NCBI GenBank assembly: GCA_030650425.1
Contig: JAUSED010000011.1
Coordinates: forward strand, 1 to 51,275
Reading direction: 5' to 3'
DNA length: 51,275 nt
Source: Candidatus Omnitrophota bacterium
GTDB taxonomy: Bacteria > Omnitrophota > Gorgyraeia > Gygaellales > Profunditerraquicolaceae
Shown: positions 1 through 51,275 of the stretch, piece after piece
Numbering within the stretch: position 1 is the stretch's first letter
How the letters are laid out: each line of letters begins with the position of its first letter
Notes under the pieces: generated by a model
The model's input: the letters and a program-made list of their open reading frames with translations, nothing else
The model's database searches: none
What the model was told of the DNA's origin: nothing
Position numbers and translations under genes: made by a program

Positions 1-1036
1 CCAAGAGCTATCCGCCCTAACCGATCAACTCACCCAAGCCAAGAATAAGATCGCTGAACTAGAGCAGGCTGCTGGCGCCAAAGAAGAAGCCTTAAGCCAA
101 AATCAATCTTCTTTAGCTAACCTTAAGAATGAAAAAGACCAACTCGCTAATCAACTCACCCAGGCCAATCAAGGTGCTTCTGAGCAGGCCGTTCAACTCA
201 AAGCTTCTCAAGAGAAAGTTAAAGCTCTCGAAGCGCTCACTGAGCAATTAACTCAAGCCAAGAATAAGATCGCTGAACTAGAAACTGCCTCATCAACCAA
301 AGACCAGGCCTTAAATGATAATCTATCCTCTCTGGAAACCCTCAAAACCGAAAAAGACCAACTCGCTAATCAACTCACTCAAGCTACGCAAGCTACTACT
401 GAACAAGCTACCCAACTAAAGGCCTCGCAAGATAAACTCAAGGAGCTATCCGTTTTAACCGATCAATTAACCAGCGCCAAGAACAAGATCGCTGAACTAG
501 AGCAGGCTGTTGGCGCCAAAGATGTGCAGGTGGCTGATTTGAAGAGTATGATGGACAAATTAAAGGAGAGCCTAGAGTCAGAATTAGATTCTTATAAGGC
601 CAAACTAGAAATGGCCCAACGGGGTATCGTGGTTCAGGTTTTGACAGATGTATCTTTTGATTCGGGAAGCGCTCATTTAAGCCAAGAAGGTAAACGGATC
701 ATTCAGAAGATAGCCAATGTTTTAGAAAATGAAGAAAAGAACTATAGAATCTTAATCGAAGGCCACACTGATAATCGGCCCATCCAATACTCACGTTGGA
801 AATCAAATTGGCAACTTTCTTCTGAACGGGCGCTGAGTGTGTTAGATAGTATCTTAAAGGAATCGAAAATTGATCCCAGTCGGTGTTCTATAGCGGGATT
901 CGGGGAACAGCGCCCGATTGGTGACAATTCCATACCGGAAGGCAGGAGGCAGAATCGTAGAGTCGAGATTATTATCCAGCCGGAAATCATAAAAATCAGA
1001 AAACCTCAAGGGCCGTTACCTTCCGGCCTCCCATAA
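1..1036 (+). CDS. Coiled-coil OmpA-family protein, 5' partial
   Basis: The frame is open from base 2, so the N-terminus lies outside the window. The first ~170 visible residues are Gln/Ala/Lys/Glu-rich and predicted to form a long coiled coil built from 73-residue repeats. The C-terminal ~115 residues (from about base 640) form an OmpA-like peptidoglycan-binding domain, recognisable by VSFDSGSAHL, GHTDNRPI and the closing NRRVEI. Family knowledge places such domains in the periplasm, gripping peptidoglycan. The overall shape suggests an envelope tether or a MotB/Pal-like spacer protein; the exact role is unknown. A start at base 524 is possible on paper but would discard the coiled coil that is plainly in frame. 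Confidence 0.85.
   Translation, partial: QELSALTDQLTQAKNKIAELEQAAGAKEEALSQNQSSLANLKNEKDQLANQLTQANQGASEQAVQLKASQEKVKALEALTEQLTQAKNKIAELETASSTKDQALNDNLSSLETLKTEKDQLANQLTQATQATTEQATQLKASQDKLKELSVLTDQLTSAKNKIAELEQAVGAKDVQVADLKSMMDKLKESLESELDSYKAKLEMAQRGIVVQVLTDVSFDSGSAHLSQEGKRIIQKIANVLENEEKNYRILIEGHTDNRPIQYSRWKSNWQLSSERALSVLDSILKESKIDPSRCSIAGFGEQRPIGDNSIPEGRRQNRRVEIIIQPEIIKIRKPQGPLPSGLP
41..501 (+). repeat. 219-bp tandem repeat inside the coiled-coil gene
   Basis: The same stretch, encoding KNKIAELE after LT(D/E)QLT, begins at 41, 260 and 479, which gives an exact 219-nt (73-residue) period. A second landmark, EKDQLANQLTQA, recurs with the same spacing. The array probably extends left of the window. 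Copies are diverged at synonymous and some non-synonymous sites, so the expansion is not very recent. Confidence 0.8.
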
Positions 1037-1292
1037 GTCAGCAGATTTGGCAGTAACCATTTAAAGATTACATTGAAATCGACAGATTCCAGGATTAAAT
1101 ATCCATGGAGATAATTCGTGTCGATCAATAGCAAAAAATTAAAATATACTCTGCTTAGGAAATTCGCCTTATGGTGGATAAAAGTCTATGAAAGGTGAAG
1201 TCGCGTCATTTACATTTTTTAGGGAAGAAGTAAAATAATTTTCAGTGAGAAAAAGTTGGGTAATAATTAGAAACTTAAAAAAGGAGGCGGAA

Positions 1293-1871
1293 ATGAGAGG
1301 AAAGAGGATAGCGTTTTTATCGTTGGTTCTTGCCTTTAGCGTCGTTGCTTTAGCTTGGGCGGATAAGGGGAGCGGAGGATCGGGTTCGAGTAACTCGGGT
1401 TCGAGTAACTCAGGTTCAGGCTCAGTCAATTCAGGTAGAGGGATAAGCGGTTCGGGTTCAATCAACTCAGGGATGGGCTCAATTAATTCAAGATCGGTTA
1501 ATTCAGGGATGGGTTCAATCAACTCAGGAAGAAATACTATAAATTCCGGGCCAAGCAGTATAAATTCAGGTAGGTCTCCTGCTGTTGGGATAGGAGGTCA
1601 AGCTCCTGATATAAGGCGTGAAGACAGACAATTAGACAGAAGGTTGGATAGACAGCTAGGCAGACAAGAGGACCGGCAGCTAGGCAGACAAGAGGACCGG
1701 CAGTTAGGCAGGCAAGCGGACCGGCAACTAGGCAGACAAGAGGATCGACAGTTAGATAGACAAGCAGACCGTCAGTTAGACCGTCAAGCCGACAGGCAGT
1801 TAGATCGGCAGGCTGACAGGCAAGCGGATCGGCAACTAGACCGGAGACAAGACAGGCAGTTAGATAATTAA
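1293..1871 (+). CDS. Secreted low-complexity protein with octad repeats
   Basis: 192 residues from the ATG at 1293, chosen because AAGGAGG lies just upstream at 1281; an earlier in-frame start at 1245 lacks a ribosome site and would bury the signal peptide. Residues 1-24 form a clear signal peptide ending AWA. Residues ~26-100 are Gly/Ser/Asn-rich (GSINSG-type units). From about residue 107 to the end the protein is an array of eight-residue units of the form DRQL(G/D)RQ(E/A), almost only Asp, Arg, Gln and Leu. No known family is recognised. The charge-alternating array could form a single long helix or a surface-binding tail; function unknown. Confidence 0.7.
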   Translation: MRGKRIAFLSLVLAFSVVALAWADKGSGGSGSSNSGSSNSGSGSVNSGRGISGSGSINSGMGSINSRSVNSGMGSINSGRNTINSGPSSINSGRSPAVGIGGQAPDIRREDRQLDRRLDRQLGRQEDRQLGRQEDRQLGRQADRQLGRQEDRQLDRQADRQLDRQADRQLDRQADRQADRQLDRRQDRQLDN

Positions 1872-1889
1872 GAAAATAGAAAGTGAGAG

Positions 1890-1940
1890 ATAGGGGATGC
1901 TTCTTATTTTGAGAAAGGAGAAACGTCCCCTATTTTATTT
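1890..1940 (+). terminator. Probable terminator after the repeat protein
   Basis: ATAGGGGATG at 1890-1899 pairs with CGTCCCCTAT at 1924-1933 (9 of 10 positions) and is followed by a T-rich run. The 24-nt loop is long, which lowers confidence. Confidence 0.5.
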
Positions 1941-1994
1941 GATTTTTTATTGACGGGAGACCAATATATTGATTAAGAATAAAGGAGGCGGTTC

Positions 1995-2351
1995 ATGGCG
2001 AAAGAGTGGATCAAAAACTTATTTTCTAAAATAGACAGGATGGATAGCGATGGATTCAGCGCGTCTTTGGCTCAAAATGCTTCCTTCCGTTTTGCCAACG
2101 CGCCGGCAGTTATTGGTAGAGAGAATATTCGAGGCGCGGTTAGTAGTTTTTTCACACAGATTAAAGGACTACGCCATCGCATCTTAGAAACTTGGGAATG
2201 CGGTAATACTGTAATCTGCGAAGGGGAGGTAACCTATACACGCCATAATGGCAGCGCATTGACCTTACCCTTTGTAGACATCTTGCGTATGGAAGCGGAA
2301 TTAATTGCCGATTACCGGATTTATATGGACATCTCTGCCCTGTTTGCTTAA
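1995..2351 (+). CDS. NTF2/SnoaL-like fold protein
   Basis: 118 residues starting at an ATG with AAAGGAGGCGG upstream. The pattern (helical N-terminus, FRFANAPAVIGRENIRGAV, then strands with GEVTYTRHNGSALTLPFVDILRME) matches SnoaL-like/NTF2-superfamily proteins, which are cone-shaped dimers binding small hydrophobic ligands or acting as isomerases. Substrate cannot be told from sequence. It stands alone between a terminator and the thiamin promoter. Confidence 0.7.
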   Translation: MAKEWIKNLFSKIDRMDSDGFSASLAQNASFRFANAPAVIGRENIRGAVSSFFTQIKGLRHRILETWECGNTVICEGEVTYTRHNGSALTLPFVDILRMEAELIADYRIYMDISALFA

Positions 2352-2369
2352 ATTTAACATTTTTAGGAT

Positions 2370-2397
2370 TTGACAAAAGCCGATTTTGTGCTTAAAT
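2370..2397 (+). promoter_or_regulatory. Promoter of the thiamin operon
   Basis: TTGACA at 2370-2375 (perfect -35) and TTAAAT at 2392-2397, 16 bp apart, just upstream of the TPP riboswitch. Confidence 0.6.
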
Positions 2398-2412
2398 AGA
2401 ATAGAGAATTAA

Positions 2413-2510
2413 ATAGGGGAGGTCGTAGATACGGCCTGAGAGTTCCGCGAAAAAGCGGATTACCCGAATAACCTGAACTGGATAATGCCAGCGTAGGGAA
2501 GTAAAGTGGA
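2413..2510 (+). promoter_or_regulatory. TPP (THI-element) riboswitch
   Basis: The diagnostic blocks are present in order: GGGGAGG (2417), CTGAGAG (2436), ACCCGAATAACCTGAACTGG (2462), GATAATGCCAGCGTAGGGAA (2481). A small variable stem (CCGC...GCGG) sits between. It precedes thiE-thiS/G/H and is followed directly by an intrinsic terminator, so high thiamin diphosphate should stop transcription. Confidence 0.97.
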
Positions 2511-2517
2511 ACTTTTG

Positions 2518-2554
2518 AAACCCTTATGCGCTTGGTATAAGGGTTTTGTTTTTT
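2518..2554 (+). terminator. Riboswitch-controlled intrinsic terminator
   Basis: AAACCCTTAT (2518-2527) pairs perfectly with ATAAGGGTTT (2537-2546), with a 9-nt loop and a T-run (2549-2554). It lies between the TPP aptamer and the thiE start, so it is the expression platform. Confidence 0.93.
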
Positions 2555-2566
2555 AGGGGAGTAAAA

Positions 2567-3412
2567 GTGCTAAAAGTCAAAGATTATAGTTTATATTTGG
2601 TCATAAGTGAAGAATACGCATTGGGTAAAGACGCTGTAGAAATAGCCGAGCTGGCTATTGCCGGAGGAGTGGATATTATCCAGTTGCGCGAAAAGAATAA
2701 GCATAGGGATAAATTAATCAAGCTTGCCGTAGAGCTTTCCCGTATCTGCAAGGCCAATAGCGTTACCTTTATTGTCAATGACGATCCGCTCTTAGCCAAA
2801 GAAGCCGATGCCGACGGCGTGCATCTGGGTCAGGAAGATGTGAAAAAATACAGTATATCCGCGACAAGGGAGATTATCGGAAAAAATAAAGTCATCGGCG
2901 TTTCCACGCATTCTTTGGTTGAGTTGGAGAAAGCCAATAGTGAGGATGTTGATTATATTGCTTATGGGCCGATTTACCCAACTAAGACTAAAGATTATTT
3001 TCTGGGCGCGGGCGATATCAAAGCAGCCTTGAGCGTGGCTAAAAAACCGCTTGTTTTTATAGGAGGGATCAATTTAACCAATTTAGATGAAATATTAGCA
3101 GAAGGAGCAAGAAATATAGCCGTAATTAGAGGGATAATTCAGGCCGCGGATATAAGCGCTATGGCCAGGAATTTTAAGCATAGGATTATGCAGGCTAAAA
3201 AAGAGACAAAAATGATCATTAAAATAAACGGCAAAGATCAAGTCATTGAAGGAAGTTTAAATCTTTTAGAGTTGGTGATCAGTAAAAAGTTAGCTCCGGA
3301 AAGCGTAGTTTTAGAGCATAACTTATCTATCGTGCCGAAAGAAGAATGGGAAAATGTTTCTCTACGAGAAAACGATAGCTTGGAAATAGTGAGTTTTATG
3401 GGAGGTGGATAA
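2567..3412 (+). CDS. thiE-thiS: ThiE-ThiS fusion: thiamin-phosphate synthase plus sulfur carrier
   Basis: 281 residues from the GTG at 2567 with AGGGGAG upstream; a TTG at 2546 lies inside the terminator stem and is not used. Residues 1 to ~210 are ThiE ([36 protein letters not shown]), which joins the pyrimidine and thiazole halves to make thiamin phosphate. From residue 216 a complete ThiS ubiquitin-like carrier follows, ending FMGGG at the stop, so its C-terminus is free for adenylation and thiocarboxylation. The two are in one frame without an intervening stop; internal initiation at the ATG at 3212 is possible. The thiG ribosome site overlaps the Gly codons of the tail. Confidence 0.93.
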
Positions 3413-3414
3413 AA

Positions 3415-4194
3415 GTGGAAGATGCGTTGATCATAGGCGGTAAGGTAATTTATAACCGGTTGTTTATCGGTACCGGTAAATTTTCCAGCTTTGCGTTAAT
3501 GCGCGATGCATTAGAGGCGGCGGATCCTAGTGTGGTCACCGTTGCTCTCAGAAGGGTAGATGCTAGCTCAAAAACAGATAATATTTTAGATTATCTTCCG
3601 AAGCAATGTGCAGTGATGCCGAATACCTCCGGAGCAAGAAATGCGGATGAGGCAGTGCGCATCGCGAGACTGGCTCAGGCAAGCGGGGCAACAAACTGGA
3701 TTAAGATAGAGGTGATTCAGGATAATAAATACCTTCTGCCGGATAATCTTGAAACTTTAAAAGCCACTGAGATTTTGGTGAAAGAAGGTTTCATCGTTCT
3801 TCCGTATATGAGTCCGGATTTATCCATCGCTAGAAGACTGGTGGATGCCGGTGCCGCTGCGGTTATGCCTTTGGGTTCTCCGATAGGAAGTAATAGAGGG
3901 ATTAAGACTAAAGAGCTGGTTGAGATAATGGTTCGTGAAATCAAGATTCCGGTTATCGTAGATGCGGGCTTAGGCAGCCCGTCGGATGCCTGCGAATGTA
4001 TGGAGATGGGCTGCGCGGCAGTGCTGGTGAATACGGCTATAGCCATAGCAAGGGATCCGGTGAATATGGCTAGGGCATTTAAGGATGCGGTGAGCGCCGG
4101 CCGGCGCGCGTATCTGGCAGGCTTTGGGTCGGAGAAAAATTACGCTAGTCCCTCTTCACCTCTGACAGGATTTTTAAGAAAAGAAGATCATTAA
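3415..4194 (+). CDS. thiG: Thiazole synthase ThiG
   Basis: 259 residues, normal for ThiG, starting at GTG with GGAGGTGG upstream. This TIM-barrel enzyme builds the thiazole ring from deoxyxylulose phosphate, dehydroglycine and ThiS thiocarboxylate. Family landmarks are FIGTGKF, VALRR, LPNTSGA-like [22 protein letters not shown] (containing the Schiff-base lysine region), and the phosphate-binding [14 protein letters not shown] plus VLVNTAIA. It follows thiE-thiS after 2 bp and overlaps thiH by one base, so the three are translationally coupled. Confidence 0.97.
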
Positions 4195-5306
4195 TGAGTT
4201 ATTACGACCTTTACCTAAAATATAAGGATCTTGATTTTGAGCATATTTTTTCCGGTTTTTCCTCAGCTGATGTTTTGGCTGCCATTGATAGCAAGAAGCA
4301 AGACACAAGACAGCTTCTAGCGCTTCTTTCTCCGTTAGCGGAAAACTATTTAGAAGAGATGGCTCAATGCGCGCATAATTTAAGCTTACAATATTTTGGC
4401 AAGACCATTCAGCTATACACTCCAATGTATCTATCTAATTATTGCGATAATCAGTGTGGCTATTGCGGGTTTAATCATAATAATCAAGTTAGCCGGCGCA
4501 AGCTTACTTTGGAAGAAGTAGAAAAGGAAGCTAGCGTCATCTCCTCAACCGGCTTGGAGCATATTTTAATCTTGACCGGAGAATCCCAAGCAATGAGCCC
4601 GCTTTCCTATATTAAGGATTGTCTGAGAATATTAAAAAAATACTTTAGTTCAATATCAATCGAGATCTACGCGCTTACAGAAAGCGAGTATGCGGAGTTA
4701 ATCGCTAGCGGTGTGGATGGCTTGACTTTATATCAGGAGACCTATGATCAAAGGGTTTATAGCATGGTGCATAAGGGAGGCCCAAAGAAGGATTATTTGT
4801 TTAGGCTCGGCGCGCCGGAAAGGGCGGCAAAAAACGGGATAAGGAATGTGAATATAGGAGTTTTGTTGGGATTAAATGACTGGAGAAAAGAAGTTTTCTT
4901 TATGGGCCTGCATGCCAAATATCTTCAGGATAATTTTTCCAGTGTAGAGATAGGCGCATCCATCCCAAGGTTAAAAGCCCATCTCGGAGATTTTAAGATA
5001 CCCAGCGAAGTAAGCGATCAGAATATGGCGCAGATCATCACAGCTTTGAGGATTTTTCTTCCGCGGCTGGGGATTAGTTTATCCACGCGGGAGCCAGCTA
5101 AGCTCAGAGAAGACCTTTTACCGTTAGGCATTACGCGTATCTCCGCGGGTTCTTCGACCAAGGTAGGCGGCCATGCTGTCGCAGCTGATGAGAGTTTTAA
5201 TTTAGCTCAATTTGAGATAGCTGATTTAAGGAATGTGGAAGAAGTAAAAGCAATGTTAACCCTAAAAGGATACCAGCCGGTGCTCAAAGATTGGATGTTA
5301 ATATAG
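4194..5306 (+). CDS. thiH: Tyrosine lyase ThiH (2-iminoacetate synthase)
   Basis: 370 residues. A radical-SAM enzyme that cleaves tyrosine to dehydroglycine and p-cresol for thiazole formation. The [4Fe-4S] motif C84-x3-C88-x2-C91 is followed by GFNHNN, and the C-terminal half carries the ThiH-type RISAGSSTKVGG block. The start ATG overlaps the thiG stop (TAATG). Use of ThiH rather than the oxygen-dependent ThiO fits an anaerobic lifestyle. thiC, thiD and thiF are not in the window. Confidence 0.96.
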   Translation: MSYYDLYLKYKDLDFEHIFSGFSSADVLAAIDSKKQDTRQLLALLSPLAENYLEEMAQCAHNLSLQYFGKTIQLYTPMYLSNYCDNQCGYCGFNHNNQVSRRKLTLEEVEKEASVISSTGLEHILILTGESQAMSPLSYIKDCLRILKKYFSSISIEIYALTESEYAELIASGVDGLTLYQETYDQRVYSMVHKGGPKKDYLFRLGAPERAAKNGIRNVNIGVLLGLNDWRKEVFFMGLHAKYLQDNFSSVEIGASIPRLKAHLGDFKIPSEVSDQNMAQIITALRIFLPRLGISLSTREPAKLREDLLPLGITRISAGSSTKVGGHAVAADESFNLAQFEIADLRNVEEVKAMLTLKGYQPVLKDWMLI

Positions 5307-5318
5307 ATAAAAAAATAC

Positions 5319-5363
5319 TTGACAAGGATTAATTATAATATATACTCTACTATGTTAATAGAG
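5319..5363 (+). promoter_or_regulatory. Promoter and candidate Rrf2 operator
   Basis: TTGACA (5319-5324) and TATACT (5341-5346) are 16 bp apart. Overlapping the end of the -10 and the likely start point is the imperfect palindrome CTCTACTATGTTAATAGAG (5345-5363), placed where an Rrf2 repressor would block transcription. Confidence 0.65.
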
Positions 5364-5386
5364 ATTATAGAGATAGAGAGGGAAGG

Positions 5387-5824
5387 ATGAAGATAACTTA
5401 TAAAGGTGATTATGCTTTAAAAGCGGTATTGGATCTGGCCTTGAATTATGGGAGCATCGTGACGATCCACGAATTGGCCAGCCGTATACAAGTGCCTTTT
5501 AAATTCCTGGAACAGGTTTTGCTGGATTTGAAAAAGGGTGGTTTTGTGGAGAGTAAGCGTGGTAAGATTGGCGGGTATTTTTTGGCTAAAAGCCCCGCGG
5601 AAATAACCATAGGAGAGGTGATCAGGTTCATTGACGGCCCGATAGAGCCGATTGCCTGTGTTGAAAAGGGCTATTCCGGCTGTACGGATCTCTACAAATG
5701 TGTGTTCAGAAAGATTTGGGTAGATGTGGGAAGGGCAACTTCAGAGATAGTGGATAATATTACCTTTGAGAAGCTGGTGAATGAGGTACAGGCGAGTACG
5801 GAGGCGGTAGTTTATCAAATTTAA
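5387..5824 (+). CDS. Rrf2-family transcriptional regulator (IscR/CymR-like)
   Basis: 145 residues with a winged helix (MKITYKGDYALKAVLDLAL, VPFKFLEQVLLDLKKGGFV, SKRGKIGGYFLA) and a dimer helix. Three cysteines, C91-x7-C99-x5-C105, sit where IscR-type members ligate an Fe-S cluster, with slightly different spacing. It opens the sulfur block, 40 bp before cysH, and carries a palindrome at its own promoter. By context it is a cysteine- or Fe-S-responsive repressor of sulfur assimilation, as CymR is in Bacillus; the ligand is inferred. Confidence 0.88.
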   Translation: MKITYKGDYALKAVLDLALNYGSIVTIHELASRIQVPFKFLEQVLLDLKKGGFVESKRGKIGGYFLAKSPAEITIGEVIRFIDGPIEPIACVEKGYSGCTDLYKCVFRKIWVDVGRATSEIVDNITFEKLVNEVQASTEAVVYQI

Positions 5825-5864
5825 GTGAGAGGTTCTTAAAAAACCTAAAAACTGGGAGGGGTAA

Positions 5865-6590
5865 ATGAGTTTGCTGGAGAATAAGGATGATTTAAAGACA
5901 TTGGTGGAAACGTTGAATTTCAAGGAGAAAGTTGAGCGGTCAAAACGTTTAATTAAAGAAGCCTACGAGCGTTATGGGGATTCGCTAGTGGTGGCTAACA
6001 GCTTAGGGAAAGATTCGGTAGCGGTTTGGGATCTGGCCAAAAGAGTAAATCCGAAAATCAAAGGTTTTATCGTGACCACCAGATTTAAGCCGGCTGAAAC
6101 CATAACCTTTATGAATGAAACAGTGAAAAGGTATCCGGAGCTGAAAGTTTATCAGAATGATTCGGCGATCCCGGAAAAGATTTACGAAAGCGAACCTGAT
6201 AAATGCTGCGATATCTTAAAAGTTGAACCGGTGAAACGCGCGATTGAAGAGATGCATGTGAAATGCTGGGTAACCGGCTTACGTTGCACAGAAGGCCGCA
6301 CGCGCACGGATTTCAAAGAGGTCGAAGAGCGGGATAAGGGCTTAATCAAACTTAATCCTATTTTGATTTGGAAGGAAAGAGAAGTTTGGCAATATCTGGC
6401 GCTGTATCAGGTTCCGGTCAATCCGCTCTATGGCGAAGGTTATCGGTCCTTAGGCTGCGCGCCTTGCACCAAGATTACCAATGATGATAACGAACGTGCC
6501 GGACGCTGGATCGGCACGAGCAAGTGCGGAGGCGAGTGTGGAATACACACGCGGCCTTTAAAGAGTAATTTAGCAGGAGATGGGATTTGA
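5865..6590 (+). CDS. cysH: APS reductase (CysH family)
   Basis: 241 residues. Reduces adenosine phosphosulfate to sulfite in the cytoplasm. Seen: a PP-loop SLGKDS (46-51), the cluster-binding pairs C114-C115 and C198-x2-C201 (GCAPC), and the catalytic ECGIH tail (C225). The double Cys pairs mark the [4Fe-4S] type that uses APS rather than PAPS. Start ATG has GGGAGGGG upstream. Its TGA overlaps the TTG start of the downstream permease. No ATP sulfurylase is present in the window. Confidence 0.93.
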   Translation: MSLLENKDDLKTLVETLNFKEKVERSKRLIKEAYERYGDSLVVANSLGKDSVAVWDLAKRVNPKIKGFIVTTRFKPAETITFMNETVKRYPELKVYQNDSAIPEKIYESEPDKCCDILKVEPVKRAIEEMHVKCWVTGLRCTEGRTRTDFKEVEERDKGLIKLNPILIWKEREVWQYLALYQVPVNPLYGEGYRSLGCAPCTKITNDDNERAGRWIGTSKCGGECGIHTRPLKSNLAGDGI

Positions 6591-7552
6591 TCAGCTACTT
6601 ACTTTTAGCGCTCTTAACAGTTTTCTTTGCCCTGAATATGGGCGCCAGCGGAATCGCTCCTTCTTTCGCCTCTACTTATGGCGGCCGCTTAATTAAAAAG
6701 AAAAAAGCCCTTTTATTATTCGGCTTTTTTGTAATCTTGGGCGCCGTAACCTTAGGAAAGGGCGTAGCCGCGACCCTCGGGAAAGGCCTTTTACCGCAGG
6801 AATACATAAATTTCAACGTGGTATTAGTAATCCTGGGTTCGGCTAGTTTGGGGCTTTTTCTGGCTAATATTTTGAAGATACCGCAGTCAACCAGCCAAGT
6901 TACCGTAGGGGCAATCGTGGGAGCGGGGTTACATTTTCAACATTTGAACGTAAAAACCATTTTTTGGAAAATACTTCCGATGTGGGTAGTTTTACCGTTA
7001 CTCGCTTATTTTTTGACTTGGTTGATTTACCGTAAGATTTATCCGCCCGAACACGACAATCTGCATATTTACCAAAAACTATTTGCTAACGAGAAAAAGC
7101 TGAGATTGTCAGCTCTGCTAATGAGTTGTTATGTTGCTTTTGCTATCGGTACCAATAATGTGGGTAATGCCGTAGGCCCTTTATTTGGAGCGGGTATTTT
7201 AGGGATAAATTTGGGGTTGCTTTTAGTTTCTCCGCTTTTTGGTATCGGCGCTCTTGTGTTGGGAAAAGGCACTCTCGAAACCGCGGGTAAAGAAATAGTC
7301 CCTCTGGGATTATTTTCCAGTACCTTGGTTTTATTTGTTACCGCCACTTTATTGATTTTTGCTTCGATACTAGGCATACCTCAATCACTGGTGCAGCTGA
7401 ATATCTTTTCCATATTCGCCATAAGCTGCCTGAAGAACGGCCACAAGCGCACATTAGACCAGCGGTTGACCAAAAAAACATTTTTAATTTGGACGGTTAC
7501 GCCATTAATTTCTATGATTATTTCCTATTTACTGCTGTTTTTGATAAAATAA
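6587..7552 (+). CDS. cysP: PiT-family permease, probably sulfate (CysP-like)
   Basis: 321 residues, an integral membrane protein with roughly ten hydrophobic segments in two inverted halves. The PiT signature recurs as NMGASGIAPSFASTYGG near the N-terminus and GTNNVGNAVGPLFGAGIL in the middle. The family carries phosphate in most bacteria, but the CysP branch carries sulfate, and the placement between APS reductase and cysteine synthase strongly favours sulfate. Translation starts at a TTG (6587) with AGGAGA six bases upstream, overlapping the cysH stop as TTGA. Confidence 0.85.
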   Translation: MISYLLLALLTVFFALNMGASGIAPSFASTYGGRLIKKKKALLLFGFFVILGAVTLGKGVAATLGKGLLPQEYINFNVVLVILGSASLGLFLANILKIPQSTSQVTVGAIVGAGLHFQHLNVKTIFWKILPMWVVLPLLAYFLTWLIYRKIYPPEHDNLHIYQKLFANEKKLRLSALLMSCYVAFAIGTNNVGNAVGPLFGAGILGINLGLLLVSPLFGIGALVLGKGTLETAGKEIVPLGLFSSTLVLFVTATLLIFASILGIPQSLVQLNIFSIFAISCLKNGHKRTLDQRLTKKTFLIWTVTPLISMIISYLLLFLIK

Positions 7553-7566
7553 TATAAGGAGAGCAT

Positions 7567-8502
7567 ATGTCTTTCTCGAATAAGGTCGTTAATAATGTTA
7601 TAGAATTAATCGGGAGCACGCCTTTAGTCAGGCTGCACAGTGTTCTTCGAGCCGGAGGCGCGGAGATACTGGCTAAATTAGAATATTTCAATCCCGGCGG
7701 AAGCGTGAAGGACAGAATCTGCCTTGAGATGATTGAAGACGCGGAAAGAAAAGGCCTGCTTAAAAAAGGCTCGACTATTGTTGAGCCGACTAGCGGCAAT
7801 ACCGGAATTGGCTTGGCGATGATTGCCGCGGTTAAAAAGTATAAATGTATTCTGGTGATGCCTGAAACGATGAGCCTTGAGAGAATATATATTCTTAAGT
7901 CTTATGGAGCAGAGATTCTGCTTACACCTGCTTCTTTAGGGATGCAGGGAGCGATTACTAAGGCGGAAGAAATTGTGAAAAAAACTCCCGGTAGTTTTAT
8001 GCCTCAGCAATTTAAGAATCAGGCTAATCCCGCGGCTCATCGTAAGTCTACCGCTATAGAGATACTTGAGGCAACCGGCGGCAATCTGGATGCATTTGTC
8101 GCCGGAGTGGGGACAGGGGGAACGATTACCGGAGTGGGGGAGGTTTTAAAAAAGCATAACCCTAATATAAAGATTATCGCGGTTGAGCCAAAGGCAAGCG
8201 CGGTTTTGTCTGGATCAAAACCCGGCCCGCATAAGATTCAGGGTATCGGCGCAGGCTTTATTCCGGAGATATTAAATCGGAAGGTTATTGATCAGATAAT
8301 TCAGGTAGAAGACAACGATTCCTTTAGATTAGCCGGGCTTCTGGCCAAAGAGGAAGGACTTTTTGTGGGTATTTCTTCAGGCGCGGCTGCTTGGGCAGCT
8401 TTGAAAGTCTCTGAAGAATTAGGTAAAGGTAAGGTTGTAGTTACGGTATTCCCTGATACAGGCGAAAGATATTTTTCTACTCAACAGTATTTTGAAGCCT
8501 AA
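7567..8502 (+). CDS. cysK: Cysteine synthase, first copy
   Basis: 311 residues, fold-type II PLP enzyme that replaces the acetyl group of O-acetylserine with sulfur. PLP lysine K48 in GGSVKDR, the PTSGNTG substrate loop, [10 protein letters not shown] phosphate loop and the CysK-type [14 protein letters not shown] are all present. It lies directly before the sulfur-carrier gene, an order that recalls cysM-cysO of Mycobacterium, so it may accept carrier thiocarboxylate as well as sulfide. A second cysK is found at 14937. Confidence 0.95.
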   Translation: MSFSNKVVNNVIELIGSTPLVRLHSVLRAGGAEILAKLEYFNPGGSVKDRICLEMIEDAERKGLLKKGSTIVEPTSGNTGIGLAMIAAVKKYKCILVMPETMSLERIYILKSYGAEILLTPASLGMQGAITKAEEIVKKTPGSFMPQQFKNQANPAAHRKSTAIEILEATGGNLDAFVAGVGTGGTITGVGEVLKKHNPNIKIIAVEPKASAVLSGSKPGPHKIQGIGAGFIPEILNRKVIDQIIQVEDNDSFRLAGLLAKEEGLFVGISSGAAAWAALKVSEELGKGKVVVTVFPDTGERYFSTQQYFEA

Positions 8503-8512
8503 GAGGTGGCCT

Positions 8513-8737
8513 ATGAAAATCAAGGTAAATGGCAAAGAACGCGAGATTAACGGGAGTTCTATTTCTCTAGCCGAGCTGCTCAAGCGGGAAAAAGTAGAAA
8601 ACCCGGAAATGGTTTCGGTCCAGCTTAACAATGAGTTTGTGGATAAGGTAAAGCTGGCAGGGGTATACCTTAAGCAAGCCGATGAAGTGGATTTCCTTTA
8701 TTTTATGGGAGGAGGGAGTTTAAATGGCAGCGTATAG
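8513..8737 (+). CDS. hcyS: Ubiquitin-like sulfur carrier with blocked C-terminus (HcyS/CysO-like)
   Basis: 74 residues from the ATG at 8513 (AAGAGGTGG upstream). A ThiS/MoaD-type beta-grasp protein whose last conserved block FMGGG (65-68) is followed by six extra residues, SLNGSV. Carriers must end in Gly-Gly to be activated, so a protease has to trim this tail; the JAMM protease gene lies three genes downstream. Family knowledge: CysO of Mycobacterium, QbsE of Pseudomonas and HcyS of Wolinella are made as blocked precursors and handled the same way. The gene overlaps the next by 14 bp, and its Gly codons form that gene's ribosome site. Confidence 0.88.
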   Translation: MKIKVNGKEREINGSSISLAELLKREKVENPEMVSVQLNNEFVDKVKLAGVYLKQADEVDFLYFMGGGSLNGSV

Positions 8738-9965
8738 GCTAATTACCAAAATATTGCACGCTAAGTTTTCCAAAGAAGACGCGCATGGCTCTTTGCATAT
8801 GCCGGTCTATGATAATGTAACCTTCGAGTTTAAAAGCGCCGAAGACTTGGAGCTTGCCTTTCAGGGGAAAAAGCCCGCGCATATGTATTCGCGGATCAGC
8901 AATCCTACGGTTGAGCATTTTGAGCAGCGGGTTCAGGCGATCACCGACGCGCAAGGAGTGATGGCGCTTGCTTCCGGAATGGCGGCTATTTCCAATACTA
9001 TTCTGGCGATCTGCCGCACAGGCGACAATATCATTACCAGCAAGCACCTTTTTGGGAACACCTATTCTTTATTTGAACAAACGCTCAAAGATTGGGGCCT
9101 GCAAACACGTTACGCGGATTTAACTCAGCCGCAAGAAGTCGCGCGGCTGATTGACGAGAAAACCCGGGCGATCTTTTTTGAAACCATTACCAACCCCCAG
9201 CTGGAAGTGGTTGATCTTAAGGCCTTATCCGCGGTGGCCAAGCCGCGTAATGTTTTGCTGATTGCCGATACCACGATGACCCCGCCCTATTTGTTTTCGG
9301 CTAAGGAGTTTGGGGTGGATCTGGAAGTGATCTCCAGCACCAAATGGATTTCAGGAGGAGCGACCAGCGTGGGAGGATTGATTATTGATTACGGCACCTA
9401 CGATTGGAAACGAAACGATAAATTACAGAAGGATGCGGTTAAATACGGCCCATTTGCCTTGCTTAACCGGTTGCGCAGGGAAGTATATAGGAATATCGGC
9501 GCTTGTATGTCGCCTTATAATGCCTATTTACAAAGTTTGGGGCTGGAGACCTTGCCTTTGAGGCTGGACGCGGCCTGCGCGAATACGCTTAAAATCGCTG
9601 AGTTTTTGCAAAAAGCTCCGCAGGTAAAGTCGGTGAATTACCCGGGCCTGAAAAACTCGGCCTTCTATCAGATAGCGAGAAAACAGTTTGGCGATAAACC
9701 GGGGGGAGTGTTGACTTTTGATTTAGCCAGTAAAGAGCAATGTTTTGCTTTTTTAAATAAGGTCAAACTGCTCCGTCGGGCAACTAACCTGCAGGATAAC
9801 CGGACGCTCATTTTACATCCGGCATCGACGATTTTTTGCGAATATGATGCCAAGCTTAAGCAGGAGATGGGAGTGCGCGAAACTTTGATCCGGCTGGCAG
9901 TAGGGATTGAGGATTACCGTGATTTAATCGCGGATATTGAGCAGGGCTTGGAGGGTTTACGATGA
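8724..9965 (+). CDS. MetY-like PLP enzyme of the carrier module
   Basis: 413 residues, Cys/Met-metabolism PLP family (O-acetylhomoserine sulfhydrylase, cystathionine synthases and lyases). PLP lysine K207 lies in SSTKWISGG, and YSRISNPT and ASGMAAI are the usual substrate and PLP blocks. Its place between the sulfur carrier and the E1 matches the Wolinella homocysteine cluster, where MetY takes sulfur from the carrier thiocarboxylate. It is only distantly like the second MetY at 13582. Alternatives are a cystathionine gamma-lyase or synthase; the context argues for homocysteine formation. Confidence 0.85.
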   Translation: MAAYRLITKILHAKFSKEDAHGSLHMPVYDNVTFEFKSAEDLELAFQGKKPAHMYSRISNPTVEHFEQRVQAITDAQGVMALASGMAAISNTILAICRTGDNIITSKHLFGNTYSLFEQTLKDWGLQTRYADLTQPQEVARLIDEKTRAIFFETITNPQLEVVDLKALSAVAKPRNVLLIADTTMTPPYLFSAKEFGVDLEVISSTKWISGGATSVGGLIIDYGTYDWKRNDKLQKDAVKYGPFALLNRLRREVYRNIGACMSPYNAYLQSLGLETLPLRLDAACANTLKIAEFLQKAPQVKSVNYPGLKNSAFYQIARKQFGDKPGGVLTFDLASKEQCFAFLNKVKLLRRATNLQDNRTLILHPASTIFCEYDAKLKQEMGVRETLIRLAVGIEDYRDLIADIEQGLEGLR

Positions 9966-10768
9966 GTTTAAGCGAAGAACAGATTGACCGCTATAGCCGC
10001 CATATTATCTTAAGCGATGTAGGCGTTGAGGGGCAGGAGAAAATTTTAAGCGGTAAGGTATTAATTATCGGCGCGGGTGGATTGGGCGCGCCGGCTGCGT
10101 TATATCTGGCTGCGGCAGGTGTCGGCACAATTGGTTTGGTTGACGACGGTTTAGTGGAGTTGTCGAATCTGCAGCGTCAGGTTATCCATTTTACGCCTGA
10201 TGTGGGAAAGCCGAAAGTGCTTTCGGCAAAAGAAAAGATTGCGGAAATTAATCCAGAGGTTAAGGTTACTACCTATCAGGAGAGGGCGTATTCCGGAAAT
10301 ATTGCCAAGATTATTCAGGATTATGATTTTATTATCGACGGGACGGATAATTTTCCGGCGAAATTTTTGATTAATGATGCCTGTGTCTTGGGAGCTAAGC
10401 CGTTTTCGCACGGCGGGATTTTACGTTTTGAGGGACAGGCGATGACCTATCTTCCGAAAGAGGCATGCTACAGGTGTATATTTGGCGCCCCGCCTCCAAA
10501 AAACGCGGTGCCTACCTGTTCGCAGGCGGGAATTTTGGGCGCGGTTGCCGGAATGCTCGGGACAATCCAGGCAGCTGAGGCGCTGCGCTTTTTGATCGCT
10601 AAAGGAGAGCTCTTAGTTAACCGCTTATTGATTTTTGATGCCCTGCGGATGAGTTTTCGTCAGGTAACTTTCAAGAGGAATCCTCATTGCCCGATATGCG
10701 GGGAGAATCCTTCCATCAAACAATTGATTGATGAAGAATTACCCGCGTGTGACTTGAAGAAAAAATGA
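9962..10768 (+). CDS. hcyF: ThiF/MoeB-family E1 activating enzyme (HcyF-like)
   Basis: 268 residues. Adenylates the Gly-Gly tail of a sulfur carrier. Seen: nucleotide loop GAGGLG (37-42), IGLVDDGLVELSNLQRQ, DGTDNFPAKFLIND, two zinc pairs C169/C172 and C243/C246, and C186 in the crossover loop. Start ATG overlaps the preceding stop (ATGA), and its own end overlaps the JAMM gene in the same way. It is the only E1 in the window, so it could serve both this carrier and the ThiS domain of the thiamin operon. Confidence 0.93.
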   Translation: MSLSEEQIDRYSRHIILSDVGVEGQEKILSGKVLIIGAGGLGAPAALYLAAAGVGTIGLVDDGLVELSNLQRQVIHFTPDVGKPKVLSAKEKIAEINPEVKVTTYQERAYSGNIAKIIQDYDFIIDGTDNFPAKFLINDACVLGAKPFSHGGILRFEGQAMTYLPKEACYRCIFGAPPPKNAVPTCSQAGILGAVAGMLGTIQAAEALRFLIAKGELLVNRLLIFDALRMSFRQVTFKRNPHCPICGENPSIKQLIDEELPACDLKKK

Positions 10769-11163
10769 AAATATTAAAAAATGTACTCGCGCAGATTGTA
10801 CAGCACGCCAAAAAAGAAGCGCCGCTGGAAGCCTGCGGATATCTTGCCGGGTTGGATGGCGTTATTATTAAGGATTATCCGTTAACCAATCTAGATAAAA
10901 GCAGCGAGCATTTTTCCTTTGATCCCAAGGAGCAATTTACTGCGGTGAAAGACGCGCGGGCTCAGGGATTGGAAATATACGCTGTCTATCATAGCCATCC
11001 CGCGAGTGCGGCTCGTCCGTCGCAGGAGGATATTAAATTGGCCTATGACCCGCAGATGCTCTATGTGATTGTCAGTTTAGCGGATGGTAAAGAAGAGATC
11101 CGGGCTTTTAGTATACGTAACGGTGAAGTGAATCTAATAAATTTGGAGGTCAGTAATGATTAA
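10765..11163 (+). CDS. hcyD: JAMM/Mov34 metalloprotease (Mec/HcyD-like)
   Basis: 132 residues, the size of stand-alone Mec proteases. The full JAMM zinc site is visible: E22 (EACGYL) and H76-S-H78-x7-S86-x2-D89. Such proteases remove the residues that follow Gly-Gly on sulfur carriers, or release product amino acids from them. In this operon the evident substrate is the SLNGSV-tailed carrier. It overlaps the E1 gene by 4 bp and the sulfite reductase by 8 bp. Confidence 0.93.
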   Translation: MKILKNVLAQIVQHAKKEAPLEACGYLAGLDGVIIKDYPLTNLDKSSEHFSFDPKEQFTAVKDARAQGLEIYAVYHSHPASAARPSQEDIKLAYDPQMLYVIVSLADGKEEIRAFSIRNGEVNLINLEVSND

Positions 11164-13481
11164 GGGATATGATCTTCCTGCTCAGCTGGAGAGCGAAATC
11201 TCCGGCTTAGAGGAATTGCTAAATAAATATAAGCGGGGAGAAATCTCCGCGACCGAACTTAAGGCCCATCGTGTCCCTTTCGGGGTATACGAGCAGCGCC
11301 AAGCCGATACCTATATGGTGCGCATCCGTTGCGCGGGAGGATTTATTAGTCCGGAGCAGCTGGAAGGGGTTAGCACCATTGCCCAAGAATTCGGCATAGG
11401 CGATTTGCATCTTACCTCCCGGCAGGAATTGCAACTGCATTATGTGAAGCTCGATCATATCATTGCGATTATGCGGCGTTTACTTGGGATCGGGCTTTCT
11501 ACGCGGGGCGGGGGAGGCAATACTGTGCGTAATATCGGCGCTCAGGCGGATGCCGGGATCGATCCTCAGGAGGTATTTGACGTTTCGCCATATGTGGAGG
11601 CGTTAACTACCAGATTAATTGCTGAAAGTGATTCCTGGAATCTTCCCCGCAAATTCAAGATTGCTTTTTCCGGTTCCATTGAAGATAAGGGATACGCTAC
11701 GCTTTCCGATGTTGGTTTTATTGCCAAAATTAAAGACAATAAAAAAGGATTTAAGGTCTATGCCGCCGGAGGCTTGGGCGCCAAGCCCGCAGTGGCAAAA
11801 CTCTTGCTTGATTTTATCGAGGCTGATGAAGTGTACGCGGTGGCCAAGGCGCTGAAAACTCTCTTTTTCAAATACGGCAACCGTAAGAATAAGCATGCGG
11901 CCCGGCTGCGTTTTTTATGGCTGAATTTGGGTGAGCAAGAATTTAAAAAGCGCTTCGATGAAGAGTACGCGCTAGTCAAAGCGCAAAAGCTAGTCCCCTT
12001 AGCGATTAGCAGCGAAGCGGAATCGGTCATTGATCAGTCTGTTGCCGGGCAGTCATTGCAAACCCCGGATTTTTTATTATGGAGAACGCGTTACGCGCAT
12101 CCGCAAAAACAAAAGGGATTATTTTCGATCTTGATCCCGGTTGAACTTGGTTTTATTTCTTGTGCTAACGCGCTGAAGCTTACGCGGTTTCTAAAAATTT
12201 TCGGCAGTGATGTTTTGCGAATGACTAAAGACCAGAATTTTCTGGTTAGGAATATCCATGAAAAGTCTTTAGCTGAAGCGTACAATTTGCTTAAAGAAGC
12301 GTTACCCGAGGTAAGCCAGCCCGCGCTCTATGGGAAAATTCTCTCTTGCGCCGGCGCTTCTACCTGTCAGCTCGGCATTTGCTATTCGCGTCAGGCTGCC
12401 CGCGCCGCGATGAATGAACTTAAAAAAAGTGGCTTGGATCTTGATAAAATAGGGGAGATTAAGATAAATATTTCCGGTTGCCCTAATTCTTGCGGCCAGC
12501 ATCCGGCCGCGGATTTGGGTTTTTCCGGCAAGGCATTACGCGGCGGCGAGGCATTGTATCCGGCGTACAATATATTTGCCGGAGCGGTTATCCGCGATGG
12601 GGAAACCAAGCTTGCCGAACTAATCGGCGAAGTCCCGGCCAAGGCGCTTCCTTTGTTGGTCAAGGATTTTCTTGCTCGCTACATCGGGCAGTCGGGTAAG
12701 TTTGTTGATTTTCAGCAGTACTTTCTTAGTGAAGGGAGAAGCGTTTTAAAGGAAATTATTCCGCGTTATGCTCAAGTTCCGAAGTTTGAAGAAGACAAAA
12801 ATTATTATTTTGACTGGGGAGAGACCAAACTCTTTTCTCTTGCTGAACGCAAAGCAGGAGAATGTTCCGCGGGATTTTTTGATCTCTTGGAAATGGATTT
12901 AAGGAATATAAGTAAAACACAAGCCGCGTTATCCGCAGAGGGAAATGACCAGATACGCAAAGAAAAACTACTGGGTGAGTTGGTTTTCTTCGCCAGTAGG
13001 GTGCTTTTGATTACCCGCGGCCTCGATGCTAAAAGCGAAGAGGAAGTCTACGCGGGATTTTTGAAGCATTTTATAGAAAGCGGACTGATTAACCAATCAT
13101 TCCAGAATATTGTTGCCGCGGCACGAGTAAAAGATATCAAGGCGATCGCGGCCAGAGAAAGCGAGGCGCTGGATTTAGGTAAGGCCGTCCTGGCGTTATA
13201 TGAAACGATGGATAATACTTTTAATTTTAAGACAGAGGTAGCGAGGCAGGGGAGCGTCCAGAAGACAGATGCTCCCGCGGTGGTTAAGGATTTCCGGGGG
13301 GTGGCTTGCCCGCTTAACTTTGTGAAAACCAAGGTGGAGCTGGCCAAATTAAAGCCCGGAGATCTTTTGGAAATATGGCTGGATGACGGCGCTCCGATTG
13401 AAAATGTCCCCGGGTCAGTGCAAGCCGAAGGCCATAAAATTCTCGCGCAAAAAAAGACAGGCGATTATTGGTCGGTTATCA

Positions 13482-13498
<17 letters not shown>
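11156..13498 (+). CDS. Siroheme sulfite reductase fused to a TusA-like domain
   Basis: 780 residues. Residues 1 to ~560 are a nitrite/sulfite reductase with duplicated ferredoxin-like and catalytic halves; siroheme-[4Fe-4S] cysteines are C398, C404, C442 and C446. Residues ~565-690 are a helical region that I do not recognise. Residues ~705-780 are a TusA/SirA domain with the sulfur-relay cysteine C718 in GVACPLNF. Six-electron reduction of sulfite plus a relay cysteine in one chain suggests that sulfide is handed directly to the carrier as persulfide. The last gene of an uninterrupted overlapping run from the carrier gene. Confidence 0.9.
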
Positions 13499-14874
<1,376 letters not shown>

Positions 14875-14878
14875 GAAG

Positions 14879-14930
14879 ACACCCGGCGCTAAATTGAATT
14901 GCGCCGGTGTTGCCCTTGTGGGCAAGGAGG
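14879..14930 (+). promoter_or_regulatory. Two-hairpin leader RNA, copy B (before cysK2)
   Basis: Hairpin 1: ACACC-C-GGCGC (14879-14890) pairs with GCGCCGGTGT (14901-14910), again with a single bulged C. Hairpin 2: TTGCCC-TTGT-GGGCAA follows at once and runs into the SD AGGAGG. Inner stem bases differ from copy A at 13529 but stay paired. No promoter is seen directly upstream, so it acts between cistrons. Confidence 0.65.
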
Positions 14931-14936
14931 TTTATA

Positions 14937-15872
14937 ATGGGAAAGATATATTCTGATATTACTAAGACAGTAGGCAATACTCCTTTGGTTAAGCTTAATA
15001 AGCTGACCGAAGGGATAGATGCTACGGTGGTAGCGAAGATAGAATCTTTTAACCCTCTATCCAGTGTTAAAGACCGTATAGGCGTGGCAATGATTGAAGA
15101 TGCCGAGCGCAAAGGTGTGCTCAAAAAAGGCGCCACGATTATTGAGCCGACCAGCGGTAATACCGGGATATCTTTGGCCTTTGTGGCCGCGGCCAAAGGT
15201 TATAAACTTATTCTAACCATGCCTGAGACAATGAGTATTGAACGCAGGCAGTTGCTCAAGATTTTCGGGGCAGAACTTGTGCTTACTGACGGAACCAAAG
15301 GAATGAAAGGCGCGGTGGAGAAAGCCGAGGAGTTAGCTAAAAATACTCCTAATAGCATTATCCTCCAGCAATTCAATAACCCGGCTAATCCTGAAATACA
15401 CCGTAAGACCACCGCTGAAGAGATTTGGAATGATACTGATGGGAAAGTGGATATTTTAATCTCCGGAGTCGGTACTGGTGGTACAATCACCGGCGTAGCC
15501 GAAGTAATTAAAAAACGTAAGCCGGATTTTAAAGCCATCGCCGTTGAACCTGATGCTTCACCGGTTTTATCCGGAGGCAGCCCCGGCCCGCATAAGATTC
15601 AGGGTATCGGCGCGGGGTTTATTCCTCAGGTTTTAAACAGAGAGCTTATCGATGAGGTCATCCGGGTGACTAATGAAGATGCCGGAATCGTAGCGCGTCA
15701 ACTGGCAAAATCAGAGGGGATTCTCGCGGGGATCTCAAGCGGAGCGGCAGTTTGGGCGGCATTAGAAGTGGCTAAAAGAAAAGAAAATAAAGGAAAGCTG
15801 ATTGTCGTGGTTCTTCCTGACACAGGCGAAAGATACCTGACGACTTGGCTTTTTCAAGAGGTAAAAACTTGA
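14937..15872 (+). CDS. cysK: Cysteine synthase, second copy
   Basis: 311 residues from the ATG at 14937 with AAGGAGG upstream. PLP lysine in [25 protein letters not shown] and [14 protein letters not shown] as in CysK. It resembles the copy at 7567 closely enough to be a paralogue, but the N- and C-terminal parts differ. It lies in the metY-metX-metW run, where the first copy lies next to the sulfur carrier, hinting at different sulfur donors. It ends in a TTGA overlap with metX. Confidence 0.94.
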
Positions 15873-17014
15873 TTAAAGAAAAGAGAACAATTGAAAATAA
15901 TAGTATCGGAGTAGTCAAAACAGAATATTTTTCGTTTGACTCCCTTACGCTTAAAAGCGGCGTAAAATTCGGCCCGATTACGCTTGCCTACGAGACTTAT
16001 GGCGCATTAAATAAGGATAAGTCTAACGCTATCCTTGTGCTGCACGCCCTTTCAGGGGATGCACACGCCGCCGGTATCCACGAAGGCCAAGATAATCCCG
16101 GTTGGTGGGATTCGATGATTGGGTCCGGCAAAGCCTTCGATACCAACAAATATTTTGTGATCTGCTCCAATATTTTAGGAGGATGCCAAGGTTCTACCGG
16201 TCCGTCGAGTATTAATTCTAAAACAGGAAAGCCGTACGCCCTGGATTTTCCGTTGATTAGCATACGCGATATGGTCAATGCCCAGAAACATCTGATTGAC
16301 CATTTGGGTATCGATAAATTATTGTCAGTAACCGGCGGCTCAATGGGTGGGTTGCAGGCTTTAGCTTGGCTGGTGAAATATCCTGAGCGGATCGCCAGTG
16401 TTATTCCGATTGCCACGACGATCAGGCATTCGCCCCAGCAAATCGCCTTTAATGAAGTAGGCAGACAGGCAATTATGGCGGATGGCCACTGGAAGGCGGG
16501 AAATTATTATGAAGGACAGGCCCCGATTAAGGGATTGGCAGTAGCCAGAATGATCGGCCATATAACTTATATGAGCGATAAATCGATGGCTGAGAAATTC
16601 GGCAGGCAGAAGAAAGATAACGCGGAGCCTTTCAAGTTTACCGCGGATTTTGAAGTTGAGGGGTATTTGCATTATCGCGGGGATAACTTCGTCAAACGTT
16701 TTGATGCCAATTCTTACCTTTATATTACCAAGGCGATGGATAATTTTGACGCCTCGGGCGGTAAGCCGCTGCAGGAAGTCTTGCAGGACGTAAAAGTAAA
16801 GGCGTTGGTGATTGCCTTTAAGTCTGATTGGTTATATCCGGCATACCAGTCAAAAGAAATAGTCAAGGCCTGTAAACTTTCGGGGATAGAGGCGACTTAT
16901 TGCGAAGTCGATTCTACCTATGGGCATGACGCTTTTCTCTTGGAGATTGCCGAGGAGACGCACCTTGTTTCGCATTTCTTGAAAAAAGTTTTTTATGGCT
17001 ACGAGGCAGCTTAA
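15869..17014 (+). CDS. metX: Homoserine O-acetyltransferase MetX
   Basis: 381 residues from a TTG at 15869 (AAGAGG upstream, overlapping the cysK2 stop as TTGA). Alpha/beta-hydrolase fold; acetylates homoserine for MetY. Seen: [29 protein letters not shown], nucleophile S158 in GGSMGG, acid in FKSDWLYP and the histidine in YGHDAFL. The GPSS-type signature is that of acetyl rather than succinyl transferases, but subfamily substrate swaps are known. Confidence 0.94.
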
Positions 17015-17018
17015 ACCT

Positions 17019-17618
17019 ATGGCTAATGAAAATATCAGTTTAGATCACCGGGTAATCTTGGAATTAGTCCAGCCGCGTTCTTCGGTTTTAGACCTTGGCT
17101 GCGGCACAGGGGACCTTTTGTATCTTTTGGTTAAAGAGAAGGGAGCTCGGGTTCAGGGTATTGAGATAGACGAGCAGGCGATTTATAAATGTGTAGCCAA
17201 GGGCCTGAATGTTTTTCACGGAGATGTGGATAGCGGTTTAGCTGAATTCAAAGATAAGTCGTTTGATTATGTGATTTTAAATCAGAGCCTGCAGCAGATC
17301 AGGCATGTCGATACAGTGCTTAACGACGCGCTGAGAGTAGGGAAAAAGGTGATTGCGGGTTTTCCGAACTTTGCTTATTATACGGCGCGCTTGCAGATGT
17401 TTTTTCGGGGAGAGGCGCCGGTTACAGGATCCCTGCCTTATCAGTGGTATGAGACGCCTAACCTGCATTTTTTGAGTATCTCTGATTTTATCCACTTTTG
17501 CCGGTCAAAAGAGATTGATATCCAGCGGATGGTTTGTATAGGGGAGAAAAGGCGGGTTTTTCTGCTCCCAAATTTATTTGCTCAAGTGGGGATATTCTTA
17601 ATTTCAAAAGAGGGGTGA
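17019..17618 (+). CDS. metW: MetW, SAM-dependent methyltransferase-fold protein
   Basis: 199 residues from the ATG at 17019 (GAGG 12 bp upstream); an in-frame ATG at 16995 inside metX is the alternative. MetW has the SAM-binding motif VLDLGCGTGDLL and the family blocks QSLQQIRHVDTVLNDALRVG and FPNFAYYTARLQM. It regularly pairs with metX and is needed for, or stimulates, homoserine acetylation in several bacteria. A catalytic methylation has not been assigned. Confidence 0.92.
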   Translation: MANENISLDHRVILELVQPRSSVLDLGCGTGDLLYLLVKEKGARVQGIEIDEQAIYKCVAKGLNVFHGDVDSGLAEFKDKSFDYVILNQSLQQIRHVDTVLNDALRVGKKVIAGFPNFAYYTARLQMFFRGEAPVTGSLPYQWYETPNLHFLSISDFIHFCRSKEIDIQRMVCIGEKRRVFLLPNLFAQVGIFLISKEG

Positions 17619-17623
17619 GCGTT

Positions 17624-17803
17624 ATGCCGTATATTAACTTGAAGTTAGTAGGGAAGTTAAGCAAAGAGCAGAAGGAGAAGATTGCCAAAGAATTTTCAGA
17701 TACACTGCTTAAAGTAGCAGGTAAGCCCAAAGAGAGCTTGTATCTAGTGATTGACGAAGTAAACGGCGAGAACTGGGCCAAGGGCGAGAAATTCTTCGGG
17801 TAG
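17624..17803 (+). CDS. 4-oxalocrotonate tautomerase family protein
   Basis: 59 residues from the ATG at 17624 with AGGGGTG upstream, which places Pro next to the initiator Met (MPYINLKL), the catalytic proton-shuttling Pro1 of this family. KLSKEQKEKIAKEFSDTLLKVAGKP and LYLVIDEV complete the beta-alpha-beta fold. It acts as a keto-enol tautomerase on an unknown substrate. It follows metW after 5 bp and closes the sulfur operon. Confidence 0.88.
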   Translation: MPYINLKLVGKLSKEQKEKIAKEFSDTLLKVAGKPKESLYLVIDEVNGENWAKGEKFFG

Positions 17804-17845
17804 TTAAAGATAAGGGGATGGTTCTATTTTAATAATTGTAGCGGA

Positions 17846-17867
17846 CATTTATAGTACATTTATAGTA
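17846..17867 (+). repeat. Perfect tandem 11-bp repeat
   Basis: CATTTATAGTA occurs twice head to tail (17846-17856, 17857-17867) at the left edge of the restriction-modification island, 12 bp before a promoter-like TTGACA. It could be an operator or the scar of an insertion. Confidence 0.6.
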
Positions 17868-17879
17868 GGAAGAAAATAA

Positions 17880-17909
17880 TTGACAAGCATAGCTTTACAT
17901 GATAATAAT
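17880..17909 (+). promoter_or_regulatory. Promoter candidate for the restriction-modification genes
   Basis: TTGACA (17880-17885) followed by AT-rich GATAATAAT at 17901-17909. The -10 is ambiguous (15- or 18-bp spacing). Downstream, GTGGCA (17932) and TGCCAC (17955) can pair before the terminator at 17974. Confidence 0.45.
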
Positions 17910-17973
17910 AAGGCAATAATTAAGTCACAGGGTGGCATGTTTGAAGGGGGAATCTGCCACATTAAAATAAATC

Positions 17974-18004
17974 AAACCTTCGCCAAATAAGGCGAAGGTT
18001 TTTT
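17974..18004 (+). terminator. Strong intrinsic terminator or attenuator
   Basis: AAACCTTCGCC (17974-17984) pairs perfectly with GGCGAAGGTTT (17991-18001), 6-nt loop, T6 tail. It ends 5 bp before the methylase start, so any transcript from upstream, including one from 17880, must pass it: either it isolates the island or it attenuates the methylase. Confidence 0.9.
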
Positions 18005-18008
18005 GATT

Positions 18009-18959
18009 ATGTGCTACTCAAAAAATTATATGGGCGAAAAAAATATTCAAGCAAGACCTTTTCTAAAATGGGCTGGAGGTAAAGGACAGCTTTTGGAACA
18101 ATTTCAATTTCGCTTTCCTGAGGAGCTCAATGGGAAAGGTATTATTAAACGTTATTATGAGCCATTTTTAGGTAGTGGAGCGGTTTTCTTCTGGGTTATG
18201 CAAAACTGCAAGATAGAGAAGGCCTATATTAATGAGTTTAACCCGGAGATATATTTATGCTACGTTGCAATACAAAAAGATGTCGAAAAAGTTATCAAAT
18301 ATCTTAAAAGTTTAGAGAGAAAATATCGTGCGTTAGGTTTGGTGGATCAAGAAGCATTATATTATCAAATTAGAGAAAAATATAATCGAACAAGGAGAAA
18401 TACCAAATTTGATCAACATTATTCAAAGGAGCGTTCAGAGCGAGCTGCAATGACGATTTTTTTGAATCGCACTTGTTTCAATGGCCTATACCGAGTGAAT
18501 TCTAAGGGTGAGTTTAATGTGCCATTCGGAAGATATAAAAATCCAACCATTTGCAATATTCAAAATCTAAGAGCAGCTAGCAGGATTTTAAAGGGCGCGG
18601 TAGTAACAAACAATGATTTTTCAATTATTAAAAAGCATATTAAGAAAGATTCTTTTGTTTACTTCGATCCTCCTTATCGCCCATTAAATAAGACTTCGAG
18701 TTTTACTTCTTATTCCAATAACGAATTTGATGATAAGGAGCAGAAAAGGCTCGCCTCTGTTTTTAAGAAACTAAGCCAAATTGAGGGAGTAAAAATTATG
18801 TTAAGCAATTCTGATCCCAAGAATGAAAATAAAGAAGATAATTTTTTTGAACATTTATATTCTGATTTTAGAATAGAGCGCTTGAAAGCCAGGCGTATGA
18901 TTAATTGTGATGCCTCAAGGCGGGGAGAAATTAACGAGTTACTTGTTACGAACTACTAA
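18009..18959 (+). CDS. Class D12 (Dam/DpnII-type) adenine-N6 DNA methyltransferase
   Basis: 316 residues from the ATG at 18009; an ATG at 18030 would begin closer to the conserved FLKWAGGKGQLL and is equally likely because neither has a good ribosome site. Seen: FLKWAGGKGQLL, YEPFLGSGAVFF (SAM binding), NRTCFNGLYRVNSKGEFNVPFG, and the catalytic DPPY in YFDPPYRPL. It methylates adenine in a specific short site. AT-rich compared with its neighbours, which fits horizontal arrival. Overlapping context: nuclease and second methylase follow. Confidence 0.93.
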   Translation: MCYSKNYMGEKNIQARPFLKWAGGKGQLLEQFQFRFPEELNGKGIIKRYYEPFLGSGAVFFWVMQNCKIEKAYINEFNPEIYLCYVAIQKDVEKVIKYLKSLERKYRALGLVDQEALYYQIREKYNRTRRNTKFDQHYSKERSERAAMTIFLNRTCFNGLYRVNSKGEFNVPFGRYKNPTICNIQNLRAASRILKGAVVTNNDFSIIKKHIKKDSFVYFDPPYRPLNKTSSFTSYSNNEFDDKEQKRLASVFKKLSQIEGVKIMLSNSDPKNENKEDNFFEHLYSDFRIERLKARRMINCDASRRGEINELLVTNY

Positions 18960-18972
18960 ATTAGGAGCCAAT

Positions 18973-19734
18973 ATGCACGATGCTTCCTGGGAGAAGATTT
19001 TTAGTGACTATGATATTCTTAAGCATGATTTTTCCAAAAACCCGTTTATTATTACTGCCGAACAAATAAAGAGGGCGACGCATTCTTTTAAAAAGACCGG
19101 AGAAAAAGAGGTTCGTATTTTATGCAAACAAGATTGCCGGGAAGATAGGGCGGAGGTTCTTAACCAGAATGGTTTATTTCTATTACCGATAAAGAATGGG
19201 GCTTACGTTATAGTTAGAGGGGAAGGGTATTTAAACATTCCGAAGATTACAAATGCGGTTCAAATTTATAATTCTAAACTCGATTTTCAATTGGATACTT
19301 CAAAAGTTGGTAACTCAGAAATGCAACACCTGGATTTTGCATATGCATCTAGTTTAGTAAGAACATTTTTAGATGATCCTACCTTAGTTTTGACAATCAG
19401 AGGAAGGAAATATACGCCTGCTTTTTCATTCCGAGTTGGTAAACAGCTCATAGAAGTGAAGGGGGTACAAACTGAAGTTGATGCTGGTTATGAGGGAAAA
19501 AAACAAATAGCATTAATTGAGGCAAAAAATTCCTCAACTAACAATGTTATTATTAGGCAGTTGTTTTATCCTTATCGTCAATGGTCGCATCACACAAAGA
19601 AAAAGGTGATTACTTTATTCTTTGAGAAGATCTCTGAATGGTATTGCCTATGGCAATTTGAATTTAAGAATAAGGATGATTACAATAGTGTTTATCTAGT
19701 GAAATCATGCAAATATAAGATTGTGGATAAATGA
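18973..19734 (+). CDS. Type II restriction endonuclease, PD-(D/E)xK fold
   Basis: 253 residues from the ATG at 18973 (TTAGGAG upstream). I do not recognise the exact family, but residues D170-x12-E183-A-K185 (EVDAGYEGKKQIALIEAK) form a PD-ExK nuclease core, and the gene is sandwiched between two methylases with a 4-bp overlap to the second. It most likely cuts the site protected by them. Cut site unknown. The N-terminal ~150 residues probably recognise DNA. Confidence 0.82.
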   Translation: MHDASWEKIFSDYDILKHDFSKNPFIITAEQIKRATHSFKKTGEKEVRILCKQDCREDRAEVLNQNGLFLLPIKNGAYVIVRGEGYLNIPKITNAVQIYNSKLDFQLDTSKVGNSEMQHLDFAYASSLVRTFLDDPTLVLTIRGRKYTPAFSFRVGKQLIEVKGVQTEVDAGYEGKKQIALIEAKNSSTNNVIIRQLFYPYRQWSHHTKKKVITLFFEKISEWYCLWQFEFKNKDDYNSVYLVKSCKYKIVDK

Positions 19735-20516
19735 ACTATGATGTCGACATAAAACTTGAAACCACTACTGTTTGGTCATTCCCGGAGCGAGGTAATTGGG
19801 CAACGCACAAACCAAGCTATCGAGGTAATTGGGCCCCGCAAATTCCCCGTAATCTTATTCTGAAATATACCCAAGAAGGTGAATTAATCTTAGACTCTAT
19901 GGTGGGAGCAGGAACCACCTTAATCGAAGCCAAATTATTAAATCGCGATGCAATAGGTATAGATATTAATTCCCAAGCTATAAAGCTTGCAAAAGAAGCG
20001 CTTGAATTTGAAGTAGAGAATAAATCAAAACAAGAATGCTATATCGGCGATGCGAGAAAGCTTGAGAATATTATTAGCGATTCAATAGACCTCGTAGCTA
20101 CTCACCCGCCATATTTAAATATTATTAAATATTCAGAATGTCCTATCTTAGGAGATCTATCAAATATTGGTAGTCTTTCCAAGTTTCTTACTGAATTTGA
20201 AACGGCCGTAAAAGAATTCTATCGCGTTCTAAAACCAAACCATTACTGCGCCATTTTGATTGGAGATACAAGAAGGCATAGACATTATATTCCTTTGGCG
20301 TTTAATATTATGAGTTTATTCCTAAAGAACGGATTCATCCTAAAAGAAGATATTATAAAAATTCAGCACAATTGTCAGACGACTCCTAGATGGAGCAGTG
20401 AAGCTAAGAAATATGATTTTTATCTGATTATGCATGAGCATCTGTTTATATTTAGAAAGCCTAAAGCAAGCGAGAATTTAAATGACTTTAAAGAAAGTAT
20501 GCATATTGCTTGTTAA
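19731..20516 (+). CDS. Second DNA methyltransferase (N4-cytosine/N6-adenine, beta-type)
   Basis: 261 residues, start overlapping the nuclease stop by 4 bp (ATGA). SAM motif LILDSMVGAGTTLIEA comes after RGNWAPQIPRNLI, and the catalytic motif appears as THPPYLNIIKYS, an (S/T/D)PPY variant with His. This class is unlike the D12 enzyme at 18009, so the two probably protect different strands or bases of one site. The C-terminus carries EHLFIFRKP, typical of this group. Confidence 0.88.
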   Translation: MNYDVDIKLETTTVWSFPERGNWATHKPSYRGNWAPQIPRNLILKYTQEGELILDSMVGAGTTLIEAKLLNRDAIGIDINSQAIKLAKEALEFEVENKSKQECYIGDARKLENIISDSIDLVATHPPYLNIIKYSECPILGDLSNIGSLSKFLTEFETAVKEFYRVLKPNHYCAILIGDTRRHRHYIPLAFNIMSLFLKNGFILKEDIIKIQHNCQTTPRWSSEAKKYDFYLIMHEHLFIFRKPKASENLNDFKESMHIAC

Positions 20517-20550
20517 TAGAGAACAGCGCGGTTCTTAGAAAAATAAATTC

Positions 20551-20910
20551 TTGATGGCACAGGGGAAAAAAAGGGGGGGGCCTATAGTGAACGATAAAGA
20601 CACCCAAAACTTGCTTGAAAATTTGTATAAAAACTTGAGTCCTAAAGGATTTGAGTTTTTAATAAAAGTTTTATTAGAAAAACTTGGGTTTGATGAAATA
20701 GAAGTAACGGGGCAATCTGGCGATGGCGGTATAAGGGGAAGGCAAGTAGCAGGCAAGTAGACAGTTTATCAAACTTGCTTGTTTTCAACAAGTTACGTAA
20801 GAATTTATAAACGTAAAACGAAACTTCCAAAAAGCAAAAGAATTATCTCAAAAAATAAACGACACTGGACGGATTAAATTAGCAGAGCAATATTTGAATC
20901 ACTTGCTTTA
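20551..20910 (+). pseudogene. Mrr-like restriction endonuclease remnant
   Basis: The frame 20551-20760 encodes LSPKGFEFLIKVLLEKLGF then EIEVTGQSGDGGI, the start of an Mrr-type (PD-(D/E)xK) nuclease domain, and then stops. Downstream fragments in another frame (20801-20908, e.g. NFQKAKELSQKINDTGRIKL) look like decayed coding sequence. The start is unclear: a GTG at 20587 follows a run of eight G that could act as ribosome site. A7 and G8 homopolymers at 20566-20580 sit in the leader. Nonfunctional unless the breaks are sequencing errors. Confidence 0.6.
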
Positions 20911-20955
20911 AGTAAACTATGGGACGTTTCTATGTTTTAAAATTAGGAGGTTTCA

Positions 20956-21165
20956 ATGGCCGAAGGCGGATTTTTAGTTAAGTTTGACGGGAAAGAGGTA
21001 ACGCGCTGTTTTGCAGTGGCATTTGATTATGATGATTGGCAATATACGATTAATGAGACAGAAAAGAATAAATTGCCGGCCGTAAAGAAGATAGCTATAG
21101 AGGTGGAAGATCAGGAATTAAAAACGAGAGCCTTCGCCTGCTCCGGCAGGCTCAGGATGACATAA
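20956..21165 (+). CDS. Small protein of unknown function
   Basis: 69 residues with an excellent ribosome site (TTAGGAGG). Sequence MAEGGFLVKFDGKEVTRCF, FDYDDWQYTINE, then a charged VKKIAIEVEDQELKT. No family recognised. The last ~12 residues (RAFACSGRLRMT) are encoded by a palindromic repeat and are probably not ancestral, so the original stop may have been lost to an insertion. Confidence 0.6.
   Translation: MAEGGFLVKFDGKEVTRCFAVAFDYDDWQYTINETEKNKLPAVKKIAIEVEDQELKTRAFACSGRLRMT
21129..21162 (+). repeat. REP-like palindrome
   Basis: GCCTGC-TCCG-GCAGGC (21136-21151) within an outer CCT/AGG pair, followed by CTCAGGATGACA. It is GC-rich against AT-rich surroundings and forms the 3' end of the small gene at 20956. 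The shape is that of short dispersed intergenic palindromes. Confidence 0.5.
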
Positions 21166-21198
21166 GAATGAAAAGATATCTGATAGTTTTTACAATAA

Positions 21199-21234
21199 CC
21201 CTTGCTGTGCTAGGAATAACGGCAAGGGCTTTTT
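21199..21234 (+). terminator. Probable terminator
   Basis: CCCTTGC (21199-21205) pairs with GCAAGGG (21222-21228) and is followed by CTTTTT. The same bases lie in a 28-codon frame (21168-21254) that reads like a signal peptide (MKRYLIVFTITLAVLGITARA) but has no mature part, so I read the region as a terminator. Confidence 0.55.
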
Positions 21235-21306
21235 GTTATCAGGCAGTATATTAAGCTTACCATACAAAAGATATATAATCAATTAAATTGTTAGGTAAAT
21301 AAAGAC

Positions 21307-21356
21307 TTGACATTCCTACCAAACAAAGTATAATTTTAATAGATAAATGTTTGGTA
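21307..21356 (+). promoter_or_regulatory. Consensus promoter with palindromic operator
   Basis: TTGACA (21307-21312) and TATAAT (21329-21334) are both perfect, 16 bp apart. A perfect 9-bp inverted repeat brackets the -10: TACCAAACA (21317-21325) and TGTTTGGTA (21348-21356). This is a typical arrangement for an autorepressed toxin-antitoxin operon. Confidence 0.8.
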
Positions 21357-21369
21357 AAGGAGGATGATT

Positions 21370-21684
21370 ATGAGTGTTATTAAGGGAGTATTGAAAGAGG
21401 AGTTAGAAAACTCTCGCGATATGCTGAAGCGTTATCAAGAGGAGATAGCTAAGATAAAAGGCTGCCTCATAAGAAAGAAGATAGGCAAGCGCTATTATTA
21501 TTATTTGGTAAAAAGGCAAGGTAAAAAGGTAAAGTTTATCTACAAAGGCCCTATTTCAGAAGAAATTAAGAAAGCTTACCTTAAACAGAGAAAAATACTT
21601 AATAAGTATAGGAAGCTATTGCTGCAAGTCAAAAATCAGATTAAGTTCATAAGGAGAGCGTTGCGTGGAAAAGAAGCAGTATGA
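21370..21684 (+). CDS. Basic coiled-coil protein, antitoxin-like partner
   Basis: 104 residues from the ATG at 21370, six bases after AAAGGAGG; the ATG at 21364 abuts the ribosome site and is unlikely. Lys/Arg-rich, with an N-terminal helix, a central RYYYYLVKRQGKKVKFIYKGPI segment and a long C-terminal helix. It overlaps the nucleotidyltransferase by 20 bp. Its basic charge and the operator at its promoter suggest DNA binding and partner neutralisation; function is inferred from context. Confidence 0.65.
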   Translation: MSVIKGVLKEELENSRDMLKRYQEEIAKIKGCLIRKKIGKRYYYYLVKRQGKKVKFIYKGPISEEIKKAYLKQRKILNKYRKLLLQVKNQIKFIRRALRGKEAV

Positions 21685-22357
21685 GTTATGTCTAGAAATC
21701 TTAAAGCGGTTTCAGAAGGCCGGCATACTTAATGATTTTATTCTTATCGGCAGCTGGAGCGCGTATTTTTATAATGAATACTTCGCTGGCACTAAGTATT
21801 TAGATCGCGCAGCCCTAAAAACCAGAGATATAGATTTCTTAATAGATAATCCGGCTAAAATAAAACATGAGGTTAATCTGCCGGAGCTTCTTGGCGATCT
21901 CGGTTTCATTATAATTTACAAGGGAGAAAAGGGATATATCAAACTTGAGCACCCTGACTTGTTGCTTGAGTTTTTAGTTTTGGAGAAGGGCAGGGGTATA
22001 GATAAACCATTTCCATTGCCCAAATTAGGCATAAATGCCGTAGCTTTAAGATTTCTTAACTTCTTATCGGCAAAGACGATTAAGGTTAAAGTAGGAGATT
22101 TCTATGTGACTTTGCCTCATCCAGCTAATTTCGCGCTGCATAAGTTAATTATTTTCCAAAGAAGACTAAAGGAAGATAAAGCGGCTAAAGACAGGAATAT
22201 CGCTATTGAAATATTGAAGTCACTAATGAATAAAGGCGAATCTTCCGTAATTAAGCAAGTTTTTAGTTCTATCCCTAAAAAATGGCAGAATAGGATAATA
22301 AGGGGTTTGGATAAGACTGAAGATAGGAATATTTTGGCGATCTTGACAAGCCCTTGA
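21665..22357 (+). CDS. Nucleotidyltransferase-fold protein (candidate toxin)
   Basis: 230 residues from a GTG at 21665 with AAGGAG eight bases upstream. The DNA-polymerase-beta-like nucleotidyltransferase core is seen in GSWSAYFYNEY followed by TRDIDFLID, with LLLEFLV as the likely third acidic strand. A helical C-terminal half follows. This resembles AbiEii/MenT-like nucleotidyltransferases, which often act as toxins in two-gene modules. The overlap with a small basic protein under a palindromic promoter supports that reading; an unrelated housekeeping transferase cannot be excluded. Confidence 0.7.
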   Translation: MEKKQYELCLEILKRFQKAGILNDFILIGSWSAYFYNEYFAGTKYLDRAALKTRDIDFLIDNPAKIKHEVNLPELLGDLGFIIIYKGEKGYIKLEHPDLLLEFLVLEKGRGIDKPFPLPKLGINAVALRFLNFLSAKTIKVKVGDFYVTLPHPANFALHKLIIFQRRLKEDKAAKDRNIAIEILKSLMNKGESSVIKQVFSSIPKKWQNRIIRGLDKTEDRNILAILTSP

Positions 22358-22368
22358 AAGATTTTTAA

Positions 22369-23058
22369 ATGAAAACTTTTGTTATCGGGGATATCCACGG
22401 CGCCTTTAAGGCGCTTTTGCAATGTTTTGAGCGGTCTAGTTTTAATAGGAGGAGCGATCGGTTAATCGTGATTGGCGATGTATGTGATGGGTATTTTGAG
22501 GTTAACCAATGTATCGATGAGCTTTTAAAGATTAAGCATTGTGACTTGATTATTGGGAATCACGATATGTGGGCGTTGGATTGGGCGGAAAGAGGAGAGA
22601 AGCCGGAGATATGAACGAGCCAAGGCGGTTATCGTACGATAGAGTCATATGGCGGCGGGCCTATGCCCAAAGCGCACGTTGATTTTTTAAAGAACGGGCA
22701 TCTTTGGCTTGAGGTTGATGGTCAGATATTTGTTCATGGCGGCTTTAACCCGGATATACCTTTGTCAAGCCATAGCGCCCAAACTTTGGTCTGGGACAGA
22801 ATGCTTTTAGATGCGGCCTGGAAGAAACACCTGACGGGTAAAGAGTGCAGGGTGGGCAGCTTCAAAGATATATTTATAGGGCACACGACGACAGAGCTTT
22901 ATAATACCTTGAAGCCGATTCATGCGTGTAATGTTTGGGATATCGATACTGGCGCGGGCTGGTCAGGTAAACTTACCATAATGGACGTCGATACCAAGGA
23001 ATACTGGCAATCTGATTTAACTCCGGATTTGTATGGAGGGGTTCCGGGTAGACAATAG
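22369..23058 (+). pseudogene. PPP-family metallophosphatase with in-frame TGA
   Basis: One reading frame of 230 codons carries the complete PPP signature: GDIHG, GDVCDG, GNHDMW before a TGA at 22612-22614, then FVHGGFNP and GHTTTE after it. Frame is unchanged across the stop, and the surrounding residues (PEI-stop-TSQGGYRTIESYGG) fit a Trp codon, so TGG to TGA is the simplest cause. Such enzymes hydrolyse phosphoproteins or dinucleoside polyphosphates. An ATG at 22663 would restart only the C-terminal half and miss the first metal ligands. Confidence 0.8.
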
Positions 23059-23082
23059 GGGCATACTTTTTTATTTTTTTTC

Positions 23083-23112
23083 TTGACATAGGGTAGGGGG
23101 GTATGGTATACT
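23083..23112 (+). promoter_or_regulatory. csoR promoter with CsoR-type operator
   Basis: TTGACA (23083-23088) and TATACT (23107-23112), 18 bp apart. The spacer and -10 read AGGGTAGGGGGGTATGGTAT, a G-tract flanked by TAC/GTA steps resembling the operators bound by CsoR at copper genes. Binding here would block RNA polymerase until Cu(I) is present. Confidence 0.75.
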
Positions 23113-23134
23113 TCAATTGAAAGGAGATAATACT

Positions 23135-23419
23135 ATGGCTAATCCCACTACTCACGAAGAACAACTGGAATATTTGAAGAAGATTGAAGGCCAGGTGCGC
23201 GGCATCCAGCGGATGATTGATCAAAAGCGCTACTGCGTGGATATCATTACGCAGATACACTCGATTATCGGAGGGCTCTATCGGGTGGAAAATGAGGTTT
23301 TCAAGAAGCATATCCAAGGGTGTGTTGCTAATACCTTAAAAGGATCCTCGGAAGCAGAAAAAGAGAAGAAAATTCAAGAGATAGTAGAACTTACGGCAAG
23401 GTTCAGGAAGTCAAACTGA
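23135..23419 (+). CDS. csoR: Copper-sensing repressor CsoR
   Basis: 94 residues from the ATG at 23135 (AAAGGAG upstream). All-helical DUF156 regulator. The Cu(I) ligand set C34-x24-H59-x3-C63 has exactly the spacing of characterised CsoR (Cys-His-Cys), rather than the Ni/Co RcnR or persulfide CstR pattern. It precedes copper efflux genes and has a fitting operator at its promoter, so copper derepression of the whole block is the natural model. Confidence 0.92.
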   Translation: MANPTTHEEQLEYLKKIEGQVRGIQRMIDQKRYCVDIITQIHSIIGGLYRVENEVFKKHIQGCVANTLKGSSEAEKEKKIQEIVELTARFRKSN

Positions 23420-23447
23420 TAATTCTACTATTAGGGGATAAGATAAT

Positions 23448-24722
23448 ATGTTAAAATATATACAATATATGATAAAAAAGAGACTGGTATTTTTTATTAT
23501 TATTGTCTTATTATTCATTCCTCAGTATTCCTTTTCCGCGGAATCTCTTTCCTTAAATTCGTTGATAGACGAATGCCTGAAGAATAATCCCCAGATCCGG
23601 GCAGCCAAATACCGTTATGAGGCAGCTAAATCCAGAGTTAAATTGCTGCGTACACTTGCCGATCCGAAATTAGAATATGAATATGATAAAATAACCGCGG
23701 GGATGGACGCGGTGATGGATGGGAAGACCGGCCCTATGCGTACCATTTCCCTTTCCCAAGAGATTCCTTTTCCTACTAAATTATTCCTTAGAAAGCAATC
23801 CGCGCAAAAAGAAGCTAACGCCTTTGAACAGGAATATAAAGAAACAGAACGCCGGGTGATTAAAGACTTAAAAGAGGCATTTTTTCAAATTTACTTAAAT
23901 GAGAAAAAGATCGCGGTTACTGATGAAAACCTAAATTTGCTTTCACAATTCATCGAGATTGCCAATAAGAAATACGCGGTAAATAAGGCAGGGCTTCAGG
24001 ATTCTTTAAAGGCGCAGGTAGAATACTCCAAGCTTTCTAACCAGCTGGTATTGTTAGAGCAGGAAAAAGCGATTGCTCAGAATATGTTAAATAGCCTGCT
24101 TAATCGTCCACAGGGGAGCGAGGCCGCCAATTTAGAAGAAAAAAGTAATAAGCAGTTGGGGGTAGAAGAAGAGGATATACTTAAGCTGACCAAAGAAAAC
24201 CGCCCGGAGTTGAAATCTTTCCGCGAGATGCTCAGGAAATCCGAGATTGATTACGCGCTTAGTAAACAAGAATACCTGCCGGATATTATGCTTAAATACA
24301 AACGGCAGATAAACGGTCCTTCTGGCGCCTGGGCTGGCTCAATCGGAGCGACCGTACCTCTCTGGTTTTTTGAAAAACAGGATTCCTTCGTTAAAGAAGC
24401 TAAGGCCAATGTGGGTGTAGCTGAGGCAGAATACAAGGCTACTGAGAATATGGTTTTAGCTGAATCGCGCAGCGCCTACGTAAAATTTGAAGCTGCCAAG
24501 AGTTTGGTGAAAATCTACGAAACCGGGGTTTTGCCTCAGGCCCAGGCAGCTTTTGAAACAGCGCGCTCTGGCTACACAGCGGATAAAATAAGCTTCTTAG
24601 ATTTGTTGGATAGTTTGCGCACTTTACGGGATTTCCAGATGGAGTATTTTGAATCTCTGGCTAATTTAGAGATTACCTTGGCGGATTTAGAGCGGACTGT
24701 CGGGGTAGATATCAAGGAGTGA
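23448..24722 (+). CDS. cusC: TolC-family outer-membrane efflux channel (CusC-like)
   Basis: 424 residues with an N-terminal signal peptide (hydrophobic VFFIIIVLLFIPQYSFSA). Two long-helix repeats characteristic of outer-membrane factors: LNSLIDECLKNNPQIRAAKYRYEAAKSR in the first (shown in part: LKNNPQIRAAKYRYEAA) and AEAEYKATENMV with FDTARSGY-like FETARSGYTADKISFLDLLD in the second. It forms the trimeric exit duct for the RND pump encoded next. Spacing of 7 bp to the adaptor gene. Confidence 0.9.
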   Translation: MLKYIQYMIKKRLVFFIIIVLLFIPQYSFSAESLSLNSLIDECLKNNPQIRAAKYRYEAAKSRVKLLRTLADPKLEYEYDKITAGMDAVMDGKTGPMRTISLSQEIPFPTKLFLRKQSAQKEANAFEQEYKETERRVIKDLKEAFFQIYLNEKKIAVTDENLNLLSQFIEIANKKYAVNKAGLQDSLKAQVEYSKLSNQLVLLEQEKAIAQNMLNSLLNRPQGSEAANLEEKSNKQLGVEEEDILKLTKENRPELKSFREMLRKSEIDYALSKQEYLPDIMLKYKRQINGPSGAWAGSIGATVPLWFFEKQDSFVKEAKANVGVAEAEYKATENMVLAESRSAYVKFEAAKSLVKIYETGVLPQAQAAFETARSGYTADKISFLDLLDSLRTLRDFQMEYFESLANLEITLADLERTVGVDIKE

Positions 24723-24729
24723 GGAAAAT

Positions 24730-25926
24730 ATGAATAAGAAAAAAATGTTTTTGATGATTGTAATGATCGTTGCGGTATTAGCGCTAATCTTGCTCGTTTT
24801 TATTTTTAAGGGCAATCGTTCTCCGGGTTATCTGGCAATTGAAGGTAAGAATGAATCGGCAGATAAGGCTGTTTATTATTGCCCGATGCACCCGGATTTT
24901 ACCGCGGATAAGCCGGGAAGCTGCGCCATTTGCGGAATGAGCCTGGTAAAAAAAGAAAAAGTGAGCACTAAAAACACAGGTAAAAATAAAATTCTCCATT
25001 ACCGTAATCCGATGGATCCGGAAGTAACCAGCCCTGTTCCGATGAAAGACTCTATGGGTATGGATTATGTTCCGGTTTATGAGGGAGAAAAGGCTGCTGA
25101 AGAAGCGGGTATCTATATGAGCCCGGAAAAACAGCAAATGATCGGAGTAAAAAAAGAAAAAATCGAGAAGAGAGGCCTAGCGCGGGAGATTCTTACGGTA
25201 GGTAAAGTTGCCTATGACCCGGAGCTCTATGTGGCACAGGAAGAATACCTGCAGTCGTTAAAAACGGTAGAGGCTACCAGAAAAAGCGTTTTACCTTCAG
25301 TAAGCGGGCAATCTAAATCTCTACTGGAAGCCGCTGGAAAGAAACTCATCCTTTTAGGGATGACCAAAGATCAGATTGAGGAATTAGGTAAGCAGGGTAA
25401 GGCTCAGGAAAATCTTTATCTGCCGTTAGATGAGGATACTGCCTGGGTTTATCTGACGATCTATGAATATGAAATGGGCCTGATTAAGGAGGGAGTTCCG
25501 GTTGAGCTAGAGACGGTGGCTTATCCCGGAGTAAAATTCAGCGGTAAGATTTCCGCGATCACGCCTGTTTTGAACGCCCAAACCCGTTCAGTTCAGGCAA
25601 GAGCAGAAGTTGCTGACCCTGAACATAAACTTAAGCCGGAGATGTTCGTAAATATAAAGATAAAAATTGATTTAGGAGAAAAATTAGCCGTGCCGGAAAG
25701 CGCGGTATTGGATACCGGAACGCGCAAAATAGTTTATCTGGCCAAAGAAGAGGATATGTTGGAAGCGCGGGAAGTTACCTTAGGCCAAAAAGCAGCCGGA
25801 TTCTATGAAGTCTTAGACGGCCTAAAAGAAGGTGATATGGTAGTGACTAGCGGAAACTTTTTAGTTGATTCTGAGAGTAAGTTAAAAGGCGCAGTATCAT
25901 CGTCTGAACATAAGCACGGAGAATAA
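24730..25926 (+). CDS. cusB: RND periplasmic adaptor with metal-binding N-terminus (CusB-like)
   Basis: 398 residues. One N-terminal membrane anchor (~6-26), then a heavy-metal-binding domain YYCPMHPDF...SCAICGMSLVKKE (~50-76), a second Met-rich version RNPMDPEV...DSMGMDYVPVY (~95-120), then barrel-sandwich and beta-barrel adaptor domains. CusB collects Cu(I)/Ag(I) in the periplasm and hands it to CusA through such Met/Cys sites. Only a short stop-start gap separates it from cusA. Confidence 0.93.
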   Translation: MNKKKMFLMIVMIVAVLALILLVFIFKGNRSPGYLAIEGKNESADKAVYYCPMHPDFTADKPGSCAICGMSLVKKEKVSTKNTGKNKILHYRNPMDPEVTSPVPMKDSMGMDYVPVYEGEKAAEEAGIYMSPEKQQMIGVKKEKIEKRGLAREILTVGKVAYDPELYVAQEEYLQSLKTVEATRKSVLPSVSGQSKSLLEAAGKKLILLGMTKDQIEELGKQGKAQENLYLPLDEDTAWVYLTIYEYEMGLIKEGVPVELETVAYPGVKFSGKISAITPVLNAQTRSVQARAEVADPEHKLKPEMFVNIKIKIDLGEKLAVPESAVLDTGTRKIVYLAKEEDMLEAREVTLGQKAAGFYEVLDGLKEGDMVVTSGNFLVDSESKLKGAVSSSEHKHGE

Positions 25927-25927
25927 C

Positions 25928-28900
25928 GTGATTGAGAAAATAATTGAGTTTTCGGCGAAAAATAAATACTTGATTATTATCTTTACCATCGTGGCGATGG
26001 CGGGCGCGGTTTACTGCATTAGGAATATTCCCTTAGATGCAATTCCGGACCTCTCTGATACGCAGGTAATTATTTATTCGCGTTGGGATAGGTCACCGGA
26101 TATTATTGAAGATCAGGTTACTTATCCGATAGTAAGCGCAATGTTAGGCGCCCCGAAAGTAAAAGCCATTCGCGGATTCTCTGATTTCGGATTCTCTTAC
26201 GTTTACATTATCTTTCAGGACGGCACGGATATTTATTGGGCGCGCTCACGCACCCTGGAATACCTAAGCAAAATTATCCCCAAACTTCCGGAGGGAGTAC
26301 GTACTGAAATTGGGCCTGATGCTACGGGCGTAGGCTGGGTCTATCAATACGCGCTGGTAGATAAAAGCGGAAATAATGATTTAGCCCAGCTGCGTAGTTT
26401 TCAGGATTGGTACTTACGTTACTGGCTGCAAAGTGTCCCGGGTGTAGCTGAGGTGGCTTCTGTCGGAGGGTTCCAGAAGCAGTATCAGGTAAATGTCAAT
26501 CCTAATGCCTTACTGGCCTATAAAATTCCCTTAATGCGCGTGATGGAGGCAATCCGCGCGGGGAATAATGATGTAGGCGGCAGGTTAATTGAATTTTCCG
26601 GGACCGAATATATGGTGCGCGGCAGGGGCTATGCAAAAAGTGTGCAGAATATCGAAAATATCGCTCTGGGCACAGATATGTCTGGTACGCCGATTCTGGT
26701 GAAGAATGTGGCGCAGGTGGTCTTGGGCCCGGAAATCCGCCGGGGAGTGGCAGATTTAGATGGGCAGGGAGACACTGTTGGCGGGATTGTGGTGATGCGT
26801 CAAGGCGAAAACGCCTTAAACGTGATTAACCGGGTCAAAGAAAAGATCGAAGAGATCAAGCCCTCTTTACCCAAAGGTGTGGAAATAGTCACGACCTATG
26901 ACCGCTCAGAATTGATTAAACGTTCTATTGAAACCTTAAGGCATCAGTTAACCGAAGAGATGATTATCGTTAGTTTTGTGATTCTTCTTTTTCTTTGGCA
27001 TTTTCCTTCGGCAGTAATTCCTATCGTTACTATACCGATCGCGGTTATCCTTTCTTTCATACCGCTCTTCGGCCTGCGTTTAACCTCAAATATTATGTCT
27101 CTTTCCGGGATTGCTATTTCCATAGGTGTATTGGTAGATGGCGCGATTGTGGAAGTGGAAAATGCCTATAAAAAATTACAGCTTTGGGAGGAAGGGGGCC
27201 GCATAGGGGATTTTCGGTTAGTTAGGTTAAATGCCTTAAAGGAAGTGGGGCCGTCGGTATTTTTCTCGCTGCTTGTGATTGCCGTAGCCTTCCTGCCGGT
27301 GTTTACCTTAGTCGATCAGGAGGGGAGGTTATTTAAACCGCTGGCCTTCAGTAAAAACTTTGCCATGGCCATTGCCGCCATTTTAGCGATTACCTTAGAT
27401 CCGGCCATGCGTATGCTCTTTACAAGGATGGACTACAAAAATTTTAAGCCTAAGTGGCTTGCCAAAATATTCAACACGATTACCGTGGGAAAGTATTACC
27501 CGGAAGAAAAGCATCCGGTGAGTAAAATCCTCTTTAAAATTTATGAGCCTGCCTGTAGATTTGTCTTGAAATACCGTAAAGCCACCTTAATTACTGCCGG
27601 AGTATTGGTTCTTTCTACGATTCCCGTATTTATGCAATTAGGCTCGGAATTTATGCCGCCCTTAAATGAAGGGACAATTCTTTATATGCCTACAACTCTG
27701 CCGGGGATTTCAGTAACCGAAACGCAAAAACTCCTGCAGACAATGGATAAAATTATTAAAAGCGTTCCGGAAGTAGAGCGGGTTTTCGGTAAGGCTGGCC
27801 GCGCTGAAACTTCTACTGACCCCGCGCCATTCTCGATGATGGAAACAACCATTGTATTGAAGCCGGAAGGAGAGTGGCGAAAGGTGCAGCGTTGGTATTC
27901 CGGGATGCCGGATTCTTTACAGGCGCCTTTTCGGCCGATCTGGCGAGACCGGATAACTTGGGAAGATATAGTAAATGAGCTTGACCGGAAACTGCAAATC
28001 CCCGGTGTGACTAATGCCTGGACTATGCCGATTAAAGCGCGCATTGATATGTTATCTACCGGCGTGCGCACACCCGTTGGCATCAAGATTTACGGCGCGG
28101 ATTTAAAAGAAATAGAAGCCATCGGCAGGCGTGTGGAAACGATTGTCAAAAATATAAAGGGTACCCGTAGCGCGTACGCAGAGCGGGTTACCGGCGGATA
28201 TTTTGTGGATTTTGATATTAAGCGGGAAGAGATTGCTAGATATGGTTTAACCATAAAAGAAGTAGAAGAGGTAATAATGTCGGCGATAGGAGGAGAACCG
28301 GTAACGACCACAGTTGAAGGCCGGGAACGTTATACCGTAAATGTGCGCTATGCGCGCGAATTACGCGATGATCTGGATAAATTACGCCGGGTTTTAGTTC
28401 CGACGATGTCCGGCGCGCAGATTCCCCTAGGCCAGTTAGCCGATATCCATTTAGCGCTCGGGCCGGCGATGATCCGCGATGAAAACGGTATGCTTTCCGG
28501 TTATGTCTATGTGGATATTGCCGGCCGCGATGTGGGCAGCTACGTTAATGAAGCCAAGAAAGTAGTACAGAATGAGCTGCGCGTTCCGCAAGGCTATGCT
28601 TTGCAGTGGAGCGGCCAATATGAAAATATGCTCAGGGTCAAAGAAAGATTAAAGTTAGTCATACCGATTACCATTTTTATTATTTTTGTCTTGCTTTATA
28701 TGAATACAAAATCTCCGGTTAAAGCCGGGATTGTGATGTTAGCGGTCCCGTTTTCTTTGATTGGAGCGGTTTGGTTCTTGTATCTTTTGCATTACAATAT
28801 CTCAATTGCTGTCTGGGTGGGGATGATCGCGCTGATGGGCCTTGATGCTGAAACCGGAGTATTTATGCTCTTATTTCTGGATCTTTCTTATTATGAGCGG

Positions 28901-29218
28901 GTAAGAGAAGGGAGGATGAAAACTTACGAAGATTTGAAGGAGGCAATTATTCACGGCGCGGTAAAACGCATCCGGCCGAAAATGATGACGGTGATGGCGA
29001 TGTTTATGGGCTTGATTCCGATTATGTATTCGATGGGGACCGGCAGCGATATGATGAAACGTATTGCCGCTCCGATGATCGGAGGGATTTTTACCAGTTT
29101 TATTCTGGAATTACTGGTCTATCCTCCTATATATTCGATCTGGAAGTGGAAATATGAAATGAAACAGGGCACGGTTGATGTAAGTAAACTACCCATTCCT
29201 GAATTACAAAAACATTAA
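25928..29218 (+). CDS. cusA: Heavy-metal RND transporter, CusA type
   Basis: 1096 residues, slightly longer than usual, because of an extra stretch around TVGKYYPEEKHPVSK before the second half. Starts at GTG with GGAG upstream. Twelve membrane segments in two halves with large periplasmic loops. HME1 (Cu/Ag) landmarks: IPDLSDTQVIIYS, LVDGAIVEVENAYKK in TM4 with the proton-relay Asp, and KAGRAETSTDPAPFSMMETT. It exports Cu(I)/Ag(I) by proton antiport together with CusB and CusC. Confidence 0.95.
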   Translation: MIEKIIEFSAKNKYLIIIFTIVAMAGAVYCIRNIPLDAIPDLSDTQVIIYSRWDRSPDIIEDQVTYPIVSAMLGAPKVKAIRGFSDFGFSYVYIIFQDGTDIYWARSRTLEYLSKIIPKLPEGVRTEIGPDATGVGWVYQYALVDKSGNNDLAQLRSFQDWYLRYWLQSVPGVAEVASVGGFQKQYQVNVNPNALLAYKIPLMRVMEAIRAGNNDVGGRLIEFSGTEYMVRGRGYAKSVQNIENIALGTDMSGTPILVKNVAQVVLGPEIRRGVADLDGQGDTVGGIVVMRQGENALNVINRVKEKIEEIKPSLPKGVEIVTTYDRSELIKRSIETLRHQLTEEMIIVSFVILLFLWHFPSAVIPIVTIPIAVILSFIPLFGLRLTSNIMSLSGIAISIGVLVDGAIVEVENAYKKLQLWEEGGRIGDFRLVRLNALKEVGPSVFFSLLVIAVAFLPVFTLVDQEGRLFKPLAFSKNFAMAIAAILAITLDPAMRMLFTRMDYKNFKPKWLAKIFNTITVGKYYPEEKHPVSKILFKIYEPACRFVLKYRKATLITAGVLVLSTIPVFMQLGSEFMPPLNEGTILYMPTTLPGISVTETQKLLQTMDKIIKSVPEVERVFGKAGRAETSTDPAPFSMMETTIVLKPEGEWRKVQRWYSGMPDSLQAPFRPIWRDRITWEDIVNELDRKLQIPGVTNAWTMPIKARIDMLSTGVRTPVGIKIYGADLKEIEAIGRRVETIVKNIKGTRSAYAERVTGGYFVDFDIKREEIARYGLTIKEVEEVIMSAIGGEPVTTTVEGRERYTVNVRYARELRDDLDKLRRVLVPTMSGAQIPLGQLADIHLALGPAMIRDENGMLSGYVYVDIAGRDVGSYVNEAKKVVQNELRVPQGYALQWSGQYENMLRVKERLKLVIPITIFIIFVLLYMNTKSPVKAGIVMLAVPFSLIGAVWFLYLLHYNISIAVWVGMIALMGLDAETGVFMLLFLDLSYYERVREGRMKTYEDLKEAIIHGAVKRIRPKMMTVMAMFMGLIPIMYSMGTGSDMMKRIAAPMIGGIFTSFILELLVYPPIYSIWKWKYEMKQGTVDVSKLPIPELQKH

Positions 29219-29238
29219 AATACAAAAAAGGAGGAAAT

Positions 29239-29619
29239 ATGTTTAAGAGGATGTTGGCAATTTTAGTCGCAGGCGCATTTATTTTTTCTCTGGCTATTCC
29301 AGTTTTTGCTCAAGAAACAGGCGCGACAAAGGAAGTACAAAAGGCAGTCAATGTGGGAAACAAAATCTGCCCGGTTTCAGATGAAAAAATAAATGAGAAA
29401 ACCAAAGTGACCTATGAATACCAGGGCAAAATCTATAACTTTTGTTGCCCGATGTGTATAGATCCTTTTAAGAAAGATCCGGAGAAGTATATCAAGAAGG
29501 TAGAAGAAGAATTGCAAACTGGCTCAAAACAGGGATCCGGCCAGCAAGAACAGACAGTGCAAGCTATACAAGGTTCAGAGACAATGCCAGAGGGTATGCC
29601 TGAAGGCCATCACCATTAA
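29239..29619 (+). CDS. Exported YHS-type metal-binding protein
   Basis: 126 residues with AAAGGAGG upstream and a signal peptide ending VFA (residues 1-25). The YHS/TRASH-like domain (~40-90) has ICPVSDEKI, then NFCCPMCIDPFKKDPEKY. The tail is Gln/Met-rich and ends MPEGMPEGHHH, further soft-metal ligands. It is probably a periplasmic Cu chaperone or buffer for the CusCBA pump. A related protein without the tail sits in the iron block at 37007. Confidence 0.85.
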   Translation: MFKRMLAILVAGAFIFSLAIPVFAQETGATKEVQKAVNVGNKICPVSDEKINEKTKVTYEYQGKIYNFCCPMCIDPFKKDPEKYIKKVEEELQTGSKQGSGQQEQTVQAIQGSETMPEGMPEGHHH

Positions 29620-29677
29620 TAATGGCAAATCTTTTTCGTAACCATTAGGGTCGAGGCAGAAGTAGGAGAGTAAATAA

Positions 29678-32053
29678 ATGGAGCGGCTGAGCTCAAAACG
29701 GTTAACTTCCGATCAGCTTCGAAAAATTGATGCCTATTGGCGTGCGGCAAACTATCTTTCGGTTGGTCAAATTTACCTCCTCGATAATCCGCTGCTAAAA
29801 GAACCGCTGGCGCTTAAGCACATTAAACCGCGCCTACTAGGGCATTGGGGGACTACACCCGGCTTAAATTTCATTTATGTCCATCTTAACCGTATAATAA
29901 AAGAATATGGCCTGAATATGTTTTATATAACCGGGCCCGGTCACGGCGGGCCAGGATTAGTTGCCAATGCTTACTTAGAAGGCGCTTATAGCGAATATTA
30001 TCCGGATATTTCGCAGGATACCGAGGGTATGAGAAAACTCTTTAAACAATTTTCTTTTCCCGGGGGCATTCCCAGCCACGTTGGCTCTGAGACCCCCGGT
30101 TCAATTCATGAAGGCGGTGAGCTTGGTTATGCGGTTTCTCACGCCTTTGGCGCGGCATTCGATAATCCAAACTTGGTTGTTGCTTGCGTAGTAGGCGATG
30201 GAGAAGCAGAAACCGGGCCTTTGGCTGCTGCCTGGCATTCTAATAAATTCTTGAACCCGGCAGGCGATGGCGCTGTTTTGCCGATTTTACATCTGAATGG
30301 TTATAAGATTTCTAACCCTACAGTACTTGCGCGTATTGATAAAGATGAACTTAAACAGCTTTTTATCGGATATGGGTATAAACCATATTTTGTGGAGGGC
30401 TCTGATCCAAAAATAATGCATCAGTTTATGGCAAAGACACTGGATATAGTAATCAGAGAGATTAAATCTATTCAGGCAAAAGCCCGTAACAGCAAGGCTT
30501 TGGTGCGCCGTCCCCGCTGGCCAATGATTATTTTACGCACGCCCAAAGGCTGGACCGGCCCAAAGAGCATCGATGGATTAAAGACAGAAGGATATTGGCG
30601 TTCACACCAGGTGCCGTTCGCGGAGATGGCAGAAAAGCCAGGTCATATTCGCGCGTTAGAGCGGTGGATGAAAAGCTATAAACCCGAAGAGTTATTTGAT
30701 AAAAGTGGCAAATTGGTTTCAGAGTTGTCAGAGTTTACGCCCAAAGGGAAAAGTCGTATGAGTGATAATCCGCATGCGAATGGCGGCTTGCTATTACGTG
30801 ATTTAAAGTTACCCGACTTTCATAAATATGCCGTAAAGGTTGATAAGCCCGGTACCACCGAATCAGAGCCGACGCGTGTCATGGGATACTTTCTACGTGA
30901 TGTCATGAAGATGAATCAAAGGGAGAAGAATTTTCGAGTCTTCGGCCCTGATGAGACAACTTCCAATCGTCTGGGCGCGCTATTAGAGGTTACTAATCGT
31001 ACTTGGATGGCGCATATCTTGCCAGAGGACGACCATCTTTCTGTAGACGGCCGCGTAATGGAAATCTTGAGTGAACATACCTGCCAAGGATGGTTAGAAG
31101 GATATCTGCTTACAGGCAGGCATGGGTTATTTTCCTGTTACGAAGCGTTTATTCACATCGTGGACTCTATGTTTAATCAGCACGCTAAATGGCTGAAGAC
31201 TTCGCGGCGCATTCATTGGCGTCGTCCCATCGCATCATTGAACTATTTGTTAACTTCTCATGTCTGGCGGCAGGACCACAATGGCCTTTCGCATCAAGAC
31301 CCGGGGTTTATTGACCACGTCATGAATAAAAAAGCGGAGATTATTCGCATTTACCTTCCACCGGATACTAACACTCTGCTTTCGGTAACCGATCATTGTT
31401 TGCGCAGCCGTAATTATGTTAATGTAATCATCGCTGGTAAGCATCCATCCCCGCAATATCTGGATATTGATTCTGCAATTCAGCACTGTACTAAAGGTAT
31501 TGGTATCTGGGAATGGGCAAGCAATGACCAGGGTGCTGAACCGGATGTGGTTATGGCCTGTGCCGGTGATGTGCCTACTTTGGAAACCCTTGCAGCTGTA
31601 GATATCCTAAGAAAAGAACTCCCTGATTTAAAAGTGCGTGTAATAAATGTGGTTGATTTAATGACCCTGCAGCCTCAAGGTGAACATCCGCATGGCCTTT
31701 CCGATAAGGACTTTGACAGCCTTTTTACTACGAATAAACCCATAATCTTTGCTTTCCACGGTTACCCTTGGCTCATTCACAGATTAACCTACCGCCGGAC
31801 AAACCATAAAAACTTGCATGTGCGGGGCTATAAAGAAGAAGGTACGACTACTACTCCGTTTGATATGACAGTAATGAATGAGCTCGACCGTTTTAATTTG
31901 GCGGATGATGTGATTGACCGCCTGTCGTGCGCGGGGAGCCGGTGCGCGCACGTTAAGGAGTGGCTGCACAATAAACTGATTGAACATAAACATTACATCA
32001 ATGAGCACGGTGAAGATATGCCGGAAATCAGGAATTGGAAGTGGCCATACTAA
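29678..32053 (+). CDS. xfp: Xylulose-5-phosphate/fructose-6-phosphate phosphoketolase
   Basis: 791 residues, full length. A thiamin-diphosphate enzyme that splits ketose phosphates with phosphate to give acetyl phosphate. Seen: [42 protein letters not shown], the TPP-binding [11 protein letters not shown], and the C-terminal IRNWKW. It has its own ribosome site (TAGGAG) and sits within the copper gene run between the YHS gene and copA, with only short gaps. The metabolic link to copper is not evident. Confidence 0.96.
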
Positions 32054-32104
32054 AGTTACGCTTAATATCCGTAGTTGGGATGGGAGAAAGACAGGAACTA
32101 AATA

Positions 32105-34318
32105 ATGGACAAAATCACTTTAAATATTTCCGGAATGCACTGTGCTTCTTGCGCGAGTAATATCGAGAGCGCTTTAAGAAAGCTTCCCGGGGTCTCTGAC
32201 GCTCAAGTTAATTTTGCCACCGAGAAGGCCTATATTGAATTTGATCCCCAAATATTGGAAGCCAAGAATTTAATTACGGCTATTGAGAAAATCGGTTACC
32301 AGGCAAATTTAGCCGAAGGCGCTTTGGATCAAGAGAAAGAAAAAAGGGATAGAGAAGTGGCCGGCCTAAAAAAGCGATTTATCATCTCCATTATTTTGTC
32401 CAGCATCTTGATGTATATTTCTATGGGGCCATGCGTGGGATTGGGTATGCCTATGGCAATCATGGAGAATATGGCCCTGCTGCAATTATTATTGGCCAGC
32501 GGAGTTTTAATCTGCGGGTATCAATTTTTTGCGCGTGGTTTCTTAACACTAATAAAAATCCATAGGGCGAATATGGATACGTTGGTAGCTTTGGGCGTGG
32601 GGAGCGCTTACCTCTACAGTTTATTTGTGAGTATGAATATCTGGCTGGGCAATAAATCCTTTGGAATGAGCAATCTTTATTATGAGGTAGCCGCGTTTCT
32701 GCTTACCTTTATTCTATTGGGTAAGTATTTAGAGGCGATTACCAAAAGGAAGACTTCGCAAAGCATCAAGCGCTTATGGAATCTCCGCCCTAAAGCAGCC
32801 ATAGTCATTCGTCAGGGGCAGGAAATAGAAATTTCCGTTGAAGCATTGCTGGTTGGAGATGTGGTGGTGGTTAAGGCAGGGGAGAGGATTCCGGTTGATG
32901 GCAAAATTATCGAAGGATATTCTAATGTTGATGAGTCGATGATTACAGGTGAAAGTATCCCCGTGGAGAAAACCCTAAATGATAAAGTTATCGGCGGCTC
33001 AATCAACAAATACGGAAGTTTTAAGTTTAAAGCTACCAAGGTGGGGAAAGATACGGCCTTGGCCCAGATCATAAAATTAGTGGAGGAGGCCCAAGGATCT
33101 AAAGCTCCGGTGCAGGAGTTAGCGGATAAGGTGGCTGCCATTTTTGTACCTGTGGTATTGTTAATTGCTTTCTCCTCCTTTTTTATTTGGATTTTATCAG
33201 GCAAGGGTTTTGTTTTTGCTTTAACCACTTTTATCACGGTCTTAATTATTGCCTGTCCTTGCTCTCTTGGTTTGGCTACTCCCACGGCGGTGATGGTAGG
33301 AACCGGAAAGGCGGCAGAAAACGGAATAATTATTAAGAATGCCGCATCATTACAGATAGCCGCGGAAATTGACAAAATTATTTTTGACAAGACCGGAACG
33401 CTTACCGAAGGTAAGCCTAAACTTACCGATGTGGTAAGTTATCTGGGAAGTAAAGATGAAGTTTTAATGCTTGCCGCATCTTTGGAGAAACCATCCGGCC
33501 ATGTCCTTGCTGATGCCGTGGTTAGCGCGGCCCAAGAAAAAGGCATCGTTTTAAAAGAGGCGCAGCAGTTTGAAACTATCTCTGGCAAGGGAGTGGTTGG
33601 TAAAATTGCGGGGAGTGAGGTTTTGGCGGGAAACCGCCGGCTGATGCAAGAGAGAGCGATTAATCTAGAAATTGCCGGAGGCGACTTAGATAAATTAGAG
33701 AAGCAGGGTAAGACGATCACCTTAGTGGCTAAGGACGGTAAGCTTATCGGATTAGTGGTTGTACGGGACACCCTGAAAAAGTTTGCGCAAACATTAATTG
33801 ATAAGCTCAAAGGAATGCATAAAGATGTGTTGATGATTACCGGTGACAATCGGCGGACTGCCGAGGCAATTGCTAAAGATTTAGGCATTGAAAAAGTTTT
33901 AGCGGAAGTCTTGCCAAAAGACAAGTTAGATGAAATTAAAAAGTTGCAAGCCGATGGTTTTAAGGTCGCTTTTGTGGGGGATGGGATTAATGATGCCCCG
34001 GCCTTATCTGGCGCTGATTTAGGGATAGCTATCGGAAGCGGTACGGATATAGCGATTGAGTCAGGGGATATTATTTTAATTAAGGATGATCTGCGGGACG
34101 TAGCCACAGCCATAGGGTTATCCGCTTACGCGATGAAGAAGATAAGGCAGAATCTTTTCTGGGCTTTTTTTTATAATATTATCGGTATCCCCATTGCCGC
34201 GGGCCTGCTTTATCCCTTTACAGGATTTTTATTGAATCCGATCATTGCCGGAGCGGCGATGGCCTTTAGCTCAGTGTCGGTAGTGGGAAATTCTTTATTA
34301 ATGAGAAGGTATAAATAA
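32105..34318 (+). CDS. copA: Cu(I)-exporting P1B-type ATPase
   Basis: 737 residues with one N-terminal HMA domain (GMHCASC, ~10-16), eight membrane helices, the transport motif CPC in IIACPCSLGLATP, phosphorylation site DKTGTLT, and GDGINDAPAL. TM7 YN (FFYNIIGIP) and TM8 MAFSSVSVVGNS are the Cu(I) P1B-1 signature. The nucleotide-domain motif usually written SEHPL reads SGHVL here: His is kept, Pro is Val. Expels Cu(I) from the cytoplasm to the periplasm, where CusCBA takes over. Confidence 0.96.
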   Translation: MDKITLNISGMHCASCASNIESALRKLPGVSDAQVNFATEKAYIEFDPQILEAKNLITAIEKIGYQANLAEGALDQEKEKRDREVAGLKKRFIISIILSSILMYISMGPCVGLGMPMAIMENMALLQLLLASGVLICGYQFFARGFLTLIKIHRANMDTLVALGVGSAYLYSLFVSMNIWLGNKSFGMSNLYYEVAAFLLTFILLGKYLEAITKRKTSQSIKRLWNLRPKAAIVIRQGQEIEISVEALLVGDVVVVKAGERIPVDGKIIEGYSNVDESMITGESIPVEKTLNDKVIGGSINKYGSFKFKATKVGKDTALAQIIKLVEEAQGSKAPVQELADKVAAIFVPVVLLIAFSSFFIWILSGKGFVFALTTFITVLIIACPCSLGLATPTAVMVGTGKAAENGIIIKNAASLQIAAEIDKIIFDKTGTLTEGKPKLTDVVSYLGSKDEVLMLAASLEKPSGHVLADAVVSAAQEKGIVLKEAQQFETISGKGVVGKIAGSEVLAGNRRLMQERAINLEIAGGDLDKLEKQGKTITLVAKDGKLIGLVVVRDTLKKFAQTLIDKLKGMHKDVLMITGDNRRTAEAIAKDLGIEKVLAEVLPKDKLDEIKKLQADGFKVAFVGDGINDAPALSGADLGIAIGSGTDIAIESGDIILIKDDLRDVATAIGLSAYAMKKIRQNLFWAFFYNIIGIPIAAGLLYPFTGFLLNPIIAGAAMAFSSVSVVGNSLLMRRYK

Positions 34319-34320
34319 AA

Positions 34321-35355
34321 ATGATCTTTATCGGCTTATTTATTATTCTGGCGCTGGTTTTAGTCGCTCCTTTTTCAGTGAAAAGGGTTGAGGAGGAGCT
34401 GGAGATCTTTCTTTTTGTGATGGGTTGTCTTAGCGTAACCATTACCTCCGGATGGGGGATGGGTTTAATCGAAGAGGCCTTGATCGAGCCGGTTAAGATA
34501 ACTTTAGCGGTTTTTATCGCGGGATTTTTATTCCGGGCTTTGCAGAAACCTATAGCGCATAATGTAAACAGGATAGCAGATTTAATCGGAGTGAAGTTAT
34601 TTGCTTTTTTAGTGATCTCCGGACTCGGGTTTTTAGCGAGCATTATTACAGCCATCATTGCCGCGCTGGTTTTGATCGAGATTATCAGCCATCTTACGTT
34701 GGACCGCAAGCATGAAGTTTCTTTGGTGATCCTCGCCTGTTTCGCGATTGGCCTCGGCGCGGTATTGACGCCCATAGGAGAGCCGCTTTCAGCTATTGCT
34801 ACGGCAAAACTCAGCGGAGAGCCTTATCAGGCGGGATTTTTATTCTTATTTAAACATCTATGGCGATTTGTGATACCGGGAGTTCTGCTATTCGGTTTAC
34901 TGGGCTTGGTGGTTATGCCGAAAGAGCGCCGGAAGTCGCGCGGTTTAACCGGAGGCAAGGAAGAAAACCTTAAAGATGTTTCACTAAGGGCAGTTAAGGT
35001 TTATTTTTTTGTGATGGCCTTGGTTTTATTGGGAAGAGGCTTTAAGCCGATCGTGGATGCCTATATTTTAAGCATACCTTATCAGGGGCTTTACTGGTTG
35101 AATATGATTTCAGCCGTGCTGGATAACGCGACTTTAGCCGCGGCTGAAATTAGTCCGGGTATGGGGATTTTACAGATAAAATCAACCCTCTTGGGCCTTT
35201 TGCTTGCCGGCGGTATGCTTATCCCGGGGAATATTCCGAATATCATCGCGGCAGGAAAGCTTAAGATAAGAAGCTCGGAGTGGGCTAGATTCGGGATACC
35301 TCTGGGGTTATCGGCAATGGCTGTATATTTTCTTTTTTTATTGTTGCTAAGATAG
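34321..35355 (+). CDS. DUF1646 family membrane protein, putative cation transporter
   Basis: 344 residues, about ten hydrophobic segments, starting 2 bp after copA. Distinct blocks: AVLTPIGEPLSAIATAKLSG and MISAVLDNATLAAAEISPGM with a PGNIPNI loop, which recall ion-transporter-superfamily re-entrant hairpins (PIGEP, DNAT). DUF1646 is annotated as a predicted cation transporter without known substrate. Tight coupling with copA suggests a role in metal or sodium balance; inferred only. Confidence 0.8.
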   Translation: MIFIGLFIILALVLVAPFSVKRVEEELEIFLFVMGCLSVTITSGWGMGLIEEALIEPVKITLAVFIAGFLFRALQKPIAHNVNRIADLIGVKLFAFLVISGLGFLASIITAIIAALVLIEIISHLTLDRKHEVSLVILACFAIGLGAVLTPIGEPLSAIATAKLSGEPYQAGFLFLFKHLWRFVIPGVLLFGLLGLVVMPKERRKSRGLTGGKEENLKDVSLRAVKVYFFVMALVLLGRGFKPIVDAYILSIPYQGLYWLNMISAVLDNATLAAAEISPGMGILQIKSTLLGLLLAGGMLIPGNIPNIIAAGKLKIRSSEWARFGIPLGLSAMAVYFLFLLLLR

Positions 35356-35429
35356 CGCAGGTAGAAATAAGTCAAAAGGAAGAAGAAGTCCGCTATTAAG
35401 GATATTCAGCTTTCGGGTAAAATTAATAT

Positions 35430-36458
35430 ATGTATAAACATAAAGTTTTAGTTATTTTTTCGCTATTTTTTTTGTTGTTTGGAGGGAATATGAAAGGCTT
35501 CGCGAAAGAACCGGATAAGATTAAAATTTACAATGCCTCTACCGGCCAAGTCGAAGAATTAGAGAGGGTTGTCAAGGCGGATGCCGAATGGAAAAAAATT
35601 CTTACTCCTGAGCAATACAGCATAACGCGGTTAAAAGGCACGGAAAGGGCTTTTAGCGGCCAATGCGCTCTTCCTAAAAAAGGGGAGAGCGGGGTGTATC
35701 AATGCGTTAGCTGCGGCACGGATTTGTTTAAGGTGGAAAGCAAATTTGAATCAGGCACCGGCTGGCCAAGTTTTTGGGAGCCGGTTTCTAAGTTGAATAT
35801 TAGAGAGCAGACAGATGATAGTTTCGGAATGCATAGGGTAGAGGTTTTATGCAGCCGTTGCGGCGCGCATCTGGGCCATGTATTTGATGACGGCCCGCCG
35901 CCTTCCGGCAAGCGCTATTGCATTAATTCTGTGGCGATTAAATTTAAAGCCATCGCTAAGCCTAAGGTAGAAAAGTTGGAGAAAGCTACTTTTGCCGCGG
36001 GTTGTTTCTGGGGCGTGGAAGCGGCTTTTGAGCAGATCAAGGGTGTGGTGAAAGCAACTTCGGGTTACACCGGAGGGGCATTTAAGAATCCTACTTATAA
36101 AGACGTATGCGGCGATAAAACCGGCCACGCCGAAGCAGTAGAATTAGACTATGACCCGAATATAGTATCTTACGCTCAATTATTGGATATTTTCTGGGAT
36201 ATCCATGACCCGACTACCCCGAATAAACAGGGCCCGGATATCGGAAGCCAATACCGCTCTGTGATTTTTTATCATACTCCGGAGCAGAAAGAAGCAGCCT
36301 TGGCTTCCAAGAAGAAGCTTGAGGGGTCCAAGAAATATAAACGGCCGATCGTGACCGAAATTATTCCTGCCGGAGATTTTTATAAAGCCGAAGAGTATCA
36401 TCAGCGCTATTACGCAAAACACGGCTTAAAACCTACCTGCCGCCTGCCCTTAAAATAA
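35430..36458 (+). CDS. msrBA: Exported MsrB-MsrA methionine sulfoxide reductase
   Basis: 342 residues. An N-terminal signal peptide ([19 protein letters not shown], cleavage near GFA) puts it in the periplasm; an ATG at 35490 with a close GGAGGG would give a cytoplasmic form. MsrB comes first (~30-175) with zinc pairs CVSCG and CSRCG and catalytic Cys in RYCINS; MsrA second (~185-342) with GCFWG. MsrA reduces the S and MsrB the R sulfoxide. Fits repair of oxidised Met in Met-rich copper proteins next door. Confidence 0.93.
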
Positions 36459-36475
36459 AAATAAAAATATTTTTC

Positions 36476-36523
36476 TTGACAAATAACCTCTATTCTGCTA
36501 TTTTGATATTGATTTACAATATC
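36476..36523 (+). promoter_or_regulatory. fur promoter and Fur-like operator
   Basis: TTGACA (36476-36481) and TATTTT (36499-36504), 17 bp apart. Directly after the -10 is a perfect inverted repeat GATATTG-ATTTA-CAATATC (36505-36523), of Fur/PerR box size and AT content, consistent with autoregulation. Confidence 0.75.
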
Positions 36524-36543
36524 ATAATCTAAAGAGGCCTATT

Positions 36544-36978
36544 ATGATTTCGGAAAAAGAGATAAATATATTTGAAGATTACTTGCTGACTAAAAATCTC
36601 AAGCATAGCGAGCAGAGGAATGAGATATTGTATATTTTCTTAAAACATGATAAACATCTGACCGCTAATGAGCTTTATAGGATAGTTCAAGGTAAATATC
36701 CCGCGATAGGATATGCTACTATCTACCGGACGCTTAAGCTGCTTTGTGCATGCGGCCTTTGCCGCGAGTTAAAATTTGAGGATGGGACCAGCAGATACGA
36801 ACATCTATTTAATCACCAGCACCATGATCACCTTATCTGTACTAAATGCGGCAGGTTCGTGGAAGTAGTGGATCCTCAGATCGAAGCGTTACAGGAAAAG
36901 CTGATTAAAAAACACGGGTTTCATCCCGAAAGGCACCGGATGGAACTCTACGGGGTGTGTAAGAGGTGTAAGCGCTAG
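36544..36978 (+). CDS. fur: Fur-family metal-dependent repressor
   Basis: 144 residues. N-terminal winged helix (HSEQRNEILYIFL, IGYATIYRTLKLL) and C-terminal metal domain with HQHHDHLIC and the structural zinc pairs CTKCG and CKRC. Its neighbours are ferrous-iron uptake genes with Fur-box-like sites, so it is most likely the iron sensor; PerR or Zur are less likely given the cluster. It carries an operator-like palindrome in its own promoter. Confidence 0.9.
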   Translation: MISEKEINIFEDYLLTKNLKHSEQRNEILYIFLKHDKHLTANELYRIVQGKYPAIGYATIYRTLKLLCACGLCRELKFEDGTSRYEHLFNHQHHDHLICTKCGRFVEVVDPQIEALQEKLIKKHGFHPERHRMELYGVCKRCKR

Positions 36979-37000
36979 AATATATTTTTTTGGATATATA

Positions 37001-37022
37001 TTGAAAATGAAAATCAAAATCA
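37001..37022 (+). promoter_or_regulatory. Fur-box-like hexamer array over the YHS gene start
   Basis: TTGAAAATGAAAATCAAAATCA has three consecutive (G/C)AAAAT units, the repeated-hexamer form of Fur boxes. It overlaps the start codon at 37007, where binding would block both transcription and initiation. AT-richness lowers certainty. Confidence 0.4.
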
Positions 37023-37309
37023 TAAAGTTAGGGCTGCTTATCTTGTTTTTAACCGTTTTTTCAAAAGAGGCGGCAGCCTATCCTCACTTCTTAGGCAATA
37101 AAGTAGTCTGCCCGGTAACTGGAGAAGCCTTTGGTATAGAGGCGAATTCTAAAAAAATGAGCTATAAAGGGAAGGTTTACTACTTTTGTTGTCTGGATTG
37201 CGTTGCTTTATTTAAGGCGGATCCGAATAAATACCTGCAAAGTGCCGGGAAAGAGAAAGAAGATAACCAACAAGGGGCATTTTCCTGTTCGGATAGTAAA
37301 AGAAAATAA
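37007..37309 (+). CDS. Exported YHS-type protein of the iron block
   Basis: 100 residues from the ATG at 37007 (no clear ribosome site). Signal peptide ending EAAA. YHS/TRASH-like domain: VVCPVTGEAFGI then YYFCCLDCVALFKADPNKYL. It resembles the exported protein at 29239 of the copper block, without its Met/His tail, but ends with one extra Cys. Probably a periplasmic Fe(II) or heavy-metal binding protein feeding the Feo system; inferred from position between fur and the barrel genes. Confidence 0.8.
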   Translation: MKIKIIKLGLLILFLTVFSKEAAAYPHFLGNKVVCPVTGEAFGIEANSKKMSYKGKVYYFCCLDCVALFKADPNKYLQSAGKEKEDNQQGAFSCSDSKRK

Positions 37310-37320
37310 ATTTTTTTTCT

Positions 37321-37339
37321 ATAATAATGATAATGAAAA
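37321..37339 (+). promoter_or_regulatory. Fur-box-like site before the outer-membrane genes
   Basis: ATAATAATGATAATGAAAA contains ATAATGATAAT, identical to the left part of the classical Fur consensus. It lies 30 bp before the start at 37369. Confidence 0.6.
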
Positions 37340-37368
37340 CCAACATCAACGATAAGGAGGGCAGTAAA

Positions 37369-38088
37369 ATGGGAAGATATTTATTAATCATACTCACTTT
37401 AGCCGCAGTCTTTGGTTTTACCCCGCCTAGTTACGCGGATAGAAGGAGTTATGTCTGGACCTATGAATATATGACCCTGCCAAAGGGTATGGCCGAGATT
37501 GAGTATTATTTGACTACGCAGGTGCCGGATACAGCCAAATCGAACGTAAATACCTGGAAACATTGGGTAGAGCTTGAATATGGGATTACCGATCATTGGG
37601 ATGTAGCGATGTATCAGATGTGGAGGCAGAAGAATACCGCCTCAAGTTCAACTTTTGAATACGACGGGTTTAAACTGCGAACCAGATATAGGTTCGGGGA
37701 AAAAGGAAAATACCTGGTTGATCCTGAGCTTTATTTTGAATATATAAGGGAAGGTGATTTCTCTAAGCCGAATGTCGGCGAGCTGAAGTTGATTTTGGGT
37801 AAAGAGATAGGAAATTTCAATGTAAGTTATAATCAGATTCTGAAAAGAAATCTGGAAAAAGAAGGAAAGGCCGATCATGAATACGCGGTAGGCGTAAATT
37901 ATAAATTTCTACCGGCTTTTAAATTAGGCGTGGAATCCAAAGGCAGTTATAACGGACGCGAATACGCCGTAGGGCCCACATTATCTTGGGGTAACCGAAT
38001 ATTTTGGGTTTCTTTAGGCGCGGCCTTCGGCTTAAACGCAAGAACTGATGATCTAGAAACGAGAATGATTGTGGGAGTCCCTTTTTAG
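37369..38088 (+). CDS. Outer-membrane beta-barrel protein 1
   Basis: 239 residues from the ATG at 37369 (AAGGAGG upstream). Signal peptide ending SYA, then alternating strands rich in Tyr, Trp and Phe (VWTYEYMTLPKGMAEIEYYL, WVELEYGITDHWDVAMYQMW) and a terminal Phe (VGVPF), as Bam-inserted barrels have. No plug domain, so not a TonB receptor. Its position between a Fur-box-like site and feoB suggests an iron-regulated porin; substrate unknown. Confidence 0.75.
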   Translation: MGRYLLIILTLAAVFGFTPPSYADRRSYVWTYEYMTLPKGMAEIEYYLTTQVPDTAKSNVNTWKHWVELEYGITDHWDVAMYQMWRQKNTASSSTFEYDGFKLRTRYRFGEKGKYLVDPELYFEYIREGDFSKPNVGELKLILGKEIGNFNVSYNQILKRNLEKEGKADHEYAVGVNYKFLPAFKLGVESKGSYNGREYAVGPTLSWGNRIFWVSLGAAFGLNARTDDLETRMIVGVPF

Positions 38089-38098
38089 GGAGGATGTG

Positions 38099-39028
38099 AT
38101 GTTACGTCGAATGTTCTCAAGCTCGCTATTAATAGCGGCACTTCTTTTAAACGATCAAATTTGTTTTGCCGGTCATAAAGATAGTGAGGAAGAATGGAAT
38201 CCAGTTTCCGCAGGCCCGCTGACTACTTGGACAGCGCCGCTTTGCGGCAAAGGCAAGTTGGTGATTCAGCCATTTTTCTTTTATAACCGCGCCAGAGGCA
38301 CCTTCAACGCGGATGGCCGCTATAATTCTTTACCTGCTGGTGACAAAAAAGAGCAATTTCAGGAACAGCTTTTTGCGCAATACGGCCTTACTAACAGGCT
38401 GGAGTTGGATGCCCAGATGGTTTATCAGCAAAATTATGTCAAACAGGGGGATGCTAAGGCAGGCGCAAGCGGTTTTGGCGATAGCTATCTTTTCTTACGT
38501 TACTGCGCTCTGGAAGAAAAAGGCCGGCTTCCTCATCTAACAGGGGTATTCCAGCTTAAAATACCCACAGGCAAATATGAACACGCGAATTCTAGTAAGT
38601 TGGGGGCGGATTTGATGGGTGCTACATCAGGAGGCGGTTCTTGGGATCAGGGATTGGGGATAAATCTGAGCAAAAAATTAAAGCCATTTATTTTGCATAG
38701 CGATGCCATCTATAGTTTTCCGCAACAAGCGCGCGTTAATGGCGTCAAGACGCGCTATGCAAACTACCTTAATTATGACTTTGGAGTGGAATATTTTCTG
38801 TCAAAGGGTTTTAACCTTGTGCTTGAAGTAAATGGTTTTTTGCAGGGGGATAAGCAAGAGAATAAGGCAATGACCCCTGATTCAAAGATAAATTATTTCA
38901 CTATTGCGCCGGGGATTGGCTGGTCAAATGCCAAGATTCAGACTTTAATCGCTTATCAGCGCGTATTGACTGGGACTAATACGGATGCAAACGATTCAGT
39001 AGTTTTTACCTTGGTCTATCCGTTTTAA
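38099..39028 (+). CDS. Outer-membrane beta-barrel protein 2 (transporter-like)
   Basis: 309 residues from the ATG at 38099 with AGGGAGG upstream. Signal peptide ending CFA. Strand pattern and blocks such as QYGLTNRLELDAQMVY, GFGDSYLFLRY and LKIPTGKYE resemble the phenol-degradation MetA-like/outer-membrane transporter barrels. Ends VYPF. It follows barrel 1 by 10 bp and precedes feoB by 12, so all are probably cotranscribed. May supply iron across the outer membrane; inferred. Confidence 0.75.
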   Translation: MLRRMFSSSLLIAALLLNDQICFAGHKDSEEEWNPVSAGPLTTWTAPLCGKGKLVIQPFFFYNRARGTFNADGRYNSLPAGDKKEQFQEQLFAQYGLTNRLELDAQMVYQQNYVKQGDAKAGASGFGDSYLFLRYCALEEKGRLPHLTGVFQLKIPTGKYEHANSSKLGADLMGATSGGGSWDQGLGINLSKKLKPFILHSDAIYSFPQQARVNGVKTRYANYLNYDFGVEYFLSKGFNLVLEVNGFLQGDKQENKAMTPDSKINYFTIAPGIGWSNAKIQTLIAYQRVLTGTNTDANDSVVFTLVYPF

Positions 39029-39040
39029 AAGGAGGATTTG

Positions 39041-39616
39041 ATGAGTTTTGTCAAAAAATTATTTTCCATATGTAAAACGAAACATTCCTGCTGCGGGCAA
39101 ATACAAGAAGCCGCGCAGGGTGTAAGAAAGATCGCCATTGTGGGCAGCCCTAATGTCGGAAAATCCGTTATGTTTAACCGTTTAACGGGGAGTTATGTGA
39201 CTGTATCCAACTATCCGGGGACAACGGTGGAGGTTTCCCGGGGTAAAACCAAAATCGGCGAGGAAGAATTCGAAGTGATCGATACGCCCGGAATGTATTC
39301 ACTGTTGCCGATTACCGAAGAAGAGAAAGTAGCCAGAAGGCTATTAATTAAAGAAAAGCCAAATCTGGTAATCCACGTCATTGATGCCAAGAATTTAGAA
39401 CGAATGCTGCCGCTTACCTTGCAGTTAATCGAGGCAAGGCTTCCGGTGGTTTTAGTGCTTAATATCATTGATGAGGCAGAAAAAATAGGGATGAAGGTAA
39501 ATATAGAAAATTTAGAAAAAGACTTGAAAATTCCGGTAGTGGCCACCGTCTCAACCACAGGGAGAGGGATCGATATTTTGAAAGGGAGGCTCGAAGAATA
39601 TGTCAGAAATATGTAA
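39041..39616 (+). CDS. feoB: FeoB GTPase domain as a separate protein
   Basis: 191 residues from the ATG at 39041 (AAAGGAGG upstream). G-protein motifs: G1 GSPNVGKS, G2 around NYPGTTVEV, G3 DTPG, G4 region NIIDEAEK in place of the NxxD consensus, G5 VSTTGRG. It corresponds exactly to the cytosolic G domain of FeoB. Two Cys (HSCCGQ) precede it. It overlaps the membrane-domain gene by 17 bp in another frame with a fresh ribosome site, so the split looks natural. Confidence 0.93.
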   Translation: MSFVKKLFSICKTKHSCCGQIQEAAQGVRKIAIVGSPNVGKSVMFNRLTGSYVTVSNYPGTTVEVSRGKTKIGEEEFEVIDTPGMYSLLPITEEEKVARRLLIKEKPNLVIHVIDAKNLERMLPLTLQLIEARLPVVLVLNIIDEAEKIGMKVNIENLEKDLKIPVVATVSTTGRGIDILKGRLEEYVRNM

Positions 39617-41048
39617 ATATGCCGGTGATATCTTAGAGAATTCTTTGGAGAAGATAGAAAATTTACTCAAAGCGGACTATGGCATCTCTAAGCGTTCTAT
39701 CGGTCTATTGGTACTTCAAGAAGATGAGGAAATTATCTCGCTGGTTAAATCCGGCGATCTGGAAAGCTTTGGCCAGATTATGGAAATCGTAAATCATGCT
39801 AAAACTCATTTTCATGAACCGCTTTCCTATATAATTTCTCAAGCAAGGCAAGAGGAAGCAAATAGTATTGTAAGCAGAGCCATAGAGCATTCGCCTAAGA
39901 GAGGGTTGCCGCTTAAAGAAAAACTGAGCAGGGTAATGATCAATCCTATTACAGGCATACCGATTATGCTGTTAATACTTTATTATGGCATTTATAAATT
40001 CGTCGGAAAGTTTGGCGCGGGTATTTTGGTTGATTTTATTGAGAAGGATATCTTTGAAAAAAGTATCAATCCTTGGGTTACCGGTATTTTTAACTCTCTT
40101 ATTCATTGGCAGGCGCTTCGGGAGTTATTTGTGGGCGAATACGGCGTGATTACTTTAGGTGTGCGTTACGCGGTAGCCTTGATACTGCCCATTGTTACGA
40201 CATTCTTTATTGCCTTCGCGATTATTGAGGATACCGGATATCTGCCGCGGCTTGCGCTGCTCATAGATAGAGTTTTTAAAAAGATAGGTTTGAGCGGGAG
40301 GGCAGTGATCCCGATGGTGCTTGGTTTAGGATGCGATACCATGGCAACGATGGTCACCAGGACCCTGCCCACAATAAGAGAAAGGATTATCGCTACTATC
40401 TTACTTGCCTTGGTAGTACCTTGTTCCGCGCAGCTGGGAGTGATCCTTTCCTTACTGGAAGGTAATCCTCCAGGACTCTGGGTCTGGTTTGGCGTGATAA
40501 GTTTAGTATTTCTTTTGGTAGGATTTCTATCTTCCAAGATTCTGCCCGGTGACGCGCCTTCCTTTTATATGGAGATTCCGCCTCTACGGCTGCCAAAACT
40601 TTCTAACGTGTTTGTTAAAACTTACACCAGAGTAAAATGGTATTTTACCGAGATCTTCCCGATGTTTATCTTTGCCAGCATGATGATTTGGCTAGGCCAG
40701 TTGACAGGGCTATTTACATTTCTTACGCATTTATTAGAATATCCTATCCGCTGGATAGGTTTACCGGATAAGGCTGCGGTTGCTTTTCTCTTTGGTTTCT
40801 TTAGAAGAGATTACGGGGCAGCGGGATTATATGATATTAAAAAGGCAGGGTTATTTTCAGGAAATCAATTAGTGGTGGCTTGCGTTACGCTGACTTTATT
40901 CCTTCCCTGCATTGCCCAGTTCCTGATGAATGTGAAAGAGAGAGGCTGGAAAACCGGTGCCGGTATTTCAGTATTTATTCTGCTTTTTTCGTTTGCTGTA
41001 GGTTTTATATTGAATTTTATATTTAGTGCTTTTGGAGTTAATCTATGA
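39600..41048 (+). CDS. feoB: FeoB membrane permease part as a separate protein
   Basis: 482 residues. An N-terminal helical region (~1-110) matches the linker and GDI-like part of FeoB, then eight or so membrane helices with the two gate motifs, the first as GLGCDTMATMVTRTLPTIRERI...VPCSAQLGV. Transports Fe(II) into the cytoplasm in concert with the GTPase encoded just upstream. The gate motif has GCDTMAT where many FeoB have GCNVPA. Ends overlapping the next gene as ATGA. Confidence 0.93.
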   Translation: MSEICKYAGDILENSLEKIENLLKADYGISKRSIGLLVLQEDEEIISLVKSGDLESFGQIMEIVNHAKTHFHEPLSYIISQARQEEANSIVSRAIEHSPKRGLPLKEKLSRVMINPITGIPIMLLILYYGIYKFVGKFGAGILVDFIEKDIFEKSINPWVTGIFNSLIHWQALRELFVGEYGVITLGVRYAVALILPIVTTFFIAFAIIEDTGYLPRLALLIDRVFKKIGLSGRAVIPMVLGLGCDTMATMVTRTLPTIRERIIATILLALVVPCSAQLGVILSLLEGNPPGLWVWFGVISLVFLLVGFLSSKILPGDAPSFYMEIPPLRLPKLSNVFVKTYTRVKWYFTEIFPMFIFASMMIWLGQLTGLFTFLTHLLEYPIRWIGLPDKAAVAFLFGFFRRDYGAAGLYDIKKAGLFSGNQLVVACVTLTLFLPCIAQFLMNVKERGWKTGAGISVFILLFSFAVGFILNFIFSAFGVNL

Positions 41049-41212
41049 AATGCAGTTTATGCGGTTATGTATTTCGAGAAGAAGAGGCGCAAAGCGGCTG
41101 TAAAAGCTGTCCGATGATGCAGGGTTGTAAGCTTATTAAATGCCCGAATTGCGGAATTGATTCTCCGCCGGAACCTAAATGGGCAAAACATCTAAGGAGA
41201 GAAGGAGAGTGA
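41045..41212 (+). CDS. Cys-rich mini-protein of the feo operon
   Basis: 55 residues, start overlapping the feoB stop (ATGA). Seven cysteines: C3-x2-C6, C19-x2-C22, C28, C33-x2-C36, a rubredoxin or zinc-ribbon-like set, followed by a basic tail. Its own last codons contain the ribosome site (AAGGAG) of feoA, which starts 2 bp after its stop. No family name known to me. In position it could replace FeoC as a metal- or Fe-S-sensing accessory of FeoB. Confidence 0.75.
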   Translation: MKCSLCGYVFREEEAQSGCKSCPMMQGCKLIKCPNCGIDSPPEPKWAKHLRREGE

Positions 41213-41214
41213 AG

Positions 41215-41424
41215 ATGACTAATTTAAAGGTTAATCAGAGAGGGAAAATTACCCGTGTAAATACACGCGACCTTAAGAAGCTGAAGAAGATTATGGCGAT
41301 GGGTGTATTGCCGGGAATGCCGGTTATCCTGATTCAAAAATTCCCTTCCTATGTTTTTCAAGTTGGCCAATCGCAGTTTGCGGTAGATAAAGAATTAGCC
41401 GAGTGTATTTGTGTCGCTGCATAA
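41215..41424 (+). CDS. feoA: FeoA, SH3-like accessory of ferrous iron transport
   Basis: 69 residues from the ATG at 41215. FeoA domain: GKITRVNTRDLKKLKKIMAMGVLPGMPVILIQKF, with the typical LxxMGxxPG turn (MAMGVLPG), then QFAVDKELAECICV. Small cytosolic protein needed for FeoB activity. It is the last gene of the operon here, where feoA usually comes first. Confidence 0.93.
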   Translation: MTNLKVNQRGKITRVNTRDLKKLKKIMAMGVLPGMPVILIQKFPSYVFQVGQSQFAVDKELAECICVAA

Positions 41425-41481
41425 AATTGCTTCCCATTTTTGAGCAGAAGGAGTATTATATGTTCAAGGATGGGAGGTTAG

Positions 41482-43167
41482 ATGAAGCAGGAAAATTTAC
41501 GCATTGCTATGGCTCAGATCAATTGCCTTGTAGGAGATTTACAGGGTAATTTCGAAAAGATTTGCGCGAATATTAAGAAAGCGGAAAGCGCGGCTGCGGA
41601 TATCGTGGTTTTTCCTGAAATGGCGCTTACCGGCTACCCTCCTGAAGACCTCTTGCTTAAGCCTAAGTTTATTACCGATAATTTAGAGTATTTAAAAAAA
41701 ATAACCAAGCTAGTTAGGGATACAGTAGTAATTGCTGGTTTTGTGGATAGGAAAGCGGGGAATATTTATAATTCCTTAGCAGTAATTTATCGCGGAAAAA
41801 TTGCCGGTATCTACCATAAAATGCGCCTGCCTAATTACGGCGTCTTCGATGAGGAACGCTATTTTGAAGCCGGGGAAAACCCTTCGATATTTAAGCTGGG
41901 AAAATGCCTCTTTGGTGTGAGTATCTGCGAAGATATCTGGCATTTGGATGGCCCGATTAAATTACAAGCTGATTTAGGCGCGAAATTAATCTTCAACAGT
42001 AATGCCTCTCCATATTATGCCGGAAAGATTAAAGAAAGAGAAGAAATTGTTAAGAAGCAGGCTAGGTTAAACAATACGGCTATTGTCTATACTAATCTAG
42101 TAGGTGGGCAGGATGAGTTGGTTTTTGACGGACAAAGCATAGTCGTGGACAATAAAGGCAGGATTATAACAAGGGCCGAGGCGTTTAAAGAAGATTTGTT
42201 GATCGTAGACTTGGATATCCCGGTTGCTCAGATTAAGCGCTCTAAAAAGATAATCGCGCTTACTGACGCGCTACCGTCAAAAAATAGAATCGGGCTTCCG
42301 AAGAAAGAAATAAAACCTCTGGAACCAATAGCCGAAATTTATCAGGCCTTGATTTTAGGGGTAAAGGATTATATTAATAAGAATGGTTTCAAAAAAGTAG
42401 TTATTGGTTTAAGCGGAGGAATTGATTCGGCGCTTGTGGCGACTTTAGCCGTGGATGCGATAGGCAAAGATAATGTAACCGGGGTATTTATGCCTTCGCG
42501 TTATTCTTCAGCTGAATCTGAAACTGATGCCAGAGAGCTGGCCCAAAATTTAGGGACAAAATTTTCAACTATTCCCATCGAGCAGATGTACGCGGCTTAT
42601 TTAGCGGAGCTTGCCCCGCATTTTTCCGGTCTGGAAGCGAATATTGCCGAAGAGAATTTACAGGCCCGGATTAGAGGTAATCTGTTGATGGCCTTATCCA
42701 ATAAATTCGGCTGGCTGGTCCTGACTACAGGAAATAAATCCGAGATGAGTACTGGTTACGCTACGCTCTATGGAGATATGGCCGGAGGGTTTGCCGTAAT
42801 TAAAGACGTGCCTAAGACCCTGGTTTATAAATTAGCTAAATACAGGAATTCTCTTTCCCTAGTCATTCCTGAACGGGTTTTCAGCAAAGAACCCACCGCG
42901 GAATTAAAACCCAATCAAAAGGACAGCGACACCCTTCCTGTTTATGAGAAATTGGACCCGATCTTAAAGGCTTATATAGAAGAAGATAAAGATCTGGGAA
43001 GAATCGTCTCTTTGGGCTTTGATTCCAAGGTTGTCGCGCAAGTTTTAAGCATGGTTGATAAAAGTGAATATAAGAGAAGACAATCTCCTCCGGGAATCAA
43101 AATCACGCCTAAGTCCTTTGGCAAAGACCGCCGGATGCCGATTACGAATAAATATAAAAATAAATGA
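41482..43167 (+). CDS. nadE: Glutamine-dependent NAD+ synthetase
   Basis: 561 residues with GGGAGG upstream. N-terminal nitrilase-type glutaminase (~1-270) with FPEMALTGYPPEDLL, KMRLPNYGVFDE and the catalytic Cys in GVSICEDIW; C-terminal synthetase (~285-561) with the PP-loop GLSGGIDSALVATLA and TTGNKSEMSTGYATLYGD. Converts nicotinate adenine dinucleotide to NAD+ with ammonia channelled from glutamine. Overlaps the RRM gene by 4 bp. Confidence 0.97.
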   Translation: MKQENLRIAMAQINCLVGDLQGNFEKICANIKKAESAAADIVVFPEMALTGYPPEDLLLKPKFITDNLEYLKKITKLVRDTVVIAGFVDRKAGNIYNSLAVIYRGKIAGIYHKMRLPNYGVFDEERYFEAGENPSIFKLGKCLFGVSICEDIWHLDGPIKLQADLGAKLIFNSNASPYYAGKIKEREEIVKKQARLNNTAIVYTNLVGGQDELVFDGQSIVVDNKGRIITRAEAFKEDLLIVDLDIPVAQIKRSKKIIALTDALPSKNRIGLPKKEIKPLEPIAEIYQALILGVKDYINKNGFKKVVIGLSGGIDSALVATLAVDAIGKDNVTGVFMPSRYSSAESETDARELAQNLGTKFSTIPIEQMYAAYLAELAPHFSGLEANIAEENLQARIRGNLLMALSNKFGWLVLTTGNKSEMSTGYATLYGDMAGGFAVIKDVPKTLVYKLAKYRNSLSLVIPERVFSKEPTAELKPNQKDSDTLPVYEKLDPILKAYIEEDKDLGRIVSLGFDSKVVAQVLSMVDKSEYKRRQSPPGIKITPKSFGKDRRMPITNKYKNK

Positions 43168-43514
43168 ATATCTTTGTAGGCGATTTATCGTTTGATGCCG
43201 ATGAAACAAATGTGAAAGAGGCATTTGAGAAATTCGGCAGGGTTGGCTCCGTTATTATCATAAAGGAGAAAAATGGGGTAACCTCCAGGGGTTTTGGTTT
43301 TGTGGAGATGCCTGATCAACAGGAAGCGCTCGCCGCAATAGAGGCTTTGCATGGTAAGGAATTTATGGGCCGGGCGCTTAATCTTGGTGAAGCCCGCTCT
43401 AAAACAGCAAAGGGGCGCGTCCGAGGTTTTAAGAGCGGGAGCGGATATAAATTAGGGAGGCGTACGCGCAGTTTTATGAAACGGAAGATGAAAACCGGGG
43501 GAGAAGGTAATTGA
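43164..43514 (+). CDS. RRM RNA-binding protein
   Basis: 116 residues. A single RNA recognition motif (~1-78) with RNP2 IFVGDL and RNP1 RGFGFVEM, then a basic Gly/Arg/Lys-rich tail, as in cyanobacterial Rbp-type proteins. Probably a single-stranded RNA chaperone. Its stop lies inside the -35 of the next promoter. Confidence 0.92.
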   Translation: MNIFVGDLSFDADETNVKEAFEKFGRVGSVIIIKEKNGVTSRGFGFVEMPDQQEALAAIEALHGKEFMGRALNLGEARSKTAKGRVRGFKSGSGYKLGRRTRSFMKRKMKTGGEGN

Positions 43515-43539
43515 CAACGCGCATGTTCTATTATAATAT
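43511..43539 (+). promoter_or_regulatory. Promoter before the CpaF-type ATPase
   Basis: TTGACA (43511-43516) with TATAAT at 43532 (15 bp) or TAATAT at 43534 (17 bp). Confidence 0.6.
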
Positions 43540-43589
43540 ACAGAATCGACGAGAGTTAAAAGGGCCTGTTTTTTAGGAGAGGAGCGCGT

Positions 43590-44939
43590 ATGGAAAAAGA
43601 AAGAATCGCGATAGAGAATGAAATCCTGGAGAGGCTAGCCGGTAAGGTGTTTTTACTGCAGGACCTTGCCCGTAAGCGCGAAATCATCTTCCAGACATTT
43701 TTAGAGGTGTATAATTCCGGGTCTGGACAGGGTATGGTTAACAAGCTTCCGAATCTGGATCTTGAGAAACTTTTTAATGAATTTCTTTCTTATGGAGTAA
43801 TCGAGGAATTCTTAAATGATCCCGAAGTAGAAGACATTATGATTAATTATCTTACTCCGATCTATGTGCACAAGACAAAAAACGGCTTGACTAAGACAGA
43901 GAAAAAATTCGAATCCCGGGAAGAGCTGGATTTATTTATTAAAAAATTAGTGATTTTTTCCGGCAGAAAGACGATCCATAAAATTAATAATGTTGAGCTG
44001 GTCGAAATAAAAGGAAGGGCAAATATAGTTTATTCGCCTTTTGGGCCGCAGGTTACCATCACCCGCGCTAAGGAAAGGCCGTTGAGTATCATCGAATTGC
44101 TCGAAAACGGCACGCTCAACCCTGAAATTTGCGCGCAGCTTTGGCTTTATGTTGAAGGTTTGGGGATAAAACCGGCGAATATTCTTATCTCCGGAGGCCC
44201 GGGAGCTGGAAAATCCACTCTTTTAAACGCGCTTTTTAGTTTTATCCCTTCCAATGACCGGATAGTTGTGATCGAAGACACCTTAGAGTTAAATACCGAA
44301 CTTGAAGAAAATTGCTCGCGCTTAGAGAGCGATGAGACTACCAGTTTGGCGGATTTGGTGAAGAATTCACTGCGGATGCGCCCGGATAGGATTATCGTCG
44401 GAGAAGTCAGGGGGCAGGAGGCGCAGGATTTGATGACCGCGATGAATATCGGTAAATATTGTATGGGTACCTTACACGCTTCTACCGCCCGCGAGACAAT
44501 TATCCGCCTTGAAAACGAACCGATGAATTCGCCTGAGATATTGGTGAATTTGGTCGATGTATTTATCATTATGCGCAGGTTTAATTTGAACGGGAAAATC
44601 GCGCGCGTGGTCGGCGAATTAGTCGAGACTGCCGGAATGACCGATAAAACTATCCTTTTATCCTCGCTTTGGTCCTATGATTTGGGGGCTGGTAAATTTC
44701 AGAAGTCAGCGGTAAGCAGCGAATTTCGCGACAGGCTGGCGCAGGTAAGCGGCAAAACTTCGGTTGAGGTTATGGATGAGCTGAAAGTCCGCGCGAACGT
44801 TATCAAGTTACTCGTTAAAAAAGGTATAAGGGGAATGAAAGAGGTAACCGAATTTTGCCGGAAATATTCTGTTGATCCTGAAGGGGCCATCGCTGACCTC
44901 GGCGCCCAAAGACAGGATTTATTAAAAGAAAAGGTTTAA
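43590..44939 (+). CDS. CpaF/TadA-type secretion ATPase
   Basis: 449 residues. Hexameric type II/IV secretion-superfamily ATPase: N-terminal helical domain, Walker A GGPGAGKSTLLNAL (~205), Asp box VVIEDTLEL, Walker B IIVGEVRGQEAQDLMTAM, and the His box GTLHAST. Such ATPases power Tad pili or related fibres. No pilin, TadB/C or prepilin peptidase is adjacent, so it is isolated here; other components could lie elsewhere. It has its own promoter and precedes tRNA-Arg by a few bases. Confidence 0.92.
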   Translation: MEKERIAIENEILERLAGKVFLLQDLARKREIIFQTFLEVYNSGSGQGMVNKLPNLDLEKLFNEFLSYGVIEEFLNDPEVEDIMINYLTPIYVHKTKNGLTKTEKKFESREELDLFIKKLVIFSGRKTIHKINNVELVEIKGRANIVYSPFGPQVTITRAKERPLSIIELLENGTLNPEICAQLWLYVEGLGIKPANILISGGPGAGKSTLLNALFSFIPSNDRIVVIEDTLELNTELEENCSRLESDETTSLADLVKNSLRMRPDRIIVGEVRGQEAQDLMTAMNIGKYCMGTLHASTARETIIRLENEPMNSPEILVNLVDVFIIMRRFNLNGKIARVVGELVETAGMTDKTILLSSLWSYDLGAGKFQKSAVSSEFRDRLAQVSGKTSVEVMDELKVRANVIKLLVKKGIRGMKEVTEFCRKYSVDPEGAIADLGAQRQDLLKEKV

Positions 44940-44945
44940 CTTTTC

Positions 44946-45019
44946 GCGCCCATAGCTCAACTGGATAGAGCACCAGCCTACGGAGCTGGTTGTTGCTGGT
45001 TCGACCCCAGCTGGGCGCA
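44946..45019 (+). tRNA. tRNA-Arg(ACG)
   Basis: All arms pair: acceptor GCGCCCA/TGGGCGC, D stem GCTC/GAGC, anticodon stem CCAGC/GCTGG with loop CTACGGA (anticodon ACG), T stem GCTGG/CCAGC. CCA is not encoded. A34 of this tRNA is the substrate of TadA, whose gene starts 6 nt downstream. Confidence 0.97.
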
Positions 45020-45025
45020 TTTGTT

Positions 45026-45508
45026 ATGCTCAAAAAAGATATTTTATATATGCAAGAGGCCTTAAAAGAAGCGCAAAAGGCCTTTGCGGAAGACGAGGTT
45101 CCTGTAGGCGCGGTTATTGTCAGTGATGGTAAGATTATCGCCCGCGGCCATAATCAGATCGAGCGCCTGAAAGACCCCACCGCTCACGCCGAGATGATCG
45201 CGCTTACCTCAGCCGCAAACTTTCTGAATACAAAGTGGTTGAACCAGGCTAGCCTCTATGTTACAATTGAACCATGCAGTATGTGCGCCGGCGCGCTGGT
45301 GTTGGCGCGGATTAAAAATATTTATTTTGGCGCTTGCGACCCCAAGACCGGGGCCTGCGGCTCGATATTAAATATCGTTAATCATAAAAAACTAAACCAC
45401 CGGATTAAAGTAAAGAGCGGTATCCTGAAAGAAGAATGCGCAGCTTTATTAAAAGAGTTCTTTTCCTGCAAACGTTCTTCATGTCGTGCGGGATCCTGCC
45501 TGCTATAA
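45026..45508 (+). CDS. tadA: tRNA-Arg adenosine-34 deaminase TadA
   Basis: 160 residues from the ATG at 45026. Zinc deaminase with HAE (catalytic, in DPTAHAEMIAL) and PCSMCAGAL zinc ligands; converts A34 to inosine in tRNA-Arg(ACG). There is no ribosome site: only six bases separate the tRNA 3' end from the ATG, so processing of the tRNA would leave an almost leaderless mRNA. The tail FFSCKRSSCRAGSCLL has extra cysteines not usual for TadA. Confidence 0.95.
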   Translation: MLKKDILYMQEALKEAQKAFAEDEVPVGAVIVSDGKIIARGHNQIERLKDPTAHAEMIALTSAANFLNTKWLNQASLYVTIEPCSMCAGALVLARIKNIYFGACDPKTGACGSILNIVNHKKLNHRIKVKSGILKEECAALLKEFFSCKRSSCRAGSCLL

Positions 45509-45554
45509 GATAGTTTGGCGGGAACGAAAAAACGCGCTAAAAAATAATTATTTT

Positions 45555-45643
45555 GGAGAGATGGCTGAGTGGTCGAAAGCGAATCACTGCTAATGATTCG
45601 ACCTGAGAAATCGGGTCCCTGGGTTCGAATCCCAGTCTCTCCG
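45555..45643 (+). tRNA. tRNA-Ser(GCT)
   Basis: Acceptor GGAGAGA/TCTCTCC, discriminator G, anticodon stem AATCA/TGATT with loop CTGCTAA (anticodon GCT), a long variable arm typical of serine tRNAs, and T arm CTGGG-TTCGAAT-CCCAG. CCA is not encoded. Confidence 0.96.
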
Positions 45644-45673
45644 AAAAATTTCCTGTCAAAGGAAATTTTTCGG
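45641..45673 (+). terminator. Hairpin at the end of tRNA-Ser
   Basis: CCGAAAAATTTCC (45641-45653) pairs perfectly with GGAAATTTTTCGG (45661-45673), loop TGTCAAA. The first three bases belong to the tRNA 3' end. The T5 lies inside the stem, so this may be a terminator or the end of an inserted element. Confidence 0.55.
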
Positions 45674-45803
45674 ATACTGAGCGGCCGTTACGAGGCGACA
45701 AGCCGAGTAGGGAGCGAAGTATCTAGTAAACGAGCGTAGTACCGCGACAAGTGGCACAGCGAGAGAAGAATCATTGAAAACAACTTCCCGACAAGGGAAA
45801 TTA
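45674..45803 (+). other. Noncoding stretch, possible small inserted element
   Basis: GC-richer segment with repeated GAGCGAAGTA, CGAGCGTAGTA-type units between two similar small palindromes: TTTCC-TGTCAAA-GGAAATT at 45650 and CTTCCC-GACAA-GGGAAATT at 45783. No gene, tRNA or SRP RNA core is seen. The palindromic ends suggest a short mobile or dispersed repeat. Confidence 0.4.
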
Positions 45804-45816
45804 AGGAGCCTAATAT

Positions 45817-46050
45817 ATGAAAATGGCAATTGGATTGACTTTCCCGGGCGCGCTGCAGGATGAGTCCATCATTTGTTATCTTTGCAAGAATTTTAATCTC
45901 AACTTTAACATTATTGAGGCCTCTTTTTCTATGGAAGCCGGATGGTCGATTTTACAGGTAGAGGGAGAGCAGGAAGAAATCGAGCGGGCCTTTGATTATC
46001 TGACGGATAAGGGCGTTAAGATACAGCAGATCAAGATCGATAAAAAATAA
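45817..46050 (+). CDS. NIL-domain (ACT-like) small protein
   Basis: 77 residues with AAGGAG upstream. LTFPGALQDESIICYLCKNFNLNFNII, AGWSILQVEGEQEEIERAFDYLTDKGV matches the NIL domain, a ferredoxin-like fold found at the C-terminus of MetN-type ABC ATPases and in small ferredoxins, where it senses methionine or related ligands. Free-standing here; ligand unknown. Confidence 0.85.
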   Translation: MKMAIGLTFPGALQDESIICYLCKNFNLNFNIIEASFSMEAGWSILQVEGEQEEIERAFDYLTDKGVKIQQIKIDKK

Positions 46051-46065
46051 TAACTTTTTTATTCA

Positions 46066-47631
46066 ATGACCTATACAGTCTTCGCTTTAAAGTGGCGGCC
46101 GAATGATTTCAATGAGATTATCGGCCAGAAAAATGTGGTTACTGTTTTAAAGAGCGCCATCCAGAAAAACCGGCTGGCCCACGCTTATTTGTTCGCCGGC
46201 CCACGTGGGATTGGGAAAACTTCTACCGCCAGAATATTGGCTAAGGCGCTTAATTGTAAAAACGGCCCGACCTTAGAGCCTTGCGGAAAATGCAGCTCCT
46301 GCCTTGATATAGCACAGAGCCGTTCCCTTGACGTAATCGAGATAGACGGCGCCTCCAATACCGGCGTGGAAGATGTGCGTTCTCTGCGCGAGAACGTAAA
46401 ATTCGCGCCTACCTCCGGAAAATTCAAAATTTATATCATCGATGAAGTGCATATGCTCTCTAACGCGGCTTTTAACGCGCTGCTTAAGACATTGGAAGAG
46501 CCGCCGGAATTTGTTAAATTTATTTTTGCCACCACTCATCCGGATAAGATTCCTTCCACGGTCCTTTCGCGCTGCCAGCGCCTTGATTTCCGCAGGATTT
46601 CGGTCATCGAAATGATCTCCCAGCTTGAGAAGATCGTTGCCAAAGAAAAGATAGGCGTAGATACGGAAGTTTTGTTTGCTATAGCCAAGGCTAGCGACGG
46701 TTCATTGCGCGACGCGGAATCGATTTTGGACCAGCTGGTTTCATTTTCTAAAGGTACAGTTTCTCTAAAGGATGTTATCTCAGTTTTGGGGTTGGTGGAG
46801 CAGGACGCGTTGTTTGAGATAACCGATAAGATCATCGAAAAAGAACCTAAGGCAGTGCTGGACTTATTTAATAAACTTAGCGAAGAGGGGAAAGATATCG
46901 CCGTATTTTTAAATAACTTAATTGAGCATTTTCGTAACTTAATGATTGCTAAAGTAACTAAGGGTGACGCGAAATTAATTGATTTACCGCAGGAGATTTG
47001 CGAAAGATTATTACAGCAAAGCCAGCGTTTGACTCTTGATGAAATATTCAACGCTTTTAACATTCTAGCTAATACGCTCGAGATGGCGAGAAGACTTGAT
47101 TCTCTGCGTATTACCCTGGAAGTAAATTTAATTCGCCTGAGCAATTATAAAAAAGTTCAGCCTAATTTGCCTAATCTAGAGGTAAAACAGACTCCTTTAA
47201 AAGTCATCCCTGTAAAAGAAAGTCCGGCGGTAAAGGAAAATCACCAAGAAGAAAAAAAGAGCGATCCTCCGGAGCCGGTAATTAATATTACTTTGGATAA
47301 TATTAAAGGTGTATGGCAGAATGTTATTGATGGTTTAAGCCGAATAAAGATGTCTGTTTCCACCTACCTAAGTGAAGGCGAGCCAGTAAATTTAAAAGGC
47401 AATCAGCTCACGATTGCTTTTTCAAAAAATCGTTCATTGCATAAAGAATCACTTGAGGGAAGAGGGAACAAGGAGATTATCGAACAGAGCTTGTTTGAGG
47501 CATTAAATATCCGTTTAAGAGTGAGTTTTATTCTTTCCGCCGAAACTAAACCAACAGAAGCCGAAGAGGGCGGGCATTTTGTGCAATCCGTGCTCAATAC
47601 ATTTCATGGCCGGCTGATTAAGGAAAACTGA
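46066..47631 (+). CDS. dnaX: DNA polymerase III subunits gamma/tau
   Basis: 521 residues. Clamp-loader AAA+ ATPase: FALKWRPNDFNEIIGQ, Walker A GPRGIGKTS, the four-Cys zinc module (CKNGPTLEPCGKCSSC), Walker B IIDEVHML, and SRC in LSRCQRL. The C-terminal third is the tau-type tail. The conserved first residues fix the start although no ribosome site is seen. An A-AAA-AAG heptamer at 47253 may produce a short gamma form. Stop overlaps recR (TGATG). Confidence 0.96.
   Translation: MTYTVFALKWRPNDFNEIIGQKNVVTVLKSAIQKNRLAHAYLFAGPRGIGKTSTARILAKALNCKNGPTLEPCGKCSSCLDIAQSRSLDVIEIDGASNTGVEDVRSLRENVKFAPTSGKFKIYIIDEVHMLSNAAFNALLKTLEEPPEFVKFIFATTHPDKIPSTVLSRCQRLDFRRISVIEMISQLEKIVAKEKIGVDTEVLFAIAKASDGSLRDAESILDQLVSFSKGTVSLKDVISVLGLVEQDALFEITDKIIEKEPKAVLDLFNKLSEEGKDIAVFLNNLIEHFRNLMIAKVTKGDAKLIDLPQEICERLLQQSQRLTLDEIFNAFNILANTLEMARRLDSLRITLEVNLIRLSNYKKVQPNLPNLEVKQTPLKVIPVKESPAVKENHQEEKKSDPPEPVINITLDNIKGVWQNVIDGLSRIKMSVSTYLSEGEPVNLKGNQLTIAFSKNRSLHKESLEGRGNKEIIEQSLFEALNIRLRVSFILSAETKPTEAEEGGHFVQSVLNTFHGRLIKEN
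47253..47259 (+). promoter_or_regulatory. Candidate -1 ribosomal frameshift site in dnaX
   Basis: The heptamer A AAA AAG is in the zero frame (codons 396-398, GAA AAA AAG). After a -1 slip the new frame reads eight codons and stops at 47283-47285, giving ~406 residues, the gamma size class. AAAGGA at 47232 could be the internal SD stimulator, 15 nt upstream. No strong downstream hairpin seen. Confidence 0.55.
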
Positions 47632-48230
47632 TGGCAAATTATACGGAATCTATAGAAAAGTTAATCGATAGTTTAATTAAGCTTCCCGGGATAGGCAGGA
47701 GAAGCGCCGAGCGGGTGGTCACTTATATACTCGGAGCCTCTAAGGATGAAATAAGAACTTTATCCGAGGCCCTGATCAAGGTAAAAGAGAGTGTGCGTTT
47801 TTGCAGCTTATGTCATAATTTAAGCGAAGAAGAGCTTTGTAAAATATGCCAGAGTACCCGGCGCCAGAAAGATGTGATCTGTATTGTGGAAAAGCCAACT
47901 GACGTTACAGCCATAGAAAAATCCGGAAGCTTTAGCGGTGTTTACCATGTTTTGTTGGGAGCGATATCTCCGCTGGAAGGAAAAGGCCCGAGTGATTTAA
48001 AGATAGACAGCCTAATGGTCCGGATTAAACAAAATAATATCAAGGAAATCATCATTGCTACTGATGCGGATACCGAAGGTGAGACCACTGCCCTTTATCT
48101 TACTAAGCTGATTAAGCCCTTAGGCGTGAAATTAAGCCGCATTGGTTTGGGTTTACCCGTTGGTTCGAATTTAGAATACGCGGATGCCACTACCCTCTCC
48201 AAATCTTTAGAGTCCCGTCGCATAATTTAA
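47631..48230 (+). CDS. recR: Recombination mediator RecR
   Basis: 199 residues, normal length. Helix-hairpin-helix LPGIGRRSAERVV, zinc finger CSLCHNLSEEELCKIC, and Toprim with CIVEKPTDV and ATDADTEGETTALYL. Acts with RecO/RecF to load RecA at gaps. The dnaX-recR order is common in bacteria; the usual ybaB/ebfC gene between them is missing. Confidence 0.97.
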   Translation: MANYTESIEKLIDSLIKLPGIGRRSAERVVTYILGASKDEIRTLSEALIKVKESVRFCSLCHNLSEEELCKICQSTRRQKDVICIVEKPTDVTAIEKSGSFSGVYHVLLGAISPLEGKGPSDLKIDSLMVRIKQNNIKEIIIATDADTEGETTALYLTKLIKPLGVKLSRIGLGLPVGSNLEYADATTLSKSLESRRII

Positions 48231-48233
48231 CCC

Positions 48234-50165
48234 ATGATTACCATTAATAACCTCTCCAAAAATTACGGTAGTAAAATACTTTTTAAAGATATCTCCTTGA
48301 ATATAAATAAAGGAGAGAAAATTGGTCTGATCGGTCCGAATGGCGCGGGTAAGTCTACGTTTTTTGCGCTTATCTTGGGTGAGATAGAATCAACATCGGG
48401 GGAAGTCCGAGTAAATAAGAATACGCATATAGGATACCTTGCGCAAGAGTCAAATTTTAAATCCGAGCATACGGTTATTCAGGAGTTGACTGAAGGCGAT
48501 GAGCGGATTATGCGCTTAAGAAATGAAAAAGAAGAGCTGGAAAATAAGAATCTGGCAGGTTCCAAACGCTACGGAGAAGTTTTGCATGACTTGGAGACTT
48601 TGGGATTCTTTGAATTGGAGCATAAGGCGGAAAAAATCCTGATGGGTTTAGGTTTTAAGGAAAAAGATTTTTCCCGGCCAATAGCTCAGATGAGCGGAGG
48701 GTGGCAGATGCGCACGCTTCTGGCCAAACTGCTCACTTATCATTATGATCTCTTGCTTTTGGATGAACCGACAAATTATCTGGATTTAAATGCCGCCCTC
48801 TGGTTAAAGGATTATTTGGCCTCATTTCGCGGAACATTCATTATGATTTCCCACGATCGGGCTTTTTTGACTGATGTTACCAATTATACTTTGATCCTTG
48901 AAAATGGATCAATCGCCAAGGTAGAAGGTAATTATGAACATTTCGAGCAGATCAAACAAGAACGGCGCGTTCACCTTGAAAAACAGTTTAAGGAGCAGGA
49001 GAAAAAGAGGGAGCAGCTAGAGAGGTTTGTTTCGCGTTTTCATGCCCAACCGAATAAAGCGGCAGCAGTGAGGGCTAAGCGTACTGCTTTGGAAAGATTA
49101 GAAAAAGAAGCTGTGGAGTTGCCCGCAGACCCGCGTCAGAGCATCGGAGATTTTAGGTTTCCCGCGGCCAGAAGGAGCGGGCACAAAATTATTTCATTGG
49201 ATAAGGTTACAAAGAATTATTGCGAGATAAAAGTTTATGAGGAGTTGGATTTTGAAATAACCCAGGGAGAAAAAGCGGTTTTGGCCGGAGAAAACGGCGC
49301 CGGAAAATCCACTCTTTTGAAAATTTTAGCAGGGATAATTGACATAAACGGAGGAGAGCGTATTGTCGGCCACAATGTGGATATCGGATATTTTTCTCAG
49401 ACCCGTACGGATGTCTTAAATGTAGAGAATACGGTTTTGCAGGAAGCGTATACGGCTGCGCCGGGATATATGTCGGAAGAGACGATCAGGACAATACTCG
49501 GAGCATTTTTGTTTACCGGGGACGACGCAGAGAAAAAGGTAAAGGTCCTATCCGGGGGGGAGAAGAGCAGGTTAATTTTAGCCAAACTTTTAATCGATCC
49601 GCCTAATTTTCTTCTTCTGGATGAGCCGACCACGCATTTGGATGTGGATGCGGTGGAGGCGTTAGTGCGGGCGCTTAAGGATTATGAAGGTACGCTTGTA
49701 TTTATCAGTCACGATATTTATTTTGTGCGTTCAGTGGCGAATGTTGTCTACGAGGTTAAAGATGGCCGAATCAGGAAATTCCCCGGGAGTTTCGATTATT
49801 ATGTAGAGAAAAAAGATACTACTGAAGTTTTAATCGATAAAGCCAGGCAAAAGATTGACCCGCAGAAACAAAGGTTTGAACAGGATAAACTAAAAGTGAA
49901 AGAGGGAGAGAAGCGCAAGAAGGAAGAAGAAAAGAAACGCAAAGGCCATAATGCCGCCATAAGAGATAATATAATTAAACTGGAGAAGAAGAAAGAGAAG
50001 CTGGAGCTTGAAAGTTACGCCAAGGCGCGCGCCTTGTCTAATCCAAAAATCTACCAGCGGGATGACGATACTGCCCGCGATTACGGACGCAGGCTTAAAG
50101 AGATTGAGAAGTTAATTACGGATATTGATCTAGAGATAAAAAATCTGGAAAATCAGATTATTTAA
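48234..50165 (+). CDS. ABC-F family ATPase
   Basis: 643 residues, soluble, with two ABC domains: Walker A GPNGAGKST (~38) and GENGAGKST (~360), signatures MSGGWQMR and LSGGEKSR, and Walker B LLLDEPTNYLD and LLLDEPTTHLD. A charged linker (ERRVHLEKQFKEQEKKREQL) joins them, and the C-terminal ~110 residues form a coiled coil of the Uup type. ABC-F proteins act on stalled ribosomes or on DNA-branch metabolism. Which subgroup is not certain. Confidence 0.93.
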   Translation: MITINNLSKNYGSKILFKDISLNINKGEKIGLIGPNGAGKSTFFALILGEIESTSGEVRVNKNTHIGYLAQESNFKSEHTVIQELTEGDERIMRLRNEKEELENKNLAGSKRYGEVLHDLETLGFFELEHKAEKILMGLGFKEKDFSRPIAQMSGGWQMRTLLAKLLTYHYDLLLLDEPTNYLDLNAALWLKDYLASFRGTFIMISHDRAFLTDVTNYTLILENGSIAKVEGNYEHFEQIKQERRVHLEKQFKEQEKKREQLERFVSRFHAQPNKAAAVRAKRTALERLEKEAVELPADPRQSIGDFRFPAARRSGHKIISLDKVTKNYCEIKVYEELDFEITQGEKAVLAGENGAGKSTLLKILAGIIDINGGERIVGHNVDIGYFSQTRTDVLNVENTVLQEAYTAAPGYMSEETIRTILGAFLFTGDDAEKKVKVLSGGEKSRLILAKLLIDPPNFLLLDEPTTHLDVDAVEALVRALKDYEGTLVFISHDIYFVRSVANVVYEVKDGRIRKFPGSFDYYVEKKDTTEVLIDKARQKIDPQKQRFEQDKLKVKEGEKRKKEEEKKRKGHNAAIRDNIIKLEKKKEKLELESYAKARALSNPKIYQRDDDTARDYGRRLKEIEKLITDIDLEIKNLENQII

Positions 50166-50183
50166 TGTTAGAATACATTCTAT

Positions 50184-50458
50184 TCCCCCTTAGCTCAGTT
50201 GGTAGAGCGAGTGGCTGTAAATGATTGCAGCTTCTACGGGAAACCGTGGTTGAAACTGCAGGAGAATTGCTGGAAGCCCTACGTAATACACGAGGGTAAT
50301 CAGCAGCCGAGCCCCGCCGAAGGCGGGGAAGGTTCAGAGACTATGCACCTGCTGCCGTAACGAGAAAGACGACGGTAAAGATATAGTCCGAATCCGAAAG
50401 TAATTTCGGGAAATTCGTAACCACTTTGTCCGAGGTTCGAGTCCTCGAGGGGGAGCCA
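50184..50458 (+). tRNA. tRNA-Asn(GTT) interrupted by a group I intron
   Basis: Exon 1 is 50184-50218 and exon 2 is 50418-50458, CCA encoded. Spliced, the 76-nt tRNA folds fully: acceptor TCCCCCT/AGGGGGA, D stem GCTC/GAGC, anticodon stem AGTGG/CCACT with loop CTGTTAA (anticodon GTT), T stem CGAGG/CCTCG. The intron splits the anticodon between positions 35 and 36. Reading the unspliced left side alone would give a false GTA (Tyr) anticodon. Confidence 0.92.
50219..50417 (+). ncRNA. Compact group I self-splicing intron
   Basis: 199 nt, ending in the required G. P1 forms between exon GCTGT (50214-50218) and intron GCAGC (50227-50231), with the U.G wobble at the splice site. The conserved core strings are all there: P AATTGCTGGAAG (50265), Q AATCAGCAGCC (50298), R GTTCAGAGACTA (50332), S AAGATATAGTCC (50378). 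P6 is a CCCCGCC/GGCGGGG hairpin and P9 CCGAAA/TTTCGG. No homing endonuclease. It resembles IC3-type tRNA introns. Confidence 0.93.
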
Positions 50459-51275
50459 TTGTTGACGAACAGACGCACCAAGCTTCTGTTCGGTTACAGC
50501 CCCATTTCGGCATTGCGCCGGAGTGGGGCTTTTTTTCTTTACACCGTCGTGATTATGGTTGCAGTCGGTAATATCGGCTTGCAAAGACTCGTCAGGATCG
50601 CCAAGGTACATTTTAAGGTCGATCACGTCGTTATGGATCACAATCTCTTTCACAAGGGCGTGTATTAGGCTTTTCTGGGCATCTACGGGGGCTTTGTCGA
50701 GGTACTGCATGGCAAACTGCAGGGTTTCGTGGAGGTAGTCGGCTGAGTTTGCGGTCATGTCGTTGACCGTTTTTTGTGTCCGCAGTTTGGTGAGTTTGTC
50801 TTCTAGGGTTACGATTTGGCTGTCCAATTCGGACATTTTATTCTTATACGTTGCGCCTTGCGTGACCGTGCCGCTCATTGCCAGATCGAGAAGGGTCTTG
50901 GCTTCGTGGTGACATTCATTTAATTTTGCCTCAGTTTCATTAACCAAGGTATCAATGCGCCCGGCCATCAGCTGGGCTTCGCGCATGGCATCGCCGATTC
51001 CCTTGGCGATGATTTCCCTGTTATGGGATGCCTTGCGAAAATAATTAATCAGGGCCTTGTCGAAAACTACGGCAGGTATGCTCAGTTCATTACATCCGAG
51101 CTTTTGTTTGGATCGTCCGCAGATGTAGTAAAAAAACTTCTTTCCTGATCGCCCCTTGTTGGATATCGAGATAAGGTGGCTCCCGCATTTTCCGCATCGC
51201 AATAATCCGCTTAATAGATAATCGTATGATTTTGGTTTCCGGCTGAATCCGTGCCCGGGCAGTTTGGCAACGAGC
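50300..51275 (-). CDS. Large serine recombinase, C-terminal part (partial)
   Basis: The frame is open to the right edge, so the catalytic N-terminus is outside. Visible from the edge: YDYLLSGLLRCGKCGSHL and YYICGRSKQKLGC, the recombinase zinc ribbon, then a ~100-residue coiled coil (NETEAKLNE...LEDKLTKLRTQKT) and a beta-rich end (ALVKEIVIHNDVIDLKMYL), standard for large serine recombinases. Recognisable sequence ends near 50600. Beyond it the frame reads antisense through the terminator, the tRNA exon (WLPLEDSN) and the intron to a stop at 50300, so the natural end was probably lost. Confidence 0.85.
   Translation of the reverse strand, partial: LVAKLPGHGFSRKPKSYDYLLSGLLRCGKCGSHLISISNKGRSGKKFFYYICGRSKQKLGCNELSIPAVVFDKALINYFRKASHNREIIAKGIGDAMREAQLMAGRIDTLVNETEAKLNECHHEAKTLLDLAMSGTVTQGATYKNKMSELDSQIVTLEDKLTKLRTQKTVNDMTANSADYLHETLQFAMQYLDKAPVDAQKSLIHALVKEIVIHNDVIDLKMYLGDPDESLQADITDCNHNHDGVKKKSPTPAQCRNGAVTEQKLGASVRQQWLPLEDSNLGQSGYEFPEITFGFGLYLYRRLSRYGSRCIVSEPSPPSAGLGC
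50498..50537 (+). terminator. Strong terminator downstream of tRNA-Asn
   Basis: A 14-bp stem (AGCCCCATTTCGGC, 50498-50511, with GCCGGAGTGGGGCT, 50517-50530, including two or three G.T pairs), 5-nt loop, then a T-run. It ends the tRNA transcript and lies within the 3' part of the opposing recombinase frame. Confidence 0.9.

Follow-up and report, generated by a model that had tools for sequence, protein, structure and literature searches.

The tRNA-Asn(GUU) gene of an Omnitrophota genome was found, with high confidence, to carry between U35 and U36 a small group I intron that lacks an endonuclease, and the sequence predicts self-splicing, an essential role, and membership in a lineage that spreads by homing. 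The gene lies at positions 50184-50458 on the forward strand of the window, the term used here for the whole 51-kb contig analysed (C12; 51,275 nt), which is part of a 1.8-Mb draft genome (G000) with 94.4% completeness and a reported contamination of 0.18%. On all of the sequence evidence, the intron appears to be real, functional, and of a known kind.

The split gene and its intron

The intron divides the anticodon of the tRNA after U35 (Table 1), with the junctions reading CTGT/AAATGATT...AAATTCG/TAA. Joining the exons in silico gave a perfect 76-nt cloverleaf with the loop CUGUUAA and the anticodon GUU. The identity of the gene as tRNA-Asn is given by this anticodon once spliced, the full cloverleaf, the pair U1-A72, and the discriminator G73; among 122 Asn hosts extracted (including 3 duplicate records), U1-A72 was present in all, and G73 in all except one truncated locus. 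The initial annotation had described a tRNA-Asn(GUU) with its anticodon split after position 35, and its coordinates proved to be exact, with ARAGORN in agreement.

Table 1. Coordinates of the tRNA-Asn gene, its intron, and neighboring features in the window.
Feature	Position	Strand	Description
tRNA-Asn 5' exon	50184-50218	+	TCCCCCT TA GCTC AGTTGGTA GAGC G AGTGG CTGT; acceptor TCCCCCT, D-arm, anticodon stem AGTGG, loop CTGT (C32 U33 G34 U35)
Group I intron	50219-50417	+	199 nt; omega-G is the last base (50417); RF00028 99.7 bits; ARAGORN i(36,199)
tRNA-Asn 3' exon	50418-50458	+	TAA CCACT TTGTC CGAGG TTCGAGT CCTCG AGGGGGA G CCA; U36 A37 A38, CCACT, variable loop TTGTC, T-arm, AGGGGGA, G73, encoded CCA
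P1	50213-50220 / 50225-50232 (internal guide)	+	8/8 pairs; U35.G wobble at splice site; loop AUGA
P2 hairpin	50234-50249	+	GAAA tetraloop; compensatory changes at 5 pairs
P3, pseudoknotted	50258-50262 / 50348-50352	+	no pair lost among 14 sequences; a single A-U/G-C covariation
Element P	50265-50275	+	
P4	50268-50273 / 50300-50305	+	compensatory changes
P5	50276-50279 / 50294-50297	+	compensatory changes
Element Q	50298-50308	+	
P6 hairpin	50312-50328	+	CCCCGCC / GGCGGGG; pairing in the window
Element R	50332-50343	+	
P7 (guanosine site)	50339-50344 / 50383-50388	+	encloses P3 3' strand and P8; invariant in 14 sequences
P8	50353-50377	+	compensatory changes
Element S	50378-50389	+	
P9 hairpin	50394-50409	+	GUAA tetraloop; compensatory changes
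Probable intrinsic terminator, downstream of tRNA	50498-50530	+	14-pair stem, 9 G-C, then TTTTTT
Large serine recombinase, C-terminal part	50300-51274	-	Pfam Zn_ribbon_recom, 1.9e-11
TPP riboswitch	2405-2516	+	63.9 bits

In a search of the whole window, the intron matched RF00028 over the full model, well above the cut-off of 50 bits (E=1.1e-24). All four core elements were located together with the complete set of helices P1-P9, which bears out the earlier description of a 199-nt intron with a complete P/Q/R/S core. This catalytic core (P3-P8 with P, Q, R, and S), the pair U50218.G50227 at the 5' splice site, and the terminal omega-G (G50417) establish the element as a group I intron. An RNAalifold comparison of 14 Omnitrophota relatives retained P2, P4, P5, P7, P8, and P9, and 19 of its 45 nested pairs showed compensatory changes; the program also suggested a few other pairings for the 5' exon, which clash with P1 and were set aside. 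For P1, the first intron base was Watson-Crick complementary to the base preceding the GCAG guide in 92 of the 107 Asn introns with a located guide, compared with 38 expected under independent columns, which is no formal probability because the 107 sequences are related. Several relatives carry CCUAAG...UAUGG in P8, which we take to be the 11-nt tetraloop receptor, and the window intron has a variant of it. The intron can be described as IC3-like, the kind found in bacterial tRNAs, a label that leans on its tRNA host, size, and tetraloops because RF00028 does not separate subgroups; the criteria that apply are presumably a host site in a tRNA anticodon loop, a small size, and GNRA loops on P2 and P9.

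In the precursor, C32-U33-G34-U35 of the 5' exon would pair with the internal guide GCAG of the intron, placing a U.G pair at the splice site. An exogenous guanosine held in P7 would attack after U35, and the freed U35 would in turn attack after omega-G 50417, leading to ligation of the exons, release of the intron, and formation of the mature tRNA-Asn.

Detection of the gene and its copy number

ARAGORN called no tRNA at this locus under default settings, returned tRNA-Asn (gtt), placing a 199-nt intron behind base 35, when introns were allowed, and returned tRNA-Tyr when the canonical 37/38 intron position was forced; the tRNA model by itself scored 19.7 bits, below its cut-off of 29. Both outcomes foreseen in the initial annotation, a missed gene and a miscall as Tyr, were thus seen with this program. 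According to the tRNAscan-SE 2.0 paper, fMet and Ile2 contain group I introns, and the program was not built for finding them. Despite the ARAGORN call at the fixed position, there is practically no chance that the gene is a tRNA-Tyr with an intron after base 37, since neither the U.G pair nor the terminal omega-G survives in this reading, and U1-A72 and G73 agree with Asn. Moreover, the window gene has a class I arm (5-nt variable loop), whereas the real tRNA-Tyr of the genome, at C3:76236, is class II and has an intron of its own. The latter is the second group I intron of the genome (L002; G000:C3:76236-76427) and splits tRNA-Tyr(GUA) likewise after U35. A third RF00028 match (L003; G000:C5:74921-75129, reverse strand) scored 38.6 bits, below the cut-off, and adjoins 23S rRNA sequence; with this neighbor it was ruled out as a tRNA intron and is probably an rRNA intron.

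With the gene read as tRNA-Asn, the presence of another intact copy, a check proposed in the initial annotation, was examined across the assembled 94.4%-complete genome. None was found among the 34 other tRNAs above the cut-off, none was intact by pattern, and the window copy showed no signs of decay. Splicing is probably essential because no other tRNA-Asn was found in a 94%-complete genome, and on this evidence the gene is apparently the sole tRNA-Asn of the cell. Also missing from the calls were tRNA-Phe, tRNA-Ile(GAU), and several of the Ser tRNAs, perhaps owing to assembly gaps or further hidden introns; because of these absences and the completeness of the draft, a second tRNA-Asn may lie in an assembly gap. 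It is nevertheless very unlikely that the window copy is decaying, its intron having ceased to splice while the 6% of the genome left unassembled holds an intact tRNA-Asn. Such coexistence is seen in one genome of the family (G066, 5% contamination), which has an intron-bearing and an intact tRNA-Asn, and the incomplete draft with its unseen tRNAs would leave room for it; however, the core elements, both splice-site pairs, and the exon pairs of the window copy are all intact, its differences from relatives are compensatory, and the assembled genome holds no intact copy.

The assignment of the contig itself was also considered, as the genome is a draft MAG and the window is an entire 51-kb contig that ends in part of a recombinase. 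Misbinning, in which the tRNA would belong to another organism, is very improbable: the closest introns come from the same family of genomes, the tRNA backbone agrees with that of a congener (G069), and the reported contamination is low.

Upstream of the tRNA-Asn gene lies a gene whose translation looks ABC-F-like by eye. The serine recombinase listed in Table 1 is convergent to the tRNA, and its open frame passes through the 3' exon. Similar recombinases were observed beside tRNA-Asn in relatives, with 74% identity in L214 and 20-25% in L205, L216, L220, and L184, possibly indicating an integrative element at tRNA-Asn. A TPP riboswitch was also detected elsewhere in the window.

Distribution and mobility of the intron

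GTDB contigs were scanned with a pattern that needed U36-A37-A38 and a class I arm and did not require Asn; at least 112 loci were returned, at least 95 of which are tRNA-Asn(GUU) split after U35; four are other tRNAs, and the remainder are incomplete or unresolved. Among the matches listed, the hosts of the Asn 35/36 intron are mostly Patescibacteria, with others in Omnitrophota, Elusimicrobia, and Margulisbacteria. In the family to which the window belongs, introns above the cut-off were present in 57 of 108 genomes, with insertions in Asn and Tyr after U35, in fMet and Lys after U33, and in Arg(UCU) after U34. Strict patterns, whose tallies are lower bounds, gave an Asn intron in at least 29 of the 108 genomes, an intact tRNA-Asn in at least 33, and both in one (G066). 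Intron-free tRNA-Asn occurs in the same genus as the window (G069), as well as in other genera that have intron-bearing genomes. The initial remark that Asn is a less usual host holds when the hosts classically listed (Leu, Arg, Ile, and fMet) are the yardstick, but the above counts show Asn to be a common host in Patescibacteria, in Omnitrophota, and in a small number of further phyla.

Two viral contigs with tRNA arrays, L264 and L270, contain 10 and 15 ordinary tRNAs, respectively, plus a tRNA-Asn with the same intron, and L264 has tail and baseplate-like genes. Phage records gave partial matches alone, covering about a third of the query, and plasmid records held no DNA similar to it.

A tree of 173 intron cores showed four host changes for five host tRNAs, and because this is the minimum number, the lineages appear to be site-specific. 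Hopping between GUN tRNAs through their common guide was discarded as a recent process, as the tree shows one lineage per host tRNA. Asn and Tyr introns both split the tRNA after U35 and have the same GCAG guide, which would fit a recent arrival in tRNA-Asn by reverse splicing or transposition from a tRNA that this guide can also target, for example tRNA-Tyr (common CUGU, U35 site). This origin is clearly unlikely, however: the Tyr introns form one group (support 87), the host changes do not exceed the minimum, and the window intron is 67% identical to the Tyr intron, compared with 93% for its best Asn relative, so that one ancient jump at most is needed. The window intron belongs to a 28-row Omnitrophota group (support 99). 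Three other Omnitrophota introns nest among 21 non-Omnitrophota introns (support 97), and because of this placement the intron has probably passed from one phylum to another at least once.

Asn introns measure either about 180-400 nt or 515-630 nt. In the long introns the P1 loop contains an ORF, and in these HNH ORFs the CGY, HH, and C..CHRE motifs are invariant. PHROG HNH families were matched by all 29 aligned members (best 1.6e-32); the Pfam HNH model gave a weak match to most relatives and none to single HNH proteins at 0.001. The lineage looks mobile, judging from its sequences, because 31 of the 36 introns of at least 500 nt keep an intact HNH motif and intron-free alleles exist. Alleles with and without the intron in close relatives, and the transfer between lineages indicated by the three nested Omnitrophota introns, agree with what is expected of homing introns. 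The window intron has no ORF at 199 nt and is therefore an endonuclease-free mini-intron, not itself a complete homing intron; among the cores nearest to it are introns with an HNH gene (L203) and without one (L187). It would be a member of a lineage dedicated to this site, which moves from one bacterium to another by homing with the HNH endonuclease that full-length members encode in their P1 loop; the window copy has lost or lacks the gene.

The window tRNA has its acceptor, D-arm, and TTTGTC variable region in common with the intact tRNA-Asn of the congener G069, and its anticodon arm is that of intron-bearing genes, unlike the G069-like remainder. This combination, seen against one congener, is the pattern that a short co-conversion would leave.

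A wider interpretation, which is put forward tentatively and with slightly less than even confidence, is that parallel homing lineages, each dedicated to one site in the anticodon loop, cross phyla and are carried by phage tRNA arrays. These lineages would comprise Asn introns with HNH, fMet introns with an I-SspI-like enzyme, and Tyr, Lys, and Arg introns without one in the present sample. Many sole tRNA-Asn genes would then depend on a parasite-derived ribozyme, and the window tRNA would be a product of homing.

Relation to known introns and implications

The window intron resembles the bacterial IC3 introns of tRNA-Leu(UAA), Ile(CAU), Arg(CCU), and fMet in its size (~200 nt), anticodon-loop location, U.G pair, omega-G, and full core; it differs from them in its Asn 35/36 site and in the endonuclease of its full-length relatives, which is HNH and not of the I-SspI type. 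The fMet introns of family relatives carry an endonuclease matching that of the cyanobacterial tRNA-fMet intron with I-Ssp6803I (PDB 2OST), whereas the window intron lacks an ORF and belongs to a separate lineage in another tRNA. The I-Ssp6803I homologue was observed in fMet introns of Omnitrophota, including L182, L207, L222, and others (2OST E=2e-44; Pfam PDDEXK_5). The group I introns in 16S and 23S rRNA of CPR bacteria (PMC11270868) overlap in hosts and are likewise mobile with endonucleases, but they occupy rRNA sites and encode LAGLIDADG enzymes.

Asn is not mentioned as a host in a 2014 review, which states that the phage group I introns known by that year were all in protein genes. A CPR review noted insertions in tRNA genes, and a 2025 preprint cited in PMC12641178 reports, according to its title, a novel group I insertion site in tRNA genes of Patescibacteria, the phylum where the Asn 35/36 site is commonest. 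Because of this title, much of the Asn-intron finding may already be claimed there. Possible novelties are the occurrence in Omnitrophota, the form with an HNH gene for homing, the presence on tRNA arrays of phages, and the existence of several parallel lineages, each specific to its site.

Bacterial tRNA hosts are more varied than classically listed, with Asn among the commonest hosts found here. Because the gene is invisible to a standard search, genomes of these phyla appear to be without tRNA-Asn. The family offers compact ribozymes for in vitro work, and it is a clean natural setting in which to study how the anticodon loop is shared by site-specific introns whose endonucleases differ.
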